NCBI GenBank assembly: GCA_029210695.1
Contig: JARGFH010000018.1
Span: 1-62,820 of the forward strand
Source of the DNA: Acidimicrobiia bacterium
GTDB lineage: Bacteria > Actinomycetota > Acidimicrobiia > Spongiisociales > JAHEDJ01
Direction: 5' to 3'
Length of the DNA: 62,820 nucleotides
In this document: piece by piece, positions 1 through 62,820 of the stretch
Layout: every line of letters starts with the position of its first letter
How positions within the stretch are numbered: position 1 is the stretch's first letter
Position numbers and translations under genes: made by a program
Notes under the pieces: model-generated
What the model was told of the DNA's origin: nothing
What the model saw: the letters and a program-made list of their open reading frames with translations, nothing else
The model's database searches: none

Positions 1-171
1 ATCCACAATCCGGCCCACCCGACCCCGATTCAACCCCCAAAACCACCACCAGCCAACCGAATCGGTGGATCCAGGCTAAGACGAAAATGGGACTGGAAGA
101 GTTTCTGCGCAGTTGCCCTTTTTTCGGCAGGGGTGGAGATCTGCCGGCGGCTCGTAGGCGAGTCTCTTCCC

Positions 172-1008
172 TTAGGACGAGCGGCCGCGAGTGCGGATCG
201 CCCACCAGATGGCCGCCGAGCCCAGGGCCCCGGCGAGGGCGGCTCCAGAAATGATCGGGACGGGTTTGGGAAGCGTCGCCAAACGAGTGCGCAGGGTGAC
301 CGGGCGTTCGAAATCCATCACCTGCCAGTCGCGGGCGGTGGCGATCTCCTCGAGTTCCTTGTCGGGGTTGACCACTACCGGATGGCCGACGGCTTCGAGC
401 ATCGGGAGGTCCGTGATCGAGTCGGAATAGGCGTAGGAATCTTCGAGGTTGAGGCTCTCGCGTTCGGCCATCTCCCTGATCGCCTCCGCTTTGCCGGGCC
501 CGTAGGCGTAGAACTCGAGTTCGCCCGTGTAGCGACCGTCCGGACCCGATTTCGAGCGGGTGGCGATCACATCGTCGACACCGAGATACACGGCCAGGGG
601 TCGCACCACTTCTTCGGGGCTGGACGAGATGATGACGACCTTGCGGCCGGCGCGATGGTGCTCGTCGATGATGGCCAGCGCTTCTGCGTAGACGAGCGGG
701 GCGACGATCTCATCAACGGTCTCCCGGACAAGTTCGCCCACCTGATGGCGATCCCAACCTTTGGTCAGTGCCAGGAGTTGCCCTCGCACCTTCTCCATCT
801 GATCGTGATCGGCACCAACCATGACATAGACGATCTGGGCGATTCCGGCCTTGAGCAGGGCGCGACGGTTCAGAAAGCCCGCCTTGTAGAGGGGCCTGCC
901 GAAGGCGAGGGTCGACGACTTGGCAATGATCGTCTTGTCGAGGTCGAAGAAGGCAGCTGGGCGCCCTTCCCCCGAAGCCCAGGTTGAATGTGTGTCGCGT
1001 TCGGTCAC
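172..1008 (-). CDS. HAD-IB family phosphatase (SerB-like) with C-terminal membrane anchor
   Basis: About 278 aa from a GTG start. Motif I of the haloacid dehalogenase superfamily, FFDLDKT, lies near residue 20; motif II is the IISSSPEEVV stretch; motif III is YAYSDSITDLPML. This is the arrangement of HAD-IB phosphoserine-phosphatase-like enzymes. The last 25 residues form one hydrophobic segment followed by RTRGRSS, so the enzyme may be tail-anchored. It is divergent from the Tad pilus operon, as the homologous phosphatase is in mycobacteria (Rv3661 beside Rv3660c-Rv3654c). The substrate is unknown. The reading frame extends about 220 codons further upstream, but that part overlaps the divergent gene and has no protein-like composition. 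Confidence 0.85.
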   Translation of the reverse strand: MTERDTHSTWASGEGRPAAFFDLDKTIIAKSSTLAFGRPLYKAGFLNRRALLKAGIAQIVYVMVGADHDQMEKVRGQLLALTKGWDRHQVGELVRETVDEIVAPLVYAEALAIIDEHHRAGRKVVIISSSPEEVVRPLAVYLGVDDVIATRSKSGPDGRYTGELEFYAYGPGKAEAIREMAERESLNLEDSYAYSDSITDLPMLEAVGHPVVVNPDKELEEIATARDWQVMDFERPVTLRTRLATLPKPVPIISGAALAGALGSAAIWWAIRTRGRSS

Positions 1009-1140
1009 CGCATGAGATTGTACGTCGTGTGGAGGTCGGGCGGAGCCGACCCCCCATTGAGCCACGTAATTGCAGACGTGACAAGGGGTTGTCGCGCCGG
1101 TCGCCGCCCCATATGTTGCCTCTATTCGAGTGGAGGTGAT

Positions 1141-1683
1141 GTGACCGCGTTGACGGTGTGGACCCATGGAGACGGACTGCTGTCGGTGCTCGGACCGATT
1201 GGATTGGCTGCCGCAGCCGGAACGGCACTGGTGATCGACCTCGATCCGAACGGACCTTCGAATCGCGGCGCCGGCTCCCTCGCGGCCTTGGTGCGGTCGG
1301 GTCCGCGTCTCGACGATTTGCGGCCATCGGTGGCAGGCCCGGCGCTGCTGGCCAACGGTGGCATCGAACCCGAAGCGGCAGAGCCGGTGGTCCGGGCCCT
1401 GATCGGGGGGTGGCCTGCCGTCGTGCTGAGGAGTCCAGACGAACGCGGGCATTTCGCACCGGTTGTTCCGGTCTATCCGTTGATGCCGGGTCTGCTCGCT
1501 TCCAGTCCAGATCGATTCTGCGTCTTTCAGAGAACCGGGTTTCCCGCCGAGCCGGGCGGGGAAGGGATAGTGCTCCCGCGTCCGGGTTCGGGCACCATCC
1601 AGAGACTTCTGACCGGTTCGCTGCCCGTCGGCAGCAAGTGGATTCGAGCCTGGCGGCGGGTATGGGAGCACCCATGGCGCTGA
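1141..1683 (+). CDS. Ssd/CpaE-like protein at head of Tad operon (short form)
   Basis: 180 aa from GTG 1141, chosen because GGAGGTGAT lies just upstream. It contains an ALVIDLDPNG strand resembling the region after the P-loop in MinD/CpaE-type proteins, but no recognisable Walker A lysine. By position it corresponds to the 'septum site determining' protein Ssd that precedes tadA in actinobacteria, yet it is much shorter than mycobacterial Ssd. It may localise the pilus ATPase, as CpaE does. The function is inferred from synteny and weak similarity only. Its end overlaps the start of tadA by 10 nt, implying translational coupling. Confidence 0.6.
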   Translation: MTALTVWTHGDGLLSVLGPIGLAAAAGTALVIDLDPNGPSNRGAGSLAALVRSGPRLDDLRPSVAGPALLANGGIEPEAAEPVVRALIGGWPAVVLRSPDERGHFAPVVPVYPLMPGLLASSPDRFCVFQRTGFPAEPGGEGIVLPRPGSGTIQRLLTGSLPVGSKWIRAWRRVWEHPWR

Positions 1684-2735
1684 TCGGGCGGCTTGTTGCC
1701 AGAATCATCGATTCCGATGTGCCGCTCGAGCGTGAGGGGCTCGCGCAGGTCATGCCACGATTGCTGGCAGAGGAGGCGCCGCTGGCGCCGCCGGGAACCT
1801 CGCAGGCCGTCATCGACGCTCTGGTAGGCATGGGGCCCATTGAACCCCTCCTCCGCGATGAGGGGGTAACCGATGTCCTGGTCAACAGGCCCGATGACGT
1901 GTGGATCGAGCGTGACGGCCGGCTCACCAAGACCACTGTTAGGTTCGAGAGCGGAGCGGACATCCGCGCCGCCGTTGAGCGAATCATCGGGCCGCTCGGT
2001 TTACGAATCGATCATGCTTCTCCCACCGTCGATGCCAGACTCCCGGACGGCAGCAGGCTCCATGCGACACTGCCTCCGGTGGCCGTCGACGGTCCCGTCG
2101 TCGCGATCCGGCGGTTCACGCGGGCAATCGGCGATCTAGAGGACCTCGTTGTCTCGGGGGCGGTGAGCGAGGCGGGTGCCCGAATGCTTGAAGAGGCTGT
2201 GGTTCAGGGCCAGAGCATTCTGGTTTCCGGTGGCACCGGGACGGGCAAGACAACCTTGCTGAACGTGCTATCGAGAGTGATCCCGGCGCACGAGCGGGTG
2301 GTCACCGTTGAGGACGCCGCAGAGCTAGCGCTGACCGGGCACGTGGTGCGCCTCGAAGCCCGACCGGCAAACGCAGAAGGGCGCGGCGAGGTCACCCTTC
2401 GCCATCTCGTCCGGGTGGCCCTGAGGCTCCGCCCGGACCGCATCATCGTCGGCGAAGTCCGCGGACCCGAAGCACTCGACCTGGTCGGGGCGCTGAACAC
2501 GGGACATCGCGGATCGATGGCGACGGTGCATGCAAACAGCCCTGAAGAGGCGCTGTTGAGACTCGAGACCCTTGCACTACTCGACGGCGGGGGAATGGAA
2601 GCCACCACGATCCGGGCGCAACTTCAAGCCGCAATCGACGTCATCGTGCAGATGGGCAGGTTTCGATCCCGGCGGCGGGTCGTCTCCATCGCCGCGCAGC
2701 GTGGAGGAGATCTCGAAGAGAGGTACCGGCAATGA
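1674..2735 (+). CDS. tadA: TadA/CpaF-type secretion ATPase
   Basis: 353 aa cytoplasmic hexameric ATPase that would power assembly of a Flp/Tad pilus. Walker A GGTGTGKTT is near residue 192. The Asp box (VTVEDAAEL), Walker B-like IIVGEVRG and a His box (GHRGSMATVHAN) follow in CpaF order. The N-terminal part (GVTDVLVNRPDDVWIERDG) is typical of the family. ATG 1674 is chosen because GGGAG sits 5 nt upstream; ATG 1662 is an alternative. It is second in the operon and overlaps tadB by ATGA. Confidence 0.93.
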   Translation: MALIGRLVARIIDSDVPLEREGLAQVMPRLLAEEAPLAPPGTSQAVIDALVGMGPIEPLLRDEGVTDVLVNRPDDVWIERDGRLTKTTVRFESGADIRAAVERIIGPLGLRIDHASPTVDARLPDGSRLHATLPPVAVDGPVVAIRRFTRAIGDLEDLVVSGAVSEAGARMLEEAVVQGQSILVSGGTGTGKTTLLNVLSRVIPAHERVVTVEDAAELALTGHVVRLEARPANAEGRGEVTLRHLVRVALRLRPDRIIVGEVRGPEALDLVGALNTGHRGSMATVHANSPEEALLRLETLALLDGGGMEATTIRAQLQAAIDVIVQMGRFRSRRRVVSIAAQRGGDLEERYRQ

Positions 2736-3391
2736 TGGAGGCACTCGCCGCCGGCCTGGTCATATTGTCCGGCGCCCCTCTGGTGTTCGTCCTCGTCATG
2801 GTCATCGGGTTGATCAATCCCTGGATCGGATTGGCGTCTATCTGGGCCTTCCATCTGTCGAAGCGTGGGCACCCGTCTCCCTGGTCGGTCGACGTGCGCT
2901 TCAGCCGTGGGGTGGCCGACGAACTACGCGGCGGATCGTCCCTACGGCAAGCGTTTGCGGAGGCGGCAGAGGACATCGGCGAGGGCCGTCTGGCGCGGGT
3001 CTGTCGGAGTGGGCGGCCCTACGAAGAAATGGCATCTGGGGTGGAGGCGTGTTTGCCGCTCACCGGCCAGGCGGCGGGCGCCGCCATCCGGATTGCCGGC
3101 GAGAGCGGTGGAAGGGTAGCCGACGCGTTCGAGGCCATCGCGCTGCTCGCCGAGGATGAACAAGCACTGAAGAATGAGCGGCGGGCGGCGTCCGCCCAGG
3201 CGCGTACCTCAGCCCTCATCATTGCTGTTCTACCGGTGCTTCTCGTCGTGCTGCTCGTTGGAGCCGGTCGGATGGATGTCTTGTTGTCCGGTGGCTCGCT
3301 CTCAGTCGGCCTCATGACGACGGGTTTCGGTCTCATCACAGTCGGGCTCGTCACTATCTGGCAGATGGTCCGGCGTGCGGAGCTGGCGTGA
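2732..3391 (+). CDS. tadB: TadB-like inner-membrane platform protein (T2SSF domain)
   Basis: 219 aa. An N-terminal hydrophobic segment is followed by a cytoplasmic four-helix T2SSF region (residues about 50-150, containing LRQAFAEAA and AIRIAGESGGRVADAFEAIA) and two C-terminal membrane segments (ALIIAVLPVLLVVLLVGAG and a second hydrophobic stretch near the end). It is the membrane partner of the TadA ATPase in the pilus machine. It is shorter than proteobacterial TadB but close to actinobacterial versions. The start overlaps the tadA stop by 4 nt, and the end overlaps tadC. Confidence 0.85.
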   Translation: MMEALAAGLVILSGAPLVFVLVMVIGLINPWIGLASIWAFHLSKRGHPSPWSVDVRFSRGVADELRGGSSLRQAFAEAAEDIGEGRLARVCRSGRPYEEMASGVEACLPLTGQAAGAAIRIAGESGGRVADAFEAIALLAEDEQALKNERRAASAQARTSALIIAVLPVLLVVLLVGAGRMDVLLSGGSLSVGLMTTGFGLITVGLVTIWQMVRRAELA

Positions 3392-3966
3392 TGTGGACGG
3401 CCGCCATCGCAGTCGCGCTGTTCGTCGTTGCCAGACGAGGTGACACGACCTCTCTTCCGTCTCACCCGGCGCCGGGTGGAGCCGTCCGATCGTGGACGAT
3501 GGTTCCACGGCGGCGGCAACGGAACGCCTCCCTCCCGGAAGATCTGCAGGCGGTGGCCGCGGCTCTGGTGGTCGGCACGGCCGCCGGTTTGAGCCTTCAG
3601 TCCTCACTGGAGCTCGCCGCCACCCTCGGCCCCTCTCGAAGGGGCGAACTTGACGATGTGCTCAGGGATGCGCGAAATCTGGGTCTGGGTGTCGCGCTCG
3701 CCCGATCAGGCGGGAAGATGTCGCCGTTGTTCGCCAGGTTGGCCAGGGCGCAGGTGAGCGGCGCTCCGCTTGCGGCCACCGTCGCCGGCTTTGCCGCGGA
3801 AGAGCGCGAAATTCGCCGCTCCGCTCGCATCGAGGCGGCTCGAAAGCTGCCGGTTCGATTGACGATTCCACTGGCGCTGCTTGTCCTGCCCGGCTTCGTC
3901 CTGCTCACCGCCGGCCCGGCCGCGGTCGGGTCTCTGCAGCGAATGCTCGGACCGTTGATGCCGTGA
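3388..3966 (+). CDS. tadC: TadC-like inner-membrane platform protein (T2SSF domain)
   Basis: 192 aa. A short N-terminal membrane segment is followed by a T2SSF helical region (LQAVAAALVVGTAAGLSLQS, then RLARAQVSGAPLAATVAGFA), a basic loop, and a membrane hairpin (LTIPLALLVLPGFVLLTAGP). It is paired with TadB as usual in Tad loci. GTG 3388 overlaps the tadB stop; ATG 3391 is equally possible. It would form the membrane core that passes Flp pilin subunits. Confidence 0.82.
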   Translation: MMWTAAIAVALFVVARRGDTTSLPSHPAPGGAVRSWTMVPRRRQRNASLPEDLQAVAAALVVGTAAGLSLQSSLELAATLGPSRRGELDDVLRDARNLGLGVALARSGGKMSPLFARLARAQVSGAPLAATVAGFAAEEREIRRSARIEAARKLPVRLTIPLALLVLPGFVLLTAGPAAVGSLQRMLGPLMP

Positions 3967-4034
3967 GTTCCCCCCGGAGCCGGCCGGATACCGGTAGCCC
4001 GGCATGTGTCGGATTGGATGAAAGGAGTCCACCC

Positions 4035-4205
4035 GTGTGGACGAGAATCTCGAGCGATGATGGACAGAGCACCGTCGAATACGTGCTCGTGTTGCTGGCG
4101 GCGGCCGCCTTCGCGATGGCACTGGTCGCCTGGATCAGCGGCTCGAGCTTGATCCCGTCGTTCTTCGCCTCCGTAATCGACAAGGTGATCGGTTTCGTGC
4201 GTTGA
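4035..4205 (+). CDS. Flp-like pilin / DUF4244 small membrane protein
   Basis: 56 aa from GTG 4035, preceded by AAAGGAGT at a 6-nt spacing. A short charged leader (about 10 residues) ends in DDGQSTVEYVLVLL, the class of processing site plus hydrophobic helix seen in Flp pilins, with the Glu at position +5-like spacing. The rest is a single hydrophobic helix and a short tail. The mycobacterial equivalent is Rv3656c. It is probably the major pilin subunit. No prepilin peptidase gene is seen nearby. Confidence 0.8.
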   Translation: MWTRISSDDGQSTVEYVLVLLAAAAFAMALVAWISGSSLIPSFFASVIDKVIGFVR

Positions 4206-4588
4206 GTGCTCCGTCGCCGTCGATCGACACCGGGCGGGGTTCGGCCACGGTCGAATTCGCGCTGGTGATCCCGGTCGTTCTGCTGGTACTGGTTGCCCTG
4301 GTCGAGGTCGCGGTGGTGGCGCGCGTTCAGTTGGAACTACTCGGCGCAGCCAGACAAGGGGCACGGGTCGCCGCCACCAACCCCGACCCGGCGAACGCCG
4401 TCGATGCGGTTCACGGAGCACTGAGCGAAGGAGCGGTCCAACAGGTCATCGTGACTGTTGAGCGGCCGGCGGTGGTGGGCAGGGAGGCAGTAGTCGAGTT
4501 GGCGATGACCCACCGCCTGGCGAGCGCACTGTTCGGAGGTGTGCCGGTCAACCTGTCTGCACGATCGGTCATGCGGGTCGAGCGATGA
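4202..4588 (+). CDS. tadE: TadE-like pseudopilin
   Basis: 128 aa, TTG start overlapping the previous stop as TTGA. A short hydrophilic N-terminus leads into GSATVEFALVIPVVLLVLVA, the TadE signature (SATVEFAL), then a transmembrane helix and a periplasmic or extracellular beta-rich domain. TadE-type pseudopilins are minor subunits needed for Flp pilus biogenesis. It is followed by another pseudopilin-like gene with ATGA overlap. Confidence 0.88.
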   Translation: MSAPSPSIDTGRGSATVEFALVIPVVLLVLVALVEVAVVARVQLELLGAARQGARVAATNPDPANAVDAVHGALSEGAVQQVIVTVERPAVVGREAVVELAMTHRLASALFGGVPVNLSARSVMRVER

Positions 4589-4992
4589 TCCGGGAAGACG
4601 GGTCTGCGACGGTTGTGGCCGTGTTCGTCGTCGGCATTCTGGCCGTCCTAACTGCCGCCCTCGGCGGGCTGGCGCAGATCCTGGTGGCCGGCGACATGGC
4701 GCAAACGGCGGCCGATGCCGCCGCTCTCGCCGCCGCTCCCGTGACGTTCAGGCCGTTCGGGGCGACTGGTTCCGCCGTCGAGGAAGCCGGCCGGTTCGCC
4801 GGGGCCAACGGTGGACGGCTCATCCGGTGCGCCGGTTGCGAACCGGATCCGTCGTGGAATAGGCGTGTGGTGGAAGTCGAGGTCCTGGTCGAGGTCGACG
4901 TTCTCGGATTCGGCAGGTCGGTCGTCTCAGCCTCTGCCGCCGCAGAGTTCGTTCCCGCGCAGTTACTCGGTCTCCCTGTGTTCGACGGCTGA
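4585..4992 (+). CDS. TadE-like/TadF-position pseudopilin (Rv3654c-like)
   Basis: 135 aa. The N-terminus REDGSATVVAVFVVGILAVL is the 'helicase/secretion neighbourhood TadE-like' pattern, followed by AGDMAQTAADAAALAAAP, a run shared with TadG/Rv3654c-type proteins. It has one membrane helix, a surface domain with two cysteines (CAGC), and no stop before the P-ATPase region. As the last gene of the Tad operon it is likely a minor pilin. Confidence 0.8.
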   Translation: MIREDGSATVVAVFVVGILAVLTAALGGLAQILVAGDMAQTAADAAALAAAPVTFRPFGATGSAVEEAGRFAGANGGRLIRCAGCEPDPSWNRRVVEVEVLVEVDVLGFGRSVVSASAAAEFVPAQLLGLPVFDG

Positions 4993-5022
4993 GCCGGATC
5001 CGGGATGCGGTAGCGTCAGAGG

Positions 5023-7668
5023 ATGACCGATTGGCATGCTCGAGACGCCGACGACGTCGTTGCCGGGTTGGAGACCGACTCCGAGCGCGGGTTGTCCGGC
5101 GTGGAATCCTCCCGGCGACTGGCGGAGACCGGTCCGAATGAACTCGGGGGCAGCCGGGGACCCGGCCGCTGGCGGATCCTGGTCTCGCAGTTCACCGACA
5201 TGCTCATCTTCGTCTTGCTCGTCGCCGCCGTCGTCAGTGGTTTCCTGCTGGGGGAGTGGATCGACGCGGGTGTGATCCTTGCCATCGTGGTCCTGAATGC
5301 TGTGATCGGGTACACGCAGGAAGTCCGTGCCGAGGATGCGCTCGCCCGGCTCAAGGAAATGGCGGCGCCAACCGCGCTCGTCATAAGGGACGGGGAGGAG
5401 GTGGACGTTCCCGCCGCGGAGGTTGTGCCCGGCGATCTGCTCGTTCTCGAGGCGGGCGACAAGGTGGCGGCAGATGCCCGGTTGGTGACCGCTGTGCATC
5501 TCCAGGCTGAGGAAGCCGCCCTCACCGGCGAGAGCCTTCCCGTTTCCAAGAACCTCAAGCCGTCTCCTCTCGATGCGTCGACCGGCGATCGGCGGTCCAT
5601 GGTGTTTGCCGGGACCGTGATAGCCGCCGGGCGCGGCCGGGCTGTCATCACAGCTACCGGGCCCTCCACGGAGATGGGGAAGATCGCCGAGATGCTCGAA
5701 CCTGAAGAGCAGCCTTCTCCGCTCTCGCTCGAGCTTGCCGAAGTCGGACGCCGGATCGCCTGGCTCACTTTGGGGATCGCCGTCATCGTCTTCATCCTCG
5801 GCCTGGCCCGCGACCGGTCGGCGGAGAGCGTTCAGACGATGTTCCTCATCGCCGTGGCGCTTGCCGTTGCCGCCATTCCCGAGGGACTGCCGGCTGTTGT
5901 CACCGTGACGCTGGCGAGGGGAGTGCAAGCCATGGCGAAGAACAACGCCATCGTTCGGCGGCTTCCTGCCGTCGAAGCGCTCGGAGCCGCTTCGGTCATC
6001 TGCACCGACAAGACGGGCACGCTGACGCGCAACGAGATGCGCGTGCAGGTCATCGATTTCGCTGACCTCGTCGCTCTGCCGGCGGACGTGGAGGGTACCG
6101 ATGGGAGGGTGTGGCGTTTCGCCCAGATTGCCGCGCTGTGCAGTGATGCTCGCCGGGTCACCGACGGTTATCAGGGTGACCCGACTGAGATAGCGGTTCT
6201 CCGATCCATCGATCCGACGATTCTCAAGGTAGACGACGTGCGGGCGGCCAGTCCTCGCCTGGACGAAGTTGCCTTCGACTCATCCCGCAAGATGATGACC
6301 ACCCTGCATCCGGCCGGTGAGCGATTTCTCGTAGCGGTCAAGGGAGCGCCCGAGGTCGTGCTGGGGCGCTGCGCGTTTTTCGAGCATGTCGGGGGGCCGG
6401 TCCCGATGGATGAACAGAGGCGCGCTTCTGCAGTGGAAACGGCCGACGGCTTCGCCGCCCGCGGGCTGCGCACGCTCGGTTTCGCCTACAGCATCATCGA
6501 TGCGCGTCCTGCCGATCTTGCCGGCGTCGAACGAGATCTCGTGTTCGTGGCGCTGGCCGGGATGAGTGATGAGCTTCGACCCGAGACCCGGCGTGCGATA
6601 GAGGACGCCAACGCCGCTGGAGTCCGGGTCGTGATGGTGACGGGAGATCACCTCGTTACCGCCAGGGCGATTGCCGCCGACCTCGGGCTGCTCGGAGAAC
6701 GCTCGGCTATGCCGGGAACCGAGTTGCGAGCGATGGAGCAGGAAGAACTGAATGCGATCGTCGAGGATGTGGCGGTCTACGCCCGTGTTGACCCGGCCGA
6801 CAAGGTGAAGATCGTCAAAGCATGGAAATCCACCGGTGGGATCGTTGCCATGACCGGTGATGGTGTGAACGATGCACCGGCCCTGCAGGCTGCGGACATC
6901 GGGGTAGCCATGGGGTCGGGCACCGACGTTGCGAAGGAAGCTGCAGACATGGTCCTGGCAGACGACAACTTCGCCACCATTCTTCGTGCGGTTTCCGAGG
7001 GGCGGGTGATCTTCTCGAACCTGAAGAAGGTCGTTTACTTCTTGCTCAGTGCCAACGCCTCAGAAGTGCTGGTGATGTTCCTCGGTTTTCTCTTCTTCGG
7101 GGCGCTGGGCGAGCCGTTGCTGGCCACCCAGTTGTTGTGGATCAATCTCGTTACGGATGGATTGCCGGCACTGGCCCTGGGCATCGACACGCCGGTGCCC
7201 GGGCTCATGCACCAGTCGCCGGACGAGCGGCGCGAGATCCTCAGTGTGCCCCACCAGCTGCGGATCCTCTGGCAGGGTGCCTTCCTGGCGGCCGGCGCGC
7301 TCGGTGCGTTGATCTGGGCGCACTACCTGCGAGAGGCCGAGTGGGAGTATGTCCGAACCATGGTCTTCACCACCCTGGTCACCGCCCAGCTTGCGCACAT
7401 CTACAACATTCGGGCGCAGGGCACGACGGTGTGGAAGATCGGCTTTGGCGGCAATCGAGTGCTGACGTGGGGCGTGATCGGGTCTTTGATGCTTCACGTC
7501 CTGGTCGTCTATACGCCGCTCGGCAATCGGTTGTTCGACACGGTGCCTATCGAGTGGATCGATTGGCCGGCGATCGTCGCGTTCACGGTGCTACCTTTTC
7601 TGGGCGTCGACGCGGTCAAGCGCAGGATCGTACGCCGCCACCCCGCCTGGGAGACGGTCGGGGACTGA
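5023..7668 (+). CDS. P-type cation ATPase, Ca2+ type (PMA1/PacL-like)
   Basis: 881 aa, a full-length P2-type pump. Visible motifs: actuator TGES, phosphorylation site DKTGTLT (about residue 330), hinge MTGDGVNDAP. The M4 motif AIPEGLP, M5 SANASEV and M6 NLVTDGLPALALG carry the Glu, Asn/Glu and Asn/Asp ligands used by SERCA-type calcium pumps, so Ca2+ export is the likely activity (inference from site residues). It is monocistronic. The convergent downstream LCP gene is separated from it by palindromic repeats. Confidence 0.9.
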   Translation: MTDWHARDADDVVAGLETDSERGLSGVESSRRLAETGPNELGGSRGPGRWRILVSQFTDMLIFVLLVAAVVSGFLLGEWIDAGVILAIVVLNAVIGYTQEVRAEDALARLKEMAAPTALVIRDGEEVDVPAAEVVPGDLLVLEAGDKVAADARLVTAVHLQAEEAALTGESLPVSKNLKPSPLDASTGDRRSMVFAGTVIAAGRGRAVITATGPSTEMGKIAEMLEPEEQPSPLSLELAEVGRRIAWLTLGIAVIVFILGLARDRSAESVQTMFLIAVALAVAAIPEGLPAVVTVTLARGVQAMAKNNAIVRRLPAVEALGAASVICTDKTGTLTRNEMRVQVIDFADLVALPADVEGTDGRVWRFAQIAALCSDARRVTDGYQGDPTEIAVLRSIDPTILKVDDVRAASPRLDEVAFDSSRKMMTTLHPAGERFLVAVKGAPEVVLGRCAFFEHVGGPVPMDEQRRASAVETADGFAARGLRTLGFAYSIIDARPADLAGVERDLVFVALAGMSDELRPETRRAIEDANAAGVRVVMVTGDHLVTARAIAADLGLLGERSAMPGTELRAMEQEELNAIVEDVAVYARVDPADKVKIVKAWKSTGGIVAMTGDGVNDAPALQAADIGVAMGSGTDVAKEAADMVLADDNFATILRAVSEGRVIFSNLKKVVYFLLSANASEVLVMFLGFLFFGALGEPLLATQLLWINLVTDGLPALALGIDTPVPGLMHQSPDERREILSVPHQLRILWQGAFLAAGALGALIWAHYLREAEWEYVRTMVFTTLVTAQLAHIYNIRAQGTTVWKIGFGGNRVLTWGVIGSLMLHVLVVYTPLGNRLFDTVPIEWIDWPAIVAFTVLPFLGVDAVKRRIVRRHPAWETVGD

Positions 7669-7783
7669 GACTTTCTCGGCAATGCAACGGAGTGTCACGG
7701 TTCACAGCATTGCTGAGAAAACTGAGGCGAGTTTCTGCGCAATACAACGACGTGTGGCGGTTCACTGCATTGCTGAGAAAACT
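7669..7783. repeat. Two tandem palindromic repeats, 60-nt period
   Basis: Two copies of an imperfect hairpin lie in the gap between convergent genes. The right arms GCATTGCTGAGAAAACT (7707-7723 and 7767-7783) are identical, and the 8 nt before them differ at one base. Each left arm (CTTTCTCGGCAATGC at 7671; GTTTCTGCGCAATAC at 7731) is roughly complementary to the right arm. The second copy ends on the stop codon of the LCP gene. It could be a bidirectional terminator or a REP/MITE-like mobile palindrome. A 13-nt piece (GAGTTTCTGCGCA) also occurs at 99-111. Confidence 0.75.
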
Positions 7784-8987
7784 AGGGAGTCTCGACGAGC
7801 CCGTTCGTGAGGTCTTCGAAGATCGTGAACGCCTCTTCGTCGAGGCGCACGACGGATGCCGCCCCCGCCGTTCCAACGGTGCCGGGCACGACGATGTTCG
7901 TCAGGGTGAGTGGATTCAGCTCGTAGGCAGAGGCCGCCAGCGTCAAGAGGTCCTCAGGCGACAGATCCGTCCACGTGTATTCGGTCAGAAGTTCGAGCAG
8001 ATGGGGAAGCTCCTCGATGCTCCGCCGTTGCGTCTCAAACAGGGCGGCCTTCATGATCAACCCGTGGTGGAGCTGTCGGGTCAGGTCGCCGCCGGCGATC
8101 GTCCGGTTGCGGGCAAAGGCGAGCGCCCCGGTCCCATCGATGTGCTGTTCGCCTGCATTGAAGTACGCCTTGGACTTCGGTTCGGACATCGCGAACGGAA
8201 TGTCGATCTCAAATCCGCCGAAGGCGTCTACCAGACCCACGAACCCTTTGAACCCGGTGAGGATGTAGCCCTCGAAGTCGAGCCCGGTGAGGATCTCGGC
8301 GGTCTCGACCACGACCTCCGGTCCCCGGGACGCCATCACGTTCGTGAACTTGGCGTTGCCGCCGTAGGAGGCCGCGACCCACGAGTCGCGCGGGATCCCC
8401 ACGATGGCACCGTCCCCGAGTCCCGGAACCGTCGAGACGATGTGAAGGCTGTCGGCCCGGAAGCGCAGGGGGTTCTCGCCCGGCCGCGCGTCGGAACCAA
8501 TGACGAACGCCAGGCGCGGCGTCTTCCCGTACACCGGCGGGGCATCGAACCTACTCAGCCGGGCGCCCACGATTCGCCATTCGCCGTCGTCGACTGCGAG
8601 TACCACATCGTCTCCGGCGGTCACGACGGCGATGGGGGTCTCGAAGATCGTCCCGAGGTAGGCCGTCCCCTCGACCTCGATCGAACGTTGATCGGTGTGA
8701 ACTCCTTCGAGTCCGGCGGCGAGGCTGTCGGCAATAGATCCAGGTGGGGGAGAACTCGGATCCAGAATCCAGGAGTAAAGGGCATCGATAGCAACAGCCA
8801 GTTCGGCAGGTGCGCCCTCGAGAACGACTGTGGCTTCGAGTTCGACGAGCGTCGTGGTAGCTGCCATCGTCGGCGTGGAGGTCGAGGCAATCGCGGTTGA
8901 ACTGGTGGTGGTGCTGGTTTCGGAGCCGCCGCATGCTGAGAGCAAGAGGGCCACGGCCAGCATCACACTGACACGGTGAGGATTCAT
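7782..8987 (-). CDS. LytR-CpsA-Psr (LCP) family lipoprotein
   Basis: 401 aa from ATG 8987, chosen because it places a clean lipoprotein signal at the start, with lipobox LLLSAC (Cys19) and then a Ser/Thr-rich linker. ATG 9008 and 9020 are alternatives. The LCP core is seen in VIGSDARPGENPLRFRADSL (Asp/Arg pyrophosphate-binding motif), IVGIPRDSWV, GFVGLVDAFGGFEID and ALAFARNRT. LCP enzymes attach polymers such as teichoic acids or arabinogalactan to peptidoglycan using polyprenyl-phosphate donors. A lipid anchor instead of the usual N-terminal helix is less common. Confidence 0.85.
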   Translation of the reverse strand: MNPHRVSVMLAVALLLSACGGSETSTTTSSTAIASTSTPTMAATTTLVELEATVVLEGAPAELAVAIDALYSWILDPSSPPPGSIADSLAAGLEGVHTDQRSIEVEGTAYLGTIFETPIAVVTAGDDVVLAVDDGEWRIVGARLSRFDAPPVYGKTPRLAFVIGSDARPGENPLRFRADSLHIVSTVPGLGDGAIVGIPRDSWVAASYGGNAKFTNVMASRGPEVVVETAEILTGLDFEGYILTGFKGFVGLVDAFGGFEIDIPFAMSEPKSKAYFNAGEQHIDGTGALAFARNRTIAGGDLTRQLHHGLIMKAALFETQRRSIEELPHLLELLTEYTWTDLSPEDLLTLAASAYELNPLTLTNIVVPGTVGTAGAASVVRLDEEAFTIFEDLTNGLVETP

Positions 8988-9059
8988 GAAGGCGGGAACA
9001 GTAGCCATGCGCCGAACCAAACCACAACGCCGGGTGGCATGGCGGGCATACGTCGCCTT

Positions 9060-9065
9060 TATACT
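9060..9065 (+). promoter_or_regulatory. Candidate -10 box for hppA
   Basis: TATACT lies 35 nt upstream of the hppA ATG and would give a short leader containing GGGAG. No good -35 hexamer is visible at 17 nt. Prediction from sequence only. Confidence 0.35.
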
Positions 9066-9100
9066 CCCGGCCAGCTTGGTTACACGGGAGTGATCTGTCC

Positions 9101-11197
9101 ATGAACACCTTTTTCCTCATTGCCGCCCTGGTAGCCGGTCTGGCAGCTCTTGGGTTAGCGCTGTTCTACGCCCGGGTGGTGCTTGCCGCCAGCCAGGGAA
9201 ACGAGACGATGATCGAGATATCCTCGAACATCAGGGCCGGGGCTATGGCCTTTCTTCGGCGCGAGTACACCTGGGTTGCCGTCTTTGTGGCGGTGATGTT
9301 CATGCTCCTCGGGTTTCTTCTCGACGACGGCTGGCTGAGGGCGTTCGCGTATCTGGCCGGTGCGCTCCTCTCCGCGGGGGCAGGCTTCATCGGAATGCGG
9401 ATCGCCACTGCTGCCAACGCCAGAACCGCCGAAGCCGCCCGAACCGGCGGCATCAAGAAGGCACTTCCACTGGCGTTTCGCGGCGGAGCGGTGATGGGGT
9501 TCACCGTTGCCGGTTTCGGCCTCCTCGGCGTGACCCTGGGATACCTGATCTTCATCGAGTGGAGCGGATTCGACATCGGCCGTGGGGCCGAGATCGTGGC
9601 CGCCATTGGCCTCGGCGGTTCCTCCATCGCGCTGTTCGCTCGTGTCGGCGGCGGGATCTACACGAAAGCTGCCGATATCGGCGCCGACCTCGTCGGCAAA
9701 GTCGAAGCGGGAATCCCCGAAGACGATCCGCGCAACCCGGCGACGATTGCCGACAACGTTGGCGACAACGTCGGCGATGTGGCCGGCATGGGCGCCGACC
9801 TGTTCGAGTCGTATGTGGGCTCGTTGGTAGCCCCGATCGTCTTCGCCGCCCTGGCGTTCGGCGATGCAGTGTTTCAGGCAGAAGCGGTTATTTTCCCGTT
9901 GGCCGTCGGCACGGTCGGCATGCTGGCGTCGATCATCGGATCGTTCCTCGTCAAACCGAAGTCCGAGTCCGATCTCGCCTCTGCCCTGCACCGGGGAACG
10001 AACACCGCCATGGTTCTGGCTGCGCTCGGTGTGCTCGGGCTCTCGTACTGGATCTTCGGTTCGATCGACAGCGTGAATCCTCTCGGCCTGTTCATAGCGG
10101 TGTCGATCGGCCTGCTCGTCGGATTCGTGATCGGCAAGATCTCCGAGATCTACACCTCCGACCACTACAAGACCGTCAAGGAGATCGCGCGCCAGGCACA
10201 GACCGGACCCGCCACCGTGATCCTTGCCGGAATCGCACAAGGGAAGCGTTCGGCTGCCTATTCGGTCATCGTCACGGCAGCCGGAATCGGGGGTGCATAC
10301 TGGGCAGGAGATCTTGCGCTCGGGGCCGGGGGCGGGATCTACGGAGTGGCCATTGCCGCCATCGGGGTGCTCGCCACCCTCGGGATCGTGATCTCCGTCG
10401 ACGCGTACGGGCCGATCGCCGACAACGCCGGCGGCATTGCGGAAATGGCGCATCTCCCACCAGAGGTTCGCCAGGCGACCGACGCTCTCGACTCGCTCGG
10501 CAACACCACCGCGGCAGTCGCCAAGGGCTTTGCCATTGGATCCGCGGCCGTGACCGCTCTGGCCCTGTTCTCGACTTTTACCCAGGCGATCACCAACGCC
10601 GCGTTTGCCAAGGACGTCGTCAACCCACTGGCCGAAGGCATCAACATCATGAATGTCGAGACGACGATCGGCCTGTTCCTCGGTGCCATGTTCCCGTTCC
10701 TGTTTTCCGGGATGACGATCAACGCGGTCGGTCGCGCCGCCAATGAGATGATCGAGGAAGTGCGACGGCAGTTTCGCGAGATCCCGGGCCTCAAGGAGGG
10801 CAAAGAGGGAGTCAAGGCCGAGTACGCCAAGTGCGTCGATATCGCAACCGCCGGGGCCCTACGGGAAATGATTCTTCCCGGATCCCTCGCCGTCATCCTC
10901 CCGCTGCTGATCGGGTTCGTCAACGTCGAAGCGCTCGGCGGATTCCTCGCCGGAGCGCTGGTGACGGGCTTCCTGCTGGCCATCTACATGGCGAACGCGG
11001 GCGGCGCCTGGGACAACGCCAAGAAGTTCATCGAAGCCGGTGCCTATGGCGGCAAGGGCTCCGACGCTCACAAGGCGGCGGTCATCGGAGATACGGTTGG
11101 AGATCCGTTCAAGGACACCTCCGGCCCGGCGATGAACATCGTGATCAAGGTGATGACCATCGTCAGCCTGGTGTTCGCCTCAGCCTTTGTCGGCTGA
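9101..11197 (+). CDS. hppA: Membrane-bound proton-translocating pyrophosphatase
   Basis: 698 aa with about 15-16 hydrophobic segments. The substrate loop DIGADLVGKVE (near residue 190) followed by DDPRNPATIADNVGDNVGD is diagnostic. It hydrolyses PPi and pumps cations across the cytoplasmic membrane. In the GNTTAAVAKG segment the two family positions that separate the subtypes are both Ala, where K+-independent enzymes have Lys and Thr. I therefore predict a K+-dependent enzyme (family knowledge applied to visible residues). Proton versus sodium specificity is not decided here. Confidence 0.95.
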   Translation: MNTFFLIAALVAGLAALGLALFYARVVLAASQGNETMIEISSNIRAGAMAFLRREYTWVAVFVAVMFMLLGFLLDDGWLRAFAYLAGALLSAGAGFIGMRIATAANARTAEAARTGGIKKALPLAFRGGAVMGFTVAGFGLLGVTLGYLIFIEWSGFDIGRGAEIVAAIGLGGSSIALFARVGGGIYTKAADIGADLVGKVEAGIPEDDPRNPATIADNVGDNVGDVAGMGADLFESYVGSLVAPIVFAALAFGDAVFQAEAVIFPLAVGTVGMLASIIGSFLVKPKSESDLASALHRGTNTAMVLAALGVLGLSYWIFGSIDSVNPLGLFIAVSIGLLVGFVIGKISEIYTSDHYKTVKEIARQAQTGPATVILAGIAQGKRSAAYSVIVTAAGIGGAYWAGDLALGAGGGIYGVAIAAIGVLATLGIVISVDAYGPIADNAGGIAEMAHLPPEVRQATDALDSLGNTTAAVAKGFAIGSAAVTALALFSTFTQAITNAAFAKDVVNPLAEGINIMNVETTIGLFLGAMFPFLFSGMTINAVGRAANEMIEEVRRQFREIPGLKEGKEGVKAEYAKCVDIATAGALREMILPGSLAVILPLLIGFVNVEALGGFLAGALVTGFLLAIYMANAGGAWDNAKKFIEAGAYGGKGSDAHKAAVIGDTVGDPFKDTSGPAMNIVIKVMTIVSLVFASAFVG

Positions 11198-11262
11198 CGG
11201 GACAGCACGCGACAACCTTTTGCGTTTGGCGGAGGCGGTGAAACCGGGCATCCTGGCGGGCG

Positions 11263-12522
11263 ATGGAGATCTCGTTCTTGCGCCACGGAGAGACCGAAGC
11301 GAACGTTGCCGGAATATGGCAAGGGAGCAGACACGGCGGCCGATTGACCGGGCGGGGTGAGGCCCAGGCTCTTGTAGTCGCCGGGCGGATGGGCCGGAGA
11401 CCGTATGACCTCGTCATTACCAGTGGTCTGGATCGAGCCGTCGCCACGGGAGCCGCGCTCAACGTCGAGACGGAGATTGATACGGCGTGGCAGGAGATCG
11501 ATCTCGGGCAATGGGACGGACTGACCTTCTCGGAAATCTCGGAGATCTACGGCGATGAGTTGATGGCGGTAGTGACCGGCCAGCCGGTGCCGATGGGTCG
11601 GACCGGCGAGACGCTGGTCGGCCTTCGGGAGCGACTGCTCGATGGCGTAGAGCGATTGAAGGGCCGGCTGAATGACGATGAGCGGGCGCTCGTGATCACC
11701 CACGGCGGAGTCATCGAGCACCTCGTTCGTCTCCACTGGGGTATCGATACACCGACGCCTCCGTTCGCCGGGCCCGCCAACGCGTCGATCACGACCTTCC
11801 GGCATGCCTTCGGCAAGCTCCGTCTGGCCACCTACAACGACACGGGACACCTCGGGACACTCAACGAATGGGCAAAGGATCGCCTTGCCGGCGGTGATCC
11901 GGTGATCACATTCGTTCGCCACGGCGAAACCAACGCCAACCTCGAACGGCGTGTGCAGGGTCAAACAGACTGGGGTTTGAACGAAAATGGTCGACGCCAG
12001 GCCGACTTGCTCGCCTCCTGGTACGGGAGGCAGGACACGGTCTTCACCTCGCCACTCGGGCGGGCGATCGAAACGGCAGCAGCGGTCGCCGCAGACGGCG
12101 CTACCGAACTAGCCGAGCTCGCCGAATTGTCCTTCGGTTCCTGGGAGGGCAAGACGTTTGACGAGGTGCTGGCGGCTGCCGACGGCGATCTGGCCGATCG
12201 GATCTTTCAACGAGGCGAGGACTTGCCACGGGGTGGTGACGGCGAGACGTGGGCCCAGCTATCCGCGCGGATGACCGCAGGTGTAGTGAAGGCGATCAAC
12301 CATGCCGGGGGATCCCGCCGGATAACGGTCGTCTCGCATGGTGGGTCGATTCGGTCCTATGCACTTGGCAACATGGGGGTGGGCTGGCCGGAGGTTCTCG
12401 ACACCATCGTTCCACCCAACACCGCGATCACGCACGTCGTGATGACGCCGGATGGTCCCATTCTGGCGGACTATGCAGTAGCCGCCCATCTCGAGAGCAA
12501 CCCAGAACCTATAACCTCCTGA
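11263..12522 (+). CDS. Tandem two-domain histidine phosphatase
   Basis: 419 aa made of two complete phosphoglycerate-mutase-like domains. Domain 1 has FLRHGETEAN (His8) and the second catalytic His in ITHGG. Domain 2 has FVRHGETNAN (His about 220) and VSHGG. Single-domain members act as phosphoglycerate mutases, alpha-ribazole phosphatases or sugar-phosphate phosphatases; none can be assigned here. Both domains keep their catalytic histidines, so the duplication looks functional. The next gene starts immediately after the stop. Confidence 0.85.
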   Translation: MEISFLRHGETEANVAGIWQGSRHGGRLTGRGEAQALVVAGRMGRRPYDLVITSGLDRAVATGAALNVETEIDTAWQEIDLGQWDGLTFSEISEIYGDELMAVVTGQPVPMGRTGETLVGLRERLLDGVERLKGRLNDDERALVITHGGVIEHLVRLHWGIDTPTPPFAGPANASITTFRHAFGKLRLATYNDTGHLGTLNEWAKDRLAGGDPVITFVRHGETNANLERRVQGQTDWGLNENGRRQADLLASWYGRQDTVFTSPLGRAIETAAAVAADGATELAELAELSFGSWEGKTFDEVLAAADGDLADRIFQRGEDLPRGGDGETWAQLSARMTAGVVKAINHAGGSRRITVVSHGGSIRSYALGNMGVGWPEVLDTIVPPNTAITHVVMTPDGPILADYAVAAHLESNPEPITS

Positions 12523-13473
12523 GTGATGATTCCTTTGTCCGACATCGAAGCCGCCAGACACAGAGTCGCGCCGTACATCGTCGAGACGCCGGTCGTCTCG
12601 AGCCGGACCCTCTCGGACCAGCTCGGAACCAGGGTGCTGCTCAAGCTGGAGCTCTTCCAAAAGACCGGGAGTTTCAAGCCGCGCGGCGCCGTCAATCAGC
12701 TCCTTGCCTACGACGGACGCGCCGACGGCGTGGTCGGAATCAGCGGTGGTAACTTCGCCCAGGGCCTCGCCTACGCGGCGGGCCGGCTCGGTGTCCCGGC
12801 CCGGGTCGTAATGCCCGAATCCACTCCCAGCAACTACCTCGATGCCACCCGCGGCTACGGAGCCGACGTCGAGCTGGTCCCAACCATCGCCGACGCCTTT
12901 GTTCGTTACGGCGAACTCGTCGCAGAGGGGTGGGGTCCGATGCACCCCTTCGATGATCCGGACATGATGGCCGGGAACGGAACGCTCGGGCTCGAACTCC
13001 TGGAACAGGTGCCCGAGGTCACGGACGTGATCGTTTCCATCGGTGGCGGAGGGTTCATGGCCGGTGTCACGTCGGCGGTCAAGGCCTGCCGTCCCAACGC
13101 ACGGATCTGGGGTGTTGAGACCGAGGGAGCCGATGTGATGGCGCGTTCGCTGGCGGCCGGATCCCCTCAGACCATGACGCCGACTTCGATCGCCAAGACT
13201 CTGGGGTCGCCGTACGCGGGAGAGACAGCCTTTGAGATCGCCCGGGACCACCTCGAGGAGGTTGCCGTGGTCCCCGACGCGGAAGCGGTCGATTCGATGG
13301 TGTTCCTGTTCGAACGAGCCAAGCTCGTCACCGAGCCCGCCGCCGCCTGCACTCTCGCCGCCGCCCGGAGGCTACGGGGGCGCTTCGAGCCGACGGGAAC
13401 GCTCGTTCTGATTCTCTGTGGCGGCAATCTCTCCGTTGCAGATCTGTGTGCTTTCACCGATCGGTTTGGTTGA
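12523..13473 (+). CDS. PLP-dependent threonine/serine ammonia-lyase-like enzyme
   Basis: 316 aa, fold type II PLP enzyme. The Schiff-base lysine is Lys52 in KTGSFKPRGA. The phosphate-binding glycine loop SIGGGGFMAG and the C-terminal LCGGNLSVADL agree with threonine dehydratase or serine racemase. The substrate loop reads SGGNFAQG rather than the usual SAGNHAQG. There is no C-terminal ACT domain, so it is a short, catabolic-type enzyme. GTG 12523 directly follows the previous stop; ATG 12526 is an alternative. Confidence 0.82.
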   Translation: MMIPLSDIEAARHRVAPYIVETPVVSSRTLSDQLGTRVLLKLELFQKTGSFKPRGAVNQLLAYDGRADGVVGISGGNFAQGLAYAAGRLGVPARVVMPESTPSNYLDATRGYGADVELVPTIADAFVRYGELVAEGWGPMHPFDDPDMMAGNGTLGLELLEQVPEVTDVIVSIGGGGFMAGVTSAVKACRPNARIWGVETEGADVMARSLAAGSPQTMTPTSIAKTLGSPYAGETAFEIARDHLEEVAVVPDAEAVDSMVFLFERAKLVTEPAAACTLAAARRLRGRFEPTGTLVLILCGGNLSVADLCAFTDRFG

Positions 13474-13563
13474 GATCCGGCATACCGGGCCGACAGGGTC
13501 CTTGTAATCGTCGTCCGGAACGAGTTTGCTACTGAGCGTGACGCCAGAGGAGGCCTTGACCCT

Positions 13564-14871
13564 GTGACCCGCTCGTATGTCCTCGACACCTGCGTGATCC
13601 TGGCCGATCCGAATTCGGTCCTTCGTTTCGATGAGCACGAAGTGATTCTCCCGCTCGTCGTGATCGAGGAACTCGACCGTATGAAGATCCGGCACGATGA
13701 GGTGGGCGCCAACGCCCGATCAGCTCTCCGGTTGCTCGAACGCCTCGGCGCTTCGCGTGCCGGCGGTCTGCGGGATCCGGTGCCACTGCCGAGCGGCGGC
13801 GCATTGAGGATCGAGCTCAACGGGATCGTGTCGCCTCGCCTCCCTGAGGTGTTCGATCCGACCACCCCTGATCACCGGATTCTCGCCACATGCCTGAACA
13901 TGTCAGATGCGGGGGGCGATCCGGTGCTCGTCACCAAGGATGCTGCGCTCCGGATCAAGGGCGCTCAGATGGGCGTACCAGTTGCGGACTACCGGGCAGA
14001 CACCATGCCCGTCGAAGAGCTGTATACGGGCATCCGCGAAGTGTCGGTCGACCGGGGCGTCATCGACCAGCTCTTCGAGGACCACAAAGTGTTGCTACCG
14101 GGCGTCGAAGCGCTGATCAACCAGTACGCCGTGTTGCGGTGCGGGTCGCAGTCGGCCCTGGCCAGAGTCGTCGAGATCAATCCAGAAACGGTCGTCAATC
14201 GCGTCCATGGTCATCCCAGGGCGTTCGGCGTTGAACCGAAGAACATGCAGCAAATCCTGGCTCTCGATCTCCTCCTCGATCCCGACGTTCCTGCGGTGTC
14301 GATCATGGGCATGGCCGGCGCCGGCAAGACGTTCCTCGCCCTGGCCGCCGCCCTCGAGCAAGTAGTCGAGTCGAATCGCTATCGGCGGGTCGCCGTGTAC
14401 CGGCCGCTGGTGGCGGTGGGCCGTCAGGAGGTCGGATTCCTGCCCGGCGATCTCGATGAGAAACTCGAACCCTGGATGGCCGCCATCTACGACAACTTGC
14501 ACGCGCTGTTCAGCGACCTCTCCTCGGATGATGCCCGCGACGCGGTCGATGAATTGCTCGAACGAAACGAAGTCGAGATGGCGGCGGTGACGTTCCTGCG
14601 AGGTCGCTCCATCACCGATGAGATCGTGATCATCGATGAGGCGCAGAACCTCGAGATGTCGACGCTCAAGGTGATCCTGACCCGGATGGGACGCGGATCG
14701 AAGGTCATCTTCTGTGGTGACCTCACTCAGGTGGATAACCCGTATGTCTCACCGTACGGCGGGATGGCTGCCCTGATCGAGAAGTTCAAGGGGTCGTCGC
14801 TGTTCGGCCACGTAACGCTGGAGCGATCGATCCGCAGTCCGCTGGCGGAGCTGGCCGCAACGATCCTCTAG
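13564..14871 (+). CDS. PIN-PhoH fusion ATPase/RNase (PhoH2 type)
   Basis: 435 aa, GTG start behind GAGGAGG. The N-terminal PIN domain (YVLDTCVILADPN, with acidic residues through LVTKDAALRIKG, residues 1-130) is followed by a PhoH ATPase domain with Walker A GMAGAGKTF (about residue 255), EIVIIDEAQNLE as Walker B, and FCGDLTQVD. PhoH2 proteins couple RNA unwinding with PIN ribonuclease action and resemble toxin-antitoxin elements in mycobacteria. It is convergent with topA. Confidence 0.9.
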   Translation: MTRSYVLDTCVILADPNSVLRFDEHEVILPLVVIEELDRMKIRHDEVGANARSALRLLERLGASRAGGLRDPVPLPSGGALRIELNGIVSPRLPEVFDPTTPDHRILATCLNMSDAGGDPVLVTKDAALRIKGAQMGVPVADYRADTMPVEELYTGIREVSVDRGVIDQLFEDHKVLLPGVEALINQYAVLRCGSQSALARVVEINPETVVNRVHGHPRAFGVEPKNMQQILALDLLLDPDVPAVSIMGMAGAGKTFLALAAALEQVVESNRYRRVAVYRPLVAVGRQEVGFLPGDLDEKLEPWMAAIYDNLHALFSDLSSDDARDAVDELLERNEVEMAAVTFLRGRSITDEIVIIDEAQNLEMSTLKVILTRMGRGSKVIFCGDLTQVDNPYVSPYGGMAALIEKFKGSSLFGHVTLERSIRSPLAELAATIL

Positions 14872-14898
14872 GTATCGAAGGCCGGGTACCAGGGTGGG
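14871..14898. repeat. Possible degenerate heptad array between phoH and topA
   Basis: GGTATCG, AAGGCCG, GGTACCA and GGGTGGG follow in 7-nt phase. Only two of the units match GGYNNNN well. It may be a decayed member of the heptad family seen elsewhere in the window. Confidence 0.3.
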
Positions 14899-17466
14899 CT
14901 ATTTGGCCAGCTTCGCTCTTCTATCGGCGAGTAGCTCATGCGCCCGCTCGGGTGTGATGGTGTCGGCATCGTCACCTTTGCGCAGGGAGGCGTTCGTGTC
15001 CCCATCGGTCACGTAGGGGCCGTATCGCCCGGATTTCAAGACGATGGGTTTGCCGGACGACGGATCGTCGCCGAGCTCCTTGAGGGGGGCGGTCGCCGCA
15101 GCCTGTCCTCTCCTCCGCTTCGGCTCGGCGAGGAGCTTCAACGCATCTTCGAGCGTCACGGTGAAGAGCTGCTCCTCTGCCTCGAGGCTTCGTGTCTCTT
15201 TGCCCTTGCGGACGTAGGGCCCGTATCGACCGTTGAGTGCCTCGATCGCTTCATCGTCGGCCGGGTCGGCACCCAGCAGGCGGGGCAGGGTCAAGAGCTG
15301 CAATGCCTGCTCCAGTGTGACCTCGTCCAGCGACATCGATTTGAACAGCGACGCCGTCTTCGGCTTATCCTTCGATCCCTCTTCCAGTTCACCGAGTTGT
15401 ACGTACGGTCCGAATCGACCCGCTTTGGCGATCACGGGCAGGCCCGTGTCTTTGTCGGTACCGAGAACCTGGTCTCCGCTTGGCATCGAGAGCAACTCGA
15501 GGGCTTTGTCGACCGTCAGCTCGTCGGGTGCAAGGTCTTTGGGAACGCTTGCCCGGTCTTCGCCACGCTCGAGGTAGGGGCCGTACCGTCCCACTCTGGC
15601 GACGATCTCGGCGCCAGATTCGTCGACGCCGATGGGGATCGAGTTGACGGCCCTGGCGTCGATCTCGGCGAGTCGCGTCGACACCATGTCCCGCAGCCCG
15701 GGACTCCCGTTACCGAAGTAGAAGCTCGACAACCAGGGCGTGGAGTCCTCGTCGCCGTTTGAGATCTTGTCGAGGTCGTCCTCCATCCGGGCGGTGAAGG
15801 CATAGTCGACGAGATCGGGAAAATGCGTCTCGAGGAGGGTCACCGTTGCGAAGGCCGTGAAGGTTGGGACCAGTGCAGTCCCCTTCTTCCAAACGTATCC
15901 GCGATCCAGGATGGTGGAGATGATCGAGGCGTACGTCGAAGGGCGGCCGACCCCGAGTTCCTCCAACTTCCGGACCAGTGAAGCCTCTGTGTAGCGGGCG
16001 GGGGCCTTCGTTTCATGTGCTCCGGCCTCGATGGCCGTGATTCTGGTGAGGTCACCCTCAGCCAGTGCAGGAAGAGGACGCTCCTGATCGTCGAGTTCTG
16101 CGTCCGGGTCGTCGGATCCCTCGACGTAGGCGCGGAGGAAGCCGGGGAACGTGATGGTGCGGCCGCTGGTGGTGAACTCGGCAGACCGGTCGCCCGCCGG
16201 CGCCTCGAGTTGAACCTGAAGTGTCTCTCCGGTGGCGTCGGCCATCTGGGAGGCGACCGTGCGCTTCCAGATGAGCTCATATAGGCGAGCTTGATCATTC
16301 TCGAGTTCGCTCGCCACGTCGGTCGGTGTCTTGAACCGATCGCCTGCCGGCCGAATGGCCTCATGGGCCTCTTGCGCGTTTCGTACCTTCTTCGTATATG
16401 TGCGCGGCTTGTCAGACAGGTACTTCGGGCCGTAGAGGTCTGCGATCTGTGACCTGGCCGCCACGATGGCGGTCTCGGACAAGGTGATTGAGTCGGTTCG
16501 CATGTAGGTGATGTAGCCACCCTCGTAGAGACGTTGGGCGACCGACATCGTCCGCTTGGCGGAGAATCGAAGCTTTCGTCCGGCCTCCTGTTGGAGTGTT
16601 GAGGTGCGGAACGGCGGATACGGGGAACGCCGGTACGGTTTGCGCTCAACAGATGTGACCGTGGCCGCCGCCCCTTCGAGTGACGAGGCCAGTTCGGTGG
16701 CCTGCGCCTCGTCGAGGATCAACACGTCTTCTCGGTTGACCTGTCCGAGTGAATCGAAATCCTTCCCGGTCGCGATGCGTACCTGGTCGACGGCAACGAG
16801 TGGGGCCTCGAAGGTCGTGTCGTCGTTGCCGGGCAAGAGGGTGGCATCGAGCCCCCAATACGAAGCGCCGCGGAAGGCGATTCGTTCGCGTTCGCGTTCG
16901 ACGACCACGCGGGTGGCGACGCTCTGGACGCGGCCCGCAGACAAGCCCTGGCGAACCTTCTTCCACAAGACCGGGGAAACCTCGTAGCCGTAAAGGCGGT
17001 CGAGGATGCGGCGGGCCTCCTGCGCATTGACGAGTTGTTGGTCGACCGAGCGTGGCGAGGCGAGAGCCGCACGGATCGCGTCCGGCGTGATTTCGTGAAA
17101 CACCATGCGCCGGACCGGGATCTTGGGTTTCAGCACCTCCAACAGATGCCAGGCGATCGACTCGCCCTCTCGATCCTCATCAGTCGCCAGGTATAGCTCC
17201 GACGCTTCTCTCATCAGCCGGCGGAGTTCCTTGACCGTGTCCTTCTTTTCTTTGGTCACGATGTAAAGGGGTTCGAAACCGGCATCTACGTTGACGCCGA
17301 GCCGCGCCCATGGTTCACCCTTGAGTTTCTCAGGCACTTCTTTGGCGTTGCGAGGAAGGTCCCGTATGTGGCCGACCGATGACGCAACGGCATAGTCGGC
17401 GCCGAGGTAGCCGGCGATGGTGCGCGCCTTGGCAGGCGACTCGACGATGATCAGGGGTTTGGGCAC
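14899..17466 (-). CDS. topA: DNA topoisomerase I
   Basis: 855 aa type IA topoisomerase that relaxes negative supercoils. The N-terminal TOPRIM domain has LIIVESPAKA and ATDEDREGE. The active-site tyrosine is Tyr321 in ITYMRTDS. The C-terminal third contains several GRYGPYV/GRFGPYV repeats (TopoI C-terminal repeats) and no Cys4 zinc fingers, as in other actinobacteria. The start is GTG 17466 with no strong ribosome site. Synteny with mycobacterial topA-tmk-holB supports the call. Confidence 0.97.
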   Translation of the reverse strand: MPKPLIIVESPAKARTIAGYLGADYAVASSVGHIRDLPRNAKEVPEKLKGEPWARLGVNVDAGFEPLYIVTKEKKDTVKELRRLMREASELYLATDEDREGESIAWHLLEVLKPKIPVRRMVFHEITPDAIRAALASPRSVDQQLVNAQEARRILDRLYGYEVSPVLWKKVRQGLSAGRVQSVATRVVVERERERIAFRGASYWGLDATLLPGNDDTTFEAPLVAVDQVRIATGKDFDSLGQVNREDVLILDEAQATELASSLEGAAATVTSVERKPYRRSPYPPFRTSTLQQEAGRKLRFSAKRTMSVAQRLYEGGYITYMRTDSITLSETAIVAARSQIADLYGPKYLSDKPRTYTKKVRNAQEAHEAIRPAGDRFKTPTDVASELENDQARLYELIWKRTVASQMADATGETLQVQLEAPAGDRSAEFTTSGRTITFPGFLRAYVEGSDDPDAELDDQERPLPALAEGDLTRITAIEAGAHETKAPARYTEASLVRKLEELGVGRPSTYASIISTILDRGYVWKKGTALVPTFTAFATVTLLETHFPDLVDYAFTARMEDDLDKISNGDEDSTPWLSSFYFGNGSPGLRDMVSTRLAEIDARAVNSIPIGVDESGAEIVARVGRYGPYLERGEDRASVPKDLAPDELTVDKALELLSMPSGDQVLGTDKDTGLPVIAKAGRFGPYVQLGELEEGSKDKPKTASLFKSMSLDEVTLEQALQLLTLPRLLGADPADDEAIEALNGRYGPYVRKGKETRSLEAEEQLFTVTLEDALKLLAEPKRRRGQAAATAPLKELGDDPSSGKPIVLKSGRYGPYVTDGDTNASLRKGDDADTITPERAHELLADRRAKLAK

Positions 17467-17514
17467 GGGCAGGGATACTAAGGCGATTGTGGGACTTGAG
17501 GTGAATCTTCCACA

Positions 17515-17623
17515 GGGTTGTGGGTTCTGAGTTCTGGGTTTACTGGTGGTGGCGGGGTCGAATTGTTGGTGCCGGCACTTGACGGTCCGGTGACCTCCAA
17601 CCTAGAACCTATGACCCGGAACT
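17515..17623. repeat. Opposed heptad arrays (head-to-head), topA-MFS gap
   Basis: Left array: four 7-nt units (GGTTGTG, GGTTCTG, AGTTCTG, GGTTTAC; 17516-17543). After about 52 nt comes an array in the opposite orientation (TCCAACC, TAGAACC, TATGACC, CGGAACT; 17596-17623), whose complements read GGTTGGA, GGTTCTA, GGTCATA and AGTTCCG. The two could pair into a long imperfect hairpin. No coding feature explains it. Confidence 0.8.
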
Positions 17624-17668
17624 CCAGACGGCATCCTTTCGCGCCGGGCCCGCGTAGGCCGAGGATGG

Positions 17669-17734
17669 GGTACTACTGGGTACTCGGTACTCGGTACTCG
17701 GTACCAGCTACCAGCTACCAGGTACTAGGTACCC
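17669..17734. repeat. Heptad array GGTACNN, eight contiguous units
   Basis: From 17679 eight consecutive 7-nt units in strict phase: GGTACTC three times, GGTACCA, GCTACCA twice, GGTACTA, GGTACCC. A further GGTACTA lies at 17669, offset by 3 nt. This is the clearest member of the family in the window. It lies in the gap upstream of the MFS gene and is translated only if an improbable upstream start is assumed. Confidence 0.9.
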
Positions 17735-17754
17735 GATGGCCTCGCAACCCGCCC

Positions 17755-19149
17755 TTGCTGATATCGTTTCGTACCGGAAAGGGTTTCATCATCGAGTCAA
17801 TCCGGCTCATCCGAAAAGGTCCGTTCGCGCGACTGTGGTGGTCCGGCACGGTTTCATCGCTGGGGGACTGGGTGGCGTTGTTCGCCACCATTGCTCTTGC
17901 GAATGAGATCGCCGGCGTTACCGGCATCATCGTCCCCCTGGTTGGTCGGCTGCTCCCCGGTGTCTTCGGCGCGGTGGGAGGTGTCGTCGCAGACCGGTTC
18001 GATCGGAAATGGACCATGGTCATTGCCGACTTCGGACGCGGAGCTCTCGTCCTCTTTCTCATACTCGTGGACAACCTGTTCGAGCTCTTCGTCATCTCCT
18101 TCCTGCTCGAAGTGCTGACCCTGATCCGGCAGCCGGCGCGTGAGGCCAGCATCCCGAACATCGTCACCGAGGAGCAACTCGTCAATGCCAACAGTCTGAG
18201 CCTGGTCAGTGCCTACGGGACGTTCCCGCTGGGATCGCTGGGTTGGTCGGCCGCCACGAAAGTCGGCGAGTGGATTCCCGAGGCTTCGACCATCGCCAGC
18301 CGGAACCTGGCCTTCCTGCTCGACGCGGTGACCTTTGTCGTCAGCGCCCTCATCGTGGCGACCATGGTGCTCGAGACTCCCGAAGTGCCGGAAGAGCGCC
18401 AATCGGAACACAGGTTCGATTTCAAAGCTCCGTGGCGAGATCTCACGGAGGGGCTCCGATTCGTCTTGCGCGAGAAGCACGTGCGCATGATCATCGTCGG
18501 TATGGCAACCGCCTTGTTCGGAGGTGGCTCGCTCTTCGTGCTCGGTCAGCCGTTCAGCGTGAATGCTCTCCAGGCCGGCGACTCCGGTTTCGGGATCCTG
18601 CTCACCGCGCTGGGAACAGGTGTCGGCCTGGGCATGCTGGTCGTGGCGAGTCTGAGTATTTCTGGTCTCAGGTACGAGATCTTCTTCGCCGTGAGCCTGA
18701 TCGCCACGGGAACCGCCACCATGTTCACCTCGCTGGCCCAGACGGTGTTCGGTGCCGGTGGCTGGGTGTTCGTCGTCGGATTGGGGGCCGGTGGTGCCTA
18801 CGTGATGGGTTTCAGCGCTCTTCATCAGCAGGTCGCTGATGAAATTCGAGGTAGAACCTTTGCGGCTCTGTTCACGGTCGTGCGGACCGCCCTGCTGGCG
18901 TCGGTGGCACTCGCCGGAGCGGTGGCTGCGGCGGTCGACGGTCGGTTGCCCCATCCGCTCGACGATGGTGTCCGTGCAGTGTTGATGCTCGGCGGCATCA
19001 TCATCCTGTTGTCGGGCCTCTTCACCTTGTGGACGGTGCGCGGCATGATCAGGCAGCACCGGCTCAGTCCTGAGGCACGAAGAAAACTCCAGGATGCATC
19101 CGAGGCCTTTTCCTCGATGCGCGGGAAACGCCGCCACAAGGACCGTTGA
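17755..19149 (+). CDS. MFS transporter
   Basis: About 464 aa with 10-12 hydrophobic segments. The opening RKGPFARLWWSGTVSSLGDW is typical of the MFS_3/enterobactin-exporter-like branch (FRLLWxGxxxSxLGD), and the loop DRFDRKW follows helix 2. The substrate is unknown; drug or lipid export is plausible. The start is uncertain: TTG 17755 is taken because an ATG at 17664 would force translation of the heptad repeats. ATC codons behind GGAAAGG near 17788 mark the beginning of clear similarity. It is coupled to tmk (TGATG overlap). Confidence 0.75.
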   Translation: MLISFRTGKGFIIESIRLIRKGPFARLWWSGTVSSLGDWVALFATIALANEIAGVTGIIVPLVGRLLPGVFGAVGGVVADRFDRKWTMVIADFGRGALVLFLILVDNLFELFVISFLLEVLTLIRQPAREASIPNIVTEEQLVNANSLSLVSAYGTFPLGSLGWSAATKVGEWIPEASTIASRNLAFLLDAVTFVVSALIVATMVLETPEVPEERQSEHRFDFKAPWRDLTEGLRFVLREKHVRMIIVGMATALFGGGSLFVLGQPFSVNALQAGDSGFGILLTALGTGVGLGMLVVASLSISGLRYEIFFAVSLIATGTATMFTSLAQTVFGAGGWVFVVGLGAGGAYVMGFSALHQQVADEIRGRTFAALFTVVRTALLASVALAGAVAAAVDGRLPHPLDDGVRAVLMLGGIIILLSGLFTLWTVRGMIRQHRLSPEARRKLQDASEAFSSMRGKRRHKDR

Positions 19150-19751
19150 TGGGTGGCCACTACATCGCCCTCGAGGGCATCGAAGGAACGGGAAAGAGCA
19201 CAGTGGCAAAGCGTCTCGCCGAGTACCTGCAGGGGAGCGGGCGAACGGCGATCATCGTTCGTGAACCCGGCGGCACCCCGGTCGGAGAGGGGATTCGGGA
19301 TGTGCTGCTGCACGGTGAGCATATGGAGCCGTGGACCGAAGCACTGCTGTTCGCGGCCCAACGCGCCCAACTGGCAGCCGAGGTGATTCGTCCTGCACTG
19401 GCCGCCGGAACCTGGGTCATCAGCGATCGGACGGTCTACTCATCGCTGGCATACCAGGGTGGCGCCCGGGGACTAGGTGTCGAGATGGTTCGAGCCGTGA
19501 ATGCGGCGGGGTTGTGTGGCACCTGGCCGGAGTTGGTCGTGCTCCTCGAACTCGACCCGCTCATCGGCCTGTCCCGTCAGGCGGTGGCCGATCGCATCGG
19601 GGCGGAAGGTATCGATTTTCAGCAACGGGTCGCCGAGACCTTTGCGACGCTGGCCGGGATCGAACCGGAGGTGTTTCGCAGGGTACCGGCCGATCGGACC
19701 CTGGACGAGGTAGTGGCGGCCGTGATCGGTGTCGTCGAGGAGCGTTGGTGA
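19149..19751 (+). CDS. tmk: Thymidylate kinase
   Basis: 200 aa. It converts dTMP to dTDP. P-loop ALEGIEGTGKST, substrate Arg in REPGGTPVGE, DR motif in SDRTVYSSLAYQG, and LID region ADRIGAEGIDFQQRV. The usual DRY is DRT here. ATG 19149 overlaps the preceding stop by one base, and holB begins with a GTGA overlap at the end, so MFS-tmk-holB are probably co-transcribed. Confidence 0.95.
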   Translation: MGGHYIALEGIEGTGKSTVAKRLAEYLQGSGRTAIIVREPGGTPVGEGIRDVLLHGEHMEPWTEALLFAAQRAQLAAEVIRPALAAGTWVISDRTVYSSLAYQGGARGLGVEMVRAVNAAGLCGTWPELVVLLELDPLIGLSRQAVADRIGAEGIDFQQRVAETFATLAGIEPEVFRRVPADRTLDEVVAAVIGVVEERW

Positions 19752-20824
19752 GGGACTTCTTTGGGGGCATCATCGGCCATGCACGGATAGCCGCGGTTCT
19801 GACCAGGGACGTGGCTCACCCCGGCCAGGCATACCTGTTCATCGGGCCCGGCGGCGTGGGTAAGGCGACCGTCGCCCTACGCTTCGCAGCCGCCATGCTC
19901 TGCCCCGGTGCCGGGGAGCACACCGAGCCGTGTTCGAGTTGCCGGCGGGTGGCCTCGGGCACCCACCCGGATCTCATTGCGATCGAACCGGCCGGATCGA
20001 CGATGCTCACCGTGGATCAGGCGCGCAGCACTGTGGCCCAATCCCGTCTGGCGCCCGTCGAAGGTGACCGGAAGGTATTCCTCCTCGCCGAGGCTGGAGC
20101 GATGAGTGACGGGGCCGCCAATGCGCTGTTGAAGACACTCGAAGAACCATCGCCCTCCACGGTGTTCCTCCTCGTAGCAGAAGCAGAAGAGGACCTCCCG
20201 ACCACGATTGCCAGTCGCTGCCGTACGGTGCAATTCGGTCGAGTCGATGAGGCGGAAATCATCGAAGGGCTCATCAGCCTCGGTGTGGTCGCTGAGCAGG
20301 CCGAACAGGTTGCCAAGATTGCAGGCGGACGGCCCGGCCTGGCGCTCACGCTGGCGACCCAACCGGAAGCCGCCGGGTACCGGCGCGTGTGGATGGGGAT
20401 TCCGCAACGCGTATCGCCGGTTCCCGGGCGAGCATTCGATCTCGCCGAGGAAGTCCTCGCTGCCGTCGAACCGATGCTCGGAGCACTCGAACAGCGACAT
20501 ACCGATGAACTGGCGGAAGCCGAGGACCATGGCATGGCGGGTAGGGCGCTGAAGGACCGGCAGGAACGCGAACGGAAACGATCATCCCAGGCGCTTCTGA
20601 TCTCCGGACTCGAGATGCTCGCCTCGTGGTATACCGATTCTGCTGCAGCTCAGTTCGGTGGTGAGGTTCGCAATCGCGACATCCCTGTGCACGACCTTGC
20701 CATGCTCACGCCGGCCGGGGCGGTCGGATCCGCCGAGCGCGTGCTTGGCGCCGTCGTGGCACTGCGCGCAAACCAACGCCCGAAGCTCGTCCTGGCGGAC
20801 CTCTTTGCCGATCTCGGCGCCTGA
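19748..20824 (+). CDS. holB: DNA polymerase III delta' subunit
   Basis: 358 aa clamp-loader AAA+ protein. It starts as FFGGIIGHARIAAVL, with P-loop GPGGVGKAT and a zinc-binding Cys cluster (CPGAG...CSSC) after helix 1. Sensor regions include NALLKTLEEPS and ASRCRTVQF, characteristic of delta'/gamma. It starts at GTG 19748 within the tmk stop. Together with delta and tau it loads the sliding clamp. Confidence 0.93.
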   Translation: MRDFFGGIIGHARIAAVLTRDVAHPGQAYLFIGPGGVGKATVALRFAAAMLCPGAGEHTEPCSSCRRVASGTHPDLIAIEPAGSTMLTVDQARSTVAQSRLAPVEGDRKVFLLAEAGAMSDGAANALLKTLEEPSPSTVFLLVAEAEEDLPTTIASRCRTVQFGRVDEAEIIEGLISLGVVAEQAEQVAKIAGGRPGLALTLATQPEAAGYRRVWMGIPQRVSPVPGRAFDLAEEVLAAVEPMLGALEQRHTDELAEAEDHGMAGRALKDRQERERKRSSQALLISGLEMLASWYTDSAAAQFGGEVRNRDIPVHDLAMLTPAGAVGSAERVLGAVVALRANQRPKLVLADLFADLGA

Positions 20825-20855
20825 TCCAAGGACTCCGCCCTTCTCCGGGTGGCGT

Positions 20856-21458
20856 ATGGCATGGACCGTGGCTTTGCCGCCGGCCCGGCTGATCGCCCGG
20901 CTCGGCTGGCGGCTACGTGTCTCTGGGGAGGTCCCGCTCCCGGCCGGTCCGGTGATCCTGGCCGCCAACCATCTTTCACATCTCGACGGTCCGATGGTCG
21001 CGGTCGCCGCCGACCGGCCGGTGCGGTTCCTTGCGGTCGATGGCTTGTGGAGAGCTCACCGCTGGCTCAACGTTTTCTTGCGCACGTTTGGAATGATTCC
21101 AATCTCGCGGGAACGGGCACCGCTGGGAGCGATGCGGACCGCCTACGAGCATCTCCGCGCCGGCGGATCGATCGGAGTGTTCCCGGAGGGTGGGGTTGTA
21201 GACGGGTGGGGACGGGTAGAACCGAACGCCTCGGTCGCCTGGTTGAGCCTGAAGAGCGGGAGTCCGATTGTTCCGGTGGCGGTCATCGGGACAGGGGAGG
21301 CGTACGGCAAGGGCGCAACCCGTTTGCGTCGGAGCAGGGTGACCGTCGTGGTCGGCACCCCGCTGATGCCGGCCGATTTCAGCGATCGGGATGATCCTGC
21401 TGCGGCGATGTTGACTGCTTGGACGGACTGGGTCGGCCGGCAACTAGCAGGCGGCTAG
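20856..21458 (+). CDS. 1-acyl-sn-glycerol-3-phosphate acyltransferase family (PlsC-like)
   Basis: 200 aa. Acyltransferase motif I NHLSHLDGP (HX4D, His39-Asp44), motif II-like GMIPISRE and motif III FPEGG are in the normal order and spacing. It would acylate lysophosphatidate, or a related acceptor, at the inner membrane face. The start ATG 20856 lies 31 nt after holB; no strong ribosome site is visible. It lies just ahead of a tRNA gene. Confidence 0.87.
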   Translation: MAWTVALPPARLIARLGWRLRVSGEVPLPAGPVILAANHLSHLDGPMVAVAADRPVRFLAVDGLWRAHRWLNVFLRTFGMIPISRERAPLGAMRTAYEHLRAGGSIGVFPEGGVVDGWGRVEPNASVAWLSLKSGSPIVPVAVIGTGEAYGKGATRLRRSRVTVVVGTPLMPADFSDRDDPAAAMLTAWTDWVGRQLAGG

Positions 21459-21574
21459 CAATCGGCCCTCTGCATGCGGGAGTGGGCGGGTCTCCCGGCT
21501 CTGCTGATCCCTGGTACGAAGTGCGCTTCTTGCTTCGCCCCCCGACTGTTGAACGCCTAACATACCGGGCCGCC

Positions 21575-21646
21575 GCCGGAGTAGCTCAGGGGTAGAGCAG
21601 CTCACTCGTAATGAGCAGGTCCGGGGTTCGAATCCCCGCTCCGGCT
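21575..21646 (+). tRNA. tRNA-Thr (CGT anticodon)
   Basis: Full cloverleaf by eye: acceptor GCCGGAG pairs with CTCCGGC; D arm GCTC...GAGC; anticodon stem GCTCA/TGAGC with loop CTCGTAA (anticodon CGT); T arm CGGGG-TTCGAAT-CCCCG. 72 nt, no encoded CCA. Confidence 0.96.
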
Positions 21647-21725
21647 CTGAGACACACCACGGCCCTCAACCCGGCTTGTCGCCATCTGCCCGGTTGGTAG
21701 TGTCCACTCGGCGACAGGAGTGCTC

Positions 21726-22307
21726 GTGGCTGATCAGGCCAACTTCGAAAATGATGCGATGCAGTATGCGCCGCAGTTGTACGCGGCCGCGATGCGCATG
21801 ACGCGCAATACCTCCGACGCCGAAGATCTCGTTCAGGAGACGTTCCTGAAGGCCTACCGCGCCTATCACACCTTCACACATGGCACCAACCTCAAAGCCT
21901 GGCTCTACCGGATCCTCACGAACACCTTCATAAACCGTTACCGCAAGCAGGCCCGACGTCCCAAAGAGGTCGACCTCGGTGAGCTCGAGGACCTCTACAT
22001 GTACCGCCGCGTTTCCAGCGCGGGAACCCGGGCGGCGTCGCGCAGCGCCGAGGAGGAGCTGCTTGCCGGATTCGTGGACTCCGACGTGAAGCAAGCCGTC
22101 GAAGCCCTCCCCGAGCACTTCCGGCTCCCCGTTTTGCTGGCCGACGTCGAGGGGTTTTCCTACAAGGAGATCTCCGAGATCATGGATGTCCCGATCGGAA
22201 CGGTGATGTCCCGATTACACCGGGGAAGAAAGGCGCTCCAGAAAGCGTTGTGGGAGTTCGCCGGTGAACGCGGCCTGACCGGGTCAACGGGGGATCCCCA
22301 TGAGTAG
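21726..22307 (+). CDS. RNA polymerase sigma factor, SigH/SigR (RpoE-like) group
   Basis: 193 aa ECF sigma factor. Region 2 reads [19 protein letters not shown] and [19 protein letters not shown]; region 4 reads [43 protein letters not shown]. This matches SigR/SigH, the actinobacterial disulfide-stress sigma. GTG 21726 has AGGAG 5 nt upstream; GTG 21720 overlaps that site. The next gene, overlapping by 8 nt, encodes a zinc anti-sigma factor, so redox control by the partner is expected. Confidence 0.93.
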
Positions 22308-22539
22308 GCGGACATGCGATCAGGCAGTCGAGAAGATCTACTACTTCCTCGATGGTGAGATCACGTGGTATCGGCGGTTGCGCATCAATTGGCACCTCCG
22401 GTCGTGCCCGCCGTGCGAAGGAGCCTTTCAATTCGAGAGCAAGTTGCGATCGGTTGTGCGGGAGAAGAGCGCAGAGGAGATTCCCGACGAGCTGATTGAA
22501 CGGCTCCGGCGCGTCTTGCGTGATGAGATGAACAGTTGA
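22300..22539 (+). CDS. Zinc-binding anti-sigma factor, RsrA/RshA type
   Basis: 79 aa. ZAS motif with Cys6 and His32-x3-Cys36-x2-Cys39 (HLRSCPPC), the metal/thiol switch of RsrA that releases SigR on disulfide stress. It is translationally coupled to the sigma gene. Such pairs usually control the thioredoxin and mycothiol systems, fitting an actinobacterial host. The stop codon lies within a heptad array. Confidence 0.92.
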
Positions 22540-22569
22540 CCCGCGACCCGCGACCCGCGACTAGTGTCC
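22535..22569. repeat. Heptad array (CGCGACC units)
   Basis: Units GTTGACC, CGCGACC, CGCGACC, CGCGACT and AGTGTCC follow in 7-nt phase; their complements fit GGTNNNN. The array contains the anti-sigma stop codon and ends 5 nt before the next ATG. Confidence 0.75.
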
Positions 22570-22574
22570 CCGCC

Positions 22575-22850
22575 ATGTCGAACAACGGTCGTCGTATTGT
22601 TTTGCCCCTGCTGGTTTTCACCGCGGTCATGCTGATTGCACCGGCCGCGCTGGCCGTTGTTGATGTGGTCGCCCAGGGCGACGTCCCTGCGATCCAGGTC
22701 CCCGAACCGGCCCCATCCAACGACCTCCCCTCCTGGACCTACCGCTATCTCATTCCCACCTTGTTGGTCGTGGCGGTTCTCGTCATCGTGCTGACGGTGG
22801 TGCAGTACTTCGTCAGGGTGGTCGGCAAGCGGTACCGCGTCGTACGATGA
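22575..22850 (+). CDS. Small membrane protein of unknown function
   Basis: 91 aa. It has a signal-like hydrophobic N-terminus (IVLPLLVFTAVMLIAPAALA, possible cleavage after ALA), an exposed acidic/Pro loop and a second membrane segment near residues 57-80 (LIPTLLVVAVLVIVLTVVQY), then a basic tail VGKRYRVVR. The stop overlaps the next gene by 4 nt, so it is co-expressed with DUF2342. There is no ribosome site before ATG 22575. I do not recognise a family. Confidence 0.7.
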   Translation: MSNNGRRIVLPLLVFTAVMLIAPAALAVVDVVAQGDVPAIQVPEPAPSNDLPSWTYRYLIPTLLVVAVLVIVLTVVQYFVRVVGKRYRVVR

Positions 22851-23899
22851 CGGACGGGATTCCCTGGTCCCTGGCCGTCAAAGTGGCCGACCGGGTCGCC
22901 GGCAGCCACCCCCTTGAATCCACCTACCACGTCGAGGCTCTACGCCGCCAGGCGCCCGGACTGATGGAACGTGCCGGTGTGCTGGTCGGCGAGGAGACCG
23001 GACTCGTCACCGCGACCCGGGTCGCCGTCGAGGTTGTGGGCCGAACCGACTGGGTTCGTCGCAACGTCGAGTTCTTCTCGCGTTTGATGGAACCGGCCGA
23101 GGAGAAGATCGCCGGACGACTCAGTCAGGCAGGCGTCCTCGGCTCGAAGGCCGCCGGATTTGCCAGAGGCATCGTGGCAGCCGAGATGGGGGCGCTGCTC
23201 GGCGTCATGTCGCGCCGGGTACTCGGCCAGTACGAACTGGTCCTACCCACGGATGAGTCGGCGGGCGACGTTGTCTTTCTCGTCGGGTCGAATGTCCTTG
23301 CCATGGAACGTGCTCATCAGTTCTCGCCGGATGAGTTCCGCTTCTGGCTGGCATTACACGAGTGCGCTCATCGTGCCCAGTTCACTGCCGTCCCGTGGAT
23401 GCAGGAGTATTTCTTATCGCTCGTTCAAGGCCTGGTTGAGAGTGCCGAGCCGGAGCGTGGCCGTCTCAAGAGGATCGTCGAAGAGATAAGAACGGCGGCA
23501 GAGGGCGAGGCCGACATCATCGGAGAGACGGGGCTGCTCGGCCTCTTCGCCGGGGAAGCTCAGCGCCAGCTGATCGACAAAGTACAGGCGCTCATGTCGG
23601 TGCTCGAGGGTCACGGGCATGTCATCATGGATCGTATCGGCGCCCGCCATCTCGTCACTCAGGAGCGGATGTCGGGGATTATCAAACGACGTCGTATGGA
23701 CGCCAGGACTGCCGCGTTCTTTCGCATCACCGGGTTGGAGATGAAACTCCGTCAGTACGAGCTGGGAGAGAAGTTCGTACTCGCAGTCGAACGAGAAGCC
23801 GGTTGGGAGACGGTCGATCTCGTCTGGCGGGATGTCGAATCGTTGCCAACTCTCGACGAGATCCGCAGCCCTTCAGCATGGCTGGCTCGCGTCGCCTAG
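22847..23899 (+). CDS. Zinc-dependent metalloprotease family (DUF2342, 'F420 biosynthesis associated')
   Basis: 350 aa. A zincin-like helix LALHECAHRAQF carries HExxH, with further conserved acidic residues downstream (GEADIIGETGL). In actinobacteria this family sits next to tilS and hpt (Rv3626c-Rv3625c-Rv3624c), as here. Despite the historical F420 label, no role in F420 synthesis is shown by this sequence. It is coupled to the upstream small membrane protein and overlaps tilS by 22 nt. Confidence 0.88.
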   Translation: MTDGIPWSLAVKVADRVAGSHPLESTYHVEALRRQAPGLMERAGVLVGEETGLVTATRVAVEVVGRTDWVRRNVEFFSRLMEPAEEKIAGRLSQAGVLGSKAAGFARGIVAAEMGALLGVMSRRVLGQYELVLPTDESAGDVVFLVGSNVLAMERAHQFSPDEFRFWLALHECAHRAQFTAVPWMQEYFLSLVQGLVESAEPERGRLKRIVEEIRTAAEGEADIIGETGLLGLFAGEAQRQLIDKVQALMSVLEGHGHVIMDRIGARHLVTQERMSGIIKRRRMDARTAAFFRITGLEMKLRQYELGEKFVLAVEREAGWETVDLVWRDVESLPTLDEIRSPSAWLARVA

Positions 23900-25185
23900 G
23901 TGTCCTGGCCGGGCGGGTGCTGGCCCAGGCGCCCGACCCTCCGGTTGGTCGTGTTGCTGTTGCCCTCAGCGGGGGCGCCGACAGTGCGGTGGCCGCCTGG
24001 CTGATGCTCGAACAGGGCACTTCTTGTCGGGCAGTCCATGTGGACCACGGTTTGGCCGGATCACCGATCGTGCGTGCGGCGGCCGTTGCGATTGCGGCAC
24101 GGCTTGGCCTCGATCTCGAAGTCCTCGAGGTGACGGTGCCGACCGGCGCCTCCCCTGAGAGTCAGGGCCGGGAGGTCCGCTACGCCGCCCTCGAAGCGTC
24201 CTGTGGTGAAGGTGAGTGGCTGGTGACCGGCCATACCAGCGATGACCAAGCGGAGACCGTGTTCCTCAATATCTTGCGGGGTACGGGTCCGACCGGCCTG
24301 ACCGGCATCCCGGCTCAGCGCGGCCGCCTTCTGCGGCCCATCCTGGGGGTAACCAGGTCTGAAACCAGGGAACTTGCCACGCTGCTCGGCCTCCCGTGGC
24401 GCGACGATCCATCCAATCGCTCTCTCGATCCGCGGCGGAACCAGATCCGGCGGGACGTCCTTCCGGATCTCGAGGCGCGGTTCAATCCGCGGCTGAGAGC
24501 GTCACTCGTGGAACTCGCAGGGTCGGTGGCGGACGGCATTCCGACCGGCTCGACCAGCGTGCAGATGCTGGACCTCGATGAAGGGATCGCGCTGGCGGCC
24601 CCCGAACTTCATGCGATCGGCCCGGCGGCTGCGTCCCATGCCATCCGGGACGCCCTCCGGAGGGTGCGAGGACCGTACGCGGGCACCAGGGCGGAGGTGA
24701 TGAGGGTATCCGAGGTCGCCTCCGGCGTCGTGTCCTCCGCTGAGCTGGCCGGCGGGTTGAAGGTGTTCCGGCGTGGGCCCTGGTTGATCATGTCGCCGGC
24801 GCGTCACCGGGACGCGCCGCCCCCCGTCGAATGGTCGCTTCCCGGCGCGGTCTCGTTCGGGCGGTGGGCGTTCGAATCCTGGGTCGATCAGCGTGCGCCG
24901 GTGGCGTTTCCGCTCTCTGCGTGGATGGCAGTGGCGGACGCGGCACAGCTGCCCGACGCCATGACGGTGCGAGTCGCCGAACCGGCCGATGAGGTGGACG
25001 GCGTATCCGTGGGCGAGGTGCTTCGCCGGCTCGGAGTCTCGCCAGGGCAAAGATCAAACTGGCCGGTAGCCGTTGCGTCCGGTTCCGTCGTGTGGGTGCC
25101 GGGAGCTCGAATTTCGCGAGCCGTTTGGGTCGGATCGACCACACGGCGCTACCTTTGGGTTCACGCCCAATGGGAGACCGTGTGA
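23878..25185 (+). CDS. tilS: tRNA(Ile)-lysidine synthase
   Basis: 435 aa N-type ATP pyrophosphatase. PP-loop VALSGGADSAVAAW near residue 30, then HVDHGL, TGHTSDDQAET and RNQIRRDVLP, all standard TilS motifs. It converts C34 of the AUA-reading tRNA-Ile to lysidine and is essential in most bacteria. ATG 23878 overlaps the end of the DUF2342 gene. The C-terminal half is divergent, as usual. Confidence 0.94.
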   Translation: MAGSRRLGVLAGRVLAQAPDPPVGRVAVALSGGADSAVAAWLMLEQGTSCRAVHVDHGLAGSPIVRAAAVAIAARLGLDLEVLEVTVPTGASPESQGREVRYAALEASCGEGEWLVTGHTSDDQAETVFLNILRGTGPTGLTGIPAQRGRLLRPILGVTRSETRELATLLGLPWRDDPSNRSLDPRRNQIRRDVLPDLEARFNPRLRASLVELAGSVADGIPTGSTSVQMLDLDEGIALAAPELHAIGPAAASHAIRDALRRVRGPYAGTRAEVMRVSEVASGVVSSAELAGGLKVFRRGPWLIMSPARHRDAPPPVEWSLPGAVSFGRWAFESWVDQRAPVAFPLSAWMAVADAAQLPDAMTVRVAEPADEVDGVSVGEVLRRLGVSPGQRSNWPVAVASGSVVWVPGARISRAVWVGSTTRRYLWVHAQWETV

Positions 25186-25706
25186 AAGTTGGAAAGACGC
25201 TCATTTCCGCTGAGGAAATCGAAACCGCCCTCGTCCGGATGGGGGCGCAGATCGATGCAGACTACGAGGGTAGAGATCTGCTGATGATCGGCGTGCTCAA
25301 GGGCGCCTTCATCGTCATGGCCGACCTCGCTCGCCATGTGCACATCCCGGTGGATTTCGACTTCATGGCCGTGTCGTCGTACGGGGCTGCCACGCAGACA
25401 TCCGGCGTGGTGAGGATTTTGAAGGATCTGGATCAGGAGATCGCCGATCGCGATGTATTGATCGTCGAGGACATCATCGATTCGGGTCTCACCTTGAGTT
25501 ACCTGCTGAAGAGCTTGCGGGTGCGCCACCCGGCCAGCCTGGAAGTAGCCGCCATCCTGGTGAAGGAAGGGATCCAGCGGGTCCCGCTCGATGTGAAGTA
25601 CACCGGTTTCTCGATAGGTCCCGAGTTCGTCGTCGGGTACGGACTCGACTACATCGGCAAGCTGCGTAATCTCCCCTACATAGCCGTCATGGAAGAGGAT
25701 GACTGA
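25182..25706 (+). CDS. hpt: Hypoxanthine phosphoribosyltransferase
   Basis: 174 aa. The PRPP-binding motif VLIVEDIIDSGLTLSYL is near residue 100; GVLKGAFIVMADL and FDFMAVSSYG are conserved purine-PRTase segments; LDYIGKLRNLPYIAVM closes the protein. It salvages hypoxanthine/guanine to IMP/GMP. The GTG 25182 start overlaps the tilS stop, with GGGAG 5 nt upstream; ATG 25170 is an alternative. tilS-hpt-ftsH order is widely conserved in Gram-positive bacteria. Confidence 0.94.
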   Translation: MKVGKTLISAEEIETALVRMGAQIDADYEGRDLLMIGVLKGAFIVMADLARHVHIPVDFDFMAVSSYGAATQTSGVVRILKDLDQEIADRDVLIVEDIIDSGLTLSYLLKSLRVRHPASLEVAAILVKEGIQRVPLDVKYTGFSIGPEFVVGYGLDYIGKLRNLPYIAVMEEDD

Positions 25707-25774
25707 AGCGAATGCGGTGTAATCCAGCGGGCTGCATACCATGGTCCGCCCGTGATACCGTTTAGCGAGTTTTC

Positions 25775-27691
25775 ATGAACAGAACTCTTCGTACGATCCT
25801 CGTCTACGGCGTAGTCGTCGTGCTCATGGTTGTGGTCGCCCAAACCTGGTTTGAAACAGGTGACAAGCCCGTTGAGATCACCACCAGCCAGTTCATCCAG
25901 GATGTCGAGGACGGCAAGATCGAAGAAGTCACGATGTTCACGCGCTCCGACATCGTCACGGGCGAGTACATCGACCAGGGTGACACGACGCCGGACTTCA
26001 CGTTCTCGTATCCGCCGGAGTACGAAGGGACGCTGACCGAGGTACTCGTGGCCAACGATGTCCCGATGTTCCCCGAATCCGACACCTCGCTGTGGGAAAT
26101 CGTGATCAGCCTGCTGCCGTGGCTCTTCTTGATCGGCTTCATGATCTTCATATTCACGCAGATGCAGGGCGGCGGAAACCGCGTCATGCAGTTCGGGAAA
26201 GCGAAGGCGAAACAGGTCACCCGCGATACGCCGAAGGTTACGTTCGAAGATGTGGCGGGGGTCGAAGAAGCCATCGAGGAGCTCGAGGAGATCAAGGACT
26301 TCCTTCAGAATCCTGCCAAGTTCCGCGCCTTGGGCGCCAAGATCCCCAAAGGGGTGCTGTTGTACGGACCACCCGGCACGGGCAAGACCCTGCTGGCGCG
26401 GGCCATCGCCGGTGAGGCCGGCGTTCCGTTCTTCTCGATCTCGGGCTCCGACTTCGTTGAGATGTTCGTCGGCGTCGGTGCGAGTCGTGTACGTGACCTC
26501 TTCGAGCAGGCGAAGGCGCAAGCTCCGGCCATCATCTTCATCGACGAGATCGATGCGGTTGGACGGCATCGCGGCGCCGGTCTCGGTGGCGGTCACGACG
26601 AGCGTGAGCAGACCCTCAACCAGTTGCTGGTCGAGTTGGACGGTTTCGATGTCAATACCGGTGTGATCGTGATCGCGGGCACCAACCGGCCGGATATTCT
26701 GGATCCGGCGCTGCTGCGTCCCGGGCGCTTTGATCGGCAGATCGTGGTCGACCGCCCCGACCTCAAGGGTCGCCAGGCCATCCTCGCAGTCCATTCCCGC
26801 GGCAAGCCCCTCGACGACGAGATCGATATCGCAGTTCTGGCCCGCCAGACTCCCGGTTTCACCGGGGCAGATCTCGCCAACCTCATCAACGAGGCTGCCA
26901 TTCTGGCCGCCCGTCGCGACAAGAAGCGGGTCGGGATGGAAGAACTCGAAGAGGCCATCGATCGCGTGATTGCCGGTCCGGAGCGGAAGAGCCGGGTCAT
27001 CTCAGAGAGCGAGCGGAAGCTGACCGCATATCACGAAGGTGGTCACGCGCTGGTCGGCTTTGCTCTGCCGAACCTCGACCCCATTCACAAAGTGACCATC
27101 ATCCCCCGTGGTCGCAGTGGCGGCTACACGATGGCTCTGCCCACCGAGGATCGCTTCTTCAAGCGGCGCAGCGAGATGGTCGACGAACTGGCCTATTCGC
27201 TTGGTGGGAGAACGGCAGAAGAGCTCGTGTTCGGCGACCCTTCGACTGGTGCCAGCAACGACATCGACACGGCGACCGATCTCGCTCGCAAGATGGTGAT
27301 GGAGTACGGCATGAGCGACCGCCTCGGCCCCATGAAGTACGGGAAGGCGGCCGGTGAGGTGTTCCTCGGTCGCGACTATTCCCGGCAGCCGGACTACTCC
27401 GACGAGGTCGCCTCTTTCATCGACGCAGAGGTCCGCAAGCTCATCAGTCAAGCGCACGACGAGGCCCGGCAGATCCTCAGCACTCATGAGGACGCTCTCC
27501 ATCGCATCGCGGCCGAGCTGATGGACAAGGAGACCGTCGACGCCGCCGAAGTCGCCAAGATCTTCTTCGACGTCCCCAAGTGGGAGCACACGGCAGATGG
27601 AGCGATGCGCATTCAGATGCCCAACTTGGCGTCGTCCGAGGACGCCGTCGCCGCCGTACACATCACGACAGACCCGGGTCCCAACGTCTGA
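25775..27691 (+). CDS. ftsH: ATP-dependent zinc metalloprotease FtsH
   Basis: 638 aa. Two N-terminal membrane helices (residues 7-22 and about 107-129) flank a small extracytoplasmic domain. The AAA+ domain has Walker A GPPGTGKT (198-205), Walker [22 protein letters not shown] and pore motif FVG. The protease zinc site is HEGGH (420-424). It degrades membrane and unstable soluble proteins. The start ATG 25775 follows a TACCGT box. folE begins 11 nt downstream. Confidence 0.97.
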
Positions 27692-27701
27692 GGAGCAGCA
27701 C

Positions 27702-28286
27702 ATGGCCGACGCTGAGAACGGTGTTCAACTGGACGCAATCGCTGATGCCGTGCGAGTGATACTCGAGAGTATCGGGGAAGACGTCGAGCGGGAGGGCCTG
27801 CGCGACACTCCCCGGCGGGTTGCACGTATGTATGCAGAGGTGTTCGGTGGATTGAGCATCGATCCGGAGAGCATCGTCAGCACTGTATTCGATGACGAGA
27901 ACCACGAAGAGATGGTGATGGTCAAAGACATTCCGTTCTATTCGATGTGCGAGCACCACCTGATTCCATTCCACGGCAAGGCCCACGTGGCCTACCTGCC
28001 CAAGGGGCGCCTCACCGGCCTCTCCAAGCTCGCCCGCCTGGTCGAAGCGTTCGCGCGCCGGCCGCAGCTCCAGGAACGGTTGACGACCCAGATCGCAGAC
28101 ACCCTGATGGATGGGCTGGACCCACACGGCGTCCTCGTGGTGGTGGAGGCCGAGCACCTGTGCATGAGCATGCGCGGCGTGAGGAAACCGGGTTCGATCA
28201 CCGTCACCTCTGCGGTGAGGGGCAGTTTCTGTGATCGTGACGCAACGAGGGCAGAGGCCTTTGCGCTGATCTACGGCGGCCGTTGA
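27702..28286 (+). CDS. folE: GTP cyclohydrolase I
   Basis: 194 aa, first enzyme of folate synthesis (GTP to dihydroneopterin triphosphate). Motifs: [15 protein letters not shown], zinc and active-site [20 protein letters not shown], second zinc Cys in [15 protein letters not shown] lies 7 nt before ATG 27702. It is first of a tight folE-folP-(phosphatase-like)-folB-folK cluster, with a TTGA overlap to folP. Confidence 0.97.
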
Positions 28287-29146
28287 CGTTCGTGGACTGG
28301 CACCTGCGGACGAGAATTCTCAGCAACCGCCCGCACACACTCGTCATGGGCGTTGTCAACGTCACTCCCGACTCTTTTTCCGATGGCGGTGACTTCTACG
28401 AGACAGCCGGGGCCATTGCACGCGGACGGGAGATCTCCCGTCAAGGGGCAGACATCGTGGATGTTGGAGGTGAGTCGACCCGTCCCGGCGCCGCGCTCGT
28501 ATCAGAGGAAGAGGAATCGGCCCGCGTGATTCCCGTGGTTCGGGCGCTTGCAGAGGAGGGCATCGTCGTGTCGGTTGACACGGCCAAAGCGTCCGTTGCG
28601 GCGGGTGCCCTGGCCGCCGGTGCTGAGATCGTCAACGATGTTTCGGCGCTGGGGGATCCGGCGATGGCGGCGGTAGTGGCCGACTACGGAGCCGGAATCA
28701 TCCTCATGCACATGCAAGGCACGCCCTCGACAATGCAAGACGCTCCTCGCTACGACGACGTATCAATGGAGGTCCGACGATCGCTTTTGGCGAGTGCCGC
28801 CCTTGCCGAGTCGGAGGGGATCGATCGCAATCGCATCTGCCTCGACCCCGGTATCGGTTTCGGGAAGACCATCGACCATAACTTGACCCTGCTGCATGAT
28901 CTAGGTGAGTTTGTGTCGATCGGCTATCCGATCGTGGTAGGGATCTCGCGCAAATCCTTCATCGGGGCGATCGCAGGGCTGCCCGACGCTCGTGACCGAG
29001 ATGCCGCCACCGCCGGAACCACCGCGCTGGCGGTGGCAGCCGGAGTGTTGGCGGTTCGCGTCCATGATGTACCCGGGAACCTCCAATCTGCTCGCGTTGC
29101 CGACGCTATTGTGCGGCTGAAGGTCTTCGACGAGGTAGGGGGATGA
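28283..29146 (+). CDS. folP: Dihydropteroate synthase
   Basis: 287 aa TIM-barrel enzyme joining pABA and dihydropterin diphosphate. [41 protein letters not shown] and SRKSFIG are all present. The TTG 28283 start overlaps the folE stop; GTG 28292 is possible. It ends with an ATGA overlap to the next gene. Confidence 0.96.
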
Positions 29147-29622
29147 CCGGTCTCAAGCCAAGAGAATTCGTGTGGGTGATCGCCGGTCGACTCGCCGTGT
29201 GTGAGCGCATCGGCGGCTACGGCTTTCAGCACCGCCGGGTGCGCCGCGAAGAAGAGATCAACTGGCTGCGCAATGAGGCCAAGATCACCACCGTCCTATC
29301 GCTTCTCCCGGGCAACCAGAATCTGAACTCTTACGCGGATGCCGGTTTCAAGGTTCTGCATCGTCCGTTTCTCCCCGAGAACGAAGACGGTGACCTCCTC
29401 CCATTCTTTGGACTGCTCGACGAGGCACTGGCCGACAGGAACTCGGTGGTGCTCGTGCATCGGGACTTCATAGACGAGGGGATGGGCGGTCTCCTCGCCG
29501 GATATCTGGTTTACGCTGCCTACGTCGACGGCCCCATCATGGCTTCGGCAATCATTCAGGAGATCCTCGGCCGGCCGCTTGGTCCGAGAGCACGGGCGAT
29601 GATCCGGGTGGCGGAGCGCTAG
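29143..29622 (+). CDS. Catalytically degenerate tyrosine/dual-specificity-phosphatase-like protein in folate operon
   Basis: 159 aa. The layout resembles a dual-specificity phosphatase: an acid-loop-like HRPFLPENEDGD, then VVLVHRDFIDEGMGG followed by a long helix (LLAGYLVYAAYV). In active enzymes the P-loop is HC(X)5R; here Cys is Arg107 and the closing Arg is Gly113, so Cys-based chemistry is impossible. It is coupled to folP by ATGA and lies 18 nt before folB. It may be a binding or regulatory pseudophosphatase; the function is unknown. The fold assignment is my reading of motif spacing. Confidence 0.55.
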   Translation: MTGLKPREFVWVIAGRLAVCERIGGYGFQHRRVRREEEINWLRNEAKITTVLSLLPGNQNLNSYADAGFKVLHRPFLPENEDGDLLPFFGLLDEALADRNSVVLVHRDFIDEGMGGLLAGYLVYAAYVDGPIMASAIIQEILGRPLGPRARAMIRVAER

Positions 29623-29640
29623 GCGCGCTCGGAGAGCTGG

Positions 29641-30000
29641 ATGACCGACTGCATTCGCCTGCGGGGTATCGAGGTCTTCGCCTACCACGGGGTTCTGGCG
29701 GATGAGCAAGAACACGGCCAGATCTTTGTCGTTGATGTCGATGTGTTCTTGGACCTTTCGAAGGCCGCGGCCTCTGATGACCTCGCCGCCACCGTTCACT
29801 ACGGGGAACTTGCGCAGGCAATCCATGACCGGGTGGCAGAAGAGCGGTGGGACCTGATCGAGCGGGTTGCCGGCAGGGTTGCCGACCTGGTGTTGGAGGA
29901 TGAGCGAGTGCACCGCGTCACCGTCACGGTTCATAAGCCGTCGGCTCCTATCAGCGTGCCGTTTTCGGATGTTGCAGTAACCGTCAAGAGGCCACGGTGA
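29641..30000 (+). CDS. folB: Dihydroneopterin aldolase
   Basis: 119 aa. CIRLRGIEVFAYHGVLADEQ with the catalytic-region Glu/Tyr and HGVL, VHYGELAQAI, and VTVTVHKPSAPI are FolB signatures. It splits dihydroneopterin to hydroxymethyldihydropterin. It overlaps folK by GTGA. Confidence 0.95.
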   Translation: MTDCIRLRGIEVFAYHGVLADEQEHGQIFVVDVDVFLDLSKAAASDDLAATVHYGELAQAIHDRVAEERWDLIERVAGRVADLVLEDERVHRVTVTVHKPSAPISVPFSDVAVTVKRPR

Positions 30001-30959
30001 CCAGGGCGGCGATTGCGCTCGGCTCCAATCTGGGCGATCGACTCGAGAACCTCGAGTTTGCCGTTGAAGCCCTGGGCTCGCTCGGAGAACTCGTCGGCGT
30101 CTCCGACCTGTATGAGACGGCTCCCGTTGGAGGTCCGGAGCAGGGCGCCTACCTGAACGCAGTCGCGATTCTGGAGACCGGGATGGCGGCTCGGAACCTC
30201 CTCGCCGCATTGCACGACGTCGAACACCTGCGTGGGCGCACGCGGAGTTTCCGGTGGGAGGCCAGGACACTCGACCTCGATCTGCTTCTCTACGGAATGG
30301 AAACCCATTCCGACGAGGCCTGCACCATCCCGCACCCGCGCCTGCTCGAACGCCGATTCGTCATCGAGCCGCTCCTCAACGTATGGCCGGATGCCGTCCT
30401 TCCCGACGGAACCGGGGTTGCGACCTACGCGGCGGCCGTTGAGGATCAGGAGGTGACCGGTCTGGGAGCCTGGTGGTCGCTCGTCCCACCGTCGAAAGGC
30501 TTCCACGGTCGCGGTGGCTGGTGGGTCGTTGCCCAGGTTGTGATGATTCTGGCGGTGGTCCTGGCGCTCGGCGCGGGTGGGCCGTCGCTTCCGGGCGGAG
30601 ACGCACTCAGCCTGGCAGGCATCGCCGTCATTGCCGCAGGGGTGATCGAGTCTGCGCTCGGCTTGTTCCAACTCGGCGAGCGCCTGACGCCCTTTCCGGA
30701 ACCGCTTGATGGAGGCGGGATGGTGCACGGTGGTGTCTACGCAGCCGTCCGGCACCCGATTTACGGTGGAATCGTGGTCGCCTTGGTCGGCGCCGCCTTG
30801 TTCAAGTTGTCGGTTGTCGGCCTCGGGGCGGGAGTGATGGCAGGCGTGTTCTTCTGGTGGAAGGCGAGCAAGGAAGAGGCGCGTCTGCTCAGGCGGTTCC
30901 CGCAGTATGCCGACTATCGGGCCAGGACCAAGGCGCGCTTGATTCCCTGGGTCATCTAG
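29997..30959 (+). CDS. folK: FolK (HPPK) fused to a C-terminal ICMT/PEMT-like membrane domain
   Basis: 320 aa, twice the usual FolK length. Residues 1-150 are a normal pyrophosphokinase: ALGSNLGDR, YETAPVGGPEQGAYLN, RTLDLDLLLYG, IPHPRLLERRFV. Residues about 170-320 hold three or four membrane helices and the end GGVYAAVRHPIYGG...KEEARLLRRFPQYADYRAR, the SAM-binding core of isoprenylcysteine-carboxyl/phospholipid methyltransferases (RHP, then EE). The frame is open throughout with no internal start needed. The fused activity is unknown. The stop TAG shares the palindrome CTAG with the stop of the convergent MFS gene. Confidence 0.88.
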   Translation: MTRAAIALGSNLGDRLENLEFAVEALGSLGELVGVSDLYETAPVGGPEQGAYLNAVAILETGMAARNLLAALHDVEHLRGRTRSFRWEARTLDLDLLLYGMETHSDEACTIPHPRLLERRFVIEPLLNVWPDAVLPDGTGVATYAAAVEDQEVTGLGAWWSLVPPSKGFHGRGGWWVVAQVVMILAVVLALGAGGPSLPGGDALSLAGIAVIAAGVIESALGLFQLGERLTPFPEPLDGGGMVHGGVYAAVRHPIYGGIVVALVGAALFKLSVVGLGAGVMAGVFFWWKASKEEARLLRRFPQYADYRARTKARLIPWVI

Positions 30960-32218
30960 CTGGCAGCCGGGTCGTCGTTGGGGCGGGGTTCGGCCAGGCG
31001 GGCGGCCACCAGCGATGTTCTCGGCGGAAGGCTGACGAACTGTTTCTGTCCGGGTCTGGCCTTCGTCATCAGACGGTAGAGCGAGTATGCGGCAACGGGC
31101 GCAAAGAACCCCGAGAGGCTCCACAGGTACCCGACCGGTCCGAGGAGCGTCATCATCAGCGAGGCGGCGATCGGCCCGGCAATCGAACCCACCCCGTATA
31201 CGAATAACACGCCGCCGGCAGTTGCCACCAGTTGATCGTCCGAGACGAGGTCGTTGATATGGCTGACGGCGAGTGAGTACATCGGGAAGGCAAGGCTGCC
31301 GTACAGCAGCGCCACGGCAAAGAGAAGGAGGCTGTCCGGATCGACCGCGGTTCCGGCCCCCGCAACACCGGCGGCGGCCATTGCCACGGCGAAGATCACC
31401 CGTCGGCGTGGGAATCGATCCGATAGGTGGCCGATCGGGTACTGCGTGAGGGTTGCGCCGACGATGGACGCTCCTACGAAGAGCCCTGCCCGACCCGGGT
31501 CCATGCCGATCCGGGTGGCGAAGACCGCTCCCAGCCCGAAGATCGCGCCGTTCGAGGCGCCGACCAGGGCCCCGGCAACGACGCCCAGCGGGGCCGCACG
31601 GAAGAGCGCTCGAATCGAGACCTTGGCGGGCGCTTCGAGCGCGGGTGCCGGCACCTGTGAAAGAGCCAGAGGCACGATGGCCAGCGAGATCAGGATCGAA
31701 GCGGTGATGAAGAGCCCGGGGCCGGATGGATCGGCGACTCCCAGGAGAAGCTGCCCGGACCCGACGGAGGTTGTCACGACCACCATGTACACGGCCAGCA
31801 GGCGGCCGCGAGTTGCGTTGGTGGCTCGTTCGTTGAGCCAGCTCTCGATCGTCACATACAGGCCCGACAGACACACCCCGGTGATGAAGCGCAGCAACGA
31901 CCAGGTGAAAACGCCGACGACCAGGTAGTGGATGAGAGCAACAGACGACGTGAGCGAAGCCAGCCCGGCAAACACCCGGATGTGTCCGACGCTGGCCAGT
32001 CTGGCCGGAATAGTGAGCGAGCCGACGAGAAACCCGGCATAGTAGGACGCCATGACGATGCCGATGGCAGGGGTGGCGAAACCTTCGATATCCGATCGAA
32101 TGCCCAGGAGCGAACCCTGAAGTCCGTTGCCTGCCATCACGAGGGCGGTGCCGAGGAATAGAACCCAGACCGACGCGACAACGGCGCCGGCCCCCTGGTT
32201 CTTAGCTCTTGATGACAC
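30956..32218 (-). CDS. MFS transporter, YcaD-like
   Basis: 420 aa, 12 hydrophobic segments. Motifs IVMASYYAGFLVGS, VTIESWLNERATNATRGRLL and GHLSDRFPRRRV (loop 8-9 MFS motif) fit the YcaD/MFS_1 branch. GTG 32218 is chosen because GGAGG lies 7 nt upstream; the longer frame has no membrane character. The substrate is unknown. It is divergent from the DUF2520 gene and convergent with folK, overlapping at the stops. Confidence 0.85.
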   Translation of the reverse strand: MSSRAKNQGAGAVVASVWVLFLGTALVMAGNGLQGSLLGIRSDIEGFATPAIGIVMASYYAGFLVGSLTIPARLASVGHIRVFAGLASLTSSVALIHYLVVGVFTWSLLRFITGVCLSGLYVTIESWLNERATNATRGRLLAVYMVVVTTSVGSGQLLLGVADPSGPGLFITASILISLAIVPLALSQVPAPALEAPAKVSIRALFRAAPLGVVAGALVGASNGAIFGLGAVFATRIGMDPGRAGLFVGASIVGATLTQYPIGHLSDRFPRRRVIFAVAMAAAGVAGAGTAVDPDSLLLFAVALLYGSLAFPMYSLAVSHINDLVSDDQLVATAGGVLFVYGVGSIAGPIAASLMMTLLGPVGYLWSLSGFFAPVAAYSLYRLMTKARPGQKQFVSLPPRTSLVAARLAEPRPNDDPAAS

Positions 32219-32338
32219 CGCTTGGCCTCCACTCCATGGTCCGCAGATGCTACCGGTGGAGCAACCACGCCGACCGCCCGCTTTCGACAATTGGCCCACC
32301 TCCAATGGCCGACCGCCACCCGACCAGAAAACCTCCAC

Positions 32339-32344
32339 TACCGT
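32339..32344 (+). promoter_or_regulatory. Candidate -10 box for leaderless DUF2520 gene
   Basis: TACCGT 7 nt before ATG 32352 with no Shine-Dalgarno, matching TANNNT at leaderless actinobacterial starts. Confidence 0.4.
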
Positions 32345-32351
32345 TCCGGGC

Positions 32352-33173
32352 ATGGACAATCCACTGCGCATCGTGATCGTCGGGCTGGGGCGCGCCGGGA
32401 CGTCGGTCGGGCTCGCCGCCCACCGGGCCGGCCACGACATCGTGGGCGTGCTCGGCCGGTCGAACGTCATTCCCGGGGCGGCAACGCTCGAGGCTCCGGT
32501 CCTCGAATGGGGCATCTCGCTGCCTTCGTGTGACCTGATCATCGTGGCAGTTCGCGACGACGCGATCACCGAGGTGGCTACGTTGCTGGTGCCGATAGCC
32601 TCAACCGCGGCCGCATCAGTTCATCTTTCCGGTCTCACCTCCGTTGATGCTCTCGATCCACTCCGGCAGGCCGGGTTGGAGATCGGTGGATTCCATCCGC
32701 TGCAATCGATGCCGAACCCACGTGATGGAGCGGCAGCCCTGGATGGAGCATCAGTTGGGATCACTGCCGACCCGCCCCTTCAGGGTGTGCTCGAGGGTCT
32801 GGCCATCAGCATCGGCGCTCACCCGTTCGAACTCCTGGACGCGCAGCGACCCCTCTATCACGCCGCGGCAGCCGCCGCCGCCAACTACGTGCTCACCGCG
32901 CTCGGGATGGCCGAGCGCTTGTTCGCAGCTGCCGGAGTTCCCTTTGCAGCATGCCGGCCGTTGGTCATCCAGATCGTCAACAATGCCTTCGACCTGGGCC
33001 CCCTCGTCTCGCTGACCGGGCCGATCGCCCGCGGCGATGTCGGCACCGTCGCCTCTCAACTGGCCGCAGTCGAAGCTTTCGATCCGGATCTAGCATCCGA
33101 CTTCAGGGCGCTCGGGCGGGCTACCGCTCGATGGGCCGGCTCAGGCGAAGCAATGCGCGAGGCACTCGGATGA
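32352..33173 (+). CDS. Rossmann-like/DUF2520 protein (NADP-dependent oxidoreductase-like)
   Basis: 273 aa. An N-terminal nucleotide-binding fold IVIVGLGRAGTSVGLA, then DLIIVAVRDDAI, and a helical DUF2520 C-terminal domain (FHPLQSMPN..., YHAAAAAAANYVLTAL) resemble pyrroline-carboxylate and 6-phosphogluconate-type dehydrogenases. In actinobacteria it stands directly before panC (Rv3603c-Rv3602c), as here with ATGA overlap. Ketopantoate reduction has been suggested for such neighbours, but I cannot confirm the substrate. Confidence 0.85.
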   Translation: MDNPLRIVIVGLGRAGTSVGLAAHRAGHDIVGVLGRSNVIPGAATLEAPVLEWGISLPSCDLIIVAVRDDAITEVATLLVPIASTAAASVHLSGLTSVDALDPLRQAGLEIGGFHPLQSMPNPRDGAAALDGASVGITADPPLQGVLEGLAISIGAHPFELLDAQRPLYHAAAAAAANYVLTALGMAERLFAAAGVPFAACRPLVIQIVNNAFDLGPLVSLTGPIARGDVGTVASQLAAVEAFDPDLASDFRALGRATARWAGSGEAMREALG

Positions 33174-34057
33174 AGGTCGTAGGTACGTTTGCCGCCGTGC
33201 GTGACCTGGCGGCCGGCGTTATCGGTCTGGTGCCGACCATGGGCTTCTTACATGAAGGTCACCTGGCGCTCGTCGACACGGCGCGCCGGGAATGTGACAC
33301 GGTGGTGATGAGCCTGTTCGTGAACCCACTCCAATTCGACGAAACGCGCGACCTATCTCGCTATCCACGGGACTCCGGCCGCGATGCCCACCTGGCCGCA
33401 GAGCAAGGCGTCGACGTGTTGTTCGCTCCCGAACTCGAGGAGATGTACCCCCGTCCACAGCTCACCCGCGTCAGAGTGTCCGACGTGACGGAGGGTCTGG
33501 AGGGCCCTTTGCGACCGGGACATTTCGAGGGCGTTGCCACCGTTGTCGCCAAGCTCTTTATCGGCACGGGCGCCGATCGGGCCTACTTCGGAAGGAAGGA
33601 CGCACAGCAGTTGGTCACCGTGACGAGGATGGCGTTCGACCTTTCGATGCCGGTTGAAGTGGTGCCGGTGCCAATCGTCCGTGAGCCGGATGGCCTGGCA
33701 CTCTCCAGTCGCAACGTATTCCTGTCGCCGGAGGAGCGGGATCGGGCATCGGGCATATCCGCCGGACTCATGGCGGCAGCCGGAGCGGCCGAAGACGGAG
33801 AGCGATCTGCGGAAGAACTCGAAACGATGGTTGCCGGCCACCTCGGCGATCTCGAGGTCGACTATGTGACGCTGGCGGATGCCGATTCTGCGCAACCGGT
33901 CCGTCGCCTCGAGCAGGACAGCTTCCTGGCGGTGGCAGCCCGCGTAGGGAACACCCGGTTGATAGACAACGTGTTCTTCCGCGTGACCTCCGCCGGCATC
34001 GAGGCGGATCGAGGGCATCGATTGGAAGGTCCAAGCATTCTGTACGAGGGGAGATAG
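33170..34057 (+). CDS. panC: Pantothenate synthetase
   Basis: 295 aa. Class I nucleotidyl-transfer motif PTMGFLHEGHLAL (HxGH), FVNPLQF, GRKDAQQL and the ALSSRN segment. It joins pantoate and beta-alanine with ATP. It is coupled to DUF2520. The panD and coaX genes that commonly follow are not in this window. Confidence 0.96.
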   Translation: MKVVGTFAAVRDLAAGVIGLVPTMGFLHEGHLALVDTARRECDTVVMSLFVNPLQFDETRDLSRYPRDSGRDAHLAAEQGVDVLFAPELEEMYPRPQLTRVRVSDVTEGLEGPLRPGHFEGVATVVAKLFIGTGADRAYFGRKDAQQLVTVTRMAFDLSMPVEVVPVPIVREPDGLALSSRNVFLSPEERDRASGISAGLMAAAGAAEDGERSAEELETMVAGHLGDLEVDYVTLADADSAQPVRRLEQDSFLAVAARVGNTRLIDNVFFRVTSAGIEADRGHRLEGPSILYEGR

Positions 34058-34113
34058 CGGCCGGCATTTGGCCACGGGCAGACGGTCGTTCACCGGCGGA
34101 TTCTCCCACTACT

Positions 34114-34155
34114 GGTACCAGCTGCCGGGTACCGGCTACTCGGTTCCGGGTACCA
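34114..34155. repeat. Heptad array immediately upstream of lysS
   Basis: Six units in exact 7-nt phase: GGTACCA, GCTGCCG, GGTACCG, GCTACTC, GGTTCCG, GGTACCA. It ends 9 nt before the lysS ATG and occupies the place of a ribosome binding site. Confidence 0.85.
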
Positions 34156-34156
34156 T
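34151..34156 (+). promoter_or_regulatory. Candidate -10 box for leaderless lysS
   Basis: TACCAT 8 nt before the ATG, formed by the last heptad unit. No Shine-Dalgarno sequence is present. Confidence 0.35.
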
Positions 34157-34164
34157 CCCTTCCC

Positions 34165-35694
34165 ATGACTGACGACCCCACCCACCTCGGAAGTGCCGAA
34201 GTCCCGGACGAGGCCGGCCTCGCTGCGCATCCGATCACGGCGCGCCGTCTCGAGAAGCTCGGCGAGATCCGGGCTGCTGGCGGGGAGCCGTATGCCTACC
34301 GGTTCGAACGCACGGCGCTGGCCGCGGACCTCCATGCTGAATATGGAGAACTGGAACCGGGAGTCGAGACGGGTAAGACCGTGGCGGTGGCGGGTCGCGT
34401 TCTCAATGTCCGCAGCTTCGGCAAGCTCATGTTCCCGGTCGTTCTCGATCGGACCGGTCGAATCCAGCTGTTCGTTGCCAGAGACACGCTCGGGCAAGAG
34501 GAGTTCGATCGGTTCGCCGAGGTCGACGGAGGGGATTGGATCGGAGTCGAGGGCGAGATAATCACGACCAAGAAGGGTGAGCTGAGCATCCGCGTTCGGT
34601 CGTGGACCATGCTCTCGAAGTCGCTTCGCCCGTTGCCTGAGAAGTGGCACGGACTCAAAGACGTGGAGCGCCGCTACCGGCAGCGCTACCTCGATCTCAT
34701 CACCAGTGAGCAGGCCCGTGCTGTCGCACTCACGCGGGTCCAGATCATTGCCGAACTTCGCAAGCAGTTCACCGACCGAGGCTACGTCGAGGTCGAGACC
34801 CCGGTTCTGCAGGCGCAGGCAGGCGGAGCGCTGGCGCGGCCCTTCGCAACTCATCACAACGCCCTCGATGTGGACATGTACCTCCGCATTGCCACCGAGT
34901 TGCATCTCAAACGACTGGTAGTCGGCGGCATCGAACGGGTCTTCGAACTCGGCCGCATCTTTCGCAATGAAGGCGTCGACACCACGCACAACCCGGAGTT
35001 CACGACTTTGGAGGCCTACGAAGCCTTCGCAGACTACGGCGACATCATGGAGCTGATGGAACAAGTGATCGGTGCCGTTGCCGAAGCAGCGACGGGCTCG
35101 AGTCTGATCGAGTACGACGGAAAGCCGATTGACCTCACCCCACCGTACCGGCGCGCAACGCTGCTCGATCTTCTTGCAGAAGCGATCGGGCAACCGGTCG
35201 GGTTCGATTGGTCGTTGGAGCAACTGCGGGAACTGGCTGCCGGTAGGGGAATCACGCCGGAGGGAGGCTGGGGGAAGGGCAAGATCATCGCTGAGCTCTA
35301 TGAACACCTCGTTGAACCGGGTCTCTGGGATCCGGTTTTTGTGATCGACCACCCGAAGGAGACTTCGCCACTGGCCAGGATCCATCGCAACGATCCGAAT
35401 CTCACCGAGCGGTTTGAGCTGTTCGCGGGCGGGATGGAACTCTGCAATGCCTTCTCGGAGCTGATCGATCCCATCGATCAGCGGGACCGATTCGAGCAGC
35501 AGGCCCTGGCCAAAGCAGCCGGTGACGACGAGGCGCATCCGATCGACGAGGACTTTGTTCGTGCCCTGGAATATGGGATGCCTCCCACCGGCGGCCTCGG
35601 TATCGGCGTCGACCGCCTGGTCATGTTGCTCACCGACCAGACGACCATCCGCGAGGTCCTGTTGTTCCCGCACTTGAGGCCGGAGCAGCCCTAG
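34165..35694 (+). CDS. lysS: Lysyl-tRNA synthetase, class II
   Basis: 509 aa. An N-terminal OB fold (VAVAGRVLNVRSFGKLMFPV) is followed by a class II core with motif 1 FTDRGYVEVETPVL, motif 2 FELGRIFRNEGVDTTHNPEFT and motif 3 GGLGIGVDRLVMLL. Heptad arrays with different units flank the gene. Standard length; a LysRS without extra membrane domain. Confidence 0.97.
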   Translation: MTDDPTHLGSAEVPDEAGLAAHPITARRLEKLGEIRAAGGEPYAYRFERTALAADLHAEYGELEPGVETGKTVAVAGRVLNVRSFGKLMFPVVLDRTGRIQLFVARDTLGQEEFDRFAEVDGGDWIGVEGEIITTKKGELSIRVRSWTMLSKSLRPLPEKWHGLKDVERRYRQRYLDLITSEQARAVALTRVQIIAELRKQFTDRGYVEVETPVLQAQAGGALARPFATHHNALDVDMYLRIATELHLKRLVVGGIERVFELGRIFRNEGVDTTHNPEFTTLEAYEAFADYGDIMELMEQVIGAVAEAATGSSLIEYDGKPIDLTPPYRRATLLDLLAEAIGQPVGFDWSLEQLRELAAGRGITPEGGWGKGKIIAELYEHLVEPGLWDPVFVIDHPKETSPLARIHRNDPNLTERFELFAGGMELCNAFSELIDPIDQRDRFEQQALAKAAGDDEAHPIDEDFVRALEYGMPPTGGLGIGVDRLVMLLTDQTTIREVLLFPHLRPEQP

Positions 35695-35696
35695 CA

Positions 35697-35731
35697 GGCC
35701 TATGGCCTATGGCCCATGGCCTATGACCCAC
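35697..35731. repeat. Heptad array downstream of lysS
   Basis: GGCCTAT, GGCCTAT, GGCCCAT, GGCCTAT, GACCCAC in strict 7-nt phase, starting 2 nt after the lysS stop. Read on the other strand the units are GGCCATA/GGTCATA types, i.e. opposite to the array before lysS. Confidence 0.85.
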
Positions 35732-35735
35732 AGAC

Positions 35736-35788
35736 GGCAACACCCACTCACGTGACTAGATATGTCGTGCAGCGTGTTGCCTAGTCAC
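35736..35788 (+). ncRNA. Candidate pseudoknot-forming leader RNA or operator
   Basis: Two perfect 8-bp inverted repeats interleave: GGCAACAC (35736) with GTGTTGCC (35774), and GTGACTAG (35752) with CTAGTCAC (35781). The A-B-A'-B' order is that of an H-type pseudoknot; A' and B' share one base. It lies about 90 nt upstream of a secreted-protein gene. As DNA, the GTGACTAG pair could instead be an operator. No known riboswitch consensus was recognised. Confidence 0.4.
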
Positions 35789-35878
35789 TTAAATGGTTAC
35801 CTCGTGAACTATCTTTCGCGTTAAGTCCCGTCTCCGGCCTCCGACTGGCGCTATATGAGCCCAGGGAGGTACTTCGAG

Positions 35879-36769
35879 ATGCGAAAAGGAATGGCGCTGC
35901 TGGCAGGGGTTGCCATAGCCATTGTGACGATCAACCCCGTCCAGGCTTCCTCGATTTCATTCGATCCGGCCGGCGGAAGTGCAGAAGCCGTTGCGGCCGT
36001 GGACAGCGCCATTGGCGTCTTTGAAACATCGTTCTCCGCCAGGGCCTCATGTATCGGCTCGGCGTCAGTCATCTTCGAATCACTGTCGGGCCGCATGGGT
36101 GAGTACCGGACGGCTGAGGCAGTCGTAGCGGTCAACCCGGATCGTGAGGCCGGGACGATGGCGGCCACGGTCTACCACGAACTCGCCCACCACGTAATGC
36201 TCACCTGCCGGGCGCATCGGGATTCCGACTTCATGGCCGCCTTCTATGCGGCACAGGACATTCCCGTCGATCGTGGTTGGTTCGACGGTTCGGCGGGTTG
36301 GAGCGGAATTCCGGCCGAGCAATTCGCCGAGGCGGCCGTCGTCGTTGTGCAAGGAACTGCCGGTGGAGGGATCGCTGTCTCGAGCGAAGCCGTCGATACC
36401 GTGCGGCGCTGGCTGAACGGTCAGCCGATGCCGGTGGCTGCGACGCCGGTGGCTGAAGAGAATGCCGAAAAGCAGGACGCCACCCCCGCACCCGCAGGTG
36501 CATCCGTCACGGTGGCAACCACAACTGAGCCTTCGCCTGCTCCAGCGGCAACTGAAACCGCGGTCGCTCCCGTCGGGGCCGCTCCACTCCCAACGACTAC
36601 AACCGAAGTTCCACAGCCGGCCCCGGTCAAGGCGGCGGCCACACTGGCCTCACCCGCATCGCCGGCGCCCGAGGCCATTCAGGTGGTTGCCGCCGTGCCC
36701 GTAATCGATCGTCCGGCACTTCAAGGGCCGGCCGGCGCCAATCGGGGCGGTTGGATGAGGCCCGAGTAG
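35879..36769 (+). CDS. Secreted putative zinc metallopeptidase with Pro/Ala/Thr tail
   Basis: 296 aa. Signal peptide MRKGMALLAGVAIAIVTINP ending VQA; GGGAGG lies 9 nt upstream of ATG 35879. The zinc helix VYHELAHHVM (HELAH at 100-104) is followed about 50 residues later by EQFAEA, a possible third ligand. Cys58 and a Cys in MLTCRAH could form a disulfide. From about residue 190 the chain is low-complexity Ala/Pro/Thr/Val, suggesting a wall-spanning or glycosylated tail. Family not recognised; peptidase activity is inferred from HExxH only. Confidence 0.65.
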   Translation: MRKGMALLAGVAIAIVTINPVQASSISFDPAGGSAEAVAAVDSAIGVFETSFSARASCIGSASVIFESLSGRMGEYRTAEAVVAVNPDREAGTMAATVYHELAHHVMLTCRAHRDSDFMAAFYAAQDIPVDRGWFDGSAGWSGIPAEQFAEAAVVVVQGTAGGGIAVSSEAVDTVRRWLNGQPMPVAATPVAEENAEKQDATPAPAGASVTVATTTEPSPAPAATETAVAPVGAAPLPTTTTEVPQPAPVKAAATLASPASPAPEAIQVVAAVPVIDRPALQGPAGANRGGWMRPE

Positions 36770-36919
36770 GGCGTCGTGTCACCGGACCTAGCCCCGAGGA
36801 CTCCCCTAGGGAAACGCACCGGTCCGTCCGGCGTGTCCGGATCCGCACCTAGAGGACCGGCGTCGACTACCGGTCTCCCTCGAGTCTGCTCGTGCGGCCG
36901 GCGGCCGGTGCGGCCGGGA

Positions 36920-37501
36920 TCACAGTTCAATGATGAGCGGGCTGCCCGGCGAGGATCTGGTCCGCAGCGCTTCGACTTGTTCGAGAAGGGAACCTGCCCG
37001 ATGAAACGGTCCCGGTTTGATGGAGACCAGCGTGAAGGCCGGATCCGTCGGAACCAGGCTCGCTCGCTCCGACTCCATTTGCAGGATCGCTCGCAGTCGC
37101 TCGAGGAGTACCTGATTTCCCTCGATCTTGAATTCCCGCAACACGGCCGCGAAGGTCGTGTGGTCGACGTGACCGACCCTGTCGACCTTGCGCAAGGCGG
37201 CCTCCAGCACGGCCTCCAGGTGCTGCTGGATGCCCTGGTGACGTTCGGCCGCGCTCGTGCTGATCGCCTGGAGGCCTGGAATCTCGACGGCGAGAATGGC
37301 GAAGGGGTCGTTGCGGCGAGTCAACCAGTCCAGGGCATCCTGGATGGCGTCGATCACGCCGTTGCGGTTGAGCGTTCCTGTGCTCGGGTCGATCGGTGAG
37401 AGCACGTCGAGCGCCAGGCGAAATTGCCGCAGCTCTTCCTCGCGCTCGGCAAGGAGCCCCTCGAGTTCGTTCGGGTCGCGAATCGGCGGCTGTGGTTCCA
37501 T
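36920..37501 (-). CDS. Degenerate GGDEF-domain protein
   Basis: 193 aa. A short coiled N-terminus is followed by a GGDEF-like fold: DPSTGTLNRNGVIDAIQDAL (usual DxLTGLxNR start), FAILAVEIPG, and VGHVDHTTFAAVL where the GGDEF signature should be. The signature is VDHTTF, so diguanylate cyclase activity is not expected. It could be a c-di-GMP or GTP sensor, or a structural regulator. It is divergent from the FlgL-like gene. Confidence 0.65.
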   Translation of the reverse strand: MEPQPPIRDPNELEGLLAEREEELRQFRLALDVLSPIDPSTGTLNRNGVIDAIQDALDWLTRRNDPFAILAVEIPGLQAISTSAAERHQGIQQHLEAVLEAALRKVDRVGHVDHTTFAAVLREFKIEGNQVLLERLRAILQMESERASLVPTDPAFTLVSIKPGPFHRAGSLLEQVEALRTRSSPGSPLIIEL

Positions 37502-37655
37502 CCGTAATGATGAGGATAGTGGTGACTGGGGGGGCCCGGTCCGCTTATCGGTTGCACGGGACGGCCGACCGGGAAAGACGTGCCGGCCGAGTTGCGCAGA
37601 GTGACCCCGATATGCCGCCGGTTGGGACCAGTAGTCGACGTCCGGTGAGTTGGAT

Positions 37656-38453
37656 ATGAAGGTTCTACGGGAGATCCAGGCCTATTGCACACGGCACGGA
37701 CTCGACGGGCGCATCAATTCGGTAGATGATCTCGATTGGGGGATCGAATCCGATGGAGCAGGGTGGCGGGACGGGTGCACTCGAGCCAACCCGGGGCACA
37801 GCCTCCATGATGAGGTCAGCGGTTGGATACAGGAAGGGAATGATTCGGGAGAGGGACTGGCCTGGATCGAACTCGCCGATCTCCGGCTACGGGTCCTGGT
37901 AGAAGAACTCCAACGGGCGCGGCATCTGGCGACTCGCCTGCAAGGCGTGCTCGACGAGGATCAGCGGACCGCCGCCCGGCAAGAGATCAGCGTTCTAGCC
38001 GAGTCACTTCGAGAGGCGACCACCACGAGCATCGGCGGTGGGCCTGGGTCCCGGTCCGGCGCTGCTTGGGTCTACTGCAGCGGTTCGGGTCGTGTGGTCC
38101 GCAGGACGACGGCCAAAGAGCCGGTCGGCGATGACCTCCCCGATTGTCCCGACCCGGTCCGCCTCCTCGAAGGTCTCATCGATGCGCCGGAAGCCGTCGG
38201 TGCCTTTGAGCGATGCATCGACGAAGTGGGCAGGAGTTTTGCCGGGCTCTCGGATGCCCGCAGGCGTTTGATGGTCAGTCTCTCACGCAGCGTGATCGAG
38301 CAAAGCAAGATCCAATCGCGCTTGCCCGGATTCGACCACGCCTACGCGTCTGCGGTAATCGGTGAACTCCAGACGCAGACGGTCGTCTATCAGGTGACTC
38401 TCGAGGTGCTGTCAAGAGTACTTCAGCCGTCGTTGGTCGATTTTCTCCGCTAG
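37656..38453 (+). CDS. Divergent FlgL/flagellin-like protein
   Basis: 265 aa. The C-terminus VVYQVTLEVLSRVLQPSLVDFLR closely resembles the end of hook-filament junction protein FlgL. Residues 68-120 (LAWIELADLRLRVLVEELQR, then EDQRTAARQEISVLAESL) resemble the N-terminal D1 helices of flagellin-family proteins, and GRINSVDD near residue 18 recalls the SGKRINxPSDDP loop. The first D0 helix is shortened and unlike FlgL, and four cysteines are unusual for this family. A FlgN-like chaperone gene lies next door. ATG 37656 is preferred to TTG 37650. The assignment is from pattern reading; a profile search is needed. Confidence 0.55.
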   Translation: MKVLREIQAYCTRHGLDGRINSVDDLDWGIESDGAGWRDGCTRANPGHSLHDEVSGWIQEGNDSGEGLAWIELADLRLRVLVEELQRARHLATRLQGVLDEDQRTAARQEISVLAESLREATTTSIGGGPGSRSGAAWVYCSGSGRVVRRTTAKEPVGDDLPDCPDPVRLLEGLIDAPEAVGAFERCIDEVGRSFAGLSDARRRLMVSLSRSVIEQSKIQSRLPGFDHAYASAVIGELQTQTVVYQVTLEVLSRVLQPSLVDFLR

Positions 38454-38556
38454 ACCGGTTTGTGGTACATCGAAAGCGACGGTTCTCGTTGTCGATTACG
38501 GCTTCACCGTGGCGGGATCGGCATGCACGATGAGGGCCCGACCTTTTTCCCGGCTC

Positions 38557-39009
38557 TCACCCATCCAGGGGAGTGCCTGCGAGTCGCTCGATGCCGAGTT
38601 GCGCAGCCTCCAACCGTTCACGGGTTGACTGCTCGAGCGATGGCCTGAGCGAATCGATCTCATTCGTCAGAGCTACGAGTTCATCGAGGCGTTGTCCGAG
38701 AGCCTGTGCGTGATCGGGGTGGCCCCGGCTGATGATCGTGCGTAGGGAGAGGTCGTAGTCGTTTATGTGCCATTCCTCGGCGATTCCCGCAACAATCAGC
38801 GCACGCATCATCTCGGTGGTACCGAGCTGGTCTTCGAGGTTCGAGACCTGCCTGGCCGCGGAAGCCAGAGAGCGATCGGGGTGTGACAGGACCAGTTCAC
38901 CGACTTGGCGGAGTCGGGCCAAGAGGCTTTCGAGGATATCGCGTTCCCTACGCAGGATCTCCAGGAGCGGCTCGACCCCGGGTTGCAGCATGAGCATCAG
39001 TTCGTTCAC
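38557..39009 (-). CDS. FlgN-like export-chaperone protein
   Basis: 150 aa, almost entirely alpha-helical. The N-terminal LLEILRRERDILESLLARLRQ, then LSHPDRSLASAARQVSNLED and LSLRTIISRG, match the long antiparallel helices of FlgN, the chaperone that binds the C-termini of FlgK and FlgL. It stands between a FlgL-like gene and a FliA-type sigma gene, which supports the call. No motif makes it certain. Confidence 0.5.
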   Translation of the reverse strand: MNELMLMLQPGVEPLLEILRRERDILESLLARLRQVGELVLSHPDRSLASAARQVSNLEDQLGTTEMMRALIVAGIAEEWHINDYDLSLRTIISRGHPDHAQALGQRLDELVALTNEIDSLRPSLEQSTRERLEAAQLGIERLAGTPLDG

Positions 39010-39140
39010 CTGAGGCCTCCATCGAATCTAGGCCGGCGCGGTTTCCTGCATTTGGCCTGTCGGCGGGCCGGCCGCCTGTTCAAGCTCCGGAGTAATAGCT
39101 CGCCTTTTCGCCTCGAAATCGGAATGTGACTAAACGCGAA

Positions 39141-39172
39141 TAGCACTCAAGAACCCTGCATCCGGGTGCCGA
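39141..39172 (+). promoter_or_regulatory. Candidate FliA (sigma-28)-type promoter before fliA-like gene
   Basis: An ACTCAAG block near 39145 is followed at roughly normal spacing by GCCGATGA (39166-39173), close to the flagellar -10 GCCGATAA. A TGACTAG...CTAGTTAC near-palindrome overlaps its downstream side (39171-39208). This would allow autoregulation of the sigma gene. The spacing is slightly long. Confidence 0.4.
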
Positions 39173-39238
39173 TGACTAGAAAGTAGCTACAACAAAGAAC
39201 TAGTTACACACCAGGGACAACCGGACAAGGACAAGATC

Positions 39239-40075
39239 ATGGCCTATTCGGACCGGAATCAGCTTGCCACCGATCACCTCGAGCTCGTGGGTCACATCGT
39301 CGCAGAAGTATCGGTTCGCTATCCGCGTCACGTCGATCGCAACGAGTTGTGGAACGCCGGGGCACTCGGCCTTGTCGAAGCCTCCCGACGATTCAATGAG
39401 GATGCCGGCATTCCGTTTGCCCGATACGCCGCTATCCGGATTCGCGGAGCCATCATCGATTCCACCCGGACGCGCGACTGGGCGACGCGGTCGGTGCGGC
39501 GCAACCTCCGTGAGATCCAGCAGGCGACCTCGGATTTCGAAGAGCACACCGGCCGCCGCCCCAGCGACGATGACCTGGCCACGACGCTCGGCATCACCAC
39601 CATGGAGCTCTCCGCCCAGAAAGCCCAGGAGGGCCACAGCACCCTCCTGCATCTCGATCAGGAAGATTCCGATGAGTCGCCCTTGCGGGATCAGGTCGCC
39701 GAGCAGCGCTCACAGGCTCTCCCGGAGCAGGCGCTCGAGCAACGTGAGCTGTTCGGTACCCTCAAGACGGCAATCGAGCTTCTTCCATCGACGCAAGCAG
39801 AGGTTGTCACTCGCTACTACCTGCAGGGAGAATCCCTTCAGGACATTGCAGACGATCTGAAGGTCACCGAGGCCAGGGTTTCACAGATCCGGGCCGAGGC
39901 GCTGGCTGCCATCCGGGCATACTTTTCGACTCTCTACGAGGGTCTTCCGGAAGTTGCGGCCGCGACACCCGGCAGGCGGGCGCGAGCGTCATACCTGTCG
40001 GTCATGTCGGAGAACACCACGTGGCGCACACGCCTGGATGGCGGTCGCCGCCCGGATAACACGCTCGCAGTCTGA
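39239..40075 (+). CDS. RNA polymerase sigma factor of the FliA/WhiG family
   Basis: 278 aa with sigma regions 2, 3 and 4. Region 2: VDRNELWNAGALGLVEASRR, FARYAAIRIRGAIIDSTR; then DWATRSVRRNLREIQQATSDF; region 3: RRPSDDDLATTLGITTMEL; region 4: LLPSTQAEVVTRYYLQGESLQDIADDLKVTEARVSQIRAEALAAIR. This is the group of motility (FliA) and sporulation (WhiG) sigmas. Neighbours resemble flagellar export genes, so FliA is the better guess. The last 45 residues are a basic, divergent tail. Confidence 0.85.
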   Translation: MAYSDRNQLATDHLELVGHIVAEVSVRYPRHVDRNELWNAGALGLVEASRRFNEDAGIPFARYAAIRIRGAIIDSTRTRDWATRSVRRNLREIQQATSDFEEHTGRRPSDDDLATTLGITTMELSAQKAQEGHSTLLHLDQEDSDESPLRDQVAEQRSQALPEQALEQRELFGTLKTAIELLPSTQAEVVTRYYLQGESLQDIADDLKVTEARVSQIRAEALAAIRAYFSTLYEGLPEVAAATPGRRARASYLSVMSENTTWRTRLDGGRRPDNTLAV

Positions 40076-40172
40076 GGCAAAAGCTTCCGTTTCGCTCCAC
40101 GCAGATGACGGCCCCGGCTCGTGGCACCTGCCAAATCCCCCGACGATCAGCCGAATCTGATCTGGTGATCAG

Positions 40173-41645
40173 TTACGTATGGTCCGAGCCTTTCGTCGTC
40201 CGCAGATCGTCCGCAGTGAGATCGATCACCGCAGGCCGGGTGGACTCGACCGAAGGAGTGAAGCCGCGGCGATCCAGGCTTCCCCACGTGTGGTCGCCGC
40301 GCAACGCCGAGACTATGCCCTTGATGCGCCACCACGTTGACAGCTGCCGGTATCCGAAATTCTCGATCAGCGCCACCACGATCATTCGCCCCAAGTCGGC
40401 CGGTCTCGTGTACCGGCGAAACGACAACTCCTCCAGGGCCACCGCTGCTACCGACAGCGCAACGCCGGCAGCCACCGCCAGCGCTAGGAAAGCCAGCACA
40501 TATTGCAGAGGGGCATTTCCGGTGACCGCAGCCCACAGGAAGAACGCAAATCCGACGGCTTCGATGATCGGCCCGATGACTTCAAAGATCGTGTAGTAGG
40601 TGAATCCGATCAGACCGGGCGGACCGTAGCGCGGGTTGCCGAACATCCGCCGGTGGCGCCAGAGGGTCTGCACCAGACCCCGCTGCCACCGGTCACGCTG
40701 CCGGCCGAGGCTCTTGAGGTCTTCCGGGGCTTCCGTCCAGGCAACCGGGTCCGGCACGAAGTTGATCCGGTACTTGATCTCTTTCTCCCGGCAATATCGA
40801 TGCAGGCGGACGACGAGTTCCATGTCTTCTCCGACTGTGTCGGTGGAGAACCCGCCGACCTGCGCAACGATCGCCCGCTTGAACACACCGAATGCCCCGG
40901 AGATGATGAGGGTCGATCGCAGCACATCCCAGCCGACCCGGGTGGCGAGGAAGGCACGGAGGTATTCGATGACCTGAAAGCGGGCTACCAAGTTCGTCGG
41001 TAGCAACACCTGGCGAACGATGCCACCCTCGACGATGCAGCCGTTGGCGATGCGAACGATTCCTCCCGCCGCGATTGTCGTCCGGTCCTCGAGAAACGGG
41101 CGAACGAGGCGGGGCAGTGCCTCCGGTTCGAGCAGCGTGTCGGCGTCCATCGCGCAGAACAATGGAGTCCGGGCGTGGTTGAGGCCGGCGTTCAGGCTGT
41201 CGGCCTTGCCCCCGTTTTCTTTGTCGATTACCCACAGGTTCGGATGGCGGCCCGCCCGGTATACCGCCCGCACCGGAGCAGTTGAGAGCGACGAACTCGG
41301 GGTGCGTTCCGCCGTTTCCAGCTCGAAGGCCTCTATCAGGTGATCGAGTGTGCGGTCCGTTGAGCCGTCGTTCACGACGATGATCTCGTAGTCCGAATAC
41401 TGCAGGGTGAGTAGTGATCGGACCGACTCGACGATGCCGGCGACCTCATTGAACGCTGGCATGACCAGGGTGATCGGCATTCCCCCGGCTGCGTTGACGA
41501 GATCGCTGATGTGGAGTGACTCGAGGCGCCCGACGTATTTCTTGAGATGGAGGAAGGCCAGAATGCTCGTGGTCATGTAGATGACATTGAGAGCCAGGAA
41601 ATAGGCGAGGATCACTACGCTGACGACGGTGATCGCAGTGGTCAT
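40173..41645 (-). CDS. Processive family 2 glycosyltransferase (membrane polysaccharide synthase)
   Basis: 490 aa. One N-terminal helix, a GT2 domain with DGSTD (93-97), DADT (167-170), GED (Asp274) and QRDRW (316-320), the D,D,D,QxxRW set of processive synthases such as hyaluronan synthase and PgaC. Then come three or more C-terminal helices. It would polymerise and export a polysaccharide from a UDP-sugar. It is coupled by ATGA overlap to a HEAT-repeat protein and follows a response regulator in one operon. There is no PilZ domain. Confidence 0.88.
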   Translation of the reverse strand: MTTAITVVSVVILAYFLALNVIYMTTSILAFLHLKKYVGRLESLHISDLVNAAGGMPITLVMPAFNEVAGIVESVRSLLTLQYSDYEIIVVNDGSTDRTLDHLIEAFELETAERTPSSSLSTAPVRAVYRAGRHPNLWVIDKENGGKADSLNAGLNHARTPLFCAMDADTLLEPEALPRLVRPFLEDRTTIAAGGIVRIANGCIVEGGIVRQVLLPTNLVARFQVIEYLRAFLATRVGWDVLRSTLIISGAFGVFKRAIVAQVGGFSTDTVGEDMELVVRLHRYCREKEIKYRINFVPDPVAWTEAPEDLKSLGRQRDRWQRGLVQTLWRHRRMFGNPRYGPPGLIGFTYYTIFEVIGPIIEAVGFAFFLWAAVTGNAPLQYVLAFLALAVAAGVALSVAAVALEELSFRRYTRPADLGRMIVVALIENFGYRQLSTWWRIKGIVSALRGDHTWGSLDRRGFTPSVESTRPAVIDLTADDLRTTKGSDHT

Positions 41646-42709
41646 GCGACCTTCTCCATGATCGCTTCTCGGGCCAGCGCCGCCATTGGGTGGCCGCTTT
41701 CCACCATGGCCTCGAGCCGCGCCGCGCCACCCGCCTCCACCATGGCTTGGGCCGAGTTGATGGCGACCCAGGGTTCGGGGTCTGCCATTCCTCGCTCGAG
41801 CAGCTCGAGGTCGACCGCTTCGCCGACGGTCCCCAGCACCCGCAAGGCCAGGGCTCGCAGCACGAAGTCCCTGCTGGTCGCGCAGCTCCTGGCGATCGGC
41901 AGGTGCTCCGGTCCGCCCACCGCTCTGAGCAGACGTAGTGAAGCCGCTGCGAGTTCCCGGTCGGGAGTTCCGTTGAGGATCCCGGCTGCAACGTCGGCGG
42001 CGGCGGGGTCGGTGAGGAGGCTGAGGGCGTCTGCGGCAACGGCCCGATCGAGGGGGTCACGGTTGCTCCGCAGGTACGACCGGAGTGCCGGAGCCACCTC
42101 GGACCCCATGGAGGCCAGCATGCTGGAGAGGAAGCGGCTGTTCCACCTGGCATAGCGGTGGAGATTGAAGAGGACGTCGTCGATGTACGCCGGCTGGCGC
42201 GATGCTGAGAGCGTCCGTGCCGCCACCATCGAAACGAGCGCTGAGGGATCATCGAGTGCCCCGGCGACTATCGGGCCGTATTGCGCCATACCGAGGGTCG
42301 CCAGCGTTTGCACGGCGAAGGCGCGCCGCTCAGGGTTCCGGGCCTTGAGGTCTCTCACGATCATCGGCAGGTGTGGTGTGGCGAGGTCGACGACCACCCG
42401 GCGGTCGCCGCCGGACAGGAGGCGGGCATAGCGGACGAGGAACTTCAGGAAGTGTCTCCTCGAGCGCGATGTGACGGTGGCGTGAAGCCGGGAGGCGGGG
42501 ATGGATCCGTCGATGACGTCGAGGAGCAAGGGCTCCCAGCTCGCCTCGTAGGAGTTGTAGCGGCGAGCACGAAGCACGTTGCGGATCCGCATTGAGAAGG
42601 CCACTCCGGCCAGATACAAGACGACTGCGACGATGGCGAGCGTCGACCAGAGCACGACGGTGATCAATGAACCCGTCGCCCACGCTGGAGAGGTTCCGCC
42701 GGACCACAT
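41642..42709 (-). CDS. Membrane-anchored HEAT-repeat protein
   Basis: 355 aa. One N-terminal membrane helix (residues about 15-40) is followed by a basic segment and helical repeats of HEAT type (NPERRAFAVQTLATLGM, DPSALVSMVAARTLSAS, PLDRAVAADALSLLTDPAA, SRDFVLRALALRVLGTVG, DPEPWVAINSAQAMVEAGG). HEAT solenoids are protein-binding scaffolds. It sits between a GGDEF-REC regulator and a glycosyltransferase, and likely couples the signal to the synthase (inference). Confidence 0.8.
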   Translation of the reverse strand: MWSGGTSPAWATGSLITVVLWSTLAIVAVVLYLAGVAFSMRIRNVLRARRYNSYEASWEPLLLDVIDGSIPASRLHATVTSRSRRHFLKFLVRYARLLSGGDRRVVVDLATPHLPMIVRDLKARNPERRAFAVQTLATLGMAQYGPIVAGALDDPSALVSMVAARTLSASRQPAYIDDVLFNLHRYARWNSRFLSSMLASMGSEVAPALRSYLRSNRDPLDRAVAADALSLLTDPAAADVAAGILNGTPDRELAAASLRLLRAVGGPEHLPIARSCATSRDFVLRALALRVLGTVGEAVDLELLERGMADPEPWVAINSAQAMVEAGGAARLEAMVESGHPMAALAREAIMEKVA

Positions 42710-42721
42710 GACGGTCGGCGG

Positions 42722-43549
42722 CTACTTCGCCAGCAGACGCTGGACCCGGAGGGCGAGCTCTGTCGGCGAGAACGGCTTCAGGATGTAGTCATCGGCTCCG
42801 CCGGACAGTGCGCGTACAACGTCCTGTTCGGCGCCCATCCCGGTGAGCATTACCACGGGAGTTGAGGCCAAATTCGGGTCTTCCTTGAATCGGCCAAGGA
42901 GTTCGAAACCGTCCATTCGTGGCATCTTCACGTCGAATATCGCCAGGGCATAGGGTTGGGGACCGGCTGCCTGAGCAGCTTCGAGCGCGCTCTGGCCATC
43001 CGGATGATGCACGACCACATAGCCCTCCCGTTGAAGGCGATGGATGATCAGCCGGTCGGTGAGGGTGTCGTCTTCGGCGAGAAGGATCGTGCGCCGGTCA
43101 CCGGTTGCTTCAGTTTGGATCTGCACTCTGTCACCTCCTTTCGCCTGTGCATCCGATCGAAGCAGTCTTGCAGTATCGAGGGTCAGTTGGCGGTCATCGT
43201 TCCTGGTGTCGGCGGCGAGACCCGCGGAGAAGCTGACCATCACGTCCGGGATATCTGCCCGGTTCCTGACCCGAAGGCGCGCCGTTTCCAGGAAACCGGC
43301 TGCTTCAGTCCGGTCGAGGTCGGGGAAAACGCAGACGATTTCGTCACCTACGCCGGGGAAACGTGTGGCCGGGGGTTCGAGGTGGGCGGCCAGCAATTCG
43401 TCCACCAGTTGCGCGGCAGTTTCTGTGTCGACCGGGGTCGCCGAGCCTTCCGAGGGGAACGCTTCGGGCATGATCGACGCTACCGTCATCAGCTGCCGCT
43501 TCGATGAGTGCGGGCGCGGCGGCTCGGTGCGGGCGCGGTCGTCGATCAC
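42722..43549 (-). CDS. Hybrid regulator: degenerate GGDEF-like domain plus C-terminal receiver
   Basis: 275 aa. Residues about 45-145 look like the second half of a GGDEF domain: VGDEIVCVFPD in place of GGDEF, VSFSAGLA, then TLDTARLLRSDAQAKGGDRV. Residues 153-275 are a complete receiver: acidic pair in LLAEDD, phosphoacceptor Asp206 in AIFDVKMPRMDG, Lys258 in YILKPFSP. The receiver is C-terminal, opposite to usual PleD-type order, and the cyclase part looks inactive or truncated. It is the first gene of the operon with HEAT and GT2. Confidence 0.78.
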   Translation of the reverse strand: MIDDRARTEPPRPHSSKRQLMTVASIMPEAFPSEGSATPVDTETAAQLVDELLAAHLEPPATRFPGVGDEIVCVFPDLDRTEAAGFLETARLRVRNRADIPDVMVSFSAGLAADTRNDDRQLTLDTARLLRSDAQAKGGDRVQIQTEATGDRRTILLAEDDTLTDRLIIHRLQREGYVVVHHPDGQSALEAAQAAGPQPYALAIFDVKMPRMDGFELLGRFKEDPNLASTPVVMLTGMGAEQDVVRALSGGADDYILKPFSPTELALRVQRLLAK

Positions 43550-43679
43550 GGGGCCGCCTCGCGCCCGATCGGGCCCGGAGTGCCCCTTCTGTTGGGGCTG
43601 ATCCGTTCAGTCGTGTGCGTGCGCATGATCGAGTCCGTCCGGTTGCGGTTGTGGACTCCTGTCGGCCGATCCCGCCGAT

Positions 43680-43693
43680 AGCTTATGGCTTAT
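43680..43693. repeat. Short heptad pair (AGCTTAT, GGCTTAT)
   Basis: Two 7-nt units in phase within the 174-nt gap upstream of the regulator operon and downstream of the polyprenyl synthase gene. The rest of this gap shows no gene. Low complexity alone could explain so short a match. Confidence 0.4.
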
Positions 43694-43723
43694 GGAGAAG
43701 AGGCGTTGGCCCGCGCCAAACGG

Positions 43724-44725
43724 CTAACCGGCCGATCGCCCCGCAGCCACCCGGTTGATGAGGTAGCCCCCGAGCGAGTTCAGGACGTCTTTCGCAGGTG
43801 AATCTGCCAGGTCGGCGATGGCGTTCCCGGCGACCTCTATCCGGCGGGACGCTTCATCGAGAGCGCTCTCCACGTATCCGCCTGCCCGCACGAGGTCAAT
43901 GACCTCCGAAACAGATTCCTGGGGATAAGGCCGGGGGCGGGCCAGCATCTCGCCGATCCGGCTTCCATCTGGACCTTGTAGCGCCGAGAGCACTGGCAGA
44001 GTGAACTTGCCCTCCGAAATGTCGGATCCGGCCGGCTTGCCGAGAAAATCGTCGGTGGCAACGAGATCCAGTGCGTCGTCACTGATCTGGAAAACGATGC
44101 CCAGCTCCCAGGCCCATCGGCTGAGGCGTTCCACATCGTCGGGAGACGCGTCCGCGGCCATGGCGCCGAGCCGGGCAGATGTGCGGATCAGGCTTGCCGT
44201 CTTTCCCTCGATCACCCGGAAATACTCGTCCGTGCCGTGGTGGATGTCCCAGTCGAGTTGGAGTTCCAGGGTCTGGCCTTCGACCAGTTCGGCGTAGGTC
44301 CTGGCCAGGATCTCGACCGCCCGCTGCCCCAGTGTGGCGGCCGCCACCTCAGATGCCCGCGCCATCAAGAAGTCGCCGGCCAGGATGGCAACGGTGTTGC
44401 CCCAGTTGGTGTTTGCGGAGTCTGTGCCGCGACGTGTGGTCGCTTCATCGATGACGTCGTCGTGATAGAGGCTGCCGACGTGGATGAGTTCGACGGCGAC
44501 GGCCGCGTCGATTGAGCGCTGATCGTCGGCCGGGCCAAACTCCGCGGCGAGTTGGGCCAGGAGGGGGCGGAAGCGCTTGCCACCGGCGATGAGAAGGTGC
44601 TGAGCCGCTTTGGTGAGGAACGCGTCACCCGATTGCGATACCTCGAGCAATCGCGTCTCGACGCGTTCGAGCCGCTGCCACACCGACGGCAGTGGAACGA
44701 GATCTTCGAGGGTTGGAGCGTCCAT
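43724..44725 (-). CDS. Polyprenyl diphosphate synthase (long-chain trans-prenyltransferase)
   Basis: 333 aa. Aspartate-rich motifs LYHDDVIDEA (FARM) and QISDDALDL (SARM), substrate segment GGKRFRPLL, and EGKTASLIRT. It makes the isoprenoid side chain of menaquinone or a carrier lipid from FPP/GGPP and IPP. The start ATG 44725 is preferred to longer frames. It is divergent from clpC across a 196-nt region. The MEP genes ispD/ispF at 59-60 kb would supply the precursors. Confidence 0.9.
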   Translation of the reverse strand: MDAPTLEDLVPLPSVWQRLERVETRLLEVSQSGDAFLTKAAQHLLIAGGKRFRPLLAQLAAEFGPADDQRSIDAAVAVELIHVGSLYHDDVIDEATTRRGTDSANTNWGNTVAILAGDFLMARASEVAAATLGQRAVEILARTYAELVEGQTLELQLDWDIHHGTDEYFRVIEGKTASLIRTSARLGAMAADASPDDVERLSRWAWELGIVFQISDDALDLVATDDFLGKPAGSDISEGKFTLPVLSALQGPDGSRIGEMLARPRPYPQESVSEVIDLVRAGGYVESALDEASRRIEVAGNAIADLADSPAKDVLNSLGGYLINRVAAGRSAG

Positions 44726-44859
44726 GCACGACCTTCTCAGCGGGTGCGGGTGCATGGTAGTGCGCTGCCGGTTAACGAAGCAGAGCAGATCACGCAGGTC
44801 CTGGACGGTCCGGCCGACCGGGCTTATGCAGGCCCGTCGGGTTTGGCGGGTACCGGGGT

Positions 44860-44865
44860 TATACT
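44860..44865 (+). promoter_or_regulatory. Candidate -10 box for clpC
   Basis: TATACT preceded by T, in the divergent gap, 56 nt before the clpC start. No clear -35 at 17 nt. Confidence 0.35.
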
Positions 44866-44921
44866 CAACTGCGCGGCCGGCGATTGGCCCGCTGGGGAAT
44901 TTGGTAGGAGGCCGAGAGACC

Positions 44922-47417
44922 TTGTTCGAACGCTTTACTGATCGGGCCCGAAGAGTTGTGGTGCTTGCACAGGAGGAGGCGCGCCTCCTCAATCACAACT
45001 ACATCGGCACCGAGCACATCTTGCTTGGCCTCATCCATGAAGGTGAGGGCGTTGCGGCCCGCGCCCTGGAGAGTCTGGGCATCAACCTCGACTCCGTCCG
45101 CCAGCAGGTGGTCGAGATCATCGGGCAGGGTCAGCAGGCGCCGAGCGGGCACATTCCGTTCACGCCCCGCGCTAAGAAGGTTCTCGAGCTGAGTCTGCGC
45201 GAGGCGCTTCAACTCGGCCACAACTACATAGGTACAGAGCACATTCTGCTGGGACTCATCCGGGAGGGTGAGGGGGTTGCCGCTCAGGTTCTACAGAAAC
45301 TCGGCGCAGATCTCCCGAAGGTTCGTCAAACCGTCATTCAGCTGCTGTCCGGAGTTCAGGGCGATGATCAGCCGTCTGGCCCCTCATCCGCCAAGGGCCG
45401 GGCCGAGCAACCGACGGGTGGATCGACGATCCTCGATCAGTTCGGAAGGAATCTCACCCAGTCTGCTCGTGAGCAGAAGCTCGATCCCGTGATCGGCCGC
45501 CAGACCGAGATCGAGCGAGTCATGCAGATTCTGTCCAGGCGGACCAAAAACAACCCGGTCTTGGTGGGAGAGCCCGGAGTTGGCAAAACGGCCATCGTGG
45601 AAGGCCTCGCCCAGCGTATCGTCGCCGGCGATGTCCCGGATACCTTGACGAACAAGCAGCTCTACACGCTCGACCTGGGCTCGCTCGTGGCAGGCTCGCG
45701 CTATCGGGGTGACTTCGAAGAGCGTCTCAAGAAGGTGCTGAAGGAGATTCGGACCCGGGGCGACATCGTCCTGTTCATCGACGAGATTCACACCCTGGTT
45801 GGAGCGGGCGCCGCAGAAGGCGCCATCGACGCGGCGAGCATTCTGAAGCCGATGCTGGCTCGCGGCGAACTGCAGACCGTCGGCGCCACCACGCTCGAGG
45901 AGTACCGCAAGTACCTGGAGAAGGACTCTGCACTCGAGCGACGATTCCAGCCGGTTAAGGTCGAGGAACCAACGGTGGCCGATACCATTCAGATTCTGCA
46001 CGGCCTTCGGGATCGGTATGAAGCGCACCACAAGGTGCGATTCACCGACCAGGCGCTCGTGAATGCCGCCAACCTGGCGGATCGCTATCTCGCCGATCGG
46101 TTCCTCCCGGACAAAGCCATAGACCTCATCGACGAGGCCGGCAGCCGCATGCGAATCCAGCGAAAAGGCAGCATGCCTGAGCTCGAGGATCTCGACGATC
46201 GTATCTTCGAAGTGCGGTCTTCCAAGTTGGAGGCCGTCCAGTCGCAGCAGTACGAACGGGCTGCCCAGCTCCGCGATCAGGAACGGAGCCTCACTTCAGA
46301 TCGTATGGAACATGAGCGCGAAGCGAGCGAGTCCGGCATCCAATCAACCTGGGTGATCGACGAAGAAGAAATCGCCGAGGTGCTGGCGCAATGGACGGGT
46401 ATCCCGGTGCACCGTCTGACCGAGGAGGAAACCGCCCGGCTGGTCCGCATGGAAGACGAGCTCCACAAGCGAATCATTGGTCAGCACGACGCCATCGGCG
46501 CGGTGAGCCGGGCCATCCGCAGGACCCGGGCCGGGCTCAAGGATCCGAAGCGTCCGGCCGGGTCGTTCATCTTCCTCGGGCCATCCGGCGTCGGCAAGAC
46601 CGAGACTGCCAAAGCGCTGGCCGAGTTCCTGTTCGGTGATGAGGCCGCCCTCATCCAACTCGACATGTCGGAGTACATGGAGAAGCACACTGTGAGCCGG
46701 TTGGTCGGTTCGCCTCCCGGGTACGTTGGCTACGATGAAGGTGGGCAGCTCACCGAAGCGGTCCGGCGCAAGCCATTTTCTGTCGTGCTCTTCGACGAGA
46801 TCGAGAAAGCCCACCCGGATGTCTTCAACACACTGCTCCAGATTCTCGAGGACGGCCGGCTGACCGACGCCCAGGGTCGGACGGTCGACTTCAAGAACAC
46901 GGTCATCATCATGACCTCCAACCTGGGTACCTCCGAGCTGCGGAAGAAGGCGGTCGGGTTCCACAAGGGAAACGAAGAGGTCACATACGAGTACATGAAG
47001 GAGCGCGTGACCGAGGCGCTCAAGAAGAACTTCCGTCCGGAGTTCCTCAACCGCATCGACGAAGTGATCGTGTTCCACGAGCTTCGCAAGGATGAGGTCA
47101 AGGAGATCGTCGATCTCATGCTGGCGAGAGTCCATCAACAGTTGAAGTCACAGAGCCTTCAACTGGCGTTGTCGGATGCCGCCAAAGGTTTCCTCGCAGA
47201 CAAGGGATACGATCCGGAGCTTGGTGCCCGGCCGTTGCGCCGAGCCATACAGCGGCGCCTCGAAGATGCCCTGTCGGAACGGGTCCTGCTCGGCTCCTTC
47301 AAGGCCGGGACCACCATCGTCGTGGACGTCGACACCGAAACCGACGAGCTCACCTTTGAGGAAGTCGAAGCTCCCGATCAACCGCCTGTGGTGCTGGCCG
47401 AGTCACAAGACTCCTAA
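44922..47417 (+). CDS. clpC: ATP-dependent Clp protease ATPase subunit ClpC
   Basis: 831 aa. Two Clp_N repeats (each with [13 protein letters not shown]), AAA1 with GEPGVGKT and [18 protein letters not shown], a UVR-like middle segment ([15 protein letters not shown]), AAA2 with GPSGVGKTE and [12 protein letters not shown], and the C-terminal D2 small domain. It unfolds substrates for ClpP. The start is TTG 44922 ([10 protein letters not shown]), the standard ClpC N-terminus, with AGGAGG 10 nt upstream. Confidence 0.97.
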
Positions 47418-47419
47418 GA

Positions 47420-47523
47420 GGTTCTAGGTTCGAGGTTCTAGGTCAGTTGCCTGTCACCTTTCTTCGCCAATCGGTGCTTCCAGCACGAAAGTACCTAGAA
47501 CTCATGACCTAGTACCCGGAGAC
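47420..47523. repeat. Opposed heptad arrays downstream of clpC
   Basis: Left: GGTTCTA, GGTTCGA, GGTTCTA, GGTCAGT (47420-47447). Right, opposite orientation after about 41 nt: AAGTACC, TAGAACT, CATGACC, TAGTACC, CGGAGAC (47489-47523). All are in 7-nt phase. Pairing of the arms would make a large imperfect hairpin directly after the clpC stop. Confidence 0.85.
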
Positions 47524-47574
47524 CCGGATGCGCTCTTGGCTCCCAGCCTCAGAGGGCATGCGATCCGCTCTCGC

Positions 47575-47580
47575 TACACT
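47575..47580 (+). promoter_or_regulatory. Candidate -10 box for VUT transporter gene
   Basis: TACACT 10 nt before ATG 47591 and no Shine-Dalgarno: a likely leaderless start. Confidence 0.45.
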
Positions 47581-47590
47581 CCCGAACCCT

Positions 47591-48268
47591 ATGACCGTTG
47601 CCTCGAGCGATCTGCGCCGCGCCTACCGGGTCCTCACGATTGTGGTGGCGGCCTACATCTCCGCCCAACTGCTGGCGGATATCGCCAGCCTCAGGATCGT
47701 GTCTGTGGCCGGGTTGTCCATGGACGGTGGAACGCTCATCTATCCGTTCACGTTCACGATTCGCGATCTGGTTCACAAGCTCGCCGGTAAACAGGTCGCC
47801 AGATTGCTCATCTTCCTGGCGGCGGGCATCAACCTCGTCATGGCGGGTGTGTTCCGGCTCGTGGCTGAGCTCCCGGCCGATCTCGAGGTCGGCACGCAGA
47901 CCGGGTTCGGTTCCGTACTGGCGCCGGTGTGGACGATCGTGGCCGCATCCATCATCGCCGAGGTCGTCGCGGAACTGATCGATACCGAGGTCTATCAGAG
48001 GTGGGCAGATCGGTTCGGGGAACGATGGCAATGGGGCCGGGTCCTCTCGTCAAATGGCATCGCCATTCCAATCGATTCTGCCCTGTTCGTGTGGCTCGCC
48101 TTCGGGGGGTGGCTGCCGGGATCAGAGGGTCTGGCGACTGGTGTGCTCCTGAGCATCTTCTGGGCGAACGTGCTCATCAAGGGAGCGGTCACCCTGGTTT
48201 CCATCCCCTGGATCTACCTCGTGAAACCTTCACCGCTCCCGCAGCCTCCAACCGGCGCAACGGCCTGA
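47591..48268 (+). CDS. Queuosine-precursor transporter, VUT/YhhQ family
   Basis: 225 aa, about six membrane helices. The stretch YISAQLLADIASLRIV, LIYPFTFTIRDLVHKLAGK and IIAEVVAELIDTEVYQRW are the DUF165 hallmarks. YhhQ-type proteins import preQ0/preQ1 for queuosine in tRNA, though no queuosine genes occur in this window. The start ATG 47591 is preferred over 47528, which would read through the end of the heptad array region. Confidence 0.88.
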   Translation: MTVASSDLRRAYRVLTIVVAAYISAQLLADIASLRIVSVAGLSMDGGTLIYPFTFTIRDLVHKLAGKQVARLLIFLAAGINLVMAGVFRLVAELPADLEVGTQTGFGSVLAPVWTIVAASIIAEVVAELIDTEVYQRWADRFGERWQWGRVLSSNGIAIPIDSALFVWLAFGGWLPGSEGLATGVLLSIFWANVLIKGAVTLVSIPWIYLVKPSPLPQPPTGATA

Positions 48269-48340
48269 GGCGGCTTTCGGGAAGGTAGAATGGCAGAGGT
48301 GGGCATAGCTCTCACCATTCGTTAGGAAAGGACTCCCTTG

Positions 48341-49510
48341 ATGCAATCCAAGACATGGATGAAGATCGTGGCGTTGCTCGCGGTCTTCGCACTTGTATTG
48401 GCCGCCTGCGGCGACAGCACGACAGATACGACTGCTGCTCCCGATACGACGGATACGACTGCTGCCCCCGACACCACGGACACGACGATGGCGCCCGACA
48501 CCACGGATACCACGATGGCGCCCGACACCACGGACACGACCGCCGCCGCGATGGTCGATTACAAGGCCTGCGAGGTCACCGATACCGGCGGTGTCGACGA
48601 CCGCAGCTTCAACCAGAGCGCCTGGGAAGGCGCCCTGAAGGCCGAAGCGGAACTCGGTGTAGAGGTGAAGGTTCTCGAATCTCAGTCTGCAGCAGATTTC
48701 GAGCCGAACATCAACTCTCTGATCGCCGACGACTGCGATATGGTCGTCACCGTCGGGTTCCTGCTCGGCGACGCCACGCTCGCCGCCGCCCAGGCCAATC
48801 CGGATGTTGCGTTCTCGATCGTTGACTACGCGTACGATCCGGTTGTCGACAACATTGCCGCCCACGTCTACGCAACCGCAGACGGTGCATTCTTGGCGGG
48901 CTACGTTGCCGCAGCCATGACCCAGACCGGGACGATTGCCACCTACGGTGGTGTCGACATCGGCGGACCCGTGACCGACTTCATGGACGGTTTCGTTTGG
49001 GGTGCTCGTTACTACAACCAGGAGAAGGGCACCGATGTCCAGGTGCTCGGCTGGAATCCCGATACCAAGGAAGGTCTGTTCACCGGTAACTTCGAGAGCA
49101 TCGAGGACGCCAGGACGCTCAGCGTGAGTTTGGCGGACGAAGGTGCCGACATCTTCCTGCCCGTCGGCGGACAGATCGGGCAAGGCTCGGCGGCGCTGGC
49201 TCAGGAACGTGGGGATATGTGGGTGATCGGTGTGGACTCCGACTGGTTCCTGTCGGTTCCACAGTTCTCCGACGTCATCCTGACGTCCGTGCTGAAGAAG
49301 ATCGATGTGTCGGTCTACGACACCATCAAGTCGGCCGTCGACGGCATGTTTGCCGGCGGCACCGTCGTCAACACGATGGCGACCGGTGCCATCGACATCG
49401 CTCCGTTCCATGATGCCGACTCGTTGGTTCCCGCCGAATTGAAGGCTGAAGTCGAGGCGATCAAGGCGGCCATCATCGATGGTTCGCTCGACATCGTTAT
49501 CTCCGGCTAA
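48341..49510 (+). CDS. BMP-family nucleoside-binding lipoprotein of ABC importer
   Basis: 389 aa. Lipoprotein signal with lipobox VLAAC (Cys23), then a Thr/Asp-rich linker of four 9-residue repeats. The periplasmic-binding domain begins KACEVTDTGGVDDRSFNQSA, the PnrA/BmpA purine-nucleoside-binding signature (DDxSFNQ), and continues GFLLGDA, AFLAGYVAAAM and GVDSDW. It is followed by a hairpin and then the ATPase and two permeases, so it forms a complete importer. AGGAAAGGA lies 8 nt before ATG 48341. Confidence 0.93.
   Translation: MQSKTWMKIVALLAVFALVLAACGDSTTDTTAAPDTTDTTAAPDTTDTTMAPDTTDTTMAPDTTDTTAAAMVDYKACEVTDTGGVDDRSFNQSAWEGALKAEAELGVEVKVLESQSAADFEPNINSLIADDCDMVVTVGFLLGDATLAAAQANPDVAFSIVDYAYDPVVDNIAAHVYATADGAFLAGYVAAAMTQTGTIATYGGVDIGGPVTDFMDGFVWGARYYNQEKGTDVQVLGWNPDTKEGLFTGNFESIEDARTLSVSLADEGADIFLPVGGQIGQGSAALAQERGDMWVIGVDSDWFLSVPQFSDVILTSVLKKIDVSVYDTIKSAVDGMFAGGTVVNTMATGAIDIAPFHDADSLVPAELKAEVEAIKAAIIDGSLDIVISG
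48425..48532 (+). repeat. 27-nt tandem repeat coding for the lipoprotein linker
   Basis: Four in-frame copies of a 27-nt unit encode DTTAAPDTT or DTTMAPDTT. Copies differ at several third positions. Slippage could vary linker length between strains. Confidence 0.85.
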
Positions 49511-49531
49511 AAGAACGCGAGAAGCACAAAC

Positions 49532-49567
49532 AACGAGAGCCCCCTCTTTCACGAGGGGGCTCTCGTT
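49532..49567 (+). terminator. Strong hairpin between binding protein and ABC ATPase genes
   Basis: A perfect 15-bp stem (AACGAGAGCCCCCTC with its complement) around a 6-nt loop TTTCAC. No long T-run follows. In ABC operons such a stem after the binding-protein gene often stabilises that mRNA and lowers downstream expression. Confidence 0.85.
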
Positions 49568-49605
49568 CGTCTAGGCTGCCTCGTGCTGGTCGAGAGGAGG
49601 AGTGG

Positions 49606-51114
49606 GTGGAACTCGAGCTGAAGGGAATCACCAAACGGTTCCCGGGAGTCCTGGCCAACGATCGAGTCAATCTCGAAATCAAGTCGGGGGAGATTCTTGG
49701 CCTCCTTGGGGAGAACGGGGCCGGGAAGACCACGCTCATGAACGTCCTCTACGGTCTCTACTCGGCGACCGAAGGCGAGATCCTGATCGACGGGCGCGTG
49801 CAGGATTTCCAGTCGCCGGGCGACGCCATCGCCGCCGGGATAGGCATGGTCCATCAGCATTTCATGCTCGTTCCGGTGTTCACAGTCGCCGAAAACGTAG
49901 TTCTGGGCGTTGAACCGACCAGGGCAGCCGGCATCCTCAACATGGAGGAGGCCCGCCGCGACGTCCGCCAGATCTCCGCCAAGTACGGCCTCGAAGTCGA
50001 TCCAGAAGCCGTCATCGAAGACCTCCCGGTCGGTATCCAGCAACGAGTCGAGATCATCAAAGTGCTGTTCCGACAGGCGGAGATCATCGTGTTCGACGAG
50101 CCGACCGCGGTGCTCACCCCGCAGGAGGTCGAGGAATTCTTCGGCATCGTCCGGTCCCTTCGTGACGCAGGTAAGGGGATCATCTTCATCACCCACAAGC
50201 TCGACGAGATTCGCGAGGTAGCCGATCGTATCAACGTATTGCGGCGGGGCCGGGTTGTTGGGGAGGCCGATCCGAAGAGCGTTAGCAAAGAAGAACTGGC
50301 TGAAATGATGGTCGGCCGGCCGGTAGAGCTGGTGGTGGCAAAGGGGGAGGCGACTCCCGGTGCCCCCGTTCTCGAGGTGCAAGACCTGGTCGTCCTCGAC
50401 GACCGCAATCATCCCAACGTTGACGGAGTTTCATTCACCGTTCACGCCGGTGAGATCGTCGGTATCGCCGGTGTGCAGGGCAACGGTCAAACCGAGCTCG
50501 TTGAAGCGTTGACCGGGTTGCGGACGGCCCTGTCGGGAGTCGTCCGGCTGTCCGGTGAGGTGGTGACCGACGACACGCCGCGTGAGATCCACCGCAAGAG
50601 CGTCGCCCACGTGCCGGAAGATCGGCAGCGGTCCGGTCTCGTGCTGACCTTTACCGTTGCCGAGAACCTGGTGCTCGACAGCTACTACGACGAGCCGTTT
50701 TCTAGCGGCGTGGTCATGGACTGGGCCCGGACGAGAGAGAACGCCAGATCACTCGTGGAAGAGTACGACGTACGGACCCCCTCGATCGAGGTCGAAGTCC
50801 GCAATCTGTCTGGAGGCAATCAGCAGAAGGTGATCGTGGCGCGCGAGTTTTCACGCGACGTGAAGTTCACCGTTGCTTCGCAACCAACGCGTGGACTCGA
50901 TGTCGGTTCCATCGAGTACATCCACGAGCGAATCGTCAAGGAGCGCGACACGGGTGGGGCAATCCTCATTGTTTCGACGGAACTCGACGAGGTCATGGCC
51001 CTCTCCGATCGCATCCTCGTCATGTACCGGGGCAAGATCGTGGCCGAGCGCCGCCCGGACGAGACCGACACGACACAACTCGGATTGTTCATGGCAGGAG
51101 TGACTGAGAAATGA
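49606..51114 (+). CDS. ABC importer ATPase with two nucleotide-binding domains (nucleoside/sugar type)
   Basis: 502 aa, GTG start behind GAGGAGG. NBD1: Walker A GENGAGKTTL, signature-like DLPVGIQQRVEIIK, Walker B IIVFDEPT. NBD2: degenerate P-loop region GIAGVQGNGQTELVEAL and signature NLSGGNQQKVIVAREF, with DVKFTVASQPTRGLD. This double-ATPase arrangement is that of RbsA/BmpB-like proteins in nucleoside importers. It is coupled to the permease by ATGA. Confidence 0.93.
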   Translation: MELELKGITKRFPGVLANDRVNLEIKSGEILGLLGENGAGKTTLMNVLYGLYSATEGEILIDGRVQDFQSPGDAIAAGIGMVHQHFMLVPVFTVAENVVLGVEPTRAAGILNMEEARRDVRQISAKYGLEVDPEAVIEDLPVGIQQRVEIIKVLFRQAEIIVFDEPTAVLTPQEVEEFFGIVRSLRDAGKGIIFITHKLDEIREVADRINVLRRGRVVGEADPKSVSKEELAEMMVGRPVELVVAKGEATPGAPVLEVQDLVVLDDRNHPNVDGVSFTVHAGEIVGIAGVQGNGQTELVEALTGLRTALSGVVRLSGEVVTDDTPREIHRKSVAHVPEDRQRSGLVLTFTVAENLVLDSYYDEPFSSGVVMDWARTRENARSLVEEYDVRTPSIEVEVRNLSGGNQQKVIVAREFSRDVKFTVASQPTRGLDVGSIEYIHERIVKERDTGGAILIVSTELDEVMALSDRILVMYRGKIVAERRPDETDTTQLGLFMAGVTEK

Positions 51115-52361
51115 GCGACGAGCACACGGGCCCGCAGGCTGAGGACCCGGCCAACGGGGAAGGAATGGCCACCGAGCCGGCTGCCAACGGCCCCGATCGG
51201 CGCATCTGGGCGCGCATCACAGGGGCAGAGGGTGACTGGCGGTCCCAGATCCTGGTCCCGGTACTGGCCGTCTTCACGGCCCTGGTGATCGGGGCCATCA
51301 TCATTGCACTCTCGGACATCGATCTGCTCGGCATGTGGGGCGATGACGCCGGTGAGGCTTTCCGGCAGACCTTCGCCCGGATCGGAGACGCGTACGGCGG
51401 CCTGTTCACCGGCGCCTTCGGTTCGGTTCGAGGCGTTTCGGAAACGCTCACCTGGGCAACTCCGCTCATACTCGCCGGGCTATCCGTCGCCATCGGATTT
51501 CGGGCCGGGCTCTTCAATATCGGCGCGGAAGGTCAGATGCTCATGGGCGGGATGCTGGCCCTCGTGGTCGGGTTTCAGTTCAACGTTACGATCTGGCTCC
51601 ATCTACCGCTGGCCATCCTGGGCGGCTTCATTGGTGGGGCCATCTGGGGTGGCATTCCCGGCTGGCTGCGCGCCAGGACCGGGGCACACGAGGTTATTAC
51701 AACCATCATGTTCAATTGGATCGCCATTCGGTTCGTCGACTACGCCCTCAAGACGACCTTCATTCAGCGGGAGGGTCGGCCCGATCGTATCTCCAAGGAC
51801 GTACTGGAATCTGGTCGGCTTCCCAAGTTGCTCGGCTGGATAGACCCGCAGTACCGGCTCAATGCCGGGATCATCGTGGCGTTGCTGGCTGCCTGGGGGG
51901 TGTACTGGTTGTTGTTCAAGTCAACGGTCGGTTTTGAGGTCCGGGCGGTAGGAGCCAATCCGGACGGAGCCAAATACGCCGGCATGAACGTCACGCGGGC
52001 CTACATCCTGGTCATGGCGGTTGCAGGTGGTCTCGGCGGATTGGCCGGCTCGACTCAGATCCTCGGGGTGCTCGGCAACGCCACCCCCGGCTTCAGCGCC
52101 AATCTCGGCTTCGACGCAATTGCCCTCGCCCTGCTGGGGCGGTCGCATCCGTTCGGCGTGGTTCTGGCCGGCATCTTGTTTGGTGCGCTGCGAGCGGGTG
52201 GGCAGCAGATGCAGGTGGCGAGTGATGTGGGGATCGACCTGATCCTGGTCATTCAGGCCCTCATCGTGGTGTTCATTGCAGCTCCGGAACTGATCCGGGC
52301 CATATTCCGGGTGAGGGCCGTCAAGGCGGCCGAGCAAATCACACGGGGGTGGGCAACATGA
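51111..52361 (+). CDS. ABC nucleoside importer permease 1
   Basis: 416 aa, about 10 hydrophobic segments. AGLFNIGAEGQMLMGG and GAHEVITTIMFNWIAI are typical of BPD_transp_2 permeases of the BMP system, and VGANPDGAKYAGMNV is the conserved cytoplasmic ATPase-contact loop. The hydrophilic first 45 residues are unusual. It is paired with the next permease. Confidence 0.92.
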   Translation: MSDEHTGPQAEDPANGEGMATEPAANGPDRRIWARITGAEGDWRSQILVPVLAVFTALVIGAIIIALSDIDLLGMWGDDAGEAFRQTFARIGDAYGGLFTGAFGSVRGVSETLTWATPLILAGLSVAIGFRAGLFNIGAEGQMLMGGMLALVVGFQFNVTIWLHLPLAILGGFIGGAIWGGIPGWLRARTGAHEVITTIMFNWIAIRFVDYALKTTFIQREGRPDRISKDVLESGRLPKLLGWIDPQYRLNAGIIVALLAAWGVYWLLFKSTVGFEVRAVGANPDGAKYAGMNVTRAYILVMAVAGGLGGLAGSTQILGVLGNATPGFSANLGFDAIALALLGRSHPFGVVLAGILFGALRAGGQQMQVASDVGIDLILVIQALIVVFIAAPELIRAIFRVRAVKAAEQITRGWAT

Positions 52362-53632
52362 CCGCCGCTACTGCAACTGCAACGGCACAGCGAGTGCTTC
52401 GATCTCCGGCGGAGATTCGACGGGCACGCATCATCGGAGTCATCTATCTCTTGCTGGCTGCCTTCGTGCTGGTCGTCTTCGCCATGGGGACCGAGGGTGA
52501 TGCGACCTTCCGGCTGGCCGCCGCAGAAGACCGGTTCCAGCTTCCGGATCTCATTCTGTCCGCGGCCGGGCTCTCCTACACCGCCGCCGCGCTTCTGGCC
52601 TTTCTGGGCGGCATGCAACTGACCCGAGGTTTTGGGAAAGCTACCAACATCGTGCTTGGCCTTGCCATGGCGCTGATCGCCTTCACGTTTCTTGGGTGGG
52701 CGGCGGCCGGCAAGTCTTTCAGCCTGGTGGGGATGCTGCAGCTGACGGTGGTCAAGAGCGTGCCGATCACGTTCGGAGCACTGTCGGGTGTGATGTGCGA
52801 ACGAGTGGCGGTGATCAACATCGGCATCGAGGGCATGCTGCTGTCTGGGGCCTTCCTAGGCGCCCTGATCGGGTCGGTGGCAGGACCATGGATGGGGATT
52901 CTGGCGGGAATCCTGGTGGGCGGATTGCTGGCGTTCGCTCTGGCTGTGCTGGCGATCAAGTACCGGGTCGACCAGATCATTGCCGGGGTGGTCATCAACA
53001 TCTTTGCGCTGGGCATAACCTCGTTTCTGACCAGTTCCATTCTCGTGGAGAATTCCGACACGTTGAACCGCGTCGATATCTTCCGGGCCTGGAAGGTTCC
53101 CCTGCTCGGCGATATCCCGTTCATCGGACCGATCTTCTTCAATCACAACTTCTTTGTTTACGGCATGTATGTGCTGGTGGCGGTGATCGCCTTCGCGCTG
53201 TTCAAGACCCGGTGGGGTTTGCGATCGCGGGCAGTGGGGGAGCATCCAAAGGCAGCCGACACGCTGGGCATCAACGTGTTCCGGTTCCGCTACCTCAACG
53301 TGATTCTCGGGGGGATGATTGCCGGTTTCGGCGGTGCATACTTCACGGTCGGTTCGGCGGGTGCGTTTGATGAGAACATGTCGGCCGGCCGCGGCTTCAT
53401 CGGCCTGGCAGCAATGATCTTCGGTCGGTGGCATCCCGTTGGAGCTCTCGGGGCAGCACTTGTCTTCGGCTTCGCCGATTCACTCCAGGCGAAGCTGGCC
53501 ATTCTTCAGACGCCCATACCGGGTGAGTTCCTGCTGATGGCGCCCTACATCGTGACGGTGATCGTGGTAGCCGGAGTGGTCGGCCGGGCCCGCCCGCCGG
53601 CGGCCGACGGTCAACCGTACGTGAAGGAATAG
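52358..53632 (+). CDS. ABC nucleoside importer permease 2
   Basis: 424 aa. AVINIGIEGMLLSGAFLGAL, RVDQIIAGVVINIFALG and VGEHPKAADTLGINV are the second-permease versions of the same motifs. An extra N-terminal set of helices (residues about 25-130) precedes the core. ATG 52358 is chosen because it overlaps the previous stop (ATGA) with a G-rich site 6 nt upstream; GTG 52349 is the alternative. Last gene of the importer operon. Confidence 0.92.
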   Translation: MTAATATATAQRVLRSPAEIRRARIIGVIYLLLAAFVLVVFAMGTEGDATFRLAAAEDRFQLPDLILSAAGLSYTAAALLAFLGGMQLTRGFGKATNIVLGLAMALIAFTFLGWAAAGKSFSLVGMLQLTVVKSVPITFGALSGVMCERVAVINIGIEGMLLSGAFLGALIGSVAGPWMGILAGILVGGLLAFALAVLAIKYRVDQIIAGVVINIFALGITSFLTSSILVENSDTLNRVDIFRAWKVPLLGDIPFIGPIFFNHNFFVYGMYVLVAVIAFALFKTRWGLRSRAVGEHPKAADTLGINVFRFRYLNVILGGMIAGFGGAYFTVGSAGAFDENMSAGRGFIGLAAMIFGRWHPVGALGAALVFGFADSLQAKLAILQTPIPGEFLLMAPYIVTVIVVAGVVGRARPPAADGQPYVKE

Positions 53633-53641
53633 GCCCAATCA

Positions 53642-53723
53642 GGTAATCGGATATGGGTTGTAGGTTCTTCCGGCGAGAACACCTGGCGGTTTGGGCACGA
53701 CCCACTACCTAGAACCTAGAACT
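53642..53723. repeat. Opposed heptad arrays downstream of the ABC operon
   Basis: Left: GGTAATC, GGATATG, GGTTGTA, GGTTCTT (53642-53669). Right, opposite orientation after 26 nt: CACGACC, CACTACC, TAGAACC, TAGAACT (53696-53723). Exact 7-nt phase. It is followed at once by a perfect hairpin. Confidence 0.85.
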
Positions 53724-53728
53724 CTGAA

Positions 53729-53755
53729 GGGGCGTTGAGCGGTGCTCAACGCCCC
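53729..53755. terminator. Perfect hairpin between convergent genes
   Basis: A 12-bp perfect stem GGGGCGTTGAGC with a 3-nt loop GGT. It overlaps the last codons of the minus-strand zinc-ribbon gene and follows the ABC operon, so it may stop transcription from both sides. No U-tract. Confidence 0.7.
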
Positions 53756-54663
53756 GGTTTGCCGTAGAACTCCAACTCTGCCAGTGCCAACTCGGAAAAC
53801 GGGATGCCGACCTCTCCCGTCGCCGGATCGGTGTAGGCCTCCGCGGCATACACCCCGGTCACCCGGATCGTGAGTTCGGTCGTCGCCAGTGTCTGAATGC
53901 GAATCGACTGTGGCTGTGACTTGTCATCCAGCGTGAAGTTGAACGGCGAGGTCACGTCGTCGGCGACAATCTCCAGGTCCTTGATCCGGTAGTTCCGCCT
54001 GAACTTCGCCTCGTCGGTGACATTCATGATGACGATCGTCTCGAGTTGGACGGGGGTGCCGAAGGTGATCACGAACTCGGCGCCCTCACCTTTGAGGCTC
54101 AAGTCATTCCAGTAGGTCTCAACAGAACCGTCCTTGAGGTTGTCGCACGGCAGGCTGACGAACTCGGATGAACAGGTGATGAGCAGCACCGGCAGCTTCT
54201 GGGTGGCGGCGATCGTCGCCGATGTAGTGCTCGTACTCGATGCTCCATCCACGACGGTGTCATCGGTCGAGTCGCCGGTGAGAGCCCCGAAGATCCAGGC
54301 GATCAGCAGCACTCCGAGCAGGACGCCCGTGATCATTATGGCGGCCCTGACACCCGCCGACGCCTGGAGGAATGGTTGTGGGGCAACGGGAAGGGGGCCT
54401 TGCGCTAGCCTCGCTCCGCACTCCTCACAATGCCGGTTGGTCTCCGGGTTGGCGGCGCCGCACGACGGACACGTGAGGGAGGTATAGGGAATCGAGGCCA
54501 CTCCGTAGTCGCCTTCCTCCACGTAGTTGTCGGGTGGGGTGTCATCGAGATCGAATTGCTCGACCTCGCTGTCCGCAAGCGGATCGACCCATAGGCCGCA
54601 CTGCGGGCAGAACTGATCGTCCTTGAACTGGGCGCCACAGTTGGTGCAGGTATGTTCGCTCAA
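53746..54663 (-). CDS. Double zinc-ribbon membrane protein with discoidin-like extracellular domain
   Basis: 305 aa. The cytoplasmic N-terminus has two zinc ribbons (CTNCG...CPQCG at residues 6-22; CPSCG...CEECG near 65-82), then one membrane helix (ITGVLLGVLLIAWIFGAL) and a Ser/Thr linker. The outer domain contains DNLKDGSVETYWN and a beta-sandwich pattern resembling F5/8 type C or NADase-type glycan-binding domains. It is likely a surface sensor or glycan-binding protein; no enzymatic motif. Confidence 0.7.
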   Translation of the reverse strand: MSEHTCTNCGAQFKDDQFCPQCGLWVDPLADSEVEQFDLDDTPPDNYVEEGDYGVASIPYTSLTCPSCGAANPETNRHCEECGARLAQGPLPVAPQPFLQASAGVRAAIMITGVLLGVLLIAWIFGALTGDSTDDTVVDGASSTSTTSATIAATQKLPVLLITCSSEFVSLPCDNLKDGSVETYWNDLSLKGEGAEFVITFGTPVQLETIVIMNVTDEAKFRRNYRIKDLEIVADDVTSPFNFTLDDKSQPQSIRIQTLATTELTIRVTGVYAAEAYTDPATGEVGIPFSELALAELEFYGKPGR

Positions 54664-54702
54664 CCAGAGTCCTTCCTTCGGGCGTTATTGTGCCATGCAT
54701 TG

Positions 54703-54828
54703 ATGGTGCTGTGGGCGATCAGAACGACGGAAACCTGGACACCGGCAAATATCGTCGGTCTCGTAGTGTTGGTGGCCGCCTTGGCCGGCCTCGCTTTCTG
54801 GCATTTTCGAGGACGCGCGAAGCCCTAG
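54703..54828 (+). CDS. Possible small single-helix membrane protein
   Basis: 41 aa. After TETWTPAN a hydrophobic stretch IVGLVVLVAALAGLAFWHF ends in the basic tail RGRAKP, the form of a small type-I or tail-anchored membrane protein. It is in the gap between the zinc-ribbon gene (divergent) and radA. No ribosome site. Too short for confident coding prediction. Confidence 0.4.
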   Translation: MVLWAIRTTETWTPANIVGLVVLVAALAGLAFWHFRGRAKP

Positions 54829-54892
54829 CAAGGGCTCGCGGCTGGTGCGGGTTGGCAGATAGCTCACTTGCTCTTGTGTCCCATGCCGCCGA

Positions 54893-54898
54893 TAGGAT
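54893..54898 (+). promoter_or_regulatory. Candidate -10 box for leaderless radA
   Basis: TAGGAT 6 nt before the radA ATG, no Shine-Dalgarno. TTGCTC lies 19 nt further upstream as a possible -35. Confidence 0.5.
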
Positions 54899-54904
54899 CG
54901 CTCC

Positions 54905-56212
54905 ATGACATTTCGATGTGGAGAGTGCGGATATCGATCCGGGAAATGGATGGGCTTCTGCCCGCAGTGCCGGTCCGATCTGGGCTTGATCGAAGACGAC
55001 CGTGCCAGGTCCGTTGCGCGAATCCCGGTGCCGACACCGTTGCAGGTTGCCGGCAACCGGACGATCGAGCGCGCCAGGATCGGGATCGGTGAAGTGGATC
55101 GTGTGCTCGGTGGTGGTCTCGTGCCGGGATCCGTGGTACTTGTCGGCGGTGAACCCGGCGTCGGCAAGTCGACGCTGTTGCTTCAGGTCGCCGGGAGCCT
55201 CGCCGATGCCGGCGGGAAGGTCCTCGTTGCCACCGCTGAAGAATCGGAAGACCAGGTGGGCCTCAGGGCCCGACGCCTCAGCGTTGCCACGGACAACGTG
55301 TTTCTCCTCGCGGAAGAGGACGTCGATTCCATCATCGCGGCTGCCGGGGAGTTGCGCCCGGACCTCTTGATCGTGGATTCCGTGCAGGCGGTGAGTGCCG
55401 CAGAGGTCGGGAGCGGCCCCGGCTCGATCGCCCAGGTGCGCGAGTGTGGGGCGCGCTTGACGCGGTTCGCAAAAGAACGGAACGTGGCGGTGATTCTGGT
55501 CGGTCATGTCACCAAAGATGGCGGCATCGCCGGACCCAAGTTGCTGGAGCATATGGTCGATGTCGTCCTCTATCTCGAAGGCGAGTCCGAGCATGGCCTC
55601 CGCACCCTGCGGAGTCTCAAGAACCGATTCGGGGCGACCCACGTCGTCGGCCTCTTCGAGATGGCGACCGTCGGGTTGGTCGAGGTCGATGACCCATCCG
55701 CAGTGTTTCTGGCCGGGTGGCGTCACACGGTGGCCGGGTCCGTCGTCGTTCCAGCTGTGCAGGGCCGCCGGCCGGTGCTGGTGGAGGTGCAGGCGCTGGT
55801 CGCTCCTACCAAGTTCGTCCAGCCGCGTCGTAGCACTCGTGGCATCGAGTCCGCCCGACTTCACCAGCTGATCGCAGTCCTGGCGCGCCACGGTGGGATT
55901 CCCTTCTACGACCGGGAGGTCTACGTCGGGCTGGTGGGTGGTCTCCGGATCGCCGAGCCTGCGATCGATCTGCCGCTGGCGCTCGCACTCGTCTCCTCGC
56001 TGCTCGATAAACCGCTCGGTCGGCTGGCTGCCTGGGGTGAAGTGGGCTTGACGGGGGAGATCAGGTCGGTGCCGCATGAGTCGAGGCGCCGGGAGGAAGC
56101 CAACCGGCTGGGCGTCGAGCGGATCGTCGCGCCCTCCGATGTGAGCTCGCTGGCTGAGGCCCTGGAGTGGGCGGGTTTGCTGCCCGACGGAGGCCATACG
56201 CCGGGGAGATGA
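54905..56212 (+). CDS. radA: DNA repair protein RadA/Sms
   Basis: 435 aa. An N-terminal Cys4 zinc finger (C5GECG and C19PQC) is followed by a RecA-like ATPase with Walker A GGEPGVGKST, Walker B LLIVDSVQ and the RadA-specific KNRFG, and a C-terminal Lon-protease-like domain. It is a branch-migration helicase in recombination. The radA-disA order is conserved in Gram-positive bacteria, where RadA and DisA interact functionally. Confidence 0.97.
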   Translation: MTFRCGECGYRSGKWMGFCPQCRSDLGLIEDDRARSVARIPVPTPLQVAGNRTIERARIGIGEVDRVLGGGLVPGSVVLVGGEPGVGKSTLLLQVAGSLADAGGKVLVATAEESEDQVGLRARRLSVATDNVFLLAEEDVDSIIAAAGELRPDLLIVDSVQAVSAAEVGSGPGSIAQVRECGARLTRFAKERNVAVILVGHVTKDGGIAGPKLLEHMVDVVLYLEGESEHGLRTLRSLKNRFGATHVVGLFEMATVGLVEVDDPSAVFLAGWRHTVAGSVVVPAVQGRRPVLVEVQALVAPTKFVQPRRSTRGIESARLHQLIAVLARHGGIPFYDREVYVGLVGGLRIAEPAIDLPLALALVSSLLDKPLGRLAAWGEVGLTGEIRSVPHESRRREEANRLGVERIVAPSDVSSLAEALEWAGLLPDGGHTPGR

Positions 56213-56294
56213 GTGCCGGGTAGGTGCTTCGGAACCCTGGGAGGGAACGGAACCCGGTTCACATGACGCGACGCTGAGGCTCGGGTGGGTGTAG

Positions 56295-56300
56295 TAGATT
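56295..56300 (+). promoter_or_regulatory. Candidate -10 box for leaderless disA
   Basis: TAGATT 7 nt before ATG 56308 and no Shine-Dalgarno. Confidence 0.4.
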
Positions 56301-56307
56301 CCTGTCG

Positions 56308-57375
56308 ATGGTTGCGCGTCTCACTCTCCAAGATGTCCTAGAGCGTCTGGCGCCGGGCACACCGCTCCGGCAGGCTGTGGAGCGAATCATTCAGCAGCGG
56401 AATGGTGCCCTCGTCATCCTCGGCTTCAACGCGGGAGTGGCAGATTTGTGCAGCGGCGGATTTGAACTCTCCGACTCCGCTTTCACTCCTGCCAGGCTGG
56501 CCGAGCTGGCCAAGATGGATGGGGCGATCATCATCGACGATTCCTTCGGACAAATCCTGCGTGCGAATGTGCACCTGCTGCCGAATCCCAAATACGGTAC
56601 GGATGAGACCGGCGCACGACACCGAACTGCGGAACGTACCGCACAGCAGACCCGCAGGCCGGTGTTGAGCGTGAGTGAGGACCGACGCATGGCGACCCTC
56701 TTCATCGATGGAACCAAGCACGAGCTCTTGAGTCCCACGCTTGTCGCCGCCAAGGTCAACCAATCGCTCCAGACGCTCGATCGGTTCCGCAGAAGGCTCG
56801 AAGACGCTGAGGAGATCCTCACTCGCTCCGAGATAGCCGACCTCGTTACCTTCCGGACGGTCCTCACGGTGTTGCAGCGGTCTGAACTCGTGCGCAGGAT
56901 CGGGCAGGAGATCAAGCAAGATGCGGTAGGTCTGGGTGACGAGGGGGGCCTGATCGTTCTTCAGATTGCCGACCTGATCCATGGTGTGGATGAGCTCAGG
57001 GAACTGACTTTGGCAGACTACGTTCGCCCCAATCGGGCCAATGTGATTCGTGGGGCTCTCAACGATCTCGAAGCAATACCGATGGCGGATTTGACCAGTG
57101 CCGAGCGGGTTGCGGAGGCACTCGGATTCGATCAACCCGACCAGCAGGCGGAAGCCCGCGGGGTTCGGCTTCTGTCCCATGTTCCAAGGCTTCCTGATTT
57201 CGTCCGGACCTCGTTGGTTCGTCACTTCCGCGACGTGCAGCGCTTGCTGGCCGCTTCAGCTGCTGACCTCGAGCGCGTGGAAGGCGTCGGCGCAGCCCGC
57301 GCTGAGCAGATCCGGCGTTATTTCGACCGCATGGTCGACCGCACCCAGATGTGGCAATCCACCTCGCTCGACTAA
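56308..57375 (+). CDS. disA: DNA integrity scanning protein, diadenylate cyclase
   Basis: 355 aa. The DAC domain has the catalytic DGA (71-73) and RHRT (104-107) motifs. A helical linker and a C-terminal helix-hairpin-helix (ASAADLERVEGVGAARAEQI) complete the octamer-forming DisA layout. It condenses two ATP to c-di-AMP and pauses at branched DNA. c-di-AMP signalling is therefore expected in this organism, although I found no ydaO-type riboswitch in the window. Confidence 0.97.
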   Translation: MVARLTLQDVLERLAPGTPLRQAVERIIQQRNGALVILGFNAGVADLCSGGFELSDSAFTPARLAELAKMDGAIIIDDSFGQILRANVHLLPNPKYGTDETGARHRTAERTAQQTRRPVLSVSEDRRMATLFIDGTKHELLSPTLVAAKVNQSLQTLDRFRRRLEDAEEILTRSEIADLVTFRTVLTVLQRSELVRRIGQEIKQDAVGLGDEGGLIVLQIADLIHGVDELRELTLADYVRPNRANVIRGALNDLEAIPMADLTSAERVAEALGFDQPDQQAEARGVRLLSHVPRLPDFVRTSLVRHFRDVQRLLAASAADLERVEGVGAARAEQIRRYFDRMVDRTQMWQSTSLD

Positions 57376-57426
57376 CGAGCCCGGCTCTGCGCGAGGTACA
57401 CTGTTCCGCCCCCGACGAGAGTGTGC

Positions 57427-58293
57427 ATGGCCACGAAGAAACCCGCATCCGCAAAGAAACCTGCCGCCCCCAAGACGGCGACCGCTAAGAAGTCTGCGGC
57501 GAAGAAGCCTGCTGCCAAGGCGGCTGCGGCGAAGAAACCTGCTGCCAAGAAGCCTGCTGCGAAGACGGCTGCGGCGAAGAAACCTGCTGCCAAGAAGCCT
57601 GCTGCCAAGACGGCTGCAGCGAAGAAACCTGCTGCGAAGAAACCCGCGGCGAGGAAGCCGGCCGCCAAGGCCGAGCTGAGGCCGGCGGTGCTGAAGAAGC
57701 CCATTGCGAAGCGACCTGTTGCCGGCCAGCCTGATGCCACGGCCGATGCGGCGAGCGCTCCGGCCGCCAAACCTGCCCCTCGTCGCAAGAGGCCGTCGCC
57801 ATTCGGCCTGGGCGACAAGGTTGTGCACCCTCACCACGGTGCCGCGATCATCACCAAGAAGGTCAAGCAGGTGGTGGCGGGGGAGAAGCGTGACTACTTC
57901 GTACTCGAGATTGCCACCGACCAACTCACGGTTTTCGTGCCGGTCGACAACATCGAAGACACCATCCGCCCCGTCATCTCCAAGGCTGCCGCAGGGCGGG
58001 TGTTCAAGCTCTTCAAGGAGGAGCCCCAGGAAGCGGGCAGCAACTGGTCTCGCTGGTACAAAGTACTCAACGAGAAGATGACCAGTGGTGACATCTATCA
58101 GGTTGCCGAGGTCGTTCGTGACCTCACGTTCGCTCAGCAGACGAAGGGCATTTCGCCTGCCCTCAAACGCATGTTGAGCAAAGCCAGGCTAACCCTCACC
58201 AGCGAGCTTCAGTTCGCTTTGGCAATCGACGATGAAGAGGCAACGAAGAAACTCGATAGGGCACTACCCAAGGTCGAGATCGAAGAGAGCTAA
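57427..58293 (+). CDS. carD: CarD/CdnL-family RNA polymerase-binding protein with histone-H1-like N-terminal tail
   Basis: 288 aa, nearly twice normal CarD. Residues 1 to about 125 are Lys/Ala/Pro repeats (AAAKKPAAKKPAAKT units), like the tails of histone H1/HU-type proteins. The CarD domain begins FGLGDKVVHPHHGAAIITKK (RNAP beta-binding Tudor-like fold) and ends in the helical DNA-binding part with NWSRWYKVLNEKM and DIYQVAEVVRDL. The tail probably binds DNA nonspecifically. ATG 57427 is preferred over GTG 57421. TACACT at 57396 is a plausible -10. Confidence 0.92.
   Translation: MATKKPASAKKPAAPKTATAKKSAAKKPAAKAAAAKKPAAKKPAAKTAAAKKPAAKKPAAKTAAAKKPAAKKPAARKPAAKAELRPAVLKKPIAKRPVAGQPDATADAASAPAAKPAPRRKRPSPFGLGDKVVHPHHGAAIITKKVKQVVAGEKRDYFVLEIATDQLTVFVPVDNIEDTIRPVISKAAAGRVFKLFKEEPQEAGSNWSRWYKVLNEKMTSGDIYQVAEVVRDLTFAQQTKGISPALKRMLSKARLTLTSELQFALAIDDEEATKKLDRALPKVEIEES
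57523..57657 (+). repeat. 45-nt tandem repeat in the carD tail
   Basis: Three in-frame 45-nt copies each encode the 15-residue unit AAAKKPAAKKPAAKT, the last ending RK. Purely coding low-complexity repeat, prone to copy-number change. Confidence 0.9.
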
Positions 58294-58305
58294 CGGAGGT
58301 CTGCC

Positions 58306-59370
58306 GTGGTCGTTGAGGCCGTTCGCCTGCTGATCACGCTGGTCTTTACCGCCGCCGGTTTCCAACTGGGGGATTCGCTATCCGCCCGTTTCCCGGATGC
58401 ACTCGGCGTATCTGACACTGCTTCTGTGGTCGGAGCCGTCATCGGAGCCGGAGTCGGGTATGTCGGCGGGGGCATGTTTGGCCGGAGTTTTCGTTCTCGT
58501 CTCGAGACGGCGCCTGAACGCTTGGTGGCGAGGGTATCCGGCCCCAGCCTGTTTGCCGGGGCATTCGGGGTCGTGACCGGATTGCTGATCGGGATCGTCG
58601 CCTCGATTCCGATTGTGCTGCTGCTGCCTCCTGCCATCGGGTGGCCGTTGGCAGCCCTGGTTGCCCTCCTGCTGATCCTGGTGGCCGTCCGGGTCTTTAT
58701 GGCCCGCTCCGAGGATCTCCTCGCCGTGGCCGGCCTCAGGACCCGCGGGCCTCTGCGCAGCCACAGCCTTCTTGAGGGAGAGCGGGCCTACTTGATCGAC
58801 TCCTCGGCGGCTATCGACGGGCGCCTCCTGGCGCTCGTGCAGGCCGGCCTCGTGCAGGGCCGTCTGTGGGCTCCTGCCTTTGTTGTCGACGAACTCCAGG
58901 GCCTGGCGGATTCCGGTGACGGTGGTATTCGGAGGCGGGGCAGGAGAGGTCTCGAGGCGCTCGAAGCACTGCATTCCGCCACAGGCGAGTTCACGGTGCT
59001 CGAGGAGGACGTTCTCGAGTTCGAGCACGTCGATGCCAAATTGCTCCATCTGGCGGCGCTCTCCAACGCCCGGCTGGTGACGACCGACTACAACCTTTCA
59101 AAGGCCGCAGAACTGCGCGGCATTACCGTGCTGAATCCGAGTGTTCTTGGTGAGCGGCTGAAGCCGATCGTGAGTACCGGCGAGACCATGACCGTGACGA
59201 TCGCCAAGGCCGGGAAGGGGGCCGGACAGGGTATCGCCTATCTGGATGATGGAACGATGGTGGTGGTCGAGGAGACGTCCAATCTGATCGGCCAGGATCT
59301 CGAGGTGGTGGTGACGAGTACTACTCGAACTGCAGTTGGCCGGATGCTGTTTGCCCGACCAGCCTCATGA
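58306..59370 (+). CDS. Membrane PIN-TRAM domain protein (YacL-like)
   Basis: 354 aa, GTG start behind AACGGAGG. Four hydrophobic segments (residues about 5-130) are followed by a PIN domain (YLIDSSAAIDGRLLALV, VVDELQGLAD, DAKLLHLAAL, LVTTDYNLSKAA) with the usual acidic residues, and a C-terminal TRAM domain (GKGAGQGIAYLDDGTMVVVE). YacL proteins are putative membrane ribonucleases. It lies between carD and ispD with ATGA coupling to ispD. Confidence 0.9.
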   Translation: MVVEAVRLLITLVFTAAGFQLGDSLSARFPDALGVSDTASVVGAVIGAGVGYVGGGMFGRSFRSRLETAPERLVARVSGPSLFAGAFGVVTGLLIGIVASIPIVLLLPPAIGWPLAALVALLLILVAVRVFMARSEDLLAVAGLRTRGPLRSHSLLEGERAYLIDSSAAIDGRLLALVQAGLVQGRLWAPAFVVDELQGLADSGDGGIRRRGRRGLEALEALHSATGEFTVLEEDVLEFEHVDAKLLHLAALSNARLVTTDYNLSKAAELRGITVLNPSVLGERLKPIVSTGETMTVTIAKAGKGAGQGIAYLDDGTMVVVEETSNLIGQDLEVVVTSTTRTAVGRMLFARPAS

Positions 59371-59972
59371 TCGTTTGGGGGGTGGTCGTTGCGGCAGGCC
59401 TGGGCCGTCGATTTGGCGGGATGAAGCAGCACATCGAACTCGGCGGTGTGCCTCTCTGGCGATGGGGACAGAAGGCCCTTCTCAGCGGTGGGGTCGATGG
59501 GGTGATCCTGGTCGGCCCGGTGGAGGGCGGCGTCCCGGGCGGGGAGCGGCGTCGAGATTCCGTGGCGGCAGGCTTGAGCCGGCTCCCTGAGGGTGTTGAC
59601 TATGTTCTCGTCCACGACGCGGCCCGTCCTCTGGCGAGTTCCGGGCTGGTCGCGCGTGTGATCGAACGTCTCGAGCAGGGCGATGTCGACGGTGTTGTCC
59701 CCGTCGTTCCGGTTCGCGACACCTTGAAAGAGATTGCAGGCGGGGCCGTCGTCGGTACCTGCGACCGGACGAATCTCGTTTCCGCTCAGACGCCGCAGGG
59801 TTTTCGATTGTCCGCGCTCATGGAAGCGCATGCGTTCTTCGTTGGTGATGCCAGCGACGATGCCTCCATGGTTGAAGCAATGGGAGGGGCAGTCGGGTGG
59901 GTCGACGGAGACCCGGGTAATCTGAAGCTGACCTATCCGGAGGATCTGCGCGTGCTCGAGTCGCTGCTGTGA
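59367..59972 (+). CDS. ispD: 2-C-methyl-D-erythritol 4-phosphate cytidylyltransferase
   Basis: 201 aa, somewhat short for IspD. Motifs VVAAGLGRRFGGMKQ, YVLVHDAARPL, SAQTPQGFRL, DDASMVEAMG and NLKLTYPEDL are all present. It makes CDP-ME in the non-mevalonate pathway. Overlaps: ATGA from PIN-TRAM, GTGA into ispF. Confidence 0.94.
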   Translation: MIVWGVVVAAGLGRRFGGMKQHIELGGVPLWRWGQKALLSGGVDGVILVGPVEGGVPGGERRRDSVAAGLSRLPEGVDYVLVHDAARPLASSGLVARVIERLEQGDVDGVVPVVPVRDTLKEIAGGAVVGTCDRTNLVSAQTPQGFRLSALMEAHAFFVGDASDDASMVEAMGGAVGWVDGDPGNLKLTYPEDLRVLESLL

Positions 59973-60448
59973 TACGAGTCGGATGGGGATACGACGTACA
60001 CGCCTTCGGCGGCGTGGGCCCCTTGTTGCTGGCCGGCAGGATAATCGACCCGGACCGCGGGCTGGTCGGTACGTCCGATGCAGATGTGGTGGCCCACGCA
60101 GTTTCCGACGCGCTGCTGGGAGCCGCCGCCTTGGGTGATCTCGGTTTGCTGTTCCCGTCATCCGACTCGAAGTGGTCGGGCGCAGACTCGATGGTGCTTC
60201 TTGCAGACGTGTTCAAGCGGTTCGCCGGTGCAGGACTGGCGATCGCCCATCTCGACGTCACGGTGATTGCAGAACGTGTCCGTATTGCTCCCCATCGCAC
60301 GGCAATGCGTGAACGACTGGCCGCAGTGCTCGAGACGGGAATCGAGTCGGTGTCCGTCAAAGCCACTTCGACGGATGGATTGGGTTTCATTGGGCGAGAC
60401 GAAGGAGTGGCGGCGGTGGCGGTGGTTACCGCCTCGGTGGTGCCCTAG
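59969..60448 (+). CDS. ispF: 2-C-methyl-D-erythritol 2,4-cyclodiphosphate synthase
   Basis: 159 aa, normal length. GWGYDVHAFG carries the zinc ligands (DxH), followed by GTSDADVVAHAVSDALLGAA and ATSTDGLGFIGRDEG. It follows ispD in the MEP pathway. GTG 59969 start. Confidence 0.96.
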   Translation: MIRVGWGYDVHAFGGVGPLLLAGRIIDPDRGLVGTSDADVVAHAVSDALLGAAALGDLGLLFPSSDSKWSGADSMVLLADVFKRFAGAGLAIAHLDVTVIAERVRIAPHRTAMRERLAAVLETGIESVSVKATSTDGLGFIGRDEGVAAVAVVTASVVP

Positions 60449-60451
60449 GAT
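60446..60451 (+). promoter_or_regulatory. Candidate -10 box for cysS
   Basis: TAGGAT overlaps the ispF stop and lies 10 nt before the cysS ATG; no Shine-Dalgarno seen. Confidence 0.35.
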
Positions 60452-60461
60452 CTGCTACCCC

Positions 60462-61862
60462 ATGCAGGTATTCAACACTCTCGGTCGGAGCCTCGAAACC
60501 TTTGTACCCCGGGATCCGGACCAGGTTTCTATGTACGTCTGTGGTCCTACCGTCCAGTCGGAACCACATCTAGGGCACGGCCGAGCCGGAGTTGCGTTCG
60601 ACGTCATCCGCCGCTACTTCCGATGGAAGGGTTTCGAGGTGACGCATGTGCAGAACGTCACCGACATAGAAGACAAGATCATCGCGGCTGCCAACGAACG
60701 CGGGATGGCGGTCGCCGACCTGGCGGCAGAGATGACGGCTCGATTCGACGCCTGCTACCGCGCCCTGGGTATTGAACGTCCGGATATCGAACCCCGCGCC
60801 ACAGAGCACATCGACCAGATGCTGAGTCTCATTTCGAACTTGATCGATCGGGGCTTGGCCTATGCGGCCGGCGGTGACGTCTACTTCTCTGTTCGCTCTC
60901 TTCCCGGGTACGGCAAGCTCTCGGGCCGCAACCTCGACGGTCTGTTGTCGGGGGCCAGGGTGGCGATCGGGGAGAACAAGCGTGATCCGCTCGACTTCGC
61001 ATTGTGGAAGGCGGCCAAGCCGGAAGAGCCCAAGTGGGCCTCGCCGTGGGGCGAGGGACGACCCGGATGGCACATTGAATGCTCGGCGATGGCGGCCCAG
61101 TACCTGGGAGACGGATTCGACATCCACGGTGGGGGAACCGACCTGATCTTTCCTCATCACGAGAACGAGATTGCCCAGTCGGAGGGTGCGGGTGCCTCGC
61201 CGTTTGCCCGCTACTGGCTGCACAACGAAATGCTGAACCTCGGCGGCGAGAAGATGGCGAAATCGACCGGCCATGTGATCGACCTAGCCACGGCTATCGA
61301 TCGGTTCGGCGGGATGACGGTGCGGCTGTTCTACCTGCGCGCCCACTATCGATCGCCGCTCGAGTACTCGGAGCAACTCCTGGAGGATGCAGCCGCTGCA
61401 CTCGAGCGCTTGCGCGCATTCGGCAGGCGGTCGGAGGTTGAGGGGGCCGTCGCGGACGAGGAACTGCTCGCACGCTTCACTGCCGCGATGGATGACGATT
61501 TCAATACTCCGGACGCGCTGGCCGCCATGTTCGAAGCGGTGAAGGAAGGCAACCGCCGGCTCGACGAGGGAGTCGAGGTGGGTCCGATCGTTGCGGTGTT
61601 CTCCACGATGGTGCAGGTGCTCGGCCTCGACCTTGCGCTGACGGATGGCGAAGATGTCGAGTCGGCGCTGGCCGCGCTTGCGGGCCGATTTGGGGTCGTC
61701 GCCGGACCCGTCGATCAGATGATGGAAGCCTTGCTCGCCAAACGTACGCAGGCGAGGGACGAACGAGACTGGGCTGCGTCCGACGCCATTCGCGACGATC
61801 TGGCCGAGCTGGGAGTGATCGTGGAGGATACGGCCGATGGCGCCCGCTGGCATCGGGGATAG
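60462..61862 (+). CDS. cysS: Cysteinyl-tRNA synthetase
   Basis: 466 aa class I synthetase. The HIGH-type motif reads HLGHGRA within MYVCGPTVQSEPHLGHGRAG, the zinc Cys is in CGPTV, GWHIECSAMAAQYL and GGGTDLIFPHHENEIAQ complete the site, and KMSKS is KMAKS. The position after CGPTV is Gln, where Tyr is usual. Standard actinobacterial ispD-ispF-cysS-rlmB order. Confidence 0.97.
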   Translation: MQVFNTLGRSLETFVPRDPDQVSMYVCGPTVQSEPHLGHGRAGVAFDVIRRYFRWKGFEVTHVQNVTDIEDKIIAAANERGMAVADLAAEMTARFDACYRALGIERPDIEPRATEHIDQMLSLISNLIDRGLAYAAGGDVYFSVRSLPGYGKLSGRNLDGLLSGARVAIGENKRDPLDFALWKAAKPEEPKWASPWGEGRPGWHIECSAMAAQYLGDGFDIHGGGTDLIFPHHENEIAQSEGAGASPFARYWLHNEMLNLGGEKMAKSTGHVIDLATAIDRFGGMTVRLFYLRAHYRSPLEYSEQLLEDAAAALERLRAFGRRSEVEGAVADEELLARFTAAMDDDFNTPDALAAMFEAVKEGNRRLDEGVEVGPIVAVFSTMVQVLGLDLALTDGEDVESALAALAGRFGVVAGPVDQMMEALLAKRTQARDERDWAASDAIRDDLAELGVIVEDTADGARWHRG

Positions 61863-62562
61863 CGTCGAGGGCGTCCACGCCGTACGGGCCGCCGTCGAAG
61901 CAGGGCGGGTCGAGCGGTTGTTCGTCGATCGCCGCCGTCGCGATGATCTCGAGGGAATGGTGGGCAGCTCGGGCGTGCCGTATGAGGTCGTCGATGACAT
62001 TCGGGTCCATGCCCTCACCGAGGTGCCGCAGGGATTCGTCGCCAAATGCCGTCCGCTTGCCACCGTTTCGGTTGAAGATGCAATCGAGCTGGCAACGCCG
62101 GCTGCCCTCATGGTGCTCGACCATGTCGAGGATCCGCACAATCTCGGGGCGGTGGCGCGTTCGGCGCATGCGGCCGGCGTACAGGCGTTGATCACGGGAG
62201 GTCGGCGGTCGGCTCCGTTCGGGCCTGCCGCCTTCAAGGCCGCCGCCGGAGCCCTGGAACACGTGCGGGTATGCGTTGTCTCTTCGATTGCCGACACCAT
62301 CACCAGGTTGAAGAAGACCGGCGTTTGGACGGTCGGGTTGACTGCCGGCGCTTCGCAGAGCCTGTTCGGCCTCCCGCTTCTGACCGAACCCGTTGCGATC
62401 ATCGCCGGCGCGGAAGGCAGGGGTTTGAGCCGCTTGGTGGAGGATCGTGTCGATGTGGTGGCCTCGATCCCGATGCGCTCGGATCTCGAGAGTCTGAATG
62501 TCTCCGTGGCAGCCGCTCTGGCAATGTTCGAGATCGGCCGCGTTCGCGGGGAACTCGGTTAG
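61837..62562 (+). CDS. rlmB: 23S rRNA 2'-O-methyltransferase, RlmB/TrmH (SpoU) family
   Basis: 241 aa. The substrate-binding N-terminal domain begins VEGVHAVRAAVEAGRVERLFV. The SPOUT knot motifs are LDHVEDPHNLGAVARSAHA, IIAGAEGRGLSRLVED and IPMRSDLESLNVSVAAALAMFE. It probably methylates G2251 of 23S rRNA. Its ATG 61837 overlaps cysS by 26 nt. Confidence 0.92.
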   Translation: MAPAGIGDSVEGVHAVRAAVEAGRVERLFVDRRRRDDLEGMVGSSGVPYEVVDDIRVHALTEVPQGFVAKCRPLATVSVEDAIELATPAALMVLDHVEDPHNLGAVARSAHAAGVQALITGGRRSAPFGPAAFKAAAGALEHVRVCVVSSIADTITRLKKTGVWTVGLTAGASQSLFGLPLLTEPVAIIAGAEGRGLSRLVEDRVDVVASIPMRSDLESLNVSVAAALAMFEIGRVRGELG

Positions 62563-62597
62563 CCGGACTCTCGATTAGCACTATTCTCTCGGGCACC

Positions 62598-62670
62598 GCC
62601 GGGTTAGCTCAGTCGGTAGAGCGCTTCTCTTGTAAAGAAGTGGTCGTCGGTTCGATTCCGACACCCGGCT
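62598..62670 (+). tRNA. tRNA-Thr (TGT anticodon)
   Basis: Cloverleaf by eye: acceptor GCCGGGT with ACCCGGC; D arm GCTC...GAGC; anticodon stem CTTCT/AGAAG with loop CTTGTAA (TGT); T arm GTCGG-TTCGATT-CCGAC. No encoded CCA. Second Thr isoacceptor in the window. Confidence 0.96.
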
Positions 62671-62820
62671 CCGTTTGAAACCCCAGTTCAACTGAGGCTT
62701 CGTGGGCGTCATTCTTCTTCGATTCAACCTCGTGGAGGTATGCTGACGCCGCTCGCTGAAATTCCCCAGGGTTGCTCATCGAAATTCCTCACCTTGGGTT
62801 GGGTTTGGATGCTAGTTGTT

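Follow-up and report, generated by a model that had tools for sequence, protein, structure and literature searches.

Intergenic heptameric arrays with an RGYNNYN unit at gene edges in an Acidimicrobiia genome

Known heptameric repeats and the present arrays

The STRR heptamers of cyanobacteria are fixed units. The arrays reported here resemble them in being tandem heptamers; the STRR of Calothrix appear among the works cited in a study of Xanthomonas and Nostoc (Rehm et al. 2015; PMC4692102). That study describes heptameric repeats of the form GGGNATC / GGGGA(C/T)T, which occur in many copies and are mostly intergenic. Their G strand points outward from the nearest ORF, being the coding strand downstream of stops and the non-coding strand upstream of starts, and the repeats lie nearer to the 5' neighbouring ORF. 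Some overlap the stop codon, their length varies between species, and each Xanthomonas genome has approximately 70 convergent inverted pairs, with few in divergent spacers. A quadruplex was proposed for them, quadruplex formation in vitro and transcription are among their attributes, and increased genomic stability of their neighbourhoods was claimed (PMC4692102). A second system, the TAACTGA heptamers of Beggiatoaceae, cyanobacteria and Bacteroidetes, consists of one fixed intergenic unit, placed mostly just upstream of start codons and with no known mechanism (MacGregor 2015; PMC4679880).

Here we analyse arrays found in a stretch of 62,820 nucleotides (the window) from an Acidimicrobiia bacterium whose genome is a 3.9-Mb draft in 181 contigs; the genomes with which we compare it are drafts as well. 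Its WhiB genes assign the genome to Actinomycetota. With the GGGNATC repeats these arrays share the 7-nt tandem unit, the intergenic excess, the outward polarity, the convergent pairs, the stop-codon overlap and the scarcity in divergent spacers (PMC4692102). Whereas the published unit has a GGG tract and conserves positions 1-4 and 6, however, the core here is RGY, with the second G (G2) and the pyrimidine (Y3) conserved and a mismatch of 0.22 at the first G (G1). Moreover, several unit families coexist here and replace one another at a single site, the quadruplex is not the favoured explanation, and the phylum is Actinomycetota. The resemblance to TAACTGA lies in the heptameric, intergenic unit and in its scatter among unrelated phyla (PMC4679880), but the units here are degenerate, are found mainly after stops, and do not include TAACTGA among their consensus sequences.

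The exact unit of one of the main families, GGTTCTR, also forms arrays in Shewanella, Vibrio, Pseudoalteromonas, Geobacter, Chloroflexota, Planctomycetota, Bacteroidota and others (loci L071-L189), and we located no paper on these in the open-licence literature searched. They often lie near gene ends and often adjoin other heptamer runs; their outward polarity is weaker (40 versus 20 within 60 nt). One unit makes up nearly all of them, and its positions drift almost evenly, but the search was itself conditioned on that unit. In the phylum of our genome, only three of 396 sampled genomes carry GGTTCTR arrays.

The preliminary description of the window had presented its arrays as a new family. 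In that form the claim is too broad, since intergenic arrays of heptamers that obey the same rules of position and polarity have been published (PMC4692102), as has TAACTGA (PMC4679880). What survives is narrower: the open-licence literature searched contains no report of heptamer arrays in Actinomycetota, and subscription journals may contain an earlier one. Thus the kind of array is already known, and the RGYNNYN grammar and the actinobacterial occurrence appear, within that literature, to be undescribed.

Arrays in the window, in the genome and in related species

The arrays of the window are collected in Table 1. Of the eight GGYNNNN units originally listed at 17679-17734, six have that form and two read GCTACCA. 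The recurrence reported for other sites is borne out at 22535, 35697, 47420-47516 and 53696-53723, but it is weak at 34113-34154 and in the left arm at 53642-53669.

Table 1. Heptameric arrays of the window, with overlapping period-7 arrays called by TRF. Positions are those of the window.
Positions	Strand	Units	Context	TRF
12500..12517	-	remnant C-arm	complete head-to-head pair at G001 site	
17516..17543	+	G-arm GGTTGTG GGTTCTG AGTTCTG GGTTTAC	head-to-head pair; divergent spacer, topA / MFS gene	
17589..17630	- (G strand on minus)	C-arm CGTCTGG AGTTCCG GGTCATA GGTTCTA GGTTGGA GGTCACC		
17679..17734	+	GGTACTC x3, GGTACCA, GCTACCA x2, GGTACTA, GGTACCC; 8 contiguous units		17674-17704, 17702-17733
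22535..22561	-	GGTCGCG-family array, 3-4 units	upstream of gene at 22575	22538-22561
34113..34154	-	degenerate, weak GGTACC-type array	before class II tRNA synthetase gene 34165-35694	
35697..35724	.	(GGCCTAT)4 = GGCCATA on other strand	abuts stop of 34165-35694	35697-35725
47420..47447	+	G-arm	3 nt past stop of ClpC-like gene 44922-47417	47419-47443
47489..47516	-	C-arm GGTACTA GGTCATG AGTTCTA GGTACTT	head-to-head partner of 47420 G-arm	
53642..53669	+	weak G-arm	convergent spacer	
53696..53723	-	C-arm	convergent spacer common with 53642 G-arm	53707-53722

The array at 35697-35724 can be read as GGY units from both strands (GGCCTAT, GGCCATA), and an ordinary terminator-like hairpin follows the last C-arm at approximately 53729-53755. 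An Rfam search of the window returned two tRNAs and nothing else. The window contains other repeats as well: a 60-bp unit stands in two tandem copies in the spacer at 7672-7790, both conserved in genome G001 and neither forming a heptamer array, and coding 15-nt repeats at 57436-57669 give a lysine- and alanine-rich (AKKPAA-like) protein tail.

Seven in-phase GGY runs of at least four units are present in the window, compared with 1.2 per second-order Markov shuffle, while runs of at least three units (25 versus 16.7 shuffled) are near chance. The excess is therefore modest when judged from the window alone, and it is the genome-wide data that settle the reality of the arrays. Across its own genome, a pattern of five in-phase GGY units has 96 matches, as against 36 for the reversed control pattern, and all four congeners are array-rich too. 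In a sample of 835 kb of this genome, partly picked for arrays and with genes assigned by a simple home-made codon-usage caller, self-similarity at lag 7 yields 45 intergenic and three coding arrays, in agreement with the intergenic location first proposed. No other period from 4 to 13 gives more than two intergenic arrays in the sample, so that 7 is the only enriched short period; beyond it we find echoes at its multiples, a few period-15 repeats and nothing else prominent. The less biased subset of contigs C1-C5 (460 kb) contains 17 period-7 arrays and at most one at other periods. Intergenic arrays that score at least 13.5 number 35, versus none in third-order Markov intergenic DNA. Thus the arrays are in phase, exceed composition-matched chance and extend beyond the window, as the preliminary description had supposed; neither random-level frequency nor absence outside the window, which it named as grounds for refutation, was found.

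Array lengths and counts are underestimates, because long arrays break assemblies: at locus L064 (12407-12503), (GGCTCAC)12 ends in an N gap. At L059 (6674-6907) a composite block of approximately 103 bp, which joins a GGTTCTA-type C-arm to a GGCAGTA-type array, is tandemly duplicated, and whole array modules thus duplicate as well. The arrays do not behave as a mobile element of the REP/BIME or MITE kind, in that flanks and loops are non-homologous between loci, except for the short edges of GGCAATT arrays. Another intergenic repeat is also dispersed: CGACTCGGCACCTCCCCCGC(TTTC)AGCGGGGGAGGAACGC, a palindrome inside a longer conserved block, was seen at L051 16300-16500, L052 17440-17560, L053 6420-6560 and L058 15503-16104, and also on contig C21 of G001.

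Genome G001 shares synteny with the window, with approximately 90% identity. At orthologous sites the unit family, the copy number and the pairing all turn over, and yet these sites carry arrays in one species after another. The four GGCCATA units at 35697 correspond to about ten GGCAATA units in G001, a comparison in which non-homologous DNA adjoins the array; the head-to-head pair at 47420 corresponds to (GGTTCTA)9. The 17516/17589 pair is retained in G001 and G002 and is represented by GGC-type units in G003, and the period of 7 at 22535 is partly retained in G003 and G002. Length differences, which are between species and not between strains, amount to 21 nt (three units, G001 being the shorter) at 34113, 7 nt at C15:38874 and 31 nt (28+3) at 17679, with other sites mixed. 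At 17679, G001 has approximately four units, about four fewer than the window's eight. The MFS ORF may extend further upstream, and would then overlap this array; the array differs in length by 31 nt from its orthologue, however, and so is not coding in both species. Array-bearing spacers also diverge faster than others, with a median identity of 0.61 versus 0.84 (P=0.003), which, for only 11 array spacers against 80, runs contrary to the stability claimed for the neighbourhoods of GGGNATC repeats (PMC4692102).

Unit grammar, placement and polarity

The unit was at first written GGYNNNN. The heptamer and its core stand, but the first G is not conserved, and the form is better given as RGYNNYN. 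Mismatches between adjacent units at positions 1-7 are 0.22, 0.066, 0.086, 0.26, 0.32, 0.22 and 0.34, and in 300 trials of a permuted-column null the mismatch at position 2 never fell below 0.117. Thus phase is kept while bases drift, as had been noticed in the window, and positions 2 and 3 are constrained (0.066 and 0.086, versus 0.22-0.34 elsewhere). Mutational context does not explain this constraint, since the between-species mutation of G across the genome differs only slightly between the RGY and RGR contexts (0.076 versus 0.098, or about 20% less). The coexisting families include GGTTCTA/G, GGCAATT, GGCAATA/GGCAGTA/GGCCATA, GGTCGCG/AGTCGCG, GGTACTA and others, and most of them lie one base from another family.

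The same specificity is seen in the shortest repeats. Intergenic DNA contains 65 exact two-copy tandem duplications of 6 nt, 60 of 7 nt and three of 8 nt. RGYNNY units account for the surplus among those of 7 nt, while non-RGYNNY 7-nt duplications are at background (10 found, about 10 expected). All 26 tandem arrays with at least three exact copies are RGYNNY. Among exact units in at least three copies, the form fits 23 of 23 in the genome itself, 7 of 7 in G001 and 26 of 31 in G003, where chance would give a fraction of about 0.45-0.46. Outside the family it fits all nine such units of G010 and 11 of 22 in G011 (family f8), where the grammar fails. The 7-nt step therefore extends more widely than the grammar, which is lineage-specific. 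Of 59 genomes of the order, 30 contain six-unit RGYNNYN runs; these are present in all five genomes of family f1 and in none of the genomes sampled from f3 and f5, two of the eight families sampled. In some genomes of the order the reversed control has more matches than the pattern itself, which indicates that other grammars exist there.

The preliminary description had proposed mapping the arrays to gene ends. Of 81 arrays, 34 have a stop no more than 15 nt away, whereas random intergenic placement predicts 8.0 (sd 2.7) and shuffling within the same spacer 18.6 (sd 3.0). Arrays are over-represented in convergent spacers (26, with 12 expected) and under-represented in divergent ones (11, with 21.5 expected). 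Several GTCGC-family arrays (L036, L053, L061, L236) have a TGA stop as their exact starting point, and the stop is in register with the unit. We considered whether stop codons seed the unit and rejected this as a general account; GGT-type arrays past stops stand in mixed phases.

Polarity follows the gene edge. The G strand runs outward from the nearest gene in 50 cases versus 11 within 60 nt of stops, and in 12 versus 2 near starts; near-stop arrays have the G strand sense by 32:8, a stop-side bias that may be inflated by TAG-containing units ending ORFs that read into them, while the start side is free of this effect. Neighbouring arrays are head-to-head in 29 cases and tail-to-tail in four, with non-homologous loops, and the head-to-head pairs are found in co-directional, divergent and convergent spacers alike. 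The outward rule is not universal in the order, for G010, of another family, does not display it (1 versus 7 near stops). We saw no functional theme among the genes that flank arrays.

Origin of the arrays

We read the arrays, tentatively and at somewhat less than an even chance, as heptameric minisatellites made by a unit-specific, slippage-like process that is anchored on RGY and filtered by selection at gene edges. Slippage-like copying on 7-nt RGY-anchored units (RGYNNYN) would create, lengthen and shorten arrays; the remaining positions would drift, and further slippage would homogenise the units within an array. Arrays would survive where selection permits, directly past gene ends and mostly past stops, with the G strand outward. 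The anchor would be enforced by the copying itself and not by a bound protein, and the polarity rule would be made by selection against the opposite polarity. The reading draws on the restriction of the excess to period 7 and to RGYNNY units, the constraint on G2 and Y3, the only slightly lower mutation of the RGY context, the turnover of unit and copy number between species about 90% identical, the faster divergence of array-bearing spacers, the bias towards convergent spacers and the outward polarity. Polarity is nevertheless where the model is weakest, because slippage alone predicts neither the outward orientation nor the head-to-head excess of 29:4, and the model does not explain the preference for an RGY anchor or for exactly 7 nt. 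The search for responsible genes also counts against it: among Ku, reverse transcriptase (RVT_1), NucS, MutS and Y-family polymerases, none tracks arrays in 30 genomes. As MutS is absent from 29 of the 30, its lack is at most permissive. Reverse transcriptase has three matches in the source genome (contigs C6, C7 and C70) and none in the four congeners.

Slippage of heptamers without any sequence preference, with arrays persisting where indels are harmless, would account for heptamer runs in unrelated phyla and for the gene-end and convergent bias, and a polymerase footprint is among the ideas cited for heptamer slippage in PMC4692102. The background level of non-RGYNNY duplications, the absence of off-grammar units from the 26 arrays of at least three copies, and the unexplained polarity make it quite improbable. 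It is possible, but doubtful, that the arrays are instead a functional gene-edge element, in which a DNA- or RNA-binding factor reads GY every 7 nt, or G-rich RNA transcribed beyond the stop helps with termination or with the fate of the mRNA 3' end, and selection keeps core and orientation. The concentration at stops beyond both placement nulls, the sense bias there, the constrained GY core and the continued occupation of sites across species all suit such an element. Yet orthologous sites differ in unit family, copy number and pairing, two of the eight sampled families of the order lack six-unit arrays, the flanking genes have no common function, and the near-stop polarity could partly reflect TAG-containing units that end called ORFs. 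Two more specific functions are less credible. G-quadruplexes, as proposed for GGGNATC in Xanthomonas and Nostoc, would suit the many arrays with four GG tracts at 7-nt spacing and the position and polarity shared with the published repeats; they need both Gs, however, and G1 drifts like the unconstrained positions (0.22) where G2 does not, while part of the GTCGC family (AGTCGCG) has no GG tract, so that we consider them very improbable. Scarcely credible is the remaining proposal, of all-frame stop-codon arrays or of RNA stem-loops formed by head-to-head pairs. Since 7 equals 1 modulo 3, TAG-containing units do stop every frame, and T-family pairs do fold into long imperfect hairpins; but TAG occupies positions 6, 7 and 1, all of which drift, no stop is present in the GGCAATT and GTCGC families, and the arms do not covary (identity 0.476 within pairs versus 0.444 between pairs, P=0.16).

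The polarity that slippage leaves unexplained would follow if the arrays were scars of broken-end healing, in which heptamers are added to 3' ends at double-strand breaks that are then joined, giving outward G strands with a unique loop between them. The head-to-head excess with non-homologous loops, the outward polarity at both stops and starts, and the non-homologous DNA that adjoins the 35697 array agree with this picture, but array ends show no 5'-to-3' gradient of degeneracy (37 versus 36), and neither Ku nor reverse transcriptase tracks the arrays; we regard it as no less improbable than unspecific slippage. Directional growth of arrays was rejected on the same balance of degenerate units (37 versus 36, partial units not counted). 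A broader proposal, which we think unlikely, is that a trans-acting, heptamer-specific copying or end-healing activity, patchy among bacteria, writes arrays outward from gene edges, with a grammar set by lineage (RGYNNYN here, GGGANTN in Xanthomonas, GGTTCTR in gammaproteobacteria) and with the 7-nt step and the outward polarity shared.

Heptamer arrays have until now been known as oddities of a few genera. In this actinobacterial genus they follow a common rule, namely a 7-nt register, a lineage-specific core, an outward G strand and placement at gene edges. Because this rule matches the one published for Xanthomonas and Nostoc, a common cause is plausible and can be tested, and the patchy presence of arrays within the order, with arrays in all five f1 genomes and none in the sampled genomes of f3 and f5, offers a route to the responsible gene through comparison of gene content.

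Follow-up and report, generated by a model that had tools for sequence, protein, structure and literature searches.

FolK fused to a membrane methyltransferase domain of the PEMT/ICMT type in an order of uncultured Acidimicrobiia

Introduction

HPPK (FolK) has been studied as a soluble antifolate target, and folate one-carbon units feed SAM synthesis. The known members of the PEMT/ICMT superfamily act on lipids, prenylcysteines or thiols. FolK is generally a soluble, stand-alone enzyme. Fusions of the types FolB–FolK, FolK–FolP and FolB–FolK–FolP have also been described (PMC4224340, PMC2994781, PMC1971073), in which FolK is joined to other soluble folate-pathway enzymes. In the present study we describe a FolK that likewise shares one chain with another enzyme, but whose partner is a membrane methyltransferase domain with no known role in folate metabolism. 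The gene lies in a stretch of 62,820 nucleotides from an Acidimicrobiia bacterium (contig JARGFH010000018.1 of assembly GCA_029210695.1), which we refer to as the window. Both domains come from known families and their combination appears to be undescribed; the preliminary description of this DNA had known of no such fusion, and our literature search, with most subscription journals outside its coverage, found no FolK–methyltransferase or FolK–membrane fusion either.

Results

The fused gene and its folate operon

The fused gene belongs to a conserved cluster in the window, arranged as follows.

25775–27691, + strand: ftsH (named from sequence), first gene of the conserved cluster, at the same place in relatives
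27699–28286, + strand: folE (PF01227, E 1e-76)
28283–29146, + strand: folP (PF00809, E 2e-83)
29143–29622, + strand: conserved gene X between folP and folB, found in relatives' operons
29641–30000, + strand: folB (PF02152, E 2.3e-37), its stop overlapping the start codon of the fusion
29997–30959, + strand: folK–methyltransferase fusion gene, a single open frame of 320 codons plus stop

The order ftsH–folE–folP–X–folB–folK is common to much of the taxonomic order, and is usually followed by DUF2520 and panC genes; in those genomes of families f2, f7 and f8 that we looked at, folE and folB are absent from the cluster. The start codon of the fusion is GTG and overlaps the folB stop by 4 nt, and the 320-amino-acid translation of 29997–30959 contains no internal stop.

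Several other features of folate synthesis in this order were observed. The product of gene X, of about 160 amino acids, shows 50–79% identity across the folate operons of the order and is matched by no model of Pfam or NCBIfam. A search with its profile pointed to dual-specificity phosphatases (25xa, E 5.7e-6), but with Arg or Lys at the position of the catalytic Cys (VHR), and it is possibly a pseudophosphatase. Many f2, f7 and f8 genomes carry a second HPPK; where the main folate operon of such genomes was inspected, it was without folE and folB. At locus L151:405–1505 a second HPPK forms one chain with GTP cyclohydrolase I (folK–folE) and adjoins a folB. In addition, six genomes of genus g34 (G058 and G114–G118), which are 94–96% complete, gave no HPPK and no FolP match, and are probably those of folate auxotrophs in an otherwise folate-making order.

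A complete HPPK followed by a membrane methyltransferase domain

The protein is divided into the following parts.

30012–30386, + strand: HPPK (FolK) domain, residues 6–130 (PF01288, TIGR01498)
30417–30500, + strand: linker, about residues 141–168 (approx. 28 residues; 25–34 residues in intact fused relatives, a truncated copy excepted)
30501–30956, + strand: PEMT/ICMT-type membrane methyltransferase domain, residues 169–320 (PF04191; profile match to 4a2n and 5vg9)
30750–30764, + strand: RHPIY motif, residues 252–256, conserved in fused and stand-alone domains
30873–30878, + strand: EE motif, residues 293–294, unchanged in all of 33 fused and 81 stand-alone domains

The HPPK half was recognized with high scores by both PF01288 (E 2.8e-35, 121.6 bits against a cut-off of 25.7, residues 6–130) and TIGR01498 folK (126.1 bits against 54.1). 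Residues R81, W87, R90, D93, D95, H113 and R119 are invariant in 18 relatives and align, via a match to a solved structure, with the active site of E. coli HPPK, which we take to consist of R82, W89, R92, D95, D97, H115 and R121. Contacts of Asp95 and Trp89 in the E. coli enzyme have been described (PMC3261883). This half resembles known FolK enzymes (solved, e.g., as 1cbk and 1dy3) in its complete domain, retained active-site residues and place in a folate operon, but differs from them in continuing in frame into a membrane domain. It is the sole HPPK of the window's genome, which is 97.9% complete.

The C-terminal half passed the PF04191 PEMT model (residues 207–299; 30.2 bits, gathering score 25), but neither PF04140 ICMT (20.5 bits against 24) nor NF040696 (ICMT; 41.3 against 160), and gave no match at E≤1 to NF045656 (MddA, methanethiol S-methyltransferase). 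A profile of this region matched ICMTs of solved structure (4a2n, E 5e-13, and 5vg9) as well as the end of AtTam46 (8xku). The alignment with 4a2n begins at residue 40 of that protein, the first segment of which has no counterpart in the fusion. The domain shares with the PEMT/ICMT superfamily (PF04191, PF04140) the RHPxY...EE core and the hydrophobic segments, with the difference that an HPPK precedes them. Of the earlier wording 'ICMT/phospholipid-methyltransferase-like', the broader PEMT part stands, whereas 'ICMT' is too specific. Hydropathy peaks near residues 184, 212 and 259–282 would fit an HPPK on the cytoplasmic side and, provided that the last peak is a hairpin, four helices, a topology that we infer from hydropathy. 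A DUF3180 membrane protein is encoded downstream of folK in other Actinobacteria; we considered whether the C-terminal part might be this domain (PF11377) and rejected it, as no genome of the order passed the cut-off.

Residues R252, H253, P254, Y256, K289, E293 and E294 are invariant in the 33 fused domains, as they are in stand-alone ones; for the R, H, P and Y of RHPIY this extends over 33 fused and 81 stand-alone domains, the contig-collection members among them having been picked with a pattern that includes RHPIYG. Comparisons of congeneric genome pairs gave dN/dS values of 0.06–0.20 for the HPPK domain and 0.19–0.24 for the methyltransferase domain, with constraint on the linker relaxed. 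These data show that both domains are under purifying selection and retain their catalytic motifs. Together, the frame and the PF01288, TIGR01498 and PF04191 matches bear out the initial reading of a complete HPPK continued in frame by membrane segments and an RHP...EE core.

Distribution and junction of the fusion

One uninterrupted match across both domains was found in 33 of the 138 genomes of the order, including that of the window; in these assemblies the match covers at least 291 of the 316 profile positions, with no stop inside. The check proposed at the outset, to look for the same fusion in relatives, thus showed it in the same frame and with the same linker length in 33 separate assemblies. 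Among the carriers is G041, a single 1.70-Mb contig; the Acidimicrobiia MAG chromosome CP070681.1 also bears the fusion. Two further genomes were considered as separate-gene cases and rejected: G034 has two N bases at the HPPK–methyltransferase junction, and in G047 the fusion runs in one frame until it is ended by the contig end. Counting these two as carriers, the fusion is present in every HPPK-bearing genome searched of the window's genus and of the neighbouring family f4, contrary to the refuting case first named, separate genes in all close relatives. We conclude that the fusion of FolK with a membrane methyltransferase is genuine.

In wider samples the fusion was found only in this order. 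Searching 395 genomes across the class at E≤1e-75 yielded 33 fusions, all in the same order, and a phylum sample of 396 genomes yielded two, again both from that order; among the best 80 methyltransferase loci from 84,980 species genomes, the fusion was confined to loci that match contigs of the order in length or cluster with its fused domains in the tree. It is present in about 34 species of one order of uncultured Acidimicrobiia. Close methyltransferase homologues without HPPK occur in many phyla. These stand-alone homologues, from the same order, from Chloroflexota and from other phyla, have the same domain and the same invariant residues, but no HPPK, and their neighbours are unrelated to folate.

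Within the order, f2, f7 and f8 carry HPPK alone, with the methyltransferase gene elsewhere in the genome, and six genomes (G026, G040, G054, G127, G133 and G134) carry HPPK with no methyltransferase profile match at E≤1e-3. When the intact fused genomes were searched with the methyltransferase profile the second-best match stayed below 40 bits, so that the fused form appears to take the place of the stand-alone one, and vice versa. The neighbours of the stand-alone copies vary: in several f2 and f8 genomes (L118, L124, L126, L127, L135 and L137) the gene adjoins clpB, mostly divergently, in f7 it adjoins genes for cystathionine gamma-lyase and a PALP enzyme, in some Chloroflexi it lies near TauE and rhodanese genes, and other copies adjoin a UvrD-type helicase. 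We therefore discarded this neighbourhood as a guide to function, there being no single theme.

Trees put the fused methyltransferase domains in two or three groups, while a single fused clade was not rejected (p-AU 0.234). In an outgroup-rooted FtsH tree the unfused f8 and f2 stand at the base, the root being weakly supported. The simplest account would be that a stand-alone gene, older than the fusion, was joined to folK once, and that f6, f7, G026 and G035 later lost the fusion or came to have separate genes. Repeated fusion, with more than one origin, may also be considered, given that the best tree requires 2–3 changes of the fused label.

Discussion

The explanation that we favour, and consider fairly probable, is that the gene encodes a bifunctional inner-membrane enzyme of one origin, consisting of the sole FolK and an anchoring PEMT/ICMT-type methyltransferase, with halves that are probably catalytically independent. 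The N-terminal HPPK would be the only FolK of the cell. In the cytoplasm it would move pyrophosphate from ATP onto 6-hydroxymethyl-dihydropterin, and its product would supply FolP, which is encoded in the same cluster. The C-terminal domain, with probably four membrane helices, would bind SAM and methylate an acceptor, probably lipid-soluble or a thiol, and would at the same time anchor HPPK at the membrane. Most likely, a stand-alone methyltransferase gene landed in the folate operon immediately downstream of folK, whose stop was lost; the fusion would have been passed on from there, some lineages losing it or separating its halves again. Because each half occurs without the other in relatives, the two reactions are expected to be independent, and sister families in which the methyltransferase stands elsewhere, or is lacking while folK is kept, indicate that the two activities are separable. 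The likely effects of the fusion would then be co-expression and anchoring. The tethering of FolK to the membrane, as first proposed, would follow from this architecture; in contrast, the further proposal that a folate enzyme is functionally joined to a SAM-dependent activity is not supported, in view of the unlinked genes of some families and the several genomes with HPPK and no such methyltransferase.

The acceptor could be a thiol or sulfide, with the methyltransferase half acting as an S-methyltransferase like MddA and its pairing with HPPK being metabolically meaningless. This would fit the stand-alone homologues that adjoin PALP and cystathionine gamma-lyase genes in f7, and those of some Chloroflexi with TauE and rhodanese genes nearby; one f7 homologue also matched MddA weakly (E 1.8e-5), a long way short of the cut-off. 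However, the Chloroflexi cases are possibly one lineage, other stand-alone copies lie beside clpB or a UvrD-type helicase, and the window protein itself does not match MddA at E≤1; we consider this reading rather unlikely as a whole, and treat the sulfur-metabolism neighbours of some stand-alone copies as a lead towards thiol methylation. It is also improbable that the membrane domain is a mere anchor, its catalysis lost or unused, by which HPPK would be kept at the membrane together with the folate enzymes. Judged by hydropathy, fusion alone would place HPPK there, but the invariance of R252, H253, P254, Y256, K289, E293 and E294 and a dN/dS of 0.19–0.24 are not expected of such an anchor. 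We give an equally small chance to a coupling of folate synthesis with SAM use in a two-headed membrane enzyme, for example by SAM/SAH regulation of HPPK or by production of a methylated pterin.

In its specific form, a two-step pathway enzyme whose methyltransferase half would take a pterin or folate intermediate of the HPPK step and yield a methylated pterin, coupling seems decidedly improbable. It draws on the location of the partner, a folate enzyme, inside a folate operon, and on the other fused FolK proteins, in which partners from a single pathway are combined (PMC4224340, PMC2994781). Genus g34, without HPPK and FolP, is also without the methyltransferase, which loss of one fused gene would explain as well. 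Against it, several relatives have HPPK and no such methyltransferase, in sister families the gene has clpB or cystathionine gamma-lyase as its neighbour, at a distance from folate genes, and close homologues are found in many phyla without HPPK. Moreover, the known substrates of the superfamily are lipids, prenylcysteines and thiols.

Two separate proteins might also be made from the gene, HPPK from the first start and the methyltransferase by an internal start or by cleavage. A start codon with a Shine–Dalgarno-like stretch does occur near the linker in 11 of the 34 fused genes, including a GTG in the window, but such starts vary in position and codon between genomes and are absent from the other 23, and no stop separates the halves in any fused gene. 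We therefore rejected a conserved internal start in the linker, and regard two products as very unlikely. An assembly or frame error at the junction, suggested by the 181 contigs of the window's genome and the N gap of G034, is negligible in view of the recurrence of frame and linker length in 33 separate assemblies, one of them a single-contig genome.

On the favoured reading of a bifunctional membrane enzyme, HPPK is joined to a membrane SAM enzyme on one chain and has been retained so across several families, and the joining itself could be useful. Since folate one-carbon units feed SAM synthesis, the fusion offers a testable case for folate–SAM coupling; if there is no coupling, it would illustrate clearly that unrelated activities can be stably fused. 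In either case, it gives a handle on an uncharacterised and widespread bacterial PEMT-like family.

Follow-up and report, generated by a model that had tools for sequence, protein, structure and literature searches.

Actinobacteria have repeatedly lost their flagella, and to our knowledge the fate of the regulators left over after such a loss is known mainly for WhiG. In Rubrobacter, the WhiG-RsiG switch controls type IV pili (PMC8325347). FlgM is reportedly absent from the later classes of Actinobacteria (PMC10746217). In Salmonella, FlgN and its cargo proteins FlgK and FlgL feed back on sigma-28 (Aldridge et al. 2003, cited in PMC5932034), and FlgN docks on FlhA through its C-terminal region, at Tyr122 (PMC5932034). 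In general, what a flagellar chaperone binds is the disordered C-terminal end of its cargo (PMC8527033).

The window, that is, the whole stretch of 62,820 nucleotides analyzed here, is contig C18 of the draft genome G000 (3.9 Mb, 97.85% complete, 181 contigs). It was compared with the genomes of three further species, G001, G002 and G003; the completeness of these four is 97.85, 87, 97 and 92%, and all are fragmented draft assemblies. The set of congeners comprised five genomes, three of them more than 90% complete and one only 56% complete, and the flagellated genomes used for comparison (e.g. G033, G075 and G027) are relatives of the same order. In a contig scan of the public collection, the only matches were two of these congeners, the metagenome-assembled actinomycete/bacterium isolates Ww199 and Ww198. 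The four open reading frames that the first-pass annotation had named in this window are all present at the coordinates given, and together with their landmarks they are as follows.

34165..35694, + strand: lysyl-tRNA synthetase, the positional anchor, outside the module; the flagellar islands of G033 and G053 start beside it
36920..37501, - strand: degenerate GGDEF-domain protein, 193 aa; Pfam GGDEF E=2.2e-4; counterpart at the same place in the islands of flagellated relatives
37656..38453, + strand: FlgL-like protein of 265 aa with a clear C-terminal D1/D0 part; the N-terminal D0 helix is absent or beyond recognition
38325..38453, + strand: C-terminal FlgL tail, last 42 residues (...YQVTLEVLSRVLQPSLVDFLR) and stop; the only part of FlgL kept in all four species
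38557..39009, - strand: FlgN-like chaperone, 150 aa; orthologue of the second flgN (flgN2, beside fliA), without the C-terminal tyrosine tail
39147..39175, + strand: sigma-28-type promoter of fliA, TCAAG-N16-GCCGATGA; a conserved block in G000-G003 amid otherwise diverged intergenic DNA
39239..40075, + strand: FliA/WhiG-family sigma factor, 278 aa; TIGR02479 E=6e-52

This block is the residue of a whole flagellar island that once stood beside the lysyl-tRNA synthetase gene and was reduced by several separate deletions. In G033 the lysyl-tRNA synthetase gene is followed by what we take, from knowledge of the families and from comparison, to be flbD, the GGDEF gene (- strand), flgN1, flgK, flgL, fliW and csrA (these five on the + strand), flgN2 (- strand), fliA (+ strand), an HDOD gene and export genes with flhA. 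The order from the GGDEF gene to fliA is the same in G075 and G027, with flhA nearby. In the window, as in G001, G002 and G003, the same synthetase gene is followed by the GGDEF gene (-), flgL (+), flgN2 (-) and fliA (+), in the order and on the strands seen in the islands, and then by a conserved group of glycosyltransferase, HEAT and response-regulator genes. The site is contiguous in all four assemblies and holds only the four genes. The G033-like order is taken as ancestral because it is present in three families; comparison of the orders then implies that deletions took out flgN1-flgK, fliW-csrA and the large portion with the structural and export genes, and that the four genes were formerly not contiguous. 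Of the origins proposed in the first-pass annotation, a detached part of a flagellar regulon comes nearest, but the block is what remained of an island lost at the same site and not a piece detached from elsewhere. The term relic is right as to origin but probably wrong as to status, since all four genes are open in four species and mostly under purifying selection, with dN/dS well below 1 in most comparisons.

It had also been claimed that no other flagellar gene lies within 30 kb, and for the families tested this held when the search was widened: Flagellin_N was not found in G000 itself, FlhA (PF00771) was found in none of the five congeners, and neither Flg_bbr_C, the C-terminal domain of hook and rod proteins, nor FliG_C gave a match above cut-off in the five congeneric genomes. 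FlhA was sought in 79 genomes, 12 of which were positive. The FliG_C matches below cut-off lie mostly in open reading frames about 475 aa long and probably represent transporters of the MgtE type.

The likeness of 37656-38453 to FlgL, for which an HMM check had been proposed, is borne out by several profiles. The NCBIfam model TIGR02550 matches with E=9e-8, best over the C-terminal 33 residues, at 31.9 bits, which is under the curated cut-off of 127.2; the FlgL model PRK06663 gives E=1.8e-6. A profile built from FlgL of nine flagellated relatives gives E=1.2e-22 in two domains, whereas all unrelated open reading frames of the window have E >0.4, a gap of about twenty orders of magnitude (587 window open reading frames were searched, the FlgL-like one among them). 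Alignment to the relatives' FlgL by hhalign has a probability of 99.4%. The N-terminal D0 helix was not recognized in the profile match, which begins at position 61 of 294, and the short forms of the protein have no N-terminal half at all. FlgL has shrunk to 73 aa in G002 and 81 aa in G003, yet its final 40 residues survive in all four species, and the tail (residues 224-265) is 57% identical to that of G003. The 81-aa form covers profile positions 255-294 of 294 (E=1.8e-9) and the 73-aa form positions 261-294 (E=6.9e-8); both share a conserved start and an upstream GGGAGA motif. By analogy with known cargo, this tail is the kind of segment that flagellar chaperones bind.

Within the flgL frame all indels are multiples of three, while past the stop most are not, and the dN/dS of flgL against G001 is 0.34 (95% bootstrap 0.23-0.49). 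The short forms of G003 and G002 evolve fast, with dN/dS of 0.58 and a bootstrap range of 0.35-0.99, only just below 1. Because this value is close to 1, the case for selection on the short forms is carried mainly by the retained frame and by the likeness that persists across the deep split: from one species pair to the other, synonymous sites are close to saturated, and the same tail has nonetheless been kept. Among FlgL-like matches outside the genus, one lies in a genome without FlhA, G040; it is weak (E=8e-4) and contains two in-frame stops.

The product of 38557-39009 had likewise been called FlgN-like, pending a profile check. Pfam FlgN matches it with E=1.6e-4, and the orthologues in all four species give about 1e-4, every one under the gathering score. 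Support comes from FlgN genes within the flagellar islands of relatives, which it matches with E down to 6e-15, and from hhalign to the relatives' FlgN2 (99.0%), so that the likeness is upheld. Outside the genus, every FlgN match is in a genome with FlhA. An AlphaFold2 model from three sequences had a pLDDT of 54, too weak to confirm the fold or to search by fold, and a profile search of solved structures with FlgN gave no relevant match. The dN/dS is 0.20 to G001, 0.35 in another comparison and 0.53 for G003 against G002 (bootstrap 0.29-0.93). A tyrosine in the C-terminal tail is present in 11 of 11 FlgN1 and 7 of 8 FlgN2 proteins of flagellated relatives, but all four FlgN proteins of this genus lack it. 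Since the FlgN2 without it belongs to a flagellated relative, G027, loss of the tyrosine may predate loss of the flagellum. A FlgN core kept without its dock, beside a kept FlgL tail, fits a pair that may still interact but no longer exports.

A FliA-type sigma gene beside the FlgL- and FlgN-like genes was correctly recognized from the outset. The TIGR02479 (FliA_WhiG) match spans residues 10-228 and scores 176.6 bits against a cut-off of 189.6, and the Pfam sigma-70 regions r2, r3 and r4 are present in the FliA/WhiG arrangement. The protein is 95, 78 and 77% identical to its congeneric orthologues and 59% identical over 204 residues to that of G033; its dN/dS is 0.08-0.12 (0.08 for G000 vs G001). 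The degenerate GGDEF protein of the first reading stands as well (E=2e-4), the intact active site being absent and its signature replaced by GHVDH. Three congeners have an orthologue, and homologues lie in the islands of G033, G005, G012 and G075; the variants of the signature are GHVDH, GRVDD and GRIDE, so the protein is degenerate in flagellated relatives too. Its dN/dS is 0.13-0.28 (0.18 for G000 vs G001). Upstream of this gene a CGATA-like box is conserved, with no matching -35 element, and no promoter is assigned there. The c-di-GMP-binding motif of RsiG, which we take to be E-x3-S-x2-R-x3-Q-x3-D, had no match in the parts of the genomes that were searched.

An element similar to the promoter before fliA also precedes fliA in the flagellated G033 and G075. 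The canonical flagellar form (of the TAAA / GCCGATAA kind) is rare, TAAA-N14-17-GCCGATA having two sites in four genomes, and a better pattern was derived from the conserved element before fliA. This pattern, TCAAG-N15-17-YCGATA, has 61 sites in the four genomes as against 17 for a reversed-pattern control. Of 58 distinct sites, 36 are intergenic and no more than 330 bases upstream of a gene on the same strand, compared with 3.9% of random positions, although orthologous sites among the 58 are not independent and the significance is overstated to that extent. Predicted promoters stand before genes for a PilV-like prepilin, CheA and CAP-domain secreted proteins in all four genomes, before a type IV pilin gene (N_methyl E=2e-8) only in G002 and G003, and before an HD-GYP-type gene in G000; other predicted targets are sensor kinases, a GAF protein and M23/SLH proteins. 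As a whole, this set is reminiscent of the WhiG regulon in Rubrobacter (PMC8325347). One candidate target, L047, was dropped as a member of a repeat family with many paralogues. One sigma-28-type site conserved in all four genomes is followed by a stretch of about 175 bases with 98% identity across the species, while the flanking DNA is clearly more diverged. The corresponding RNA ends in a long hairpin, has a fold z-score of -7.65 and matches no Rfam family at gathering score; the element is a probable small RNA. We infer that FliA recognizes promoters of the TCAAG type, and judging from these sites it looks active, with its promoters now before pilus, sensory and surface genes.

We consider the block, with a probability of roughly 60%, to be a maintained regulatory remnant in which FliA now serves genes for pili, sensing and the cell surface, and FlgN and the FlgL tail act as a modulating pair. 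Flagellum and export gate would have disappeared in the common ancestor of the genus, while four genes with regulatory or interaction roles stayed and would still be held by selection. A repurposed flagellin-like export system, which the first-pass annotation had also offered, would account for a FlgL homologue and a chaperone homologue side by side. It was rejected, being highly improbable: FlhA occurs in none of the five congeners, FlgN has no docking tyrosine tail, and FlgL has no recognizable N-terminal D0 helix and is down to 73-81 residues in two species. Just as little credence is given to flagellar genes that are missing merely because the assemblies are incomplete. All are fragmented drafts (G000 has 181 contigs), but FlhA is missing jointly from four genomes that are 97.85, 87, 97 and 92% complete and the island site is contiguous in all four with only the four genes, so that a draft-assembly artefact was dismissed.

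The decay of three of the genes deserves more weight, although on balance it seems unlikely. Only FliA would then be in use, and flgL, flgN and the GGDEF gene would be slowly decaying leftovers, flgL being furthest along. The truncation of FlgL in two species, the absence of the N-terminal D0 region from the two longer forms, and the dN/dS of 0.58 (short FlgL) and 0.53 (FlgN) between G003 and G002 all agree with this, and co-option of a FliA-type sigma factor without a flagellum is already known from WhiG (PMC8325347). However, the reading frames are all open in four species, the other comparisons give 0.20 and 0.35 for FlgN, 0.13-0.28 for the GGDEF protein and 0.34 for FlgL with a bootstrap range well below 1, and one and the same tail persists in all four species despite near-saturated synonymous sites between the species pairs. 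FlgN and the FlgL tail might instead have a new job unrelated to FliA, such as serving a surface or pilus protein as chaperone or anchor, and be neighbors of fliA only by inheritance; we regard this as quite improbable. The flgN2-fliA adjacency already exists in flagellated relatives, and hence proximity alone is no evidence for a functional link; the intervening genes were lost, however, so that what was kept is more than a stretch that happened to escape deletion, and the Salmonella work cited in PMC5932034 provides a precedent for a link of FlgN to sigma-28.

Under the maintained-remnant reading, FliA would be a working sigma factor for the type IV pilin, CheA-type, signaling-kinase, HD-GYP and secreted surface-protein genes, for fliA itself and for the structured small RNA. 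FlgN presumably binds the FlgL tail, and the two would persist as a chaperone-ligand pair no longer able to export. The most likely role of this pair, and likewise of the inactive GGDEF protein, would be to tune the activity of FliA or the fate of its regulon, with a switch between free and tail-bound FlgN as in the Salmonella loop. Because of the Salmonella feedback by FlgN and its cargo and the reported lack of FlgM, a link of the pair to FliA, direct or indirect, is plausible; that the pair does regulate FliA is a tentative proposal drawn from this analogy. Equally tentative is the more specific picture of an export-free chaperone switch, in which FlgN and a soluble FlgL-tail ligand might control a flagellar sigma factor reassigned to pili and surface sensing. 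If this is true, a circuit that once served as an assembly checkpoint can persist after its organelle is gone. Control of FliA by the pair would also mean that the regulatory role of the chaperone is separated from its export role, which is hard to do in a flagellated cell, and that a minimal ligand of 73 residues is available. What has been kept here is a sigma factor with an export chaperone and, at the extreme, only that part of the cargo which chaperones of this kind typically hold.

Among known systems, the actinobacterial flagellar islands (PMC10746217; G033, G075 and G027) share with this block the order and strands of the GGDEF gene, flgL, flgN2 and fliA, and those of G033 and G053 likewise lie beside lysyl-tRNA synthetase; unlike them, the block is without all tested structural, motor and export genes. 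The FliT-FliD-FlhDC loop (PMC5493677) is similar in that a transcription regulator is the target of an export chaperone once its cargo has been released, but chaperone, cargo and target are others, and that loop needs export, which is impossible here. The Salmonella FlgN-FlgK/FlgL loop involves the same families, FlgN, FlgL and FliA, and ties the status of chaperone and cargo to flagellar gene output (Aldridge et al. 2003, cited in PMC5932034); by comparison, the present block has no flagellum, export gate or FlgK, and its cargo is the C-terminal end only in two species. Like the Rubrobacter WhiG-RsiG system (PMC8325347), this one has an actinobacterial FliA-family sigma factor and flagellar-sigma-type promoters before type IV pilus and signaling genes, but the sigma factor described here adjoins flgN and an flgL remnant that go back to a flagellar island.

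A sequence of about 175 bases lying 3' of a sigma-28-type promoter, a predicted FliA site, is 98% conserved in the four species. It has a strong predicted structure with a long hairpin at its end, and no Rfam family matched it at the gathering score. The sequence is probably a FliA-dependent small RNA.

L162:5580-5764 (contig C10 of G000, about 81580-81764), (-), candidate small RNA
L163:5528-5712, L164:1876-2060 and L161:5701-5885, its orthologues

In all four species a conserved gene group adjoins fliA on the downstream side, and it is possible that this group is a surface-polysaccharide unit. In G002 and G003 its response regulator shows a receiver domain alone, and in G000 and G001 it carries an additional N-terminal portion, which, judging from a very weak sequence match, may be half a GGDEF domain. 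A putative metallopeptidase gene is located between the lysyl-tRNA synthetase and GGDEF genes in G000 and G001 only. The window also contains two tRNA genes.

40173-43549, (-), gene group for a family 2 glycosyltransferase, a HEAT-repeat protein and a response regulator
42722-43549, (-), response regulator
35855-36769, (+), putative secreted metallopeptidase with similarity to DUF6782 (E=2e-4)
21575-21646 and 62598-62670, (+), tRNA genes

The second FlgN of the flagellated relative G027 is nearest to the FlgN of the window genus and, like it, is missing the tyrosine tail. FlgN2 may have been a non-docking regulator already in a flagellated cell.

L097:4403-4741, (-), second FlgN of G027

Follow-up and report, generated by a model that had tools for sequence, protein, structure and literature searches.

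A conserved trio of receiver, membrane HEAT-repeat protein and processive glycosyltransferase, a candidate phosphorylation-controlled polysaccharide synthase

Standard accounts of how processive family-2 glycosyltransferase (GT2) synthases are controlled centre on c-di-GMP, acting by way of PilZ, PgaD and PelD. Receiver proteins enter this field in Shewanella, where CheY3 is a chemotaxis regulator whose gene, to our knowledge, is not encoded with the synthase. A Shewanella study reports that CheY3-P binds MxdA and is required for biofilm (PMC7666153), and a second source describes PgaC as needing PgaD, with c-di-GMP acting on the PgaC-PgaD pair (PMC8461298). Here we analyze a gene trio in which a processive GT2 is instead accompanied by a HEAT-repeat protein and a receiver. 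The open-access PMC literature, a scope that leaves aside subscription papers and preprints, contained no description of a receiver-HEAT-GT2 system and no paper in which "HEAT repeat" occurs together with "PgaC". Control of polymer production by a phospho-receiver, a HEAT protein and a GT2 would be widespread and is apparently undescribed.

The trio lies in a stretch of 62,820 nucleotides from an Acidimicrobiia bacterium (contig JARGFH010000018.1), hereafter the window. Three genes follow one another on the minus strand: a regulator with a degenerate GGDEF-like half and a receiver (42722–43549, 275 aa, GTG start at 43549 and an alternative ATG start at residue 21), a HEAT-repeat protein with one N-terminal transmembrane helix (41642–42709, 355 aa), and a processive GT2 with N- and C-terminal membrane helices (40173–41645, 490 aa). 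A gap of 12 nt separates the regulator from the HEAT gene, and HEAT and GT2 share a 4-nt ATGA stop/start overlap (41642–41645, minus strand), in keeping with the three-gene operon proposed in the preliminary description. Of 131 loci with a HEAT-GT2 pair, 92 have a HEAT gene that ends in ATGA, GTGA or TTGA. The GC3 of the three genes (0.71–0.81) is consistent with coding DNA, and a promoter and terminator scan of 40000–44000 gave no candidates. Chance neighbourhood of the three genes was considered and ruled out, because the trio is conserved across genomes. No histidine kinase adjoins the trio within the window. The GT2 is flanked upstream by the HEAT gene (41642–42709) and downstream, about 100 bp from the end of the trio, by a FliA-type sigma factor gene (39239–40075, plus strand). 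A further degenerate GGDEF protein (36920–37501, minus strand; 21.5 bits, below the Pfam cut-off) is encoded near the FlgL-like, FlgN-like and FliA-type sigma genes (37650–40075), and two same-genus genomes also have GGDEF-like matches downstream of the trio. On an Erythrobacter plasmid (L187:1-2310) the module comes after fliO/fliP, and the flagellar neighbours there and in the window make a link to the motile-to-sessile transition possible.

We then characterized the synthase. It carries the full D,D,D,QxxRW set ascribed to it, namely D93 (NDGS), D167/D169 (DAD), D274 (GED, TED-like) and Q316-R-D-R-W320, with R319 as the arginine of the last motif, and these residues are invariant in a 14-sequence alignment save for the variable residue of QxxRW. 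Its best NCBIfam match is PgaC_IcaA (TIGR03937), whose cut-off of 422.3 bits lies far above the 135.7 bits obtained; it is 27% identical to E. coli PgaC, itself a far outgroup that scores 110 bits against 566–757 for the linked GT2s. A small two-helix gene of the PgaD/IcaD type was not found next to the window GT2. Because the score falls under the cut-off and the partner is different, we do not regard the enzyme as a PgaC. The GT2 may make and export a long polymer. It contains no PilZ domain, and the stated absence of PilZ extends from the locus to the whole genome, which gave 0 matches against 5 of 14 control genomes positive. The same genome has 40 HisKA kinases and five GGDEF domains over the cut-off.

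The C-terminal half of the regulator is an intact receiver, as had been described: Response_reg matches residues 155–269 (Pfam, 84.8 bits), all key residues are present within 153–275 (E159/D160, the phospho-acceptor D206, T236 and K258), and a structure search with the regulator returned Z about 23 for the receivers RR468 and PhoB. The N-terminal half received no GGDEF call from Pfam. A GGDEF profile built without the window protein and three related domains matched residues 68–121 with its C-terminal part (profile positions 80–137 of 152, 16.6 bits), and AlphaFold predicted a compact b-a-b-b-a-b-a-b domain at 21–144 with pLDDT mostly 78–93. This domain is shortened in its N-terminal part, its signature reads GVGDE (66–70) in departure from GG[DE]EF, and no RxxD precedes it, the sole RxxD standing at residue 116; the label of a dead GGDEF-like half is borne out. 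Receivers dominated the structure search, which therefore barely probed this half of the protein, and phage diguanylate cyclases at ranks 25–26 among viral models lend the GGDEF identity weak support.

The regulator varied more widely among relatives. In two relatives from the same genus the receiver stands alone (134 aa), without a GGDEF-like domain, and members of another family of the order have HPt-REC-REC or HPt-REC-GGDEF-REC proteins. Among 18 GGDEF domains that are linked to a receiver and encoded upstream of HEAT-GT2 in relatives, 9 keep GG[DE]EF and the other 9 have lost it. Since the domain is absent, intact or decayed among relatives, the cyclase has decayed repeatedly, and the window regulator is a trimmed, local remnant of a longer HPt-REC-GGDEF-REC phosphorelay protein, its GGDEF-like half lying outside the module core. 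The idea that a dead GGDEF forms the core switch was accordingly dropped, since relatives of the same genus lack the domain and other relatives have a canonical one. An active cyclase is absent from the window trio, as first claimed, but this does not generalize: with half of the 18 linked domains canonical, an active cyclase is part of some versions of the module, and c-di-GMP may act in those relatives. The receivers themselves are well kept, with the phospho-Asp in 96 of 99 receivers and the Lys in 99 of 99, and most have no output domain, DNA-binding or other.

The second gene encodes a membrane HEAT-repeat protein, again in line with the preliminary description, with HEAT_2 repeats (Pfam, 64.5 bits) and one N-terminal hydrophobic helix (residues 15–33). 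The first hydrophobic helix falls within the first 60 residues in 79 of 81 diverse HEAT relatives, and in 77 of these 79 it is followed by basic residues, which suggests that the HEAT solenoid is probably cytosolic. We used a relative, L146, in which HEAT and GT2 read as one ORF, to examine how the two proteins sit together; in a close cousin, whose HEAT protein is 86% identical, they are separate, which makes an indel a possible origin of the fusion. The AlphaFold model of this chain (81 unpaired rows) reached pLDDT 90.2 and, across its 935 residues, pTM 0.83; residues 422–453 form a disordered linker. From the pTM alone, taken over the two parts, we infer that HEAT and GT2 are confidently placed relative to each other in this model. 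In a structure search the GT2 fold of this model matched hyaluronan synthase (Z about 27) and BcsA (Z 22–25), the top match being a Pyrobaculum mannosyltransferase (6yv7, Z 30.0). Judged by first and last aligned residues, the BcsA rows start at model residues 1–3, within the HEAT membrane helix, and most hyaluronan synthase rows start at 459–465. The HEAT helix thus apparently occupies, in the model, the place where cellulose synthase has a membrane helix of its own. The co-folding of HEAT with GT2 that had been suggested gave joint placement in a single relative whose fusion is perhaps an indel. The linking role first given to the HEAT protein is upheld, and "scaffold" is probably too weak a word for it: it is the near-obligate partner of the GT2, predicted to pack on it and possibly lending it a membrane helix. 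Among the ORFs scanned there were no REC-HEAT or REC-GT2 fusions.

We next asked how widely the trio is conserved, using scan profiles built from the loci themselves, so that the counts rest on gene adjacency. Other genomes do keep the genes together, which is the opposite of the refuting outcome named in the preliminary description, a trio conserved in no other genome. In 73 of the 80 best named loci, chosen by GT2 match alone, a HEAT gene lies directly upstream on the same strand. Where at least 4.5 kb of upstream DNA was available (67 loci), HEAT was present in 63 and HEAT plus a receiver in 58, a few of these receivers sitting in hybrid kinases; a kinase was upstream in only 23 of the 67. 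Many relatives have added hybrid kinases and HPt domains, and diderm relatives have added a YaiO outer-membrane barrel, found within 4 kb in 44 of the 80 named loci. The seven HEAT misses comprised three loci without upstream DNA, three Nitrospira loci and L121, which was rejected as a HEAT-less locus because its HEAT gene adjoins divergently. Loci without REC include a Deinococcus plasmid, L082, L083, L096, L099 and L134. Going by record titles, the HEAT-bearing named loci come from 16 phyla of bacteria and, in two cases, from archaeal MAGs. Complete haloarchaeal plasmids carry genes annotated as response regulator, HEAT repeat domain-containing protein and glycosyltransferase family 2 protein, and the annotated entries for Haloarcula, Salinirubellus and Erythrobacter show RR, HEAT and GT2.

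Genome samples gave a similar picture. An even draw of 398 Pseudomonadota genomes, independent of the named-locus set, contained the GT2 in 14, with HEAT in 14/14, a same-strand receiver in 12/14 and YaiO in 13/14. In the window's own phylum the GT2 occurred in 60 of 396 genomes, and among the matches listed HEAT was upstream of at least 54 of 65 GT2 places; five misses were read, of which three had HEAT (one at a contig end), one was itself a contig end and one was a partial GT2 without HEAT. A HEAT search in the own class matched 30 of 198 genomes, and of 30 own-class loci read (selected by HEAT, window included), 29 had GT2 and 28 had REC, HEAT and GT2. In one own-phylum family HEAT at first seemed to occur without GT2, a reading discarded when a divergent GT2 was seen downstream in 5 of 6 regions (L195-L199), L200 having HEAT only. 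In L195-L199 HEAT is followed by this much more divergent GT2 (143–178 bits), with no receiver upstream, perhaps as a sister system. Among unusual synthases, a Gemmatimonadota locus (L109:5992-8127, plus strand) encodes a GT2 together with a weakly matching YaiO-like barrel (18.2 bits) in a single ORF, an odd arrangement in topology and perhaps an indel. Several own-phylum GT2s (L152:1471-4377, L153, L151, L162) have C-terminal extensions of several hundred residues, and the one extension tested, that of L152, gave no Pfam call.

The history of the three genes was explored with a quick tree of 86 GT2s and with pairwise distances. In this tree the window GT2 belongs to a group of 15 rows (support 100) that it shares with Gemmatimonadota, Neomarinimicrobiota and Rhodothermota. 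The same genome has a second, divergent REC-HEAT-GT2 trio (C35:1-3149; L037/L137) with a stand-alone receiver of 124 aa, and the GT2 of this copy belongs to a different clade, with other members of the order. That the window GT2 groups with other phyla and apart from the C35 copy suggests that the window trio was acquired by lateral transfer. The Nitrospira loci L101, L115 and L132 have GT2s of the same clade without HEAT or receiver, the YaiO gene being on the opposite strand; nested as they are inside the tree of linked GT2s, they look like cases of later HEAT loss. Across 67 trios the distances correlated at 0.468 for GT2-HEAT, 0.465 for HEAT-REC and 0.378 for GT2-REC, and HEAT-REC still at 0.352 after GT2 was removed, with significance taken from Mantel shuffles that ignore relatedness.

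Taken together, we find it fairly probable that the trio constitutes a polysaccharide synthase under two-component phosphorylation through a HEAT subunit, without PilZ. Conservation, co-inheritance, intact active-site and phospho-site residues and the HEAT-GT2 placement in a relative are computed; control by phosphorylation, its direction and the docking of REC on HEAT would be the steps that connect them. The phosphate would reach receiver D206 from a histidine kinase whose gene lies elsewhere in the genome, and the receiver would dock on the HEAT solenoid. The HEAT helix is predicted to pack against the synthase in the membrane and the cytosolic solenoid against the catalytic domain, so that HEAT could alter chain elongation or export and switch the synthase on or off, with no second messenger at this step. 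The GT2 would polymerise sugar at the inner membrane face and pass the chain out, and in diderm relatives a TPR/YaiO barrel would take the polymer across the outer membrane. The nesting of partners, with the GT2 nearly always accompanied by HEAT and less often by REC, suits an order REC to HEAT to GT2. In another account, HEAT is an assembly or stability factor, the receiver only co-regulates expression or serves another pathway, and phosphorylation stops short of the enzyme. HEAT-GT2 pairs without a receiver at some loci fit this account, yet most receivers carry no output domain, whether DNA-binding or of another kind, the receiver is the third most constant partner (58/67), and HEAT-REC divergence correlates beyond GT2; we consider it unlikely.

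Still less probable, in our estimate, is an essentially c-di-GMP-controlled system in which the GGDEF-like domain produces or perceives c-di-GMP for the synthase, in the manner of PelD and MxdA with theirs. It would account for the canonical signature in 9 of 18 upstream receiver-linked domains and for the five GGDEF domains in the own genome, and PelD senses c-di-GMP through a degenerate GGDEF (PMC8461298). However, the window regulator has lost both signature and RxxD site, two same-genus relatives lack the domain altogether while most relatives have a stand-alone receiver, and no PilZ match occurs in the own genome. The enzyme could also be a maker of a glycolipid or short oligosaccharide, with HEAT recruiting substrate or acceptor, and the single best structural row is indeed a mannosyltransferase (6yv7, Z 30.0). 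The QxxRW motif and the flanking membrane helices, features shared with hyaluronan and cellulose synthases, point instead to a polymerase, and the YaiO barrel and TPR adjoining in diderms (44/80 loci) suggest outer-membrane export, which leaves this reading very improbable.

We hold more tentatively that the trio defines a widespread synthase class, in at least 16 bacterial phyla and archaea, gated directly by phosphorylation, in which the receiver-docked HEAT protein lends the missing membrane helix. If true, this would constitute a post-translational route parallel to c-di-GMP/PilZ, of greater age or mobility than has been supposed, and the GGDEF domain would be an optional add-on that repeatedly decays. 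The module offers a testable alternative to c-di-GMP, a receiver acting on the enzyme via a repeat-protein subunit. It also provides a functional hypothesis for many adjoining genes labelled "response regulator", "HEAT repeat domain-containing protein" and "glycosyltransferase family 2", and would explain why YaiO barrels accompany such trios.

Each of the known systems resembles the module in part. PgaC-PgaD and IcaA-IcaD, the PNAG synthases, share with the window a membrane GT2 dependent on a membrane partner, but that partner is the small PgaD, where the window GT2 has HEAT and a receiver. BcsA has the GT2 fold and QxxRW, and matched the relative's model at Z 22–25; its control part is PilZ with c-di-GMP, whereas the module has HEAT and a receiver. 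PelD ties a degenerate GGDEF to polysaccharide control as the window regulator may do, but has the RxxD c-di-GMP site that the window regulator is missing, and its synthase differs (PMC8461298). The Shewanella CheY3/MxdA/MxdB system comes close in that the regulator of its GT2 machinery has a receiver protein as binding partner; unlike the module, it works through a c-di-GMP effector, MxdA, and the part of the source at hand mentions no HEAT protein for it (PMC7666153). CheY3-MxdA offers an earlier example of a receiver that acts on GT2 machinery.

What the first reader, a model, noticed from the sequence alone, without database searches (positions are those of the whole stretch)
47420..47523. 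Opposed heptad arrays that can fold into one long hairpin after clpC
GGTTNNN units on the left face NNNAACY/NNNACC units on the right, separated by about 41 nt. The same head-to-head plan occurs at 17516-17623 (52 nt apart) and 53642-53723 (26 nt apart), each time just after a long gene or operon. The pairing is imperfect but spans four units per arm. This could be a processed RNA, an mRNA 3' stabiliser or a protein-binding array.
Basis: partly seen in the sequence, partly recalled or inferred. Interest (0 to 1): 0.75.

Follow-up and report, generated by a model that had tools for sequence, protein, structure and literature searches.

The report
Mirror-image seven-base repeat arrays
Between its genes this bacterium carries about a hundred runs of seven-base repeats, some in facing mirror-image pairs; the same facing pairs bracket the small four-helix "23S rRNA intervening sequence protein" gene in very different bacteria, which suggests that an unexplained kind of bacterial repeat and a poorly understood selfish element are parts of one thing.

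Summary
The three opposed heptad arrays are real: they are the only such pairs in the window, and shuffled sequence gives none. They belong to a genome-wide set of intergenic arrays in which 7 nt is the only enriched period, four units is the mode, and the G-rich strand points inward from the gene boundary. Such arrays, including facing pairs and a four-unit mode, are already reported in Xanthomonas.

Fine pairing is not conserved. Arms of one GGTTCTA element match no better than arms of different elements, and relatives have at the clpC site nine one-way units, three degenerate units or none.

The new result: PF05635 (23S rRNA intervening-sequence protein, IVP) genes are bracketed by opposed heptad arrays. 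Of 31 loci in the window's phylum, 21 have arrays on both sides. The heptad differs between loci, but the two arms match each other as inverted repeats (p 5e-5). Cyanobacterial and Azospirillum plasmids repeat this. The published Coxiella IVS has the same plan: heptamers, a 28-bp terminal stem and the S23p ORF in the loop.

Best reading: the window loci are ORF-less, IVS-like stems. Their origin and any RNase III processing are inferred, not shown.

The parts
47420..47447 (+). left arm after clpC: GGTTCTA GGTTCGA GGTTCTA GGTCAGT
47448..47488 (.). spacer of 41 nt, no ORF and no IVP remnant
47489..47516 (-). right arm: four heptads on the minus strand (GGTACTA GGTCATG AGTTCTA GGTACTT)
17516..17543 (+). 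left arm of the second pair: GGTTGTG GGTTCTG AGTTCTG and degenerate GGTTTAC
17596..17623 (-). right arm of the second pair (AGTTCCG GGTCATA GGTTCTA GGTTGGA on the minus strand)
   Evidence: both arms conserved in G001
17674..17733 (+). adjacent array that changes heptad family in register (GGTACTC, GGTACCA, GCTACCA, GGTACTA)
53642..53669 (+). left arm of the third pair: GGTAATC GGATATG GGTTGTA GGTTCTT
53696..53723 (-). right arm of the third pair (AGTTCTA GGTTCTA GGTAGTG GGTCGTG on the minus strand)
   Evidence: unit numbers differ in G001
22538..22561 (-). single array of another heptad family, GACCCGC x 3.4
35697..35728 (-). single array of another heptad family, GGCCTAT x about 4.5
44922..47417 (+). 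clpC-like Clp ATPase gene upstream of the array

Best explanation
The opposed arrays are the paired ends of an IVS-like repeat element that has no gene in its loop here. The full form, found elsewhere in this genome and in distant bacteria, is: heptad array, IVP open reading frame (PF05635, four-helix bundle), inverted heptad array. [quoted passage not shown] Shown here: the arrays, their 7-nt period, the four-unit mode, the inward orientation, the bracketing of IVP genes by arms matched to each other and free to differ between loci, exchange of the segment between the arrays at one orthologous site, and one case with arms kept and IVP decayed. Inferred: that array-only pairs such as those in the window derive from, or are multiplied along with, such cassettes; that the matched stem is recognised by shape rather than by sequence; that arrays lengthen and shorten by heptad slippage; and that in a transcript the stem is cut by RNase III, so that at clpC it would trim the 3' end of the mRNA. 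What moves the element is unknown.
For: Period 7 alone is enriched (93 segments against 0 shuffled; other periods 1-9 apart from the multiple 14). Four-unit mode, 59 of 88 arrays. Inward G-rich strand 104:41, p 2e-7. Inward against outward pairs 17:3. All four full-length IVP genes found in G000, G001 and G003 lie between opposed arrays of four different heptad families. In the phylum 25/31 IVP loci have an array upstream, 23/31 downstream, 21/31 both; control windows 20/177. Own arms match as inverted repeats 16.1 against 4.3 +/- 1.2 permuted, p 5e-5. Plasmids: 9 of 12 with both arms, 21.6 against 7.7, p 5e-5. Around IVP genes 63 of 88 flanks have a period-7 segment, shuffled 0. No other called gene in G000/G001 has matched inverted arrays on both sides, 0 of 1865. 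At one orthologous site G000, G001 and G003 carry different IVP genes (47-49% identity of the G000 protein to the other two) with alignable DNA (93%, 83%) ending within or close to the arrays. Decayed IVP between intact arms in G000, intact IVP in G001. Coxiella IVS: three GACAGAT plus GACAGAA before the S23p ORF, 28-bp terminal stem, RNase III excision (PMC4990558).
Against: The three window spacers (41, 52, 26 nt) hold no ORF and no IVP remnant. Most arrays are single: about 29% have an inverted partner in their region against 15% by chance. Within the GGTTCTA family the arms do not covary. For array-only pairs the inverted match is only moderately significant (p 0.014). G002 has arrays but no detectable IVP gene. 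At clpC the pair is found in one species of four. No transcript, processing or mobility data.
Confidence: 0.55

Rival explanations
1. Neutral heptad microsatellites. DNA polymerase slippage makes 7-nt arrays wherever selection is weak; opposed pairs are two independent arrays at the two boundaries of an intergenic region, and IVP genes merely tend to lie among them.
For: Arrays gain and lose units between relatives; most are single; the inward orientation holds for arrays of all families; arms of one GGTTCTA element do not covary. Heptamer excess is widely reported and slippage has been proposed (PMC4692102, PMC4679880).
Against: Unit number is peaked at four rather than falling off. Arms around IVP genes match locus by locus, and no other gene in the sample shows this. 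Neutral slippage does not explain matched inverted partners.
Confidence: 0.25
2. Bidirectional terminator or mRNA 3'-end stabiliser, kept for its hairpin.
For: Enriched between convergent genes (17% of such regions against 6.5% of divergent ones), mostly within 15 nt of a gene boundary; a hairpin can form.
Against: Also present between divergent genes, as at 17.5 kb; pairing no better than between random arms; no compensatory changes; second arm missing at clpC in relatives; compact hairpins equally common with and without arrays; no run of T after the stem.
Confidence: 0.12
3. Binding array for a DNA- or RNA-binding protein that recognises heptads, with pairs giving convergent sites.
For: Strong polarity and a preferred number of four units; Geobacter elements of four tandem heptanucleotides were proposed as regulatory sites (PMC2700814).
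Against: Several different heptad sequences share the layout in one genome, and orthologous sites change from one family to another, which does not suit a sequence-specific protein.
Confidence: 0.06

Closest known systems
Convergent GGGAATC heptamer repeats of Xanthomonas and GGGGA(C/T)T repeats of Nostoc (PMC4692102)
   Same: 7-nt unit, intergenic, dispersed, four-unit mode, 70-75 close convergent pairs per Xanthomonas genome, G-rich strand on the coding strand just after stop codons, rare between divergent genes, length variation between relatives
   Different: Units here are mostly unable to form G-quadruplexes, so the quadruplex reading does not explain the four-unit mode; several heptad families share one genome. 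X. campestris encodes an IVP protein (XCC0516, PDB 2GSC), which that paper does not connect with the repeats in the parts I read
IVS element of Coxiella burnetii 23S rRNA (PMC4990558)
   Same: heptameric direct repeats at the end of the element, terminal inverted repeats forming a 28-bp stem; at IVP-bearing loci also the S23p/IVP ORF in the loop
   Different: intergenic instead of in helix 45 of 23S rRNA; the window loci have no ORF; processing not tested
Short tandemly repeated repetitive (STRR) heptanucleotides of cyanobacteria
   Same: 7-nt intergenic tandem repeats; cyanobacterial IVP genes are bracketed by heptad arrays
   Different: other lineage and sequences; the description of STRR as a class is partly from general knowledge
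Four-heptanucleotide elements and paired class 2 sites of Geobacter metallireducens (PMC2700814)
   Same: four tandem heptads in 49 copies; separately, paired sites on opposite strands at variable distance
   Different: described as putative regulatory RNA or protein-binding sites; no link to IVP found in the passages read

Membership tests
Bacterial intergenic heptanucleotide repeats (Xanthomonas/Nostoc/STRR kind) | 7-nt period specifically enriched in intergenic DNA | tested here: met
   93 segments at lag 7, 0 in shuffles, 1-9 at other lags apart from 14
Bacterial intergenic heptanucleotide repeats (Xanthomonas/Nostoc/STRR kind) | about four units per array | tested here: met
   59 of 88 arrays have exactly four
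Bacterial intergenic heptanucleotide repeats (Xanthomonas/Nostoc/STRR kind) | close convergent pairs | tested here: met
   17 inward against 3 outward, 0 in shuffles
Bacterial intergenic heptanucleotide repeats (Xanthomonas/Nostoc/STRR kind) | unit number varies between close relatives at the same site | tested here: met
   clpC site 3, 9, about 3 or 0 units; other sites 4 against 3, 5 against 4, 4 against 8
Bacterial intergenic heptanucleotide repeats (Xanthomonas/Nostoc/STRR kind) | G-quadruplex-forming G tracts (claimed for the Xanthomonas type, not for all) | tested here: not met
   first base A or C in about 20% of units, two G per unit at best
IVS / IVP element | terminal inverted repeats able to form a stem of about 28 bp | tested here: inconclusive
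   arms of about 28 nt, but the stem is imperfect and only modestly better than shuffled sequence, z -0.8 to -2.2
IVS / IVP element | IVP ORF between the arms | tested here: not met
   absent at the window loci; present at L360-L363 and many other loci
IVS / IVP element | located in 23S rRNA | tested here: not met
   intergenic, between protein genes
IVS / IVP element | excised by RNase III | not testable with these tools
   needs RNA data
Intrinsic terminator | compact GC stem followed by a run of T | tested here: not met
   reading; regions with arrays are not short of separate compact hairpins
Rfam families | match at the curated score | tested here: not met
   only two tRNAs in the window
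MITE-type element with fixed terminal repeats | same end sequence in all copies | tested here: not met
   heptad sequence differs between copies and families

The most novel reading that the evidence does not exclude
Heptad arrays and IVP form one widespread minimal mobile element whose ends are defined by being complementary to each other, not by a fixed sequence; IVP (or a polymerase it works with) makes or maintains the heptad arms, and array-only pairs such as those in the window are its non-autonomous copies or footprints. Cyanobacterial STRRs, Xanthomonas convergent heptamers and the 23S rRNA IVS would then be forms of the same element.
Probability: 0.4. Interest if true: 0.9.

Novelty: new variant of a known kind. 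Interest (0 to 1): 0.72.

Why it matters
Heptanucleotide repeats have been noted in bacteria for decades without an accepted reason for the period of seven, the four-unit mode or the facing pairs, and the IVP family has a solved structure but no known function. Finding that IVP genes in several phyla sit between matched heptad arms joins the two problems and gives a direct test: does IVP, or RNase III, act on the heptad stem? It also offers an explanation for a four-unit mode that does not need G-quadruplexes: the 28-bp stem reported for the Coxiella IVS is four heptads long.

Tried and rejected
Considered and dropped: six-frame stop-codon arrays (the GGTTCTA unit gives TAG in every frame, but other heptad families have no stops and the unit junction without a stop, G|G, is not depleted); terminator substitution; sequence-specific protein binding (family exchange); arms copied from each other (no covariation); conserved inner or outer flanks (weak, up to 0.5 bit). 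The G-first rule seen for array-only elements is not significant at IVP loci (19 of 28, purine-first 13 of 28). My first IVP profile mixed strands because loci of minus matches are not turned round; corrected, and the arm-matching results do not depend on orientation.

Full report
What is there. A unit profile learned from the genome's own intergenic DNA reads R-G-T-T-C-T-R. With it, the window holds exactly three intergenic regions with inward-facing arrays of three or more units per arm, and they are the three named; across 1.63 Mb of this genome and 0.59 Mb of relative G001 there are 17 inward and 3 outward pairs, against none in ten dinucleotide shuffles. One statement needs correction: the 17.5-kb pair lies between divergent topA and an MFS gene, not after a gene.

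A genome-wide class. In the intergenic DNA of G000 and G001, 7 nt is the only enriched tandem period apart from its multiple 14 (93 segments against 0 shuffled). Several heptad families share the genome: GGTTCTA, AGTCGCG/GGTCGCG, GGCAATT, GGCARTA, GGTACYN and others; arrays can change family without leaving the register, as at window 17674-17733. Of 88 well-scored GGTTCTA arrays 59 have exactly four units. The G-rich strand points inward from the nearest gene boundary in 104 of 145 arrays (p 2e-7), for the main family and the others alike, and array-free regions show no such skew; regions between convergent genes carry arrays 2.6 times as often as those between divergent genes.

Is the hairpin conserved? 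Not in fine detail. Arms of one element are no more complementary to each other than to arms of other elements. In three elements shared with G001, changes break pairs about as often in the true register as in shifted registers. At clpC, G001 has nine one-way units, G003 about three degenerate one-way units and G002 none. The opposed state does persist at several other sites: 6 of 8 in G001, counting the region with a third array, and at one site also in G002, with a single recognised arm in G003. Folding of the window loci is modest (z -0.8 to -2.2). At a coarser level there is coupling: adjacent arrays in one region resemble each other as inverted and not as direct repeats (p 0.014), and two sites with opposed GGTTCTA arrays in G000 carry opposed arrays of the AGTCGCG kind in G002 (read from the aligned sequences).

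The lead outside the window. At L226:3608-4005 the arms flank a decayed small ORF that is intact in G001 and matches PF05635, 23S rRNA-intervening sequence protein. A search of G000-G003 found four full-length and one partial copy; all four full-length genes lie between opposed heptad arrays, each of another family: GGTTCTA, GCAATTC, GGCAATT, GGCTCTA/GGCCATA. These control windows are mostly coding, so the contrast in frequency alone is generous; the matching of the arms is the stronger fact: 16.1 against 4.3 +/- 1.2 when arms are re-dealt between loci, p 5e-5, direct similarity 3.8 against 2.0. As a second control, none of 1865 called genes in G000 and G001 has matched inverted arrays on both sides. 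An independent set, 12 plasmid-borne IVP genes from cyanobacteria and Azospirillum, has arrays on both sides in 9, matched in 8 of them (mean 21.6 against 7.7, p 5e-5). Two loci found blindly by the heptad pattern, in a Pseudoalteromonas and a Roizmanbacteria genome, also hold an IVP gene between facing arrays.

Movement. At one intergenic site G000, G001 and G003 carry different IVP genes (the G000 protein is 47-49% identical to the other two); the surrounding DNA aligns at 93% and 83% up to or near the arrays and not between them. At L269:12673 a three-array region of G000 is replaced in G001 by a short array of another family. Together these show exchange of the bracketed segment; the route is unknown.

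Comparison with the literature. Convergent heptamer pairs, a four-unit mode and placement after stop codons are reported for Xanthomonas, with quadruplex formation as the suggested reason (PMC4692102); the units here mostly cannot form quadruplexes and still peak at four. X. campestris encodes the IVP protein whose structure is known, XCC0516. The Coxiella 23S IVS has three GACAGAT units and one GACAGAA before its S23p ORF, a 28-bp terminal stem, and is cut by RNase III (PMC4990558). IVP genes in cas loci were noted before, without mention of flanking repeats in the passages read (PMC3936711); two of the plasmid loci here are of that kind. I found no paper in the held library that connects heptad arrays with intergenic IVP genes; subscription journals and preprints are largely missing from it.

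Verdict. The window loci belong to the known kind of bacterial intergenic heptad repeats. The best reading is that they are ORF-less, IVS-like stems. The bracketing of IVP genes is shown; the descent of the window loci from such cassettes, and any RNA processing at clpC, are inferred. They are not filed as IVS members, because the ORF and the rRNA location were tested and not met.

Noticed in passing
L226 about 4500-4800 and 7430-7640: A dispersed repeat of about 65 nt with many further copies in G002 and G003, on both strands; looks REP-like (of the kind gcgttctccccccacg...gtggggggag).
   Followed up: no
L395 and L402 (cyanobacterial plasmids): IVP cassettes with heptad arms lie between cas6 and cas4; L396 lies between the two ribonucleotide reductase genes.
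   Followed up: partly
L360, about 1440-1490 (G001:C45): An extra inner stem-loop (CAGCCTCCTGAG...CTCAGGAGGCTG) between the left heptad arm and the IVP start.
   Followed up: no
L227:5690-6004: The own-genome IVP gene was not called by a codon-usage gene finder, which hints at foreign codon usage.
   Followed up: no
window 7672-7790: Two imperfect copies of a 60-nt tandem repeat just after a long ORF.
   Followed up: no
window 48418-48547 and 57436-57669: 27-nt and 15/30/45-nt repeats within coding sequence; the second (AAGAAGCCTGCTGCG) would encode a lysine/alanine/proline-rich stretch.
   Followed up: no
L175, after position 2500 (G007, another family of the order): A different pair of heptad arrays (CGTACTT-like and GGTACCA-like) lies after clpC there too.
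   Followed up: no
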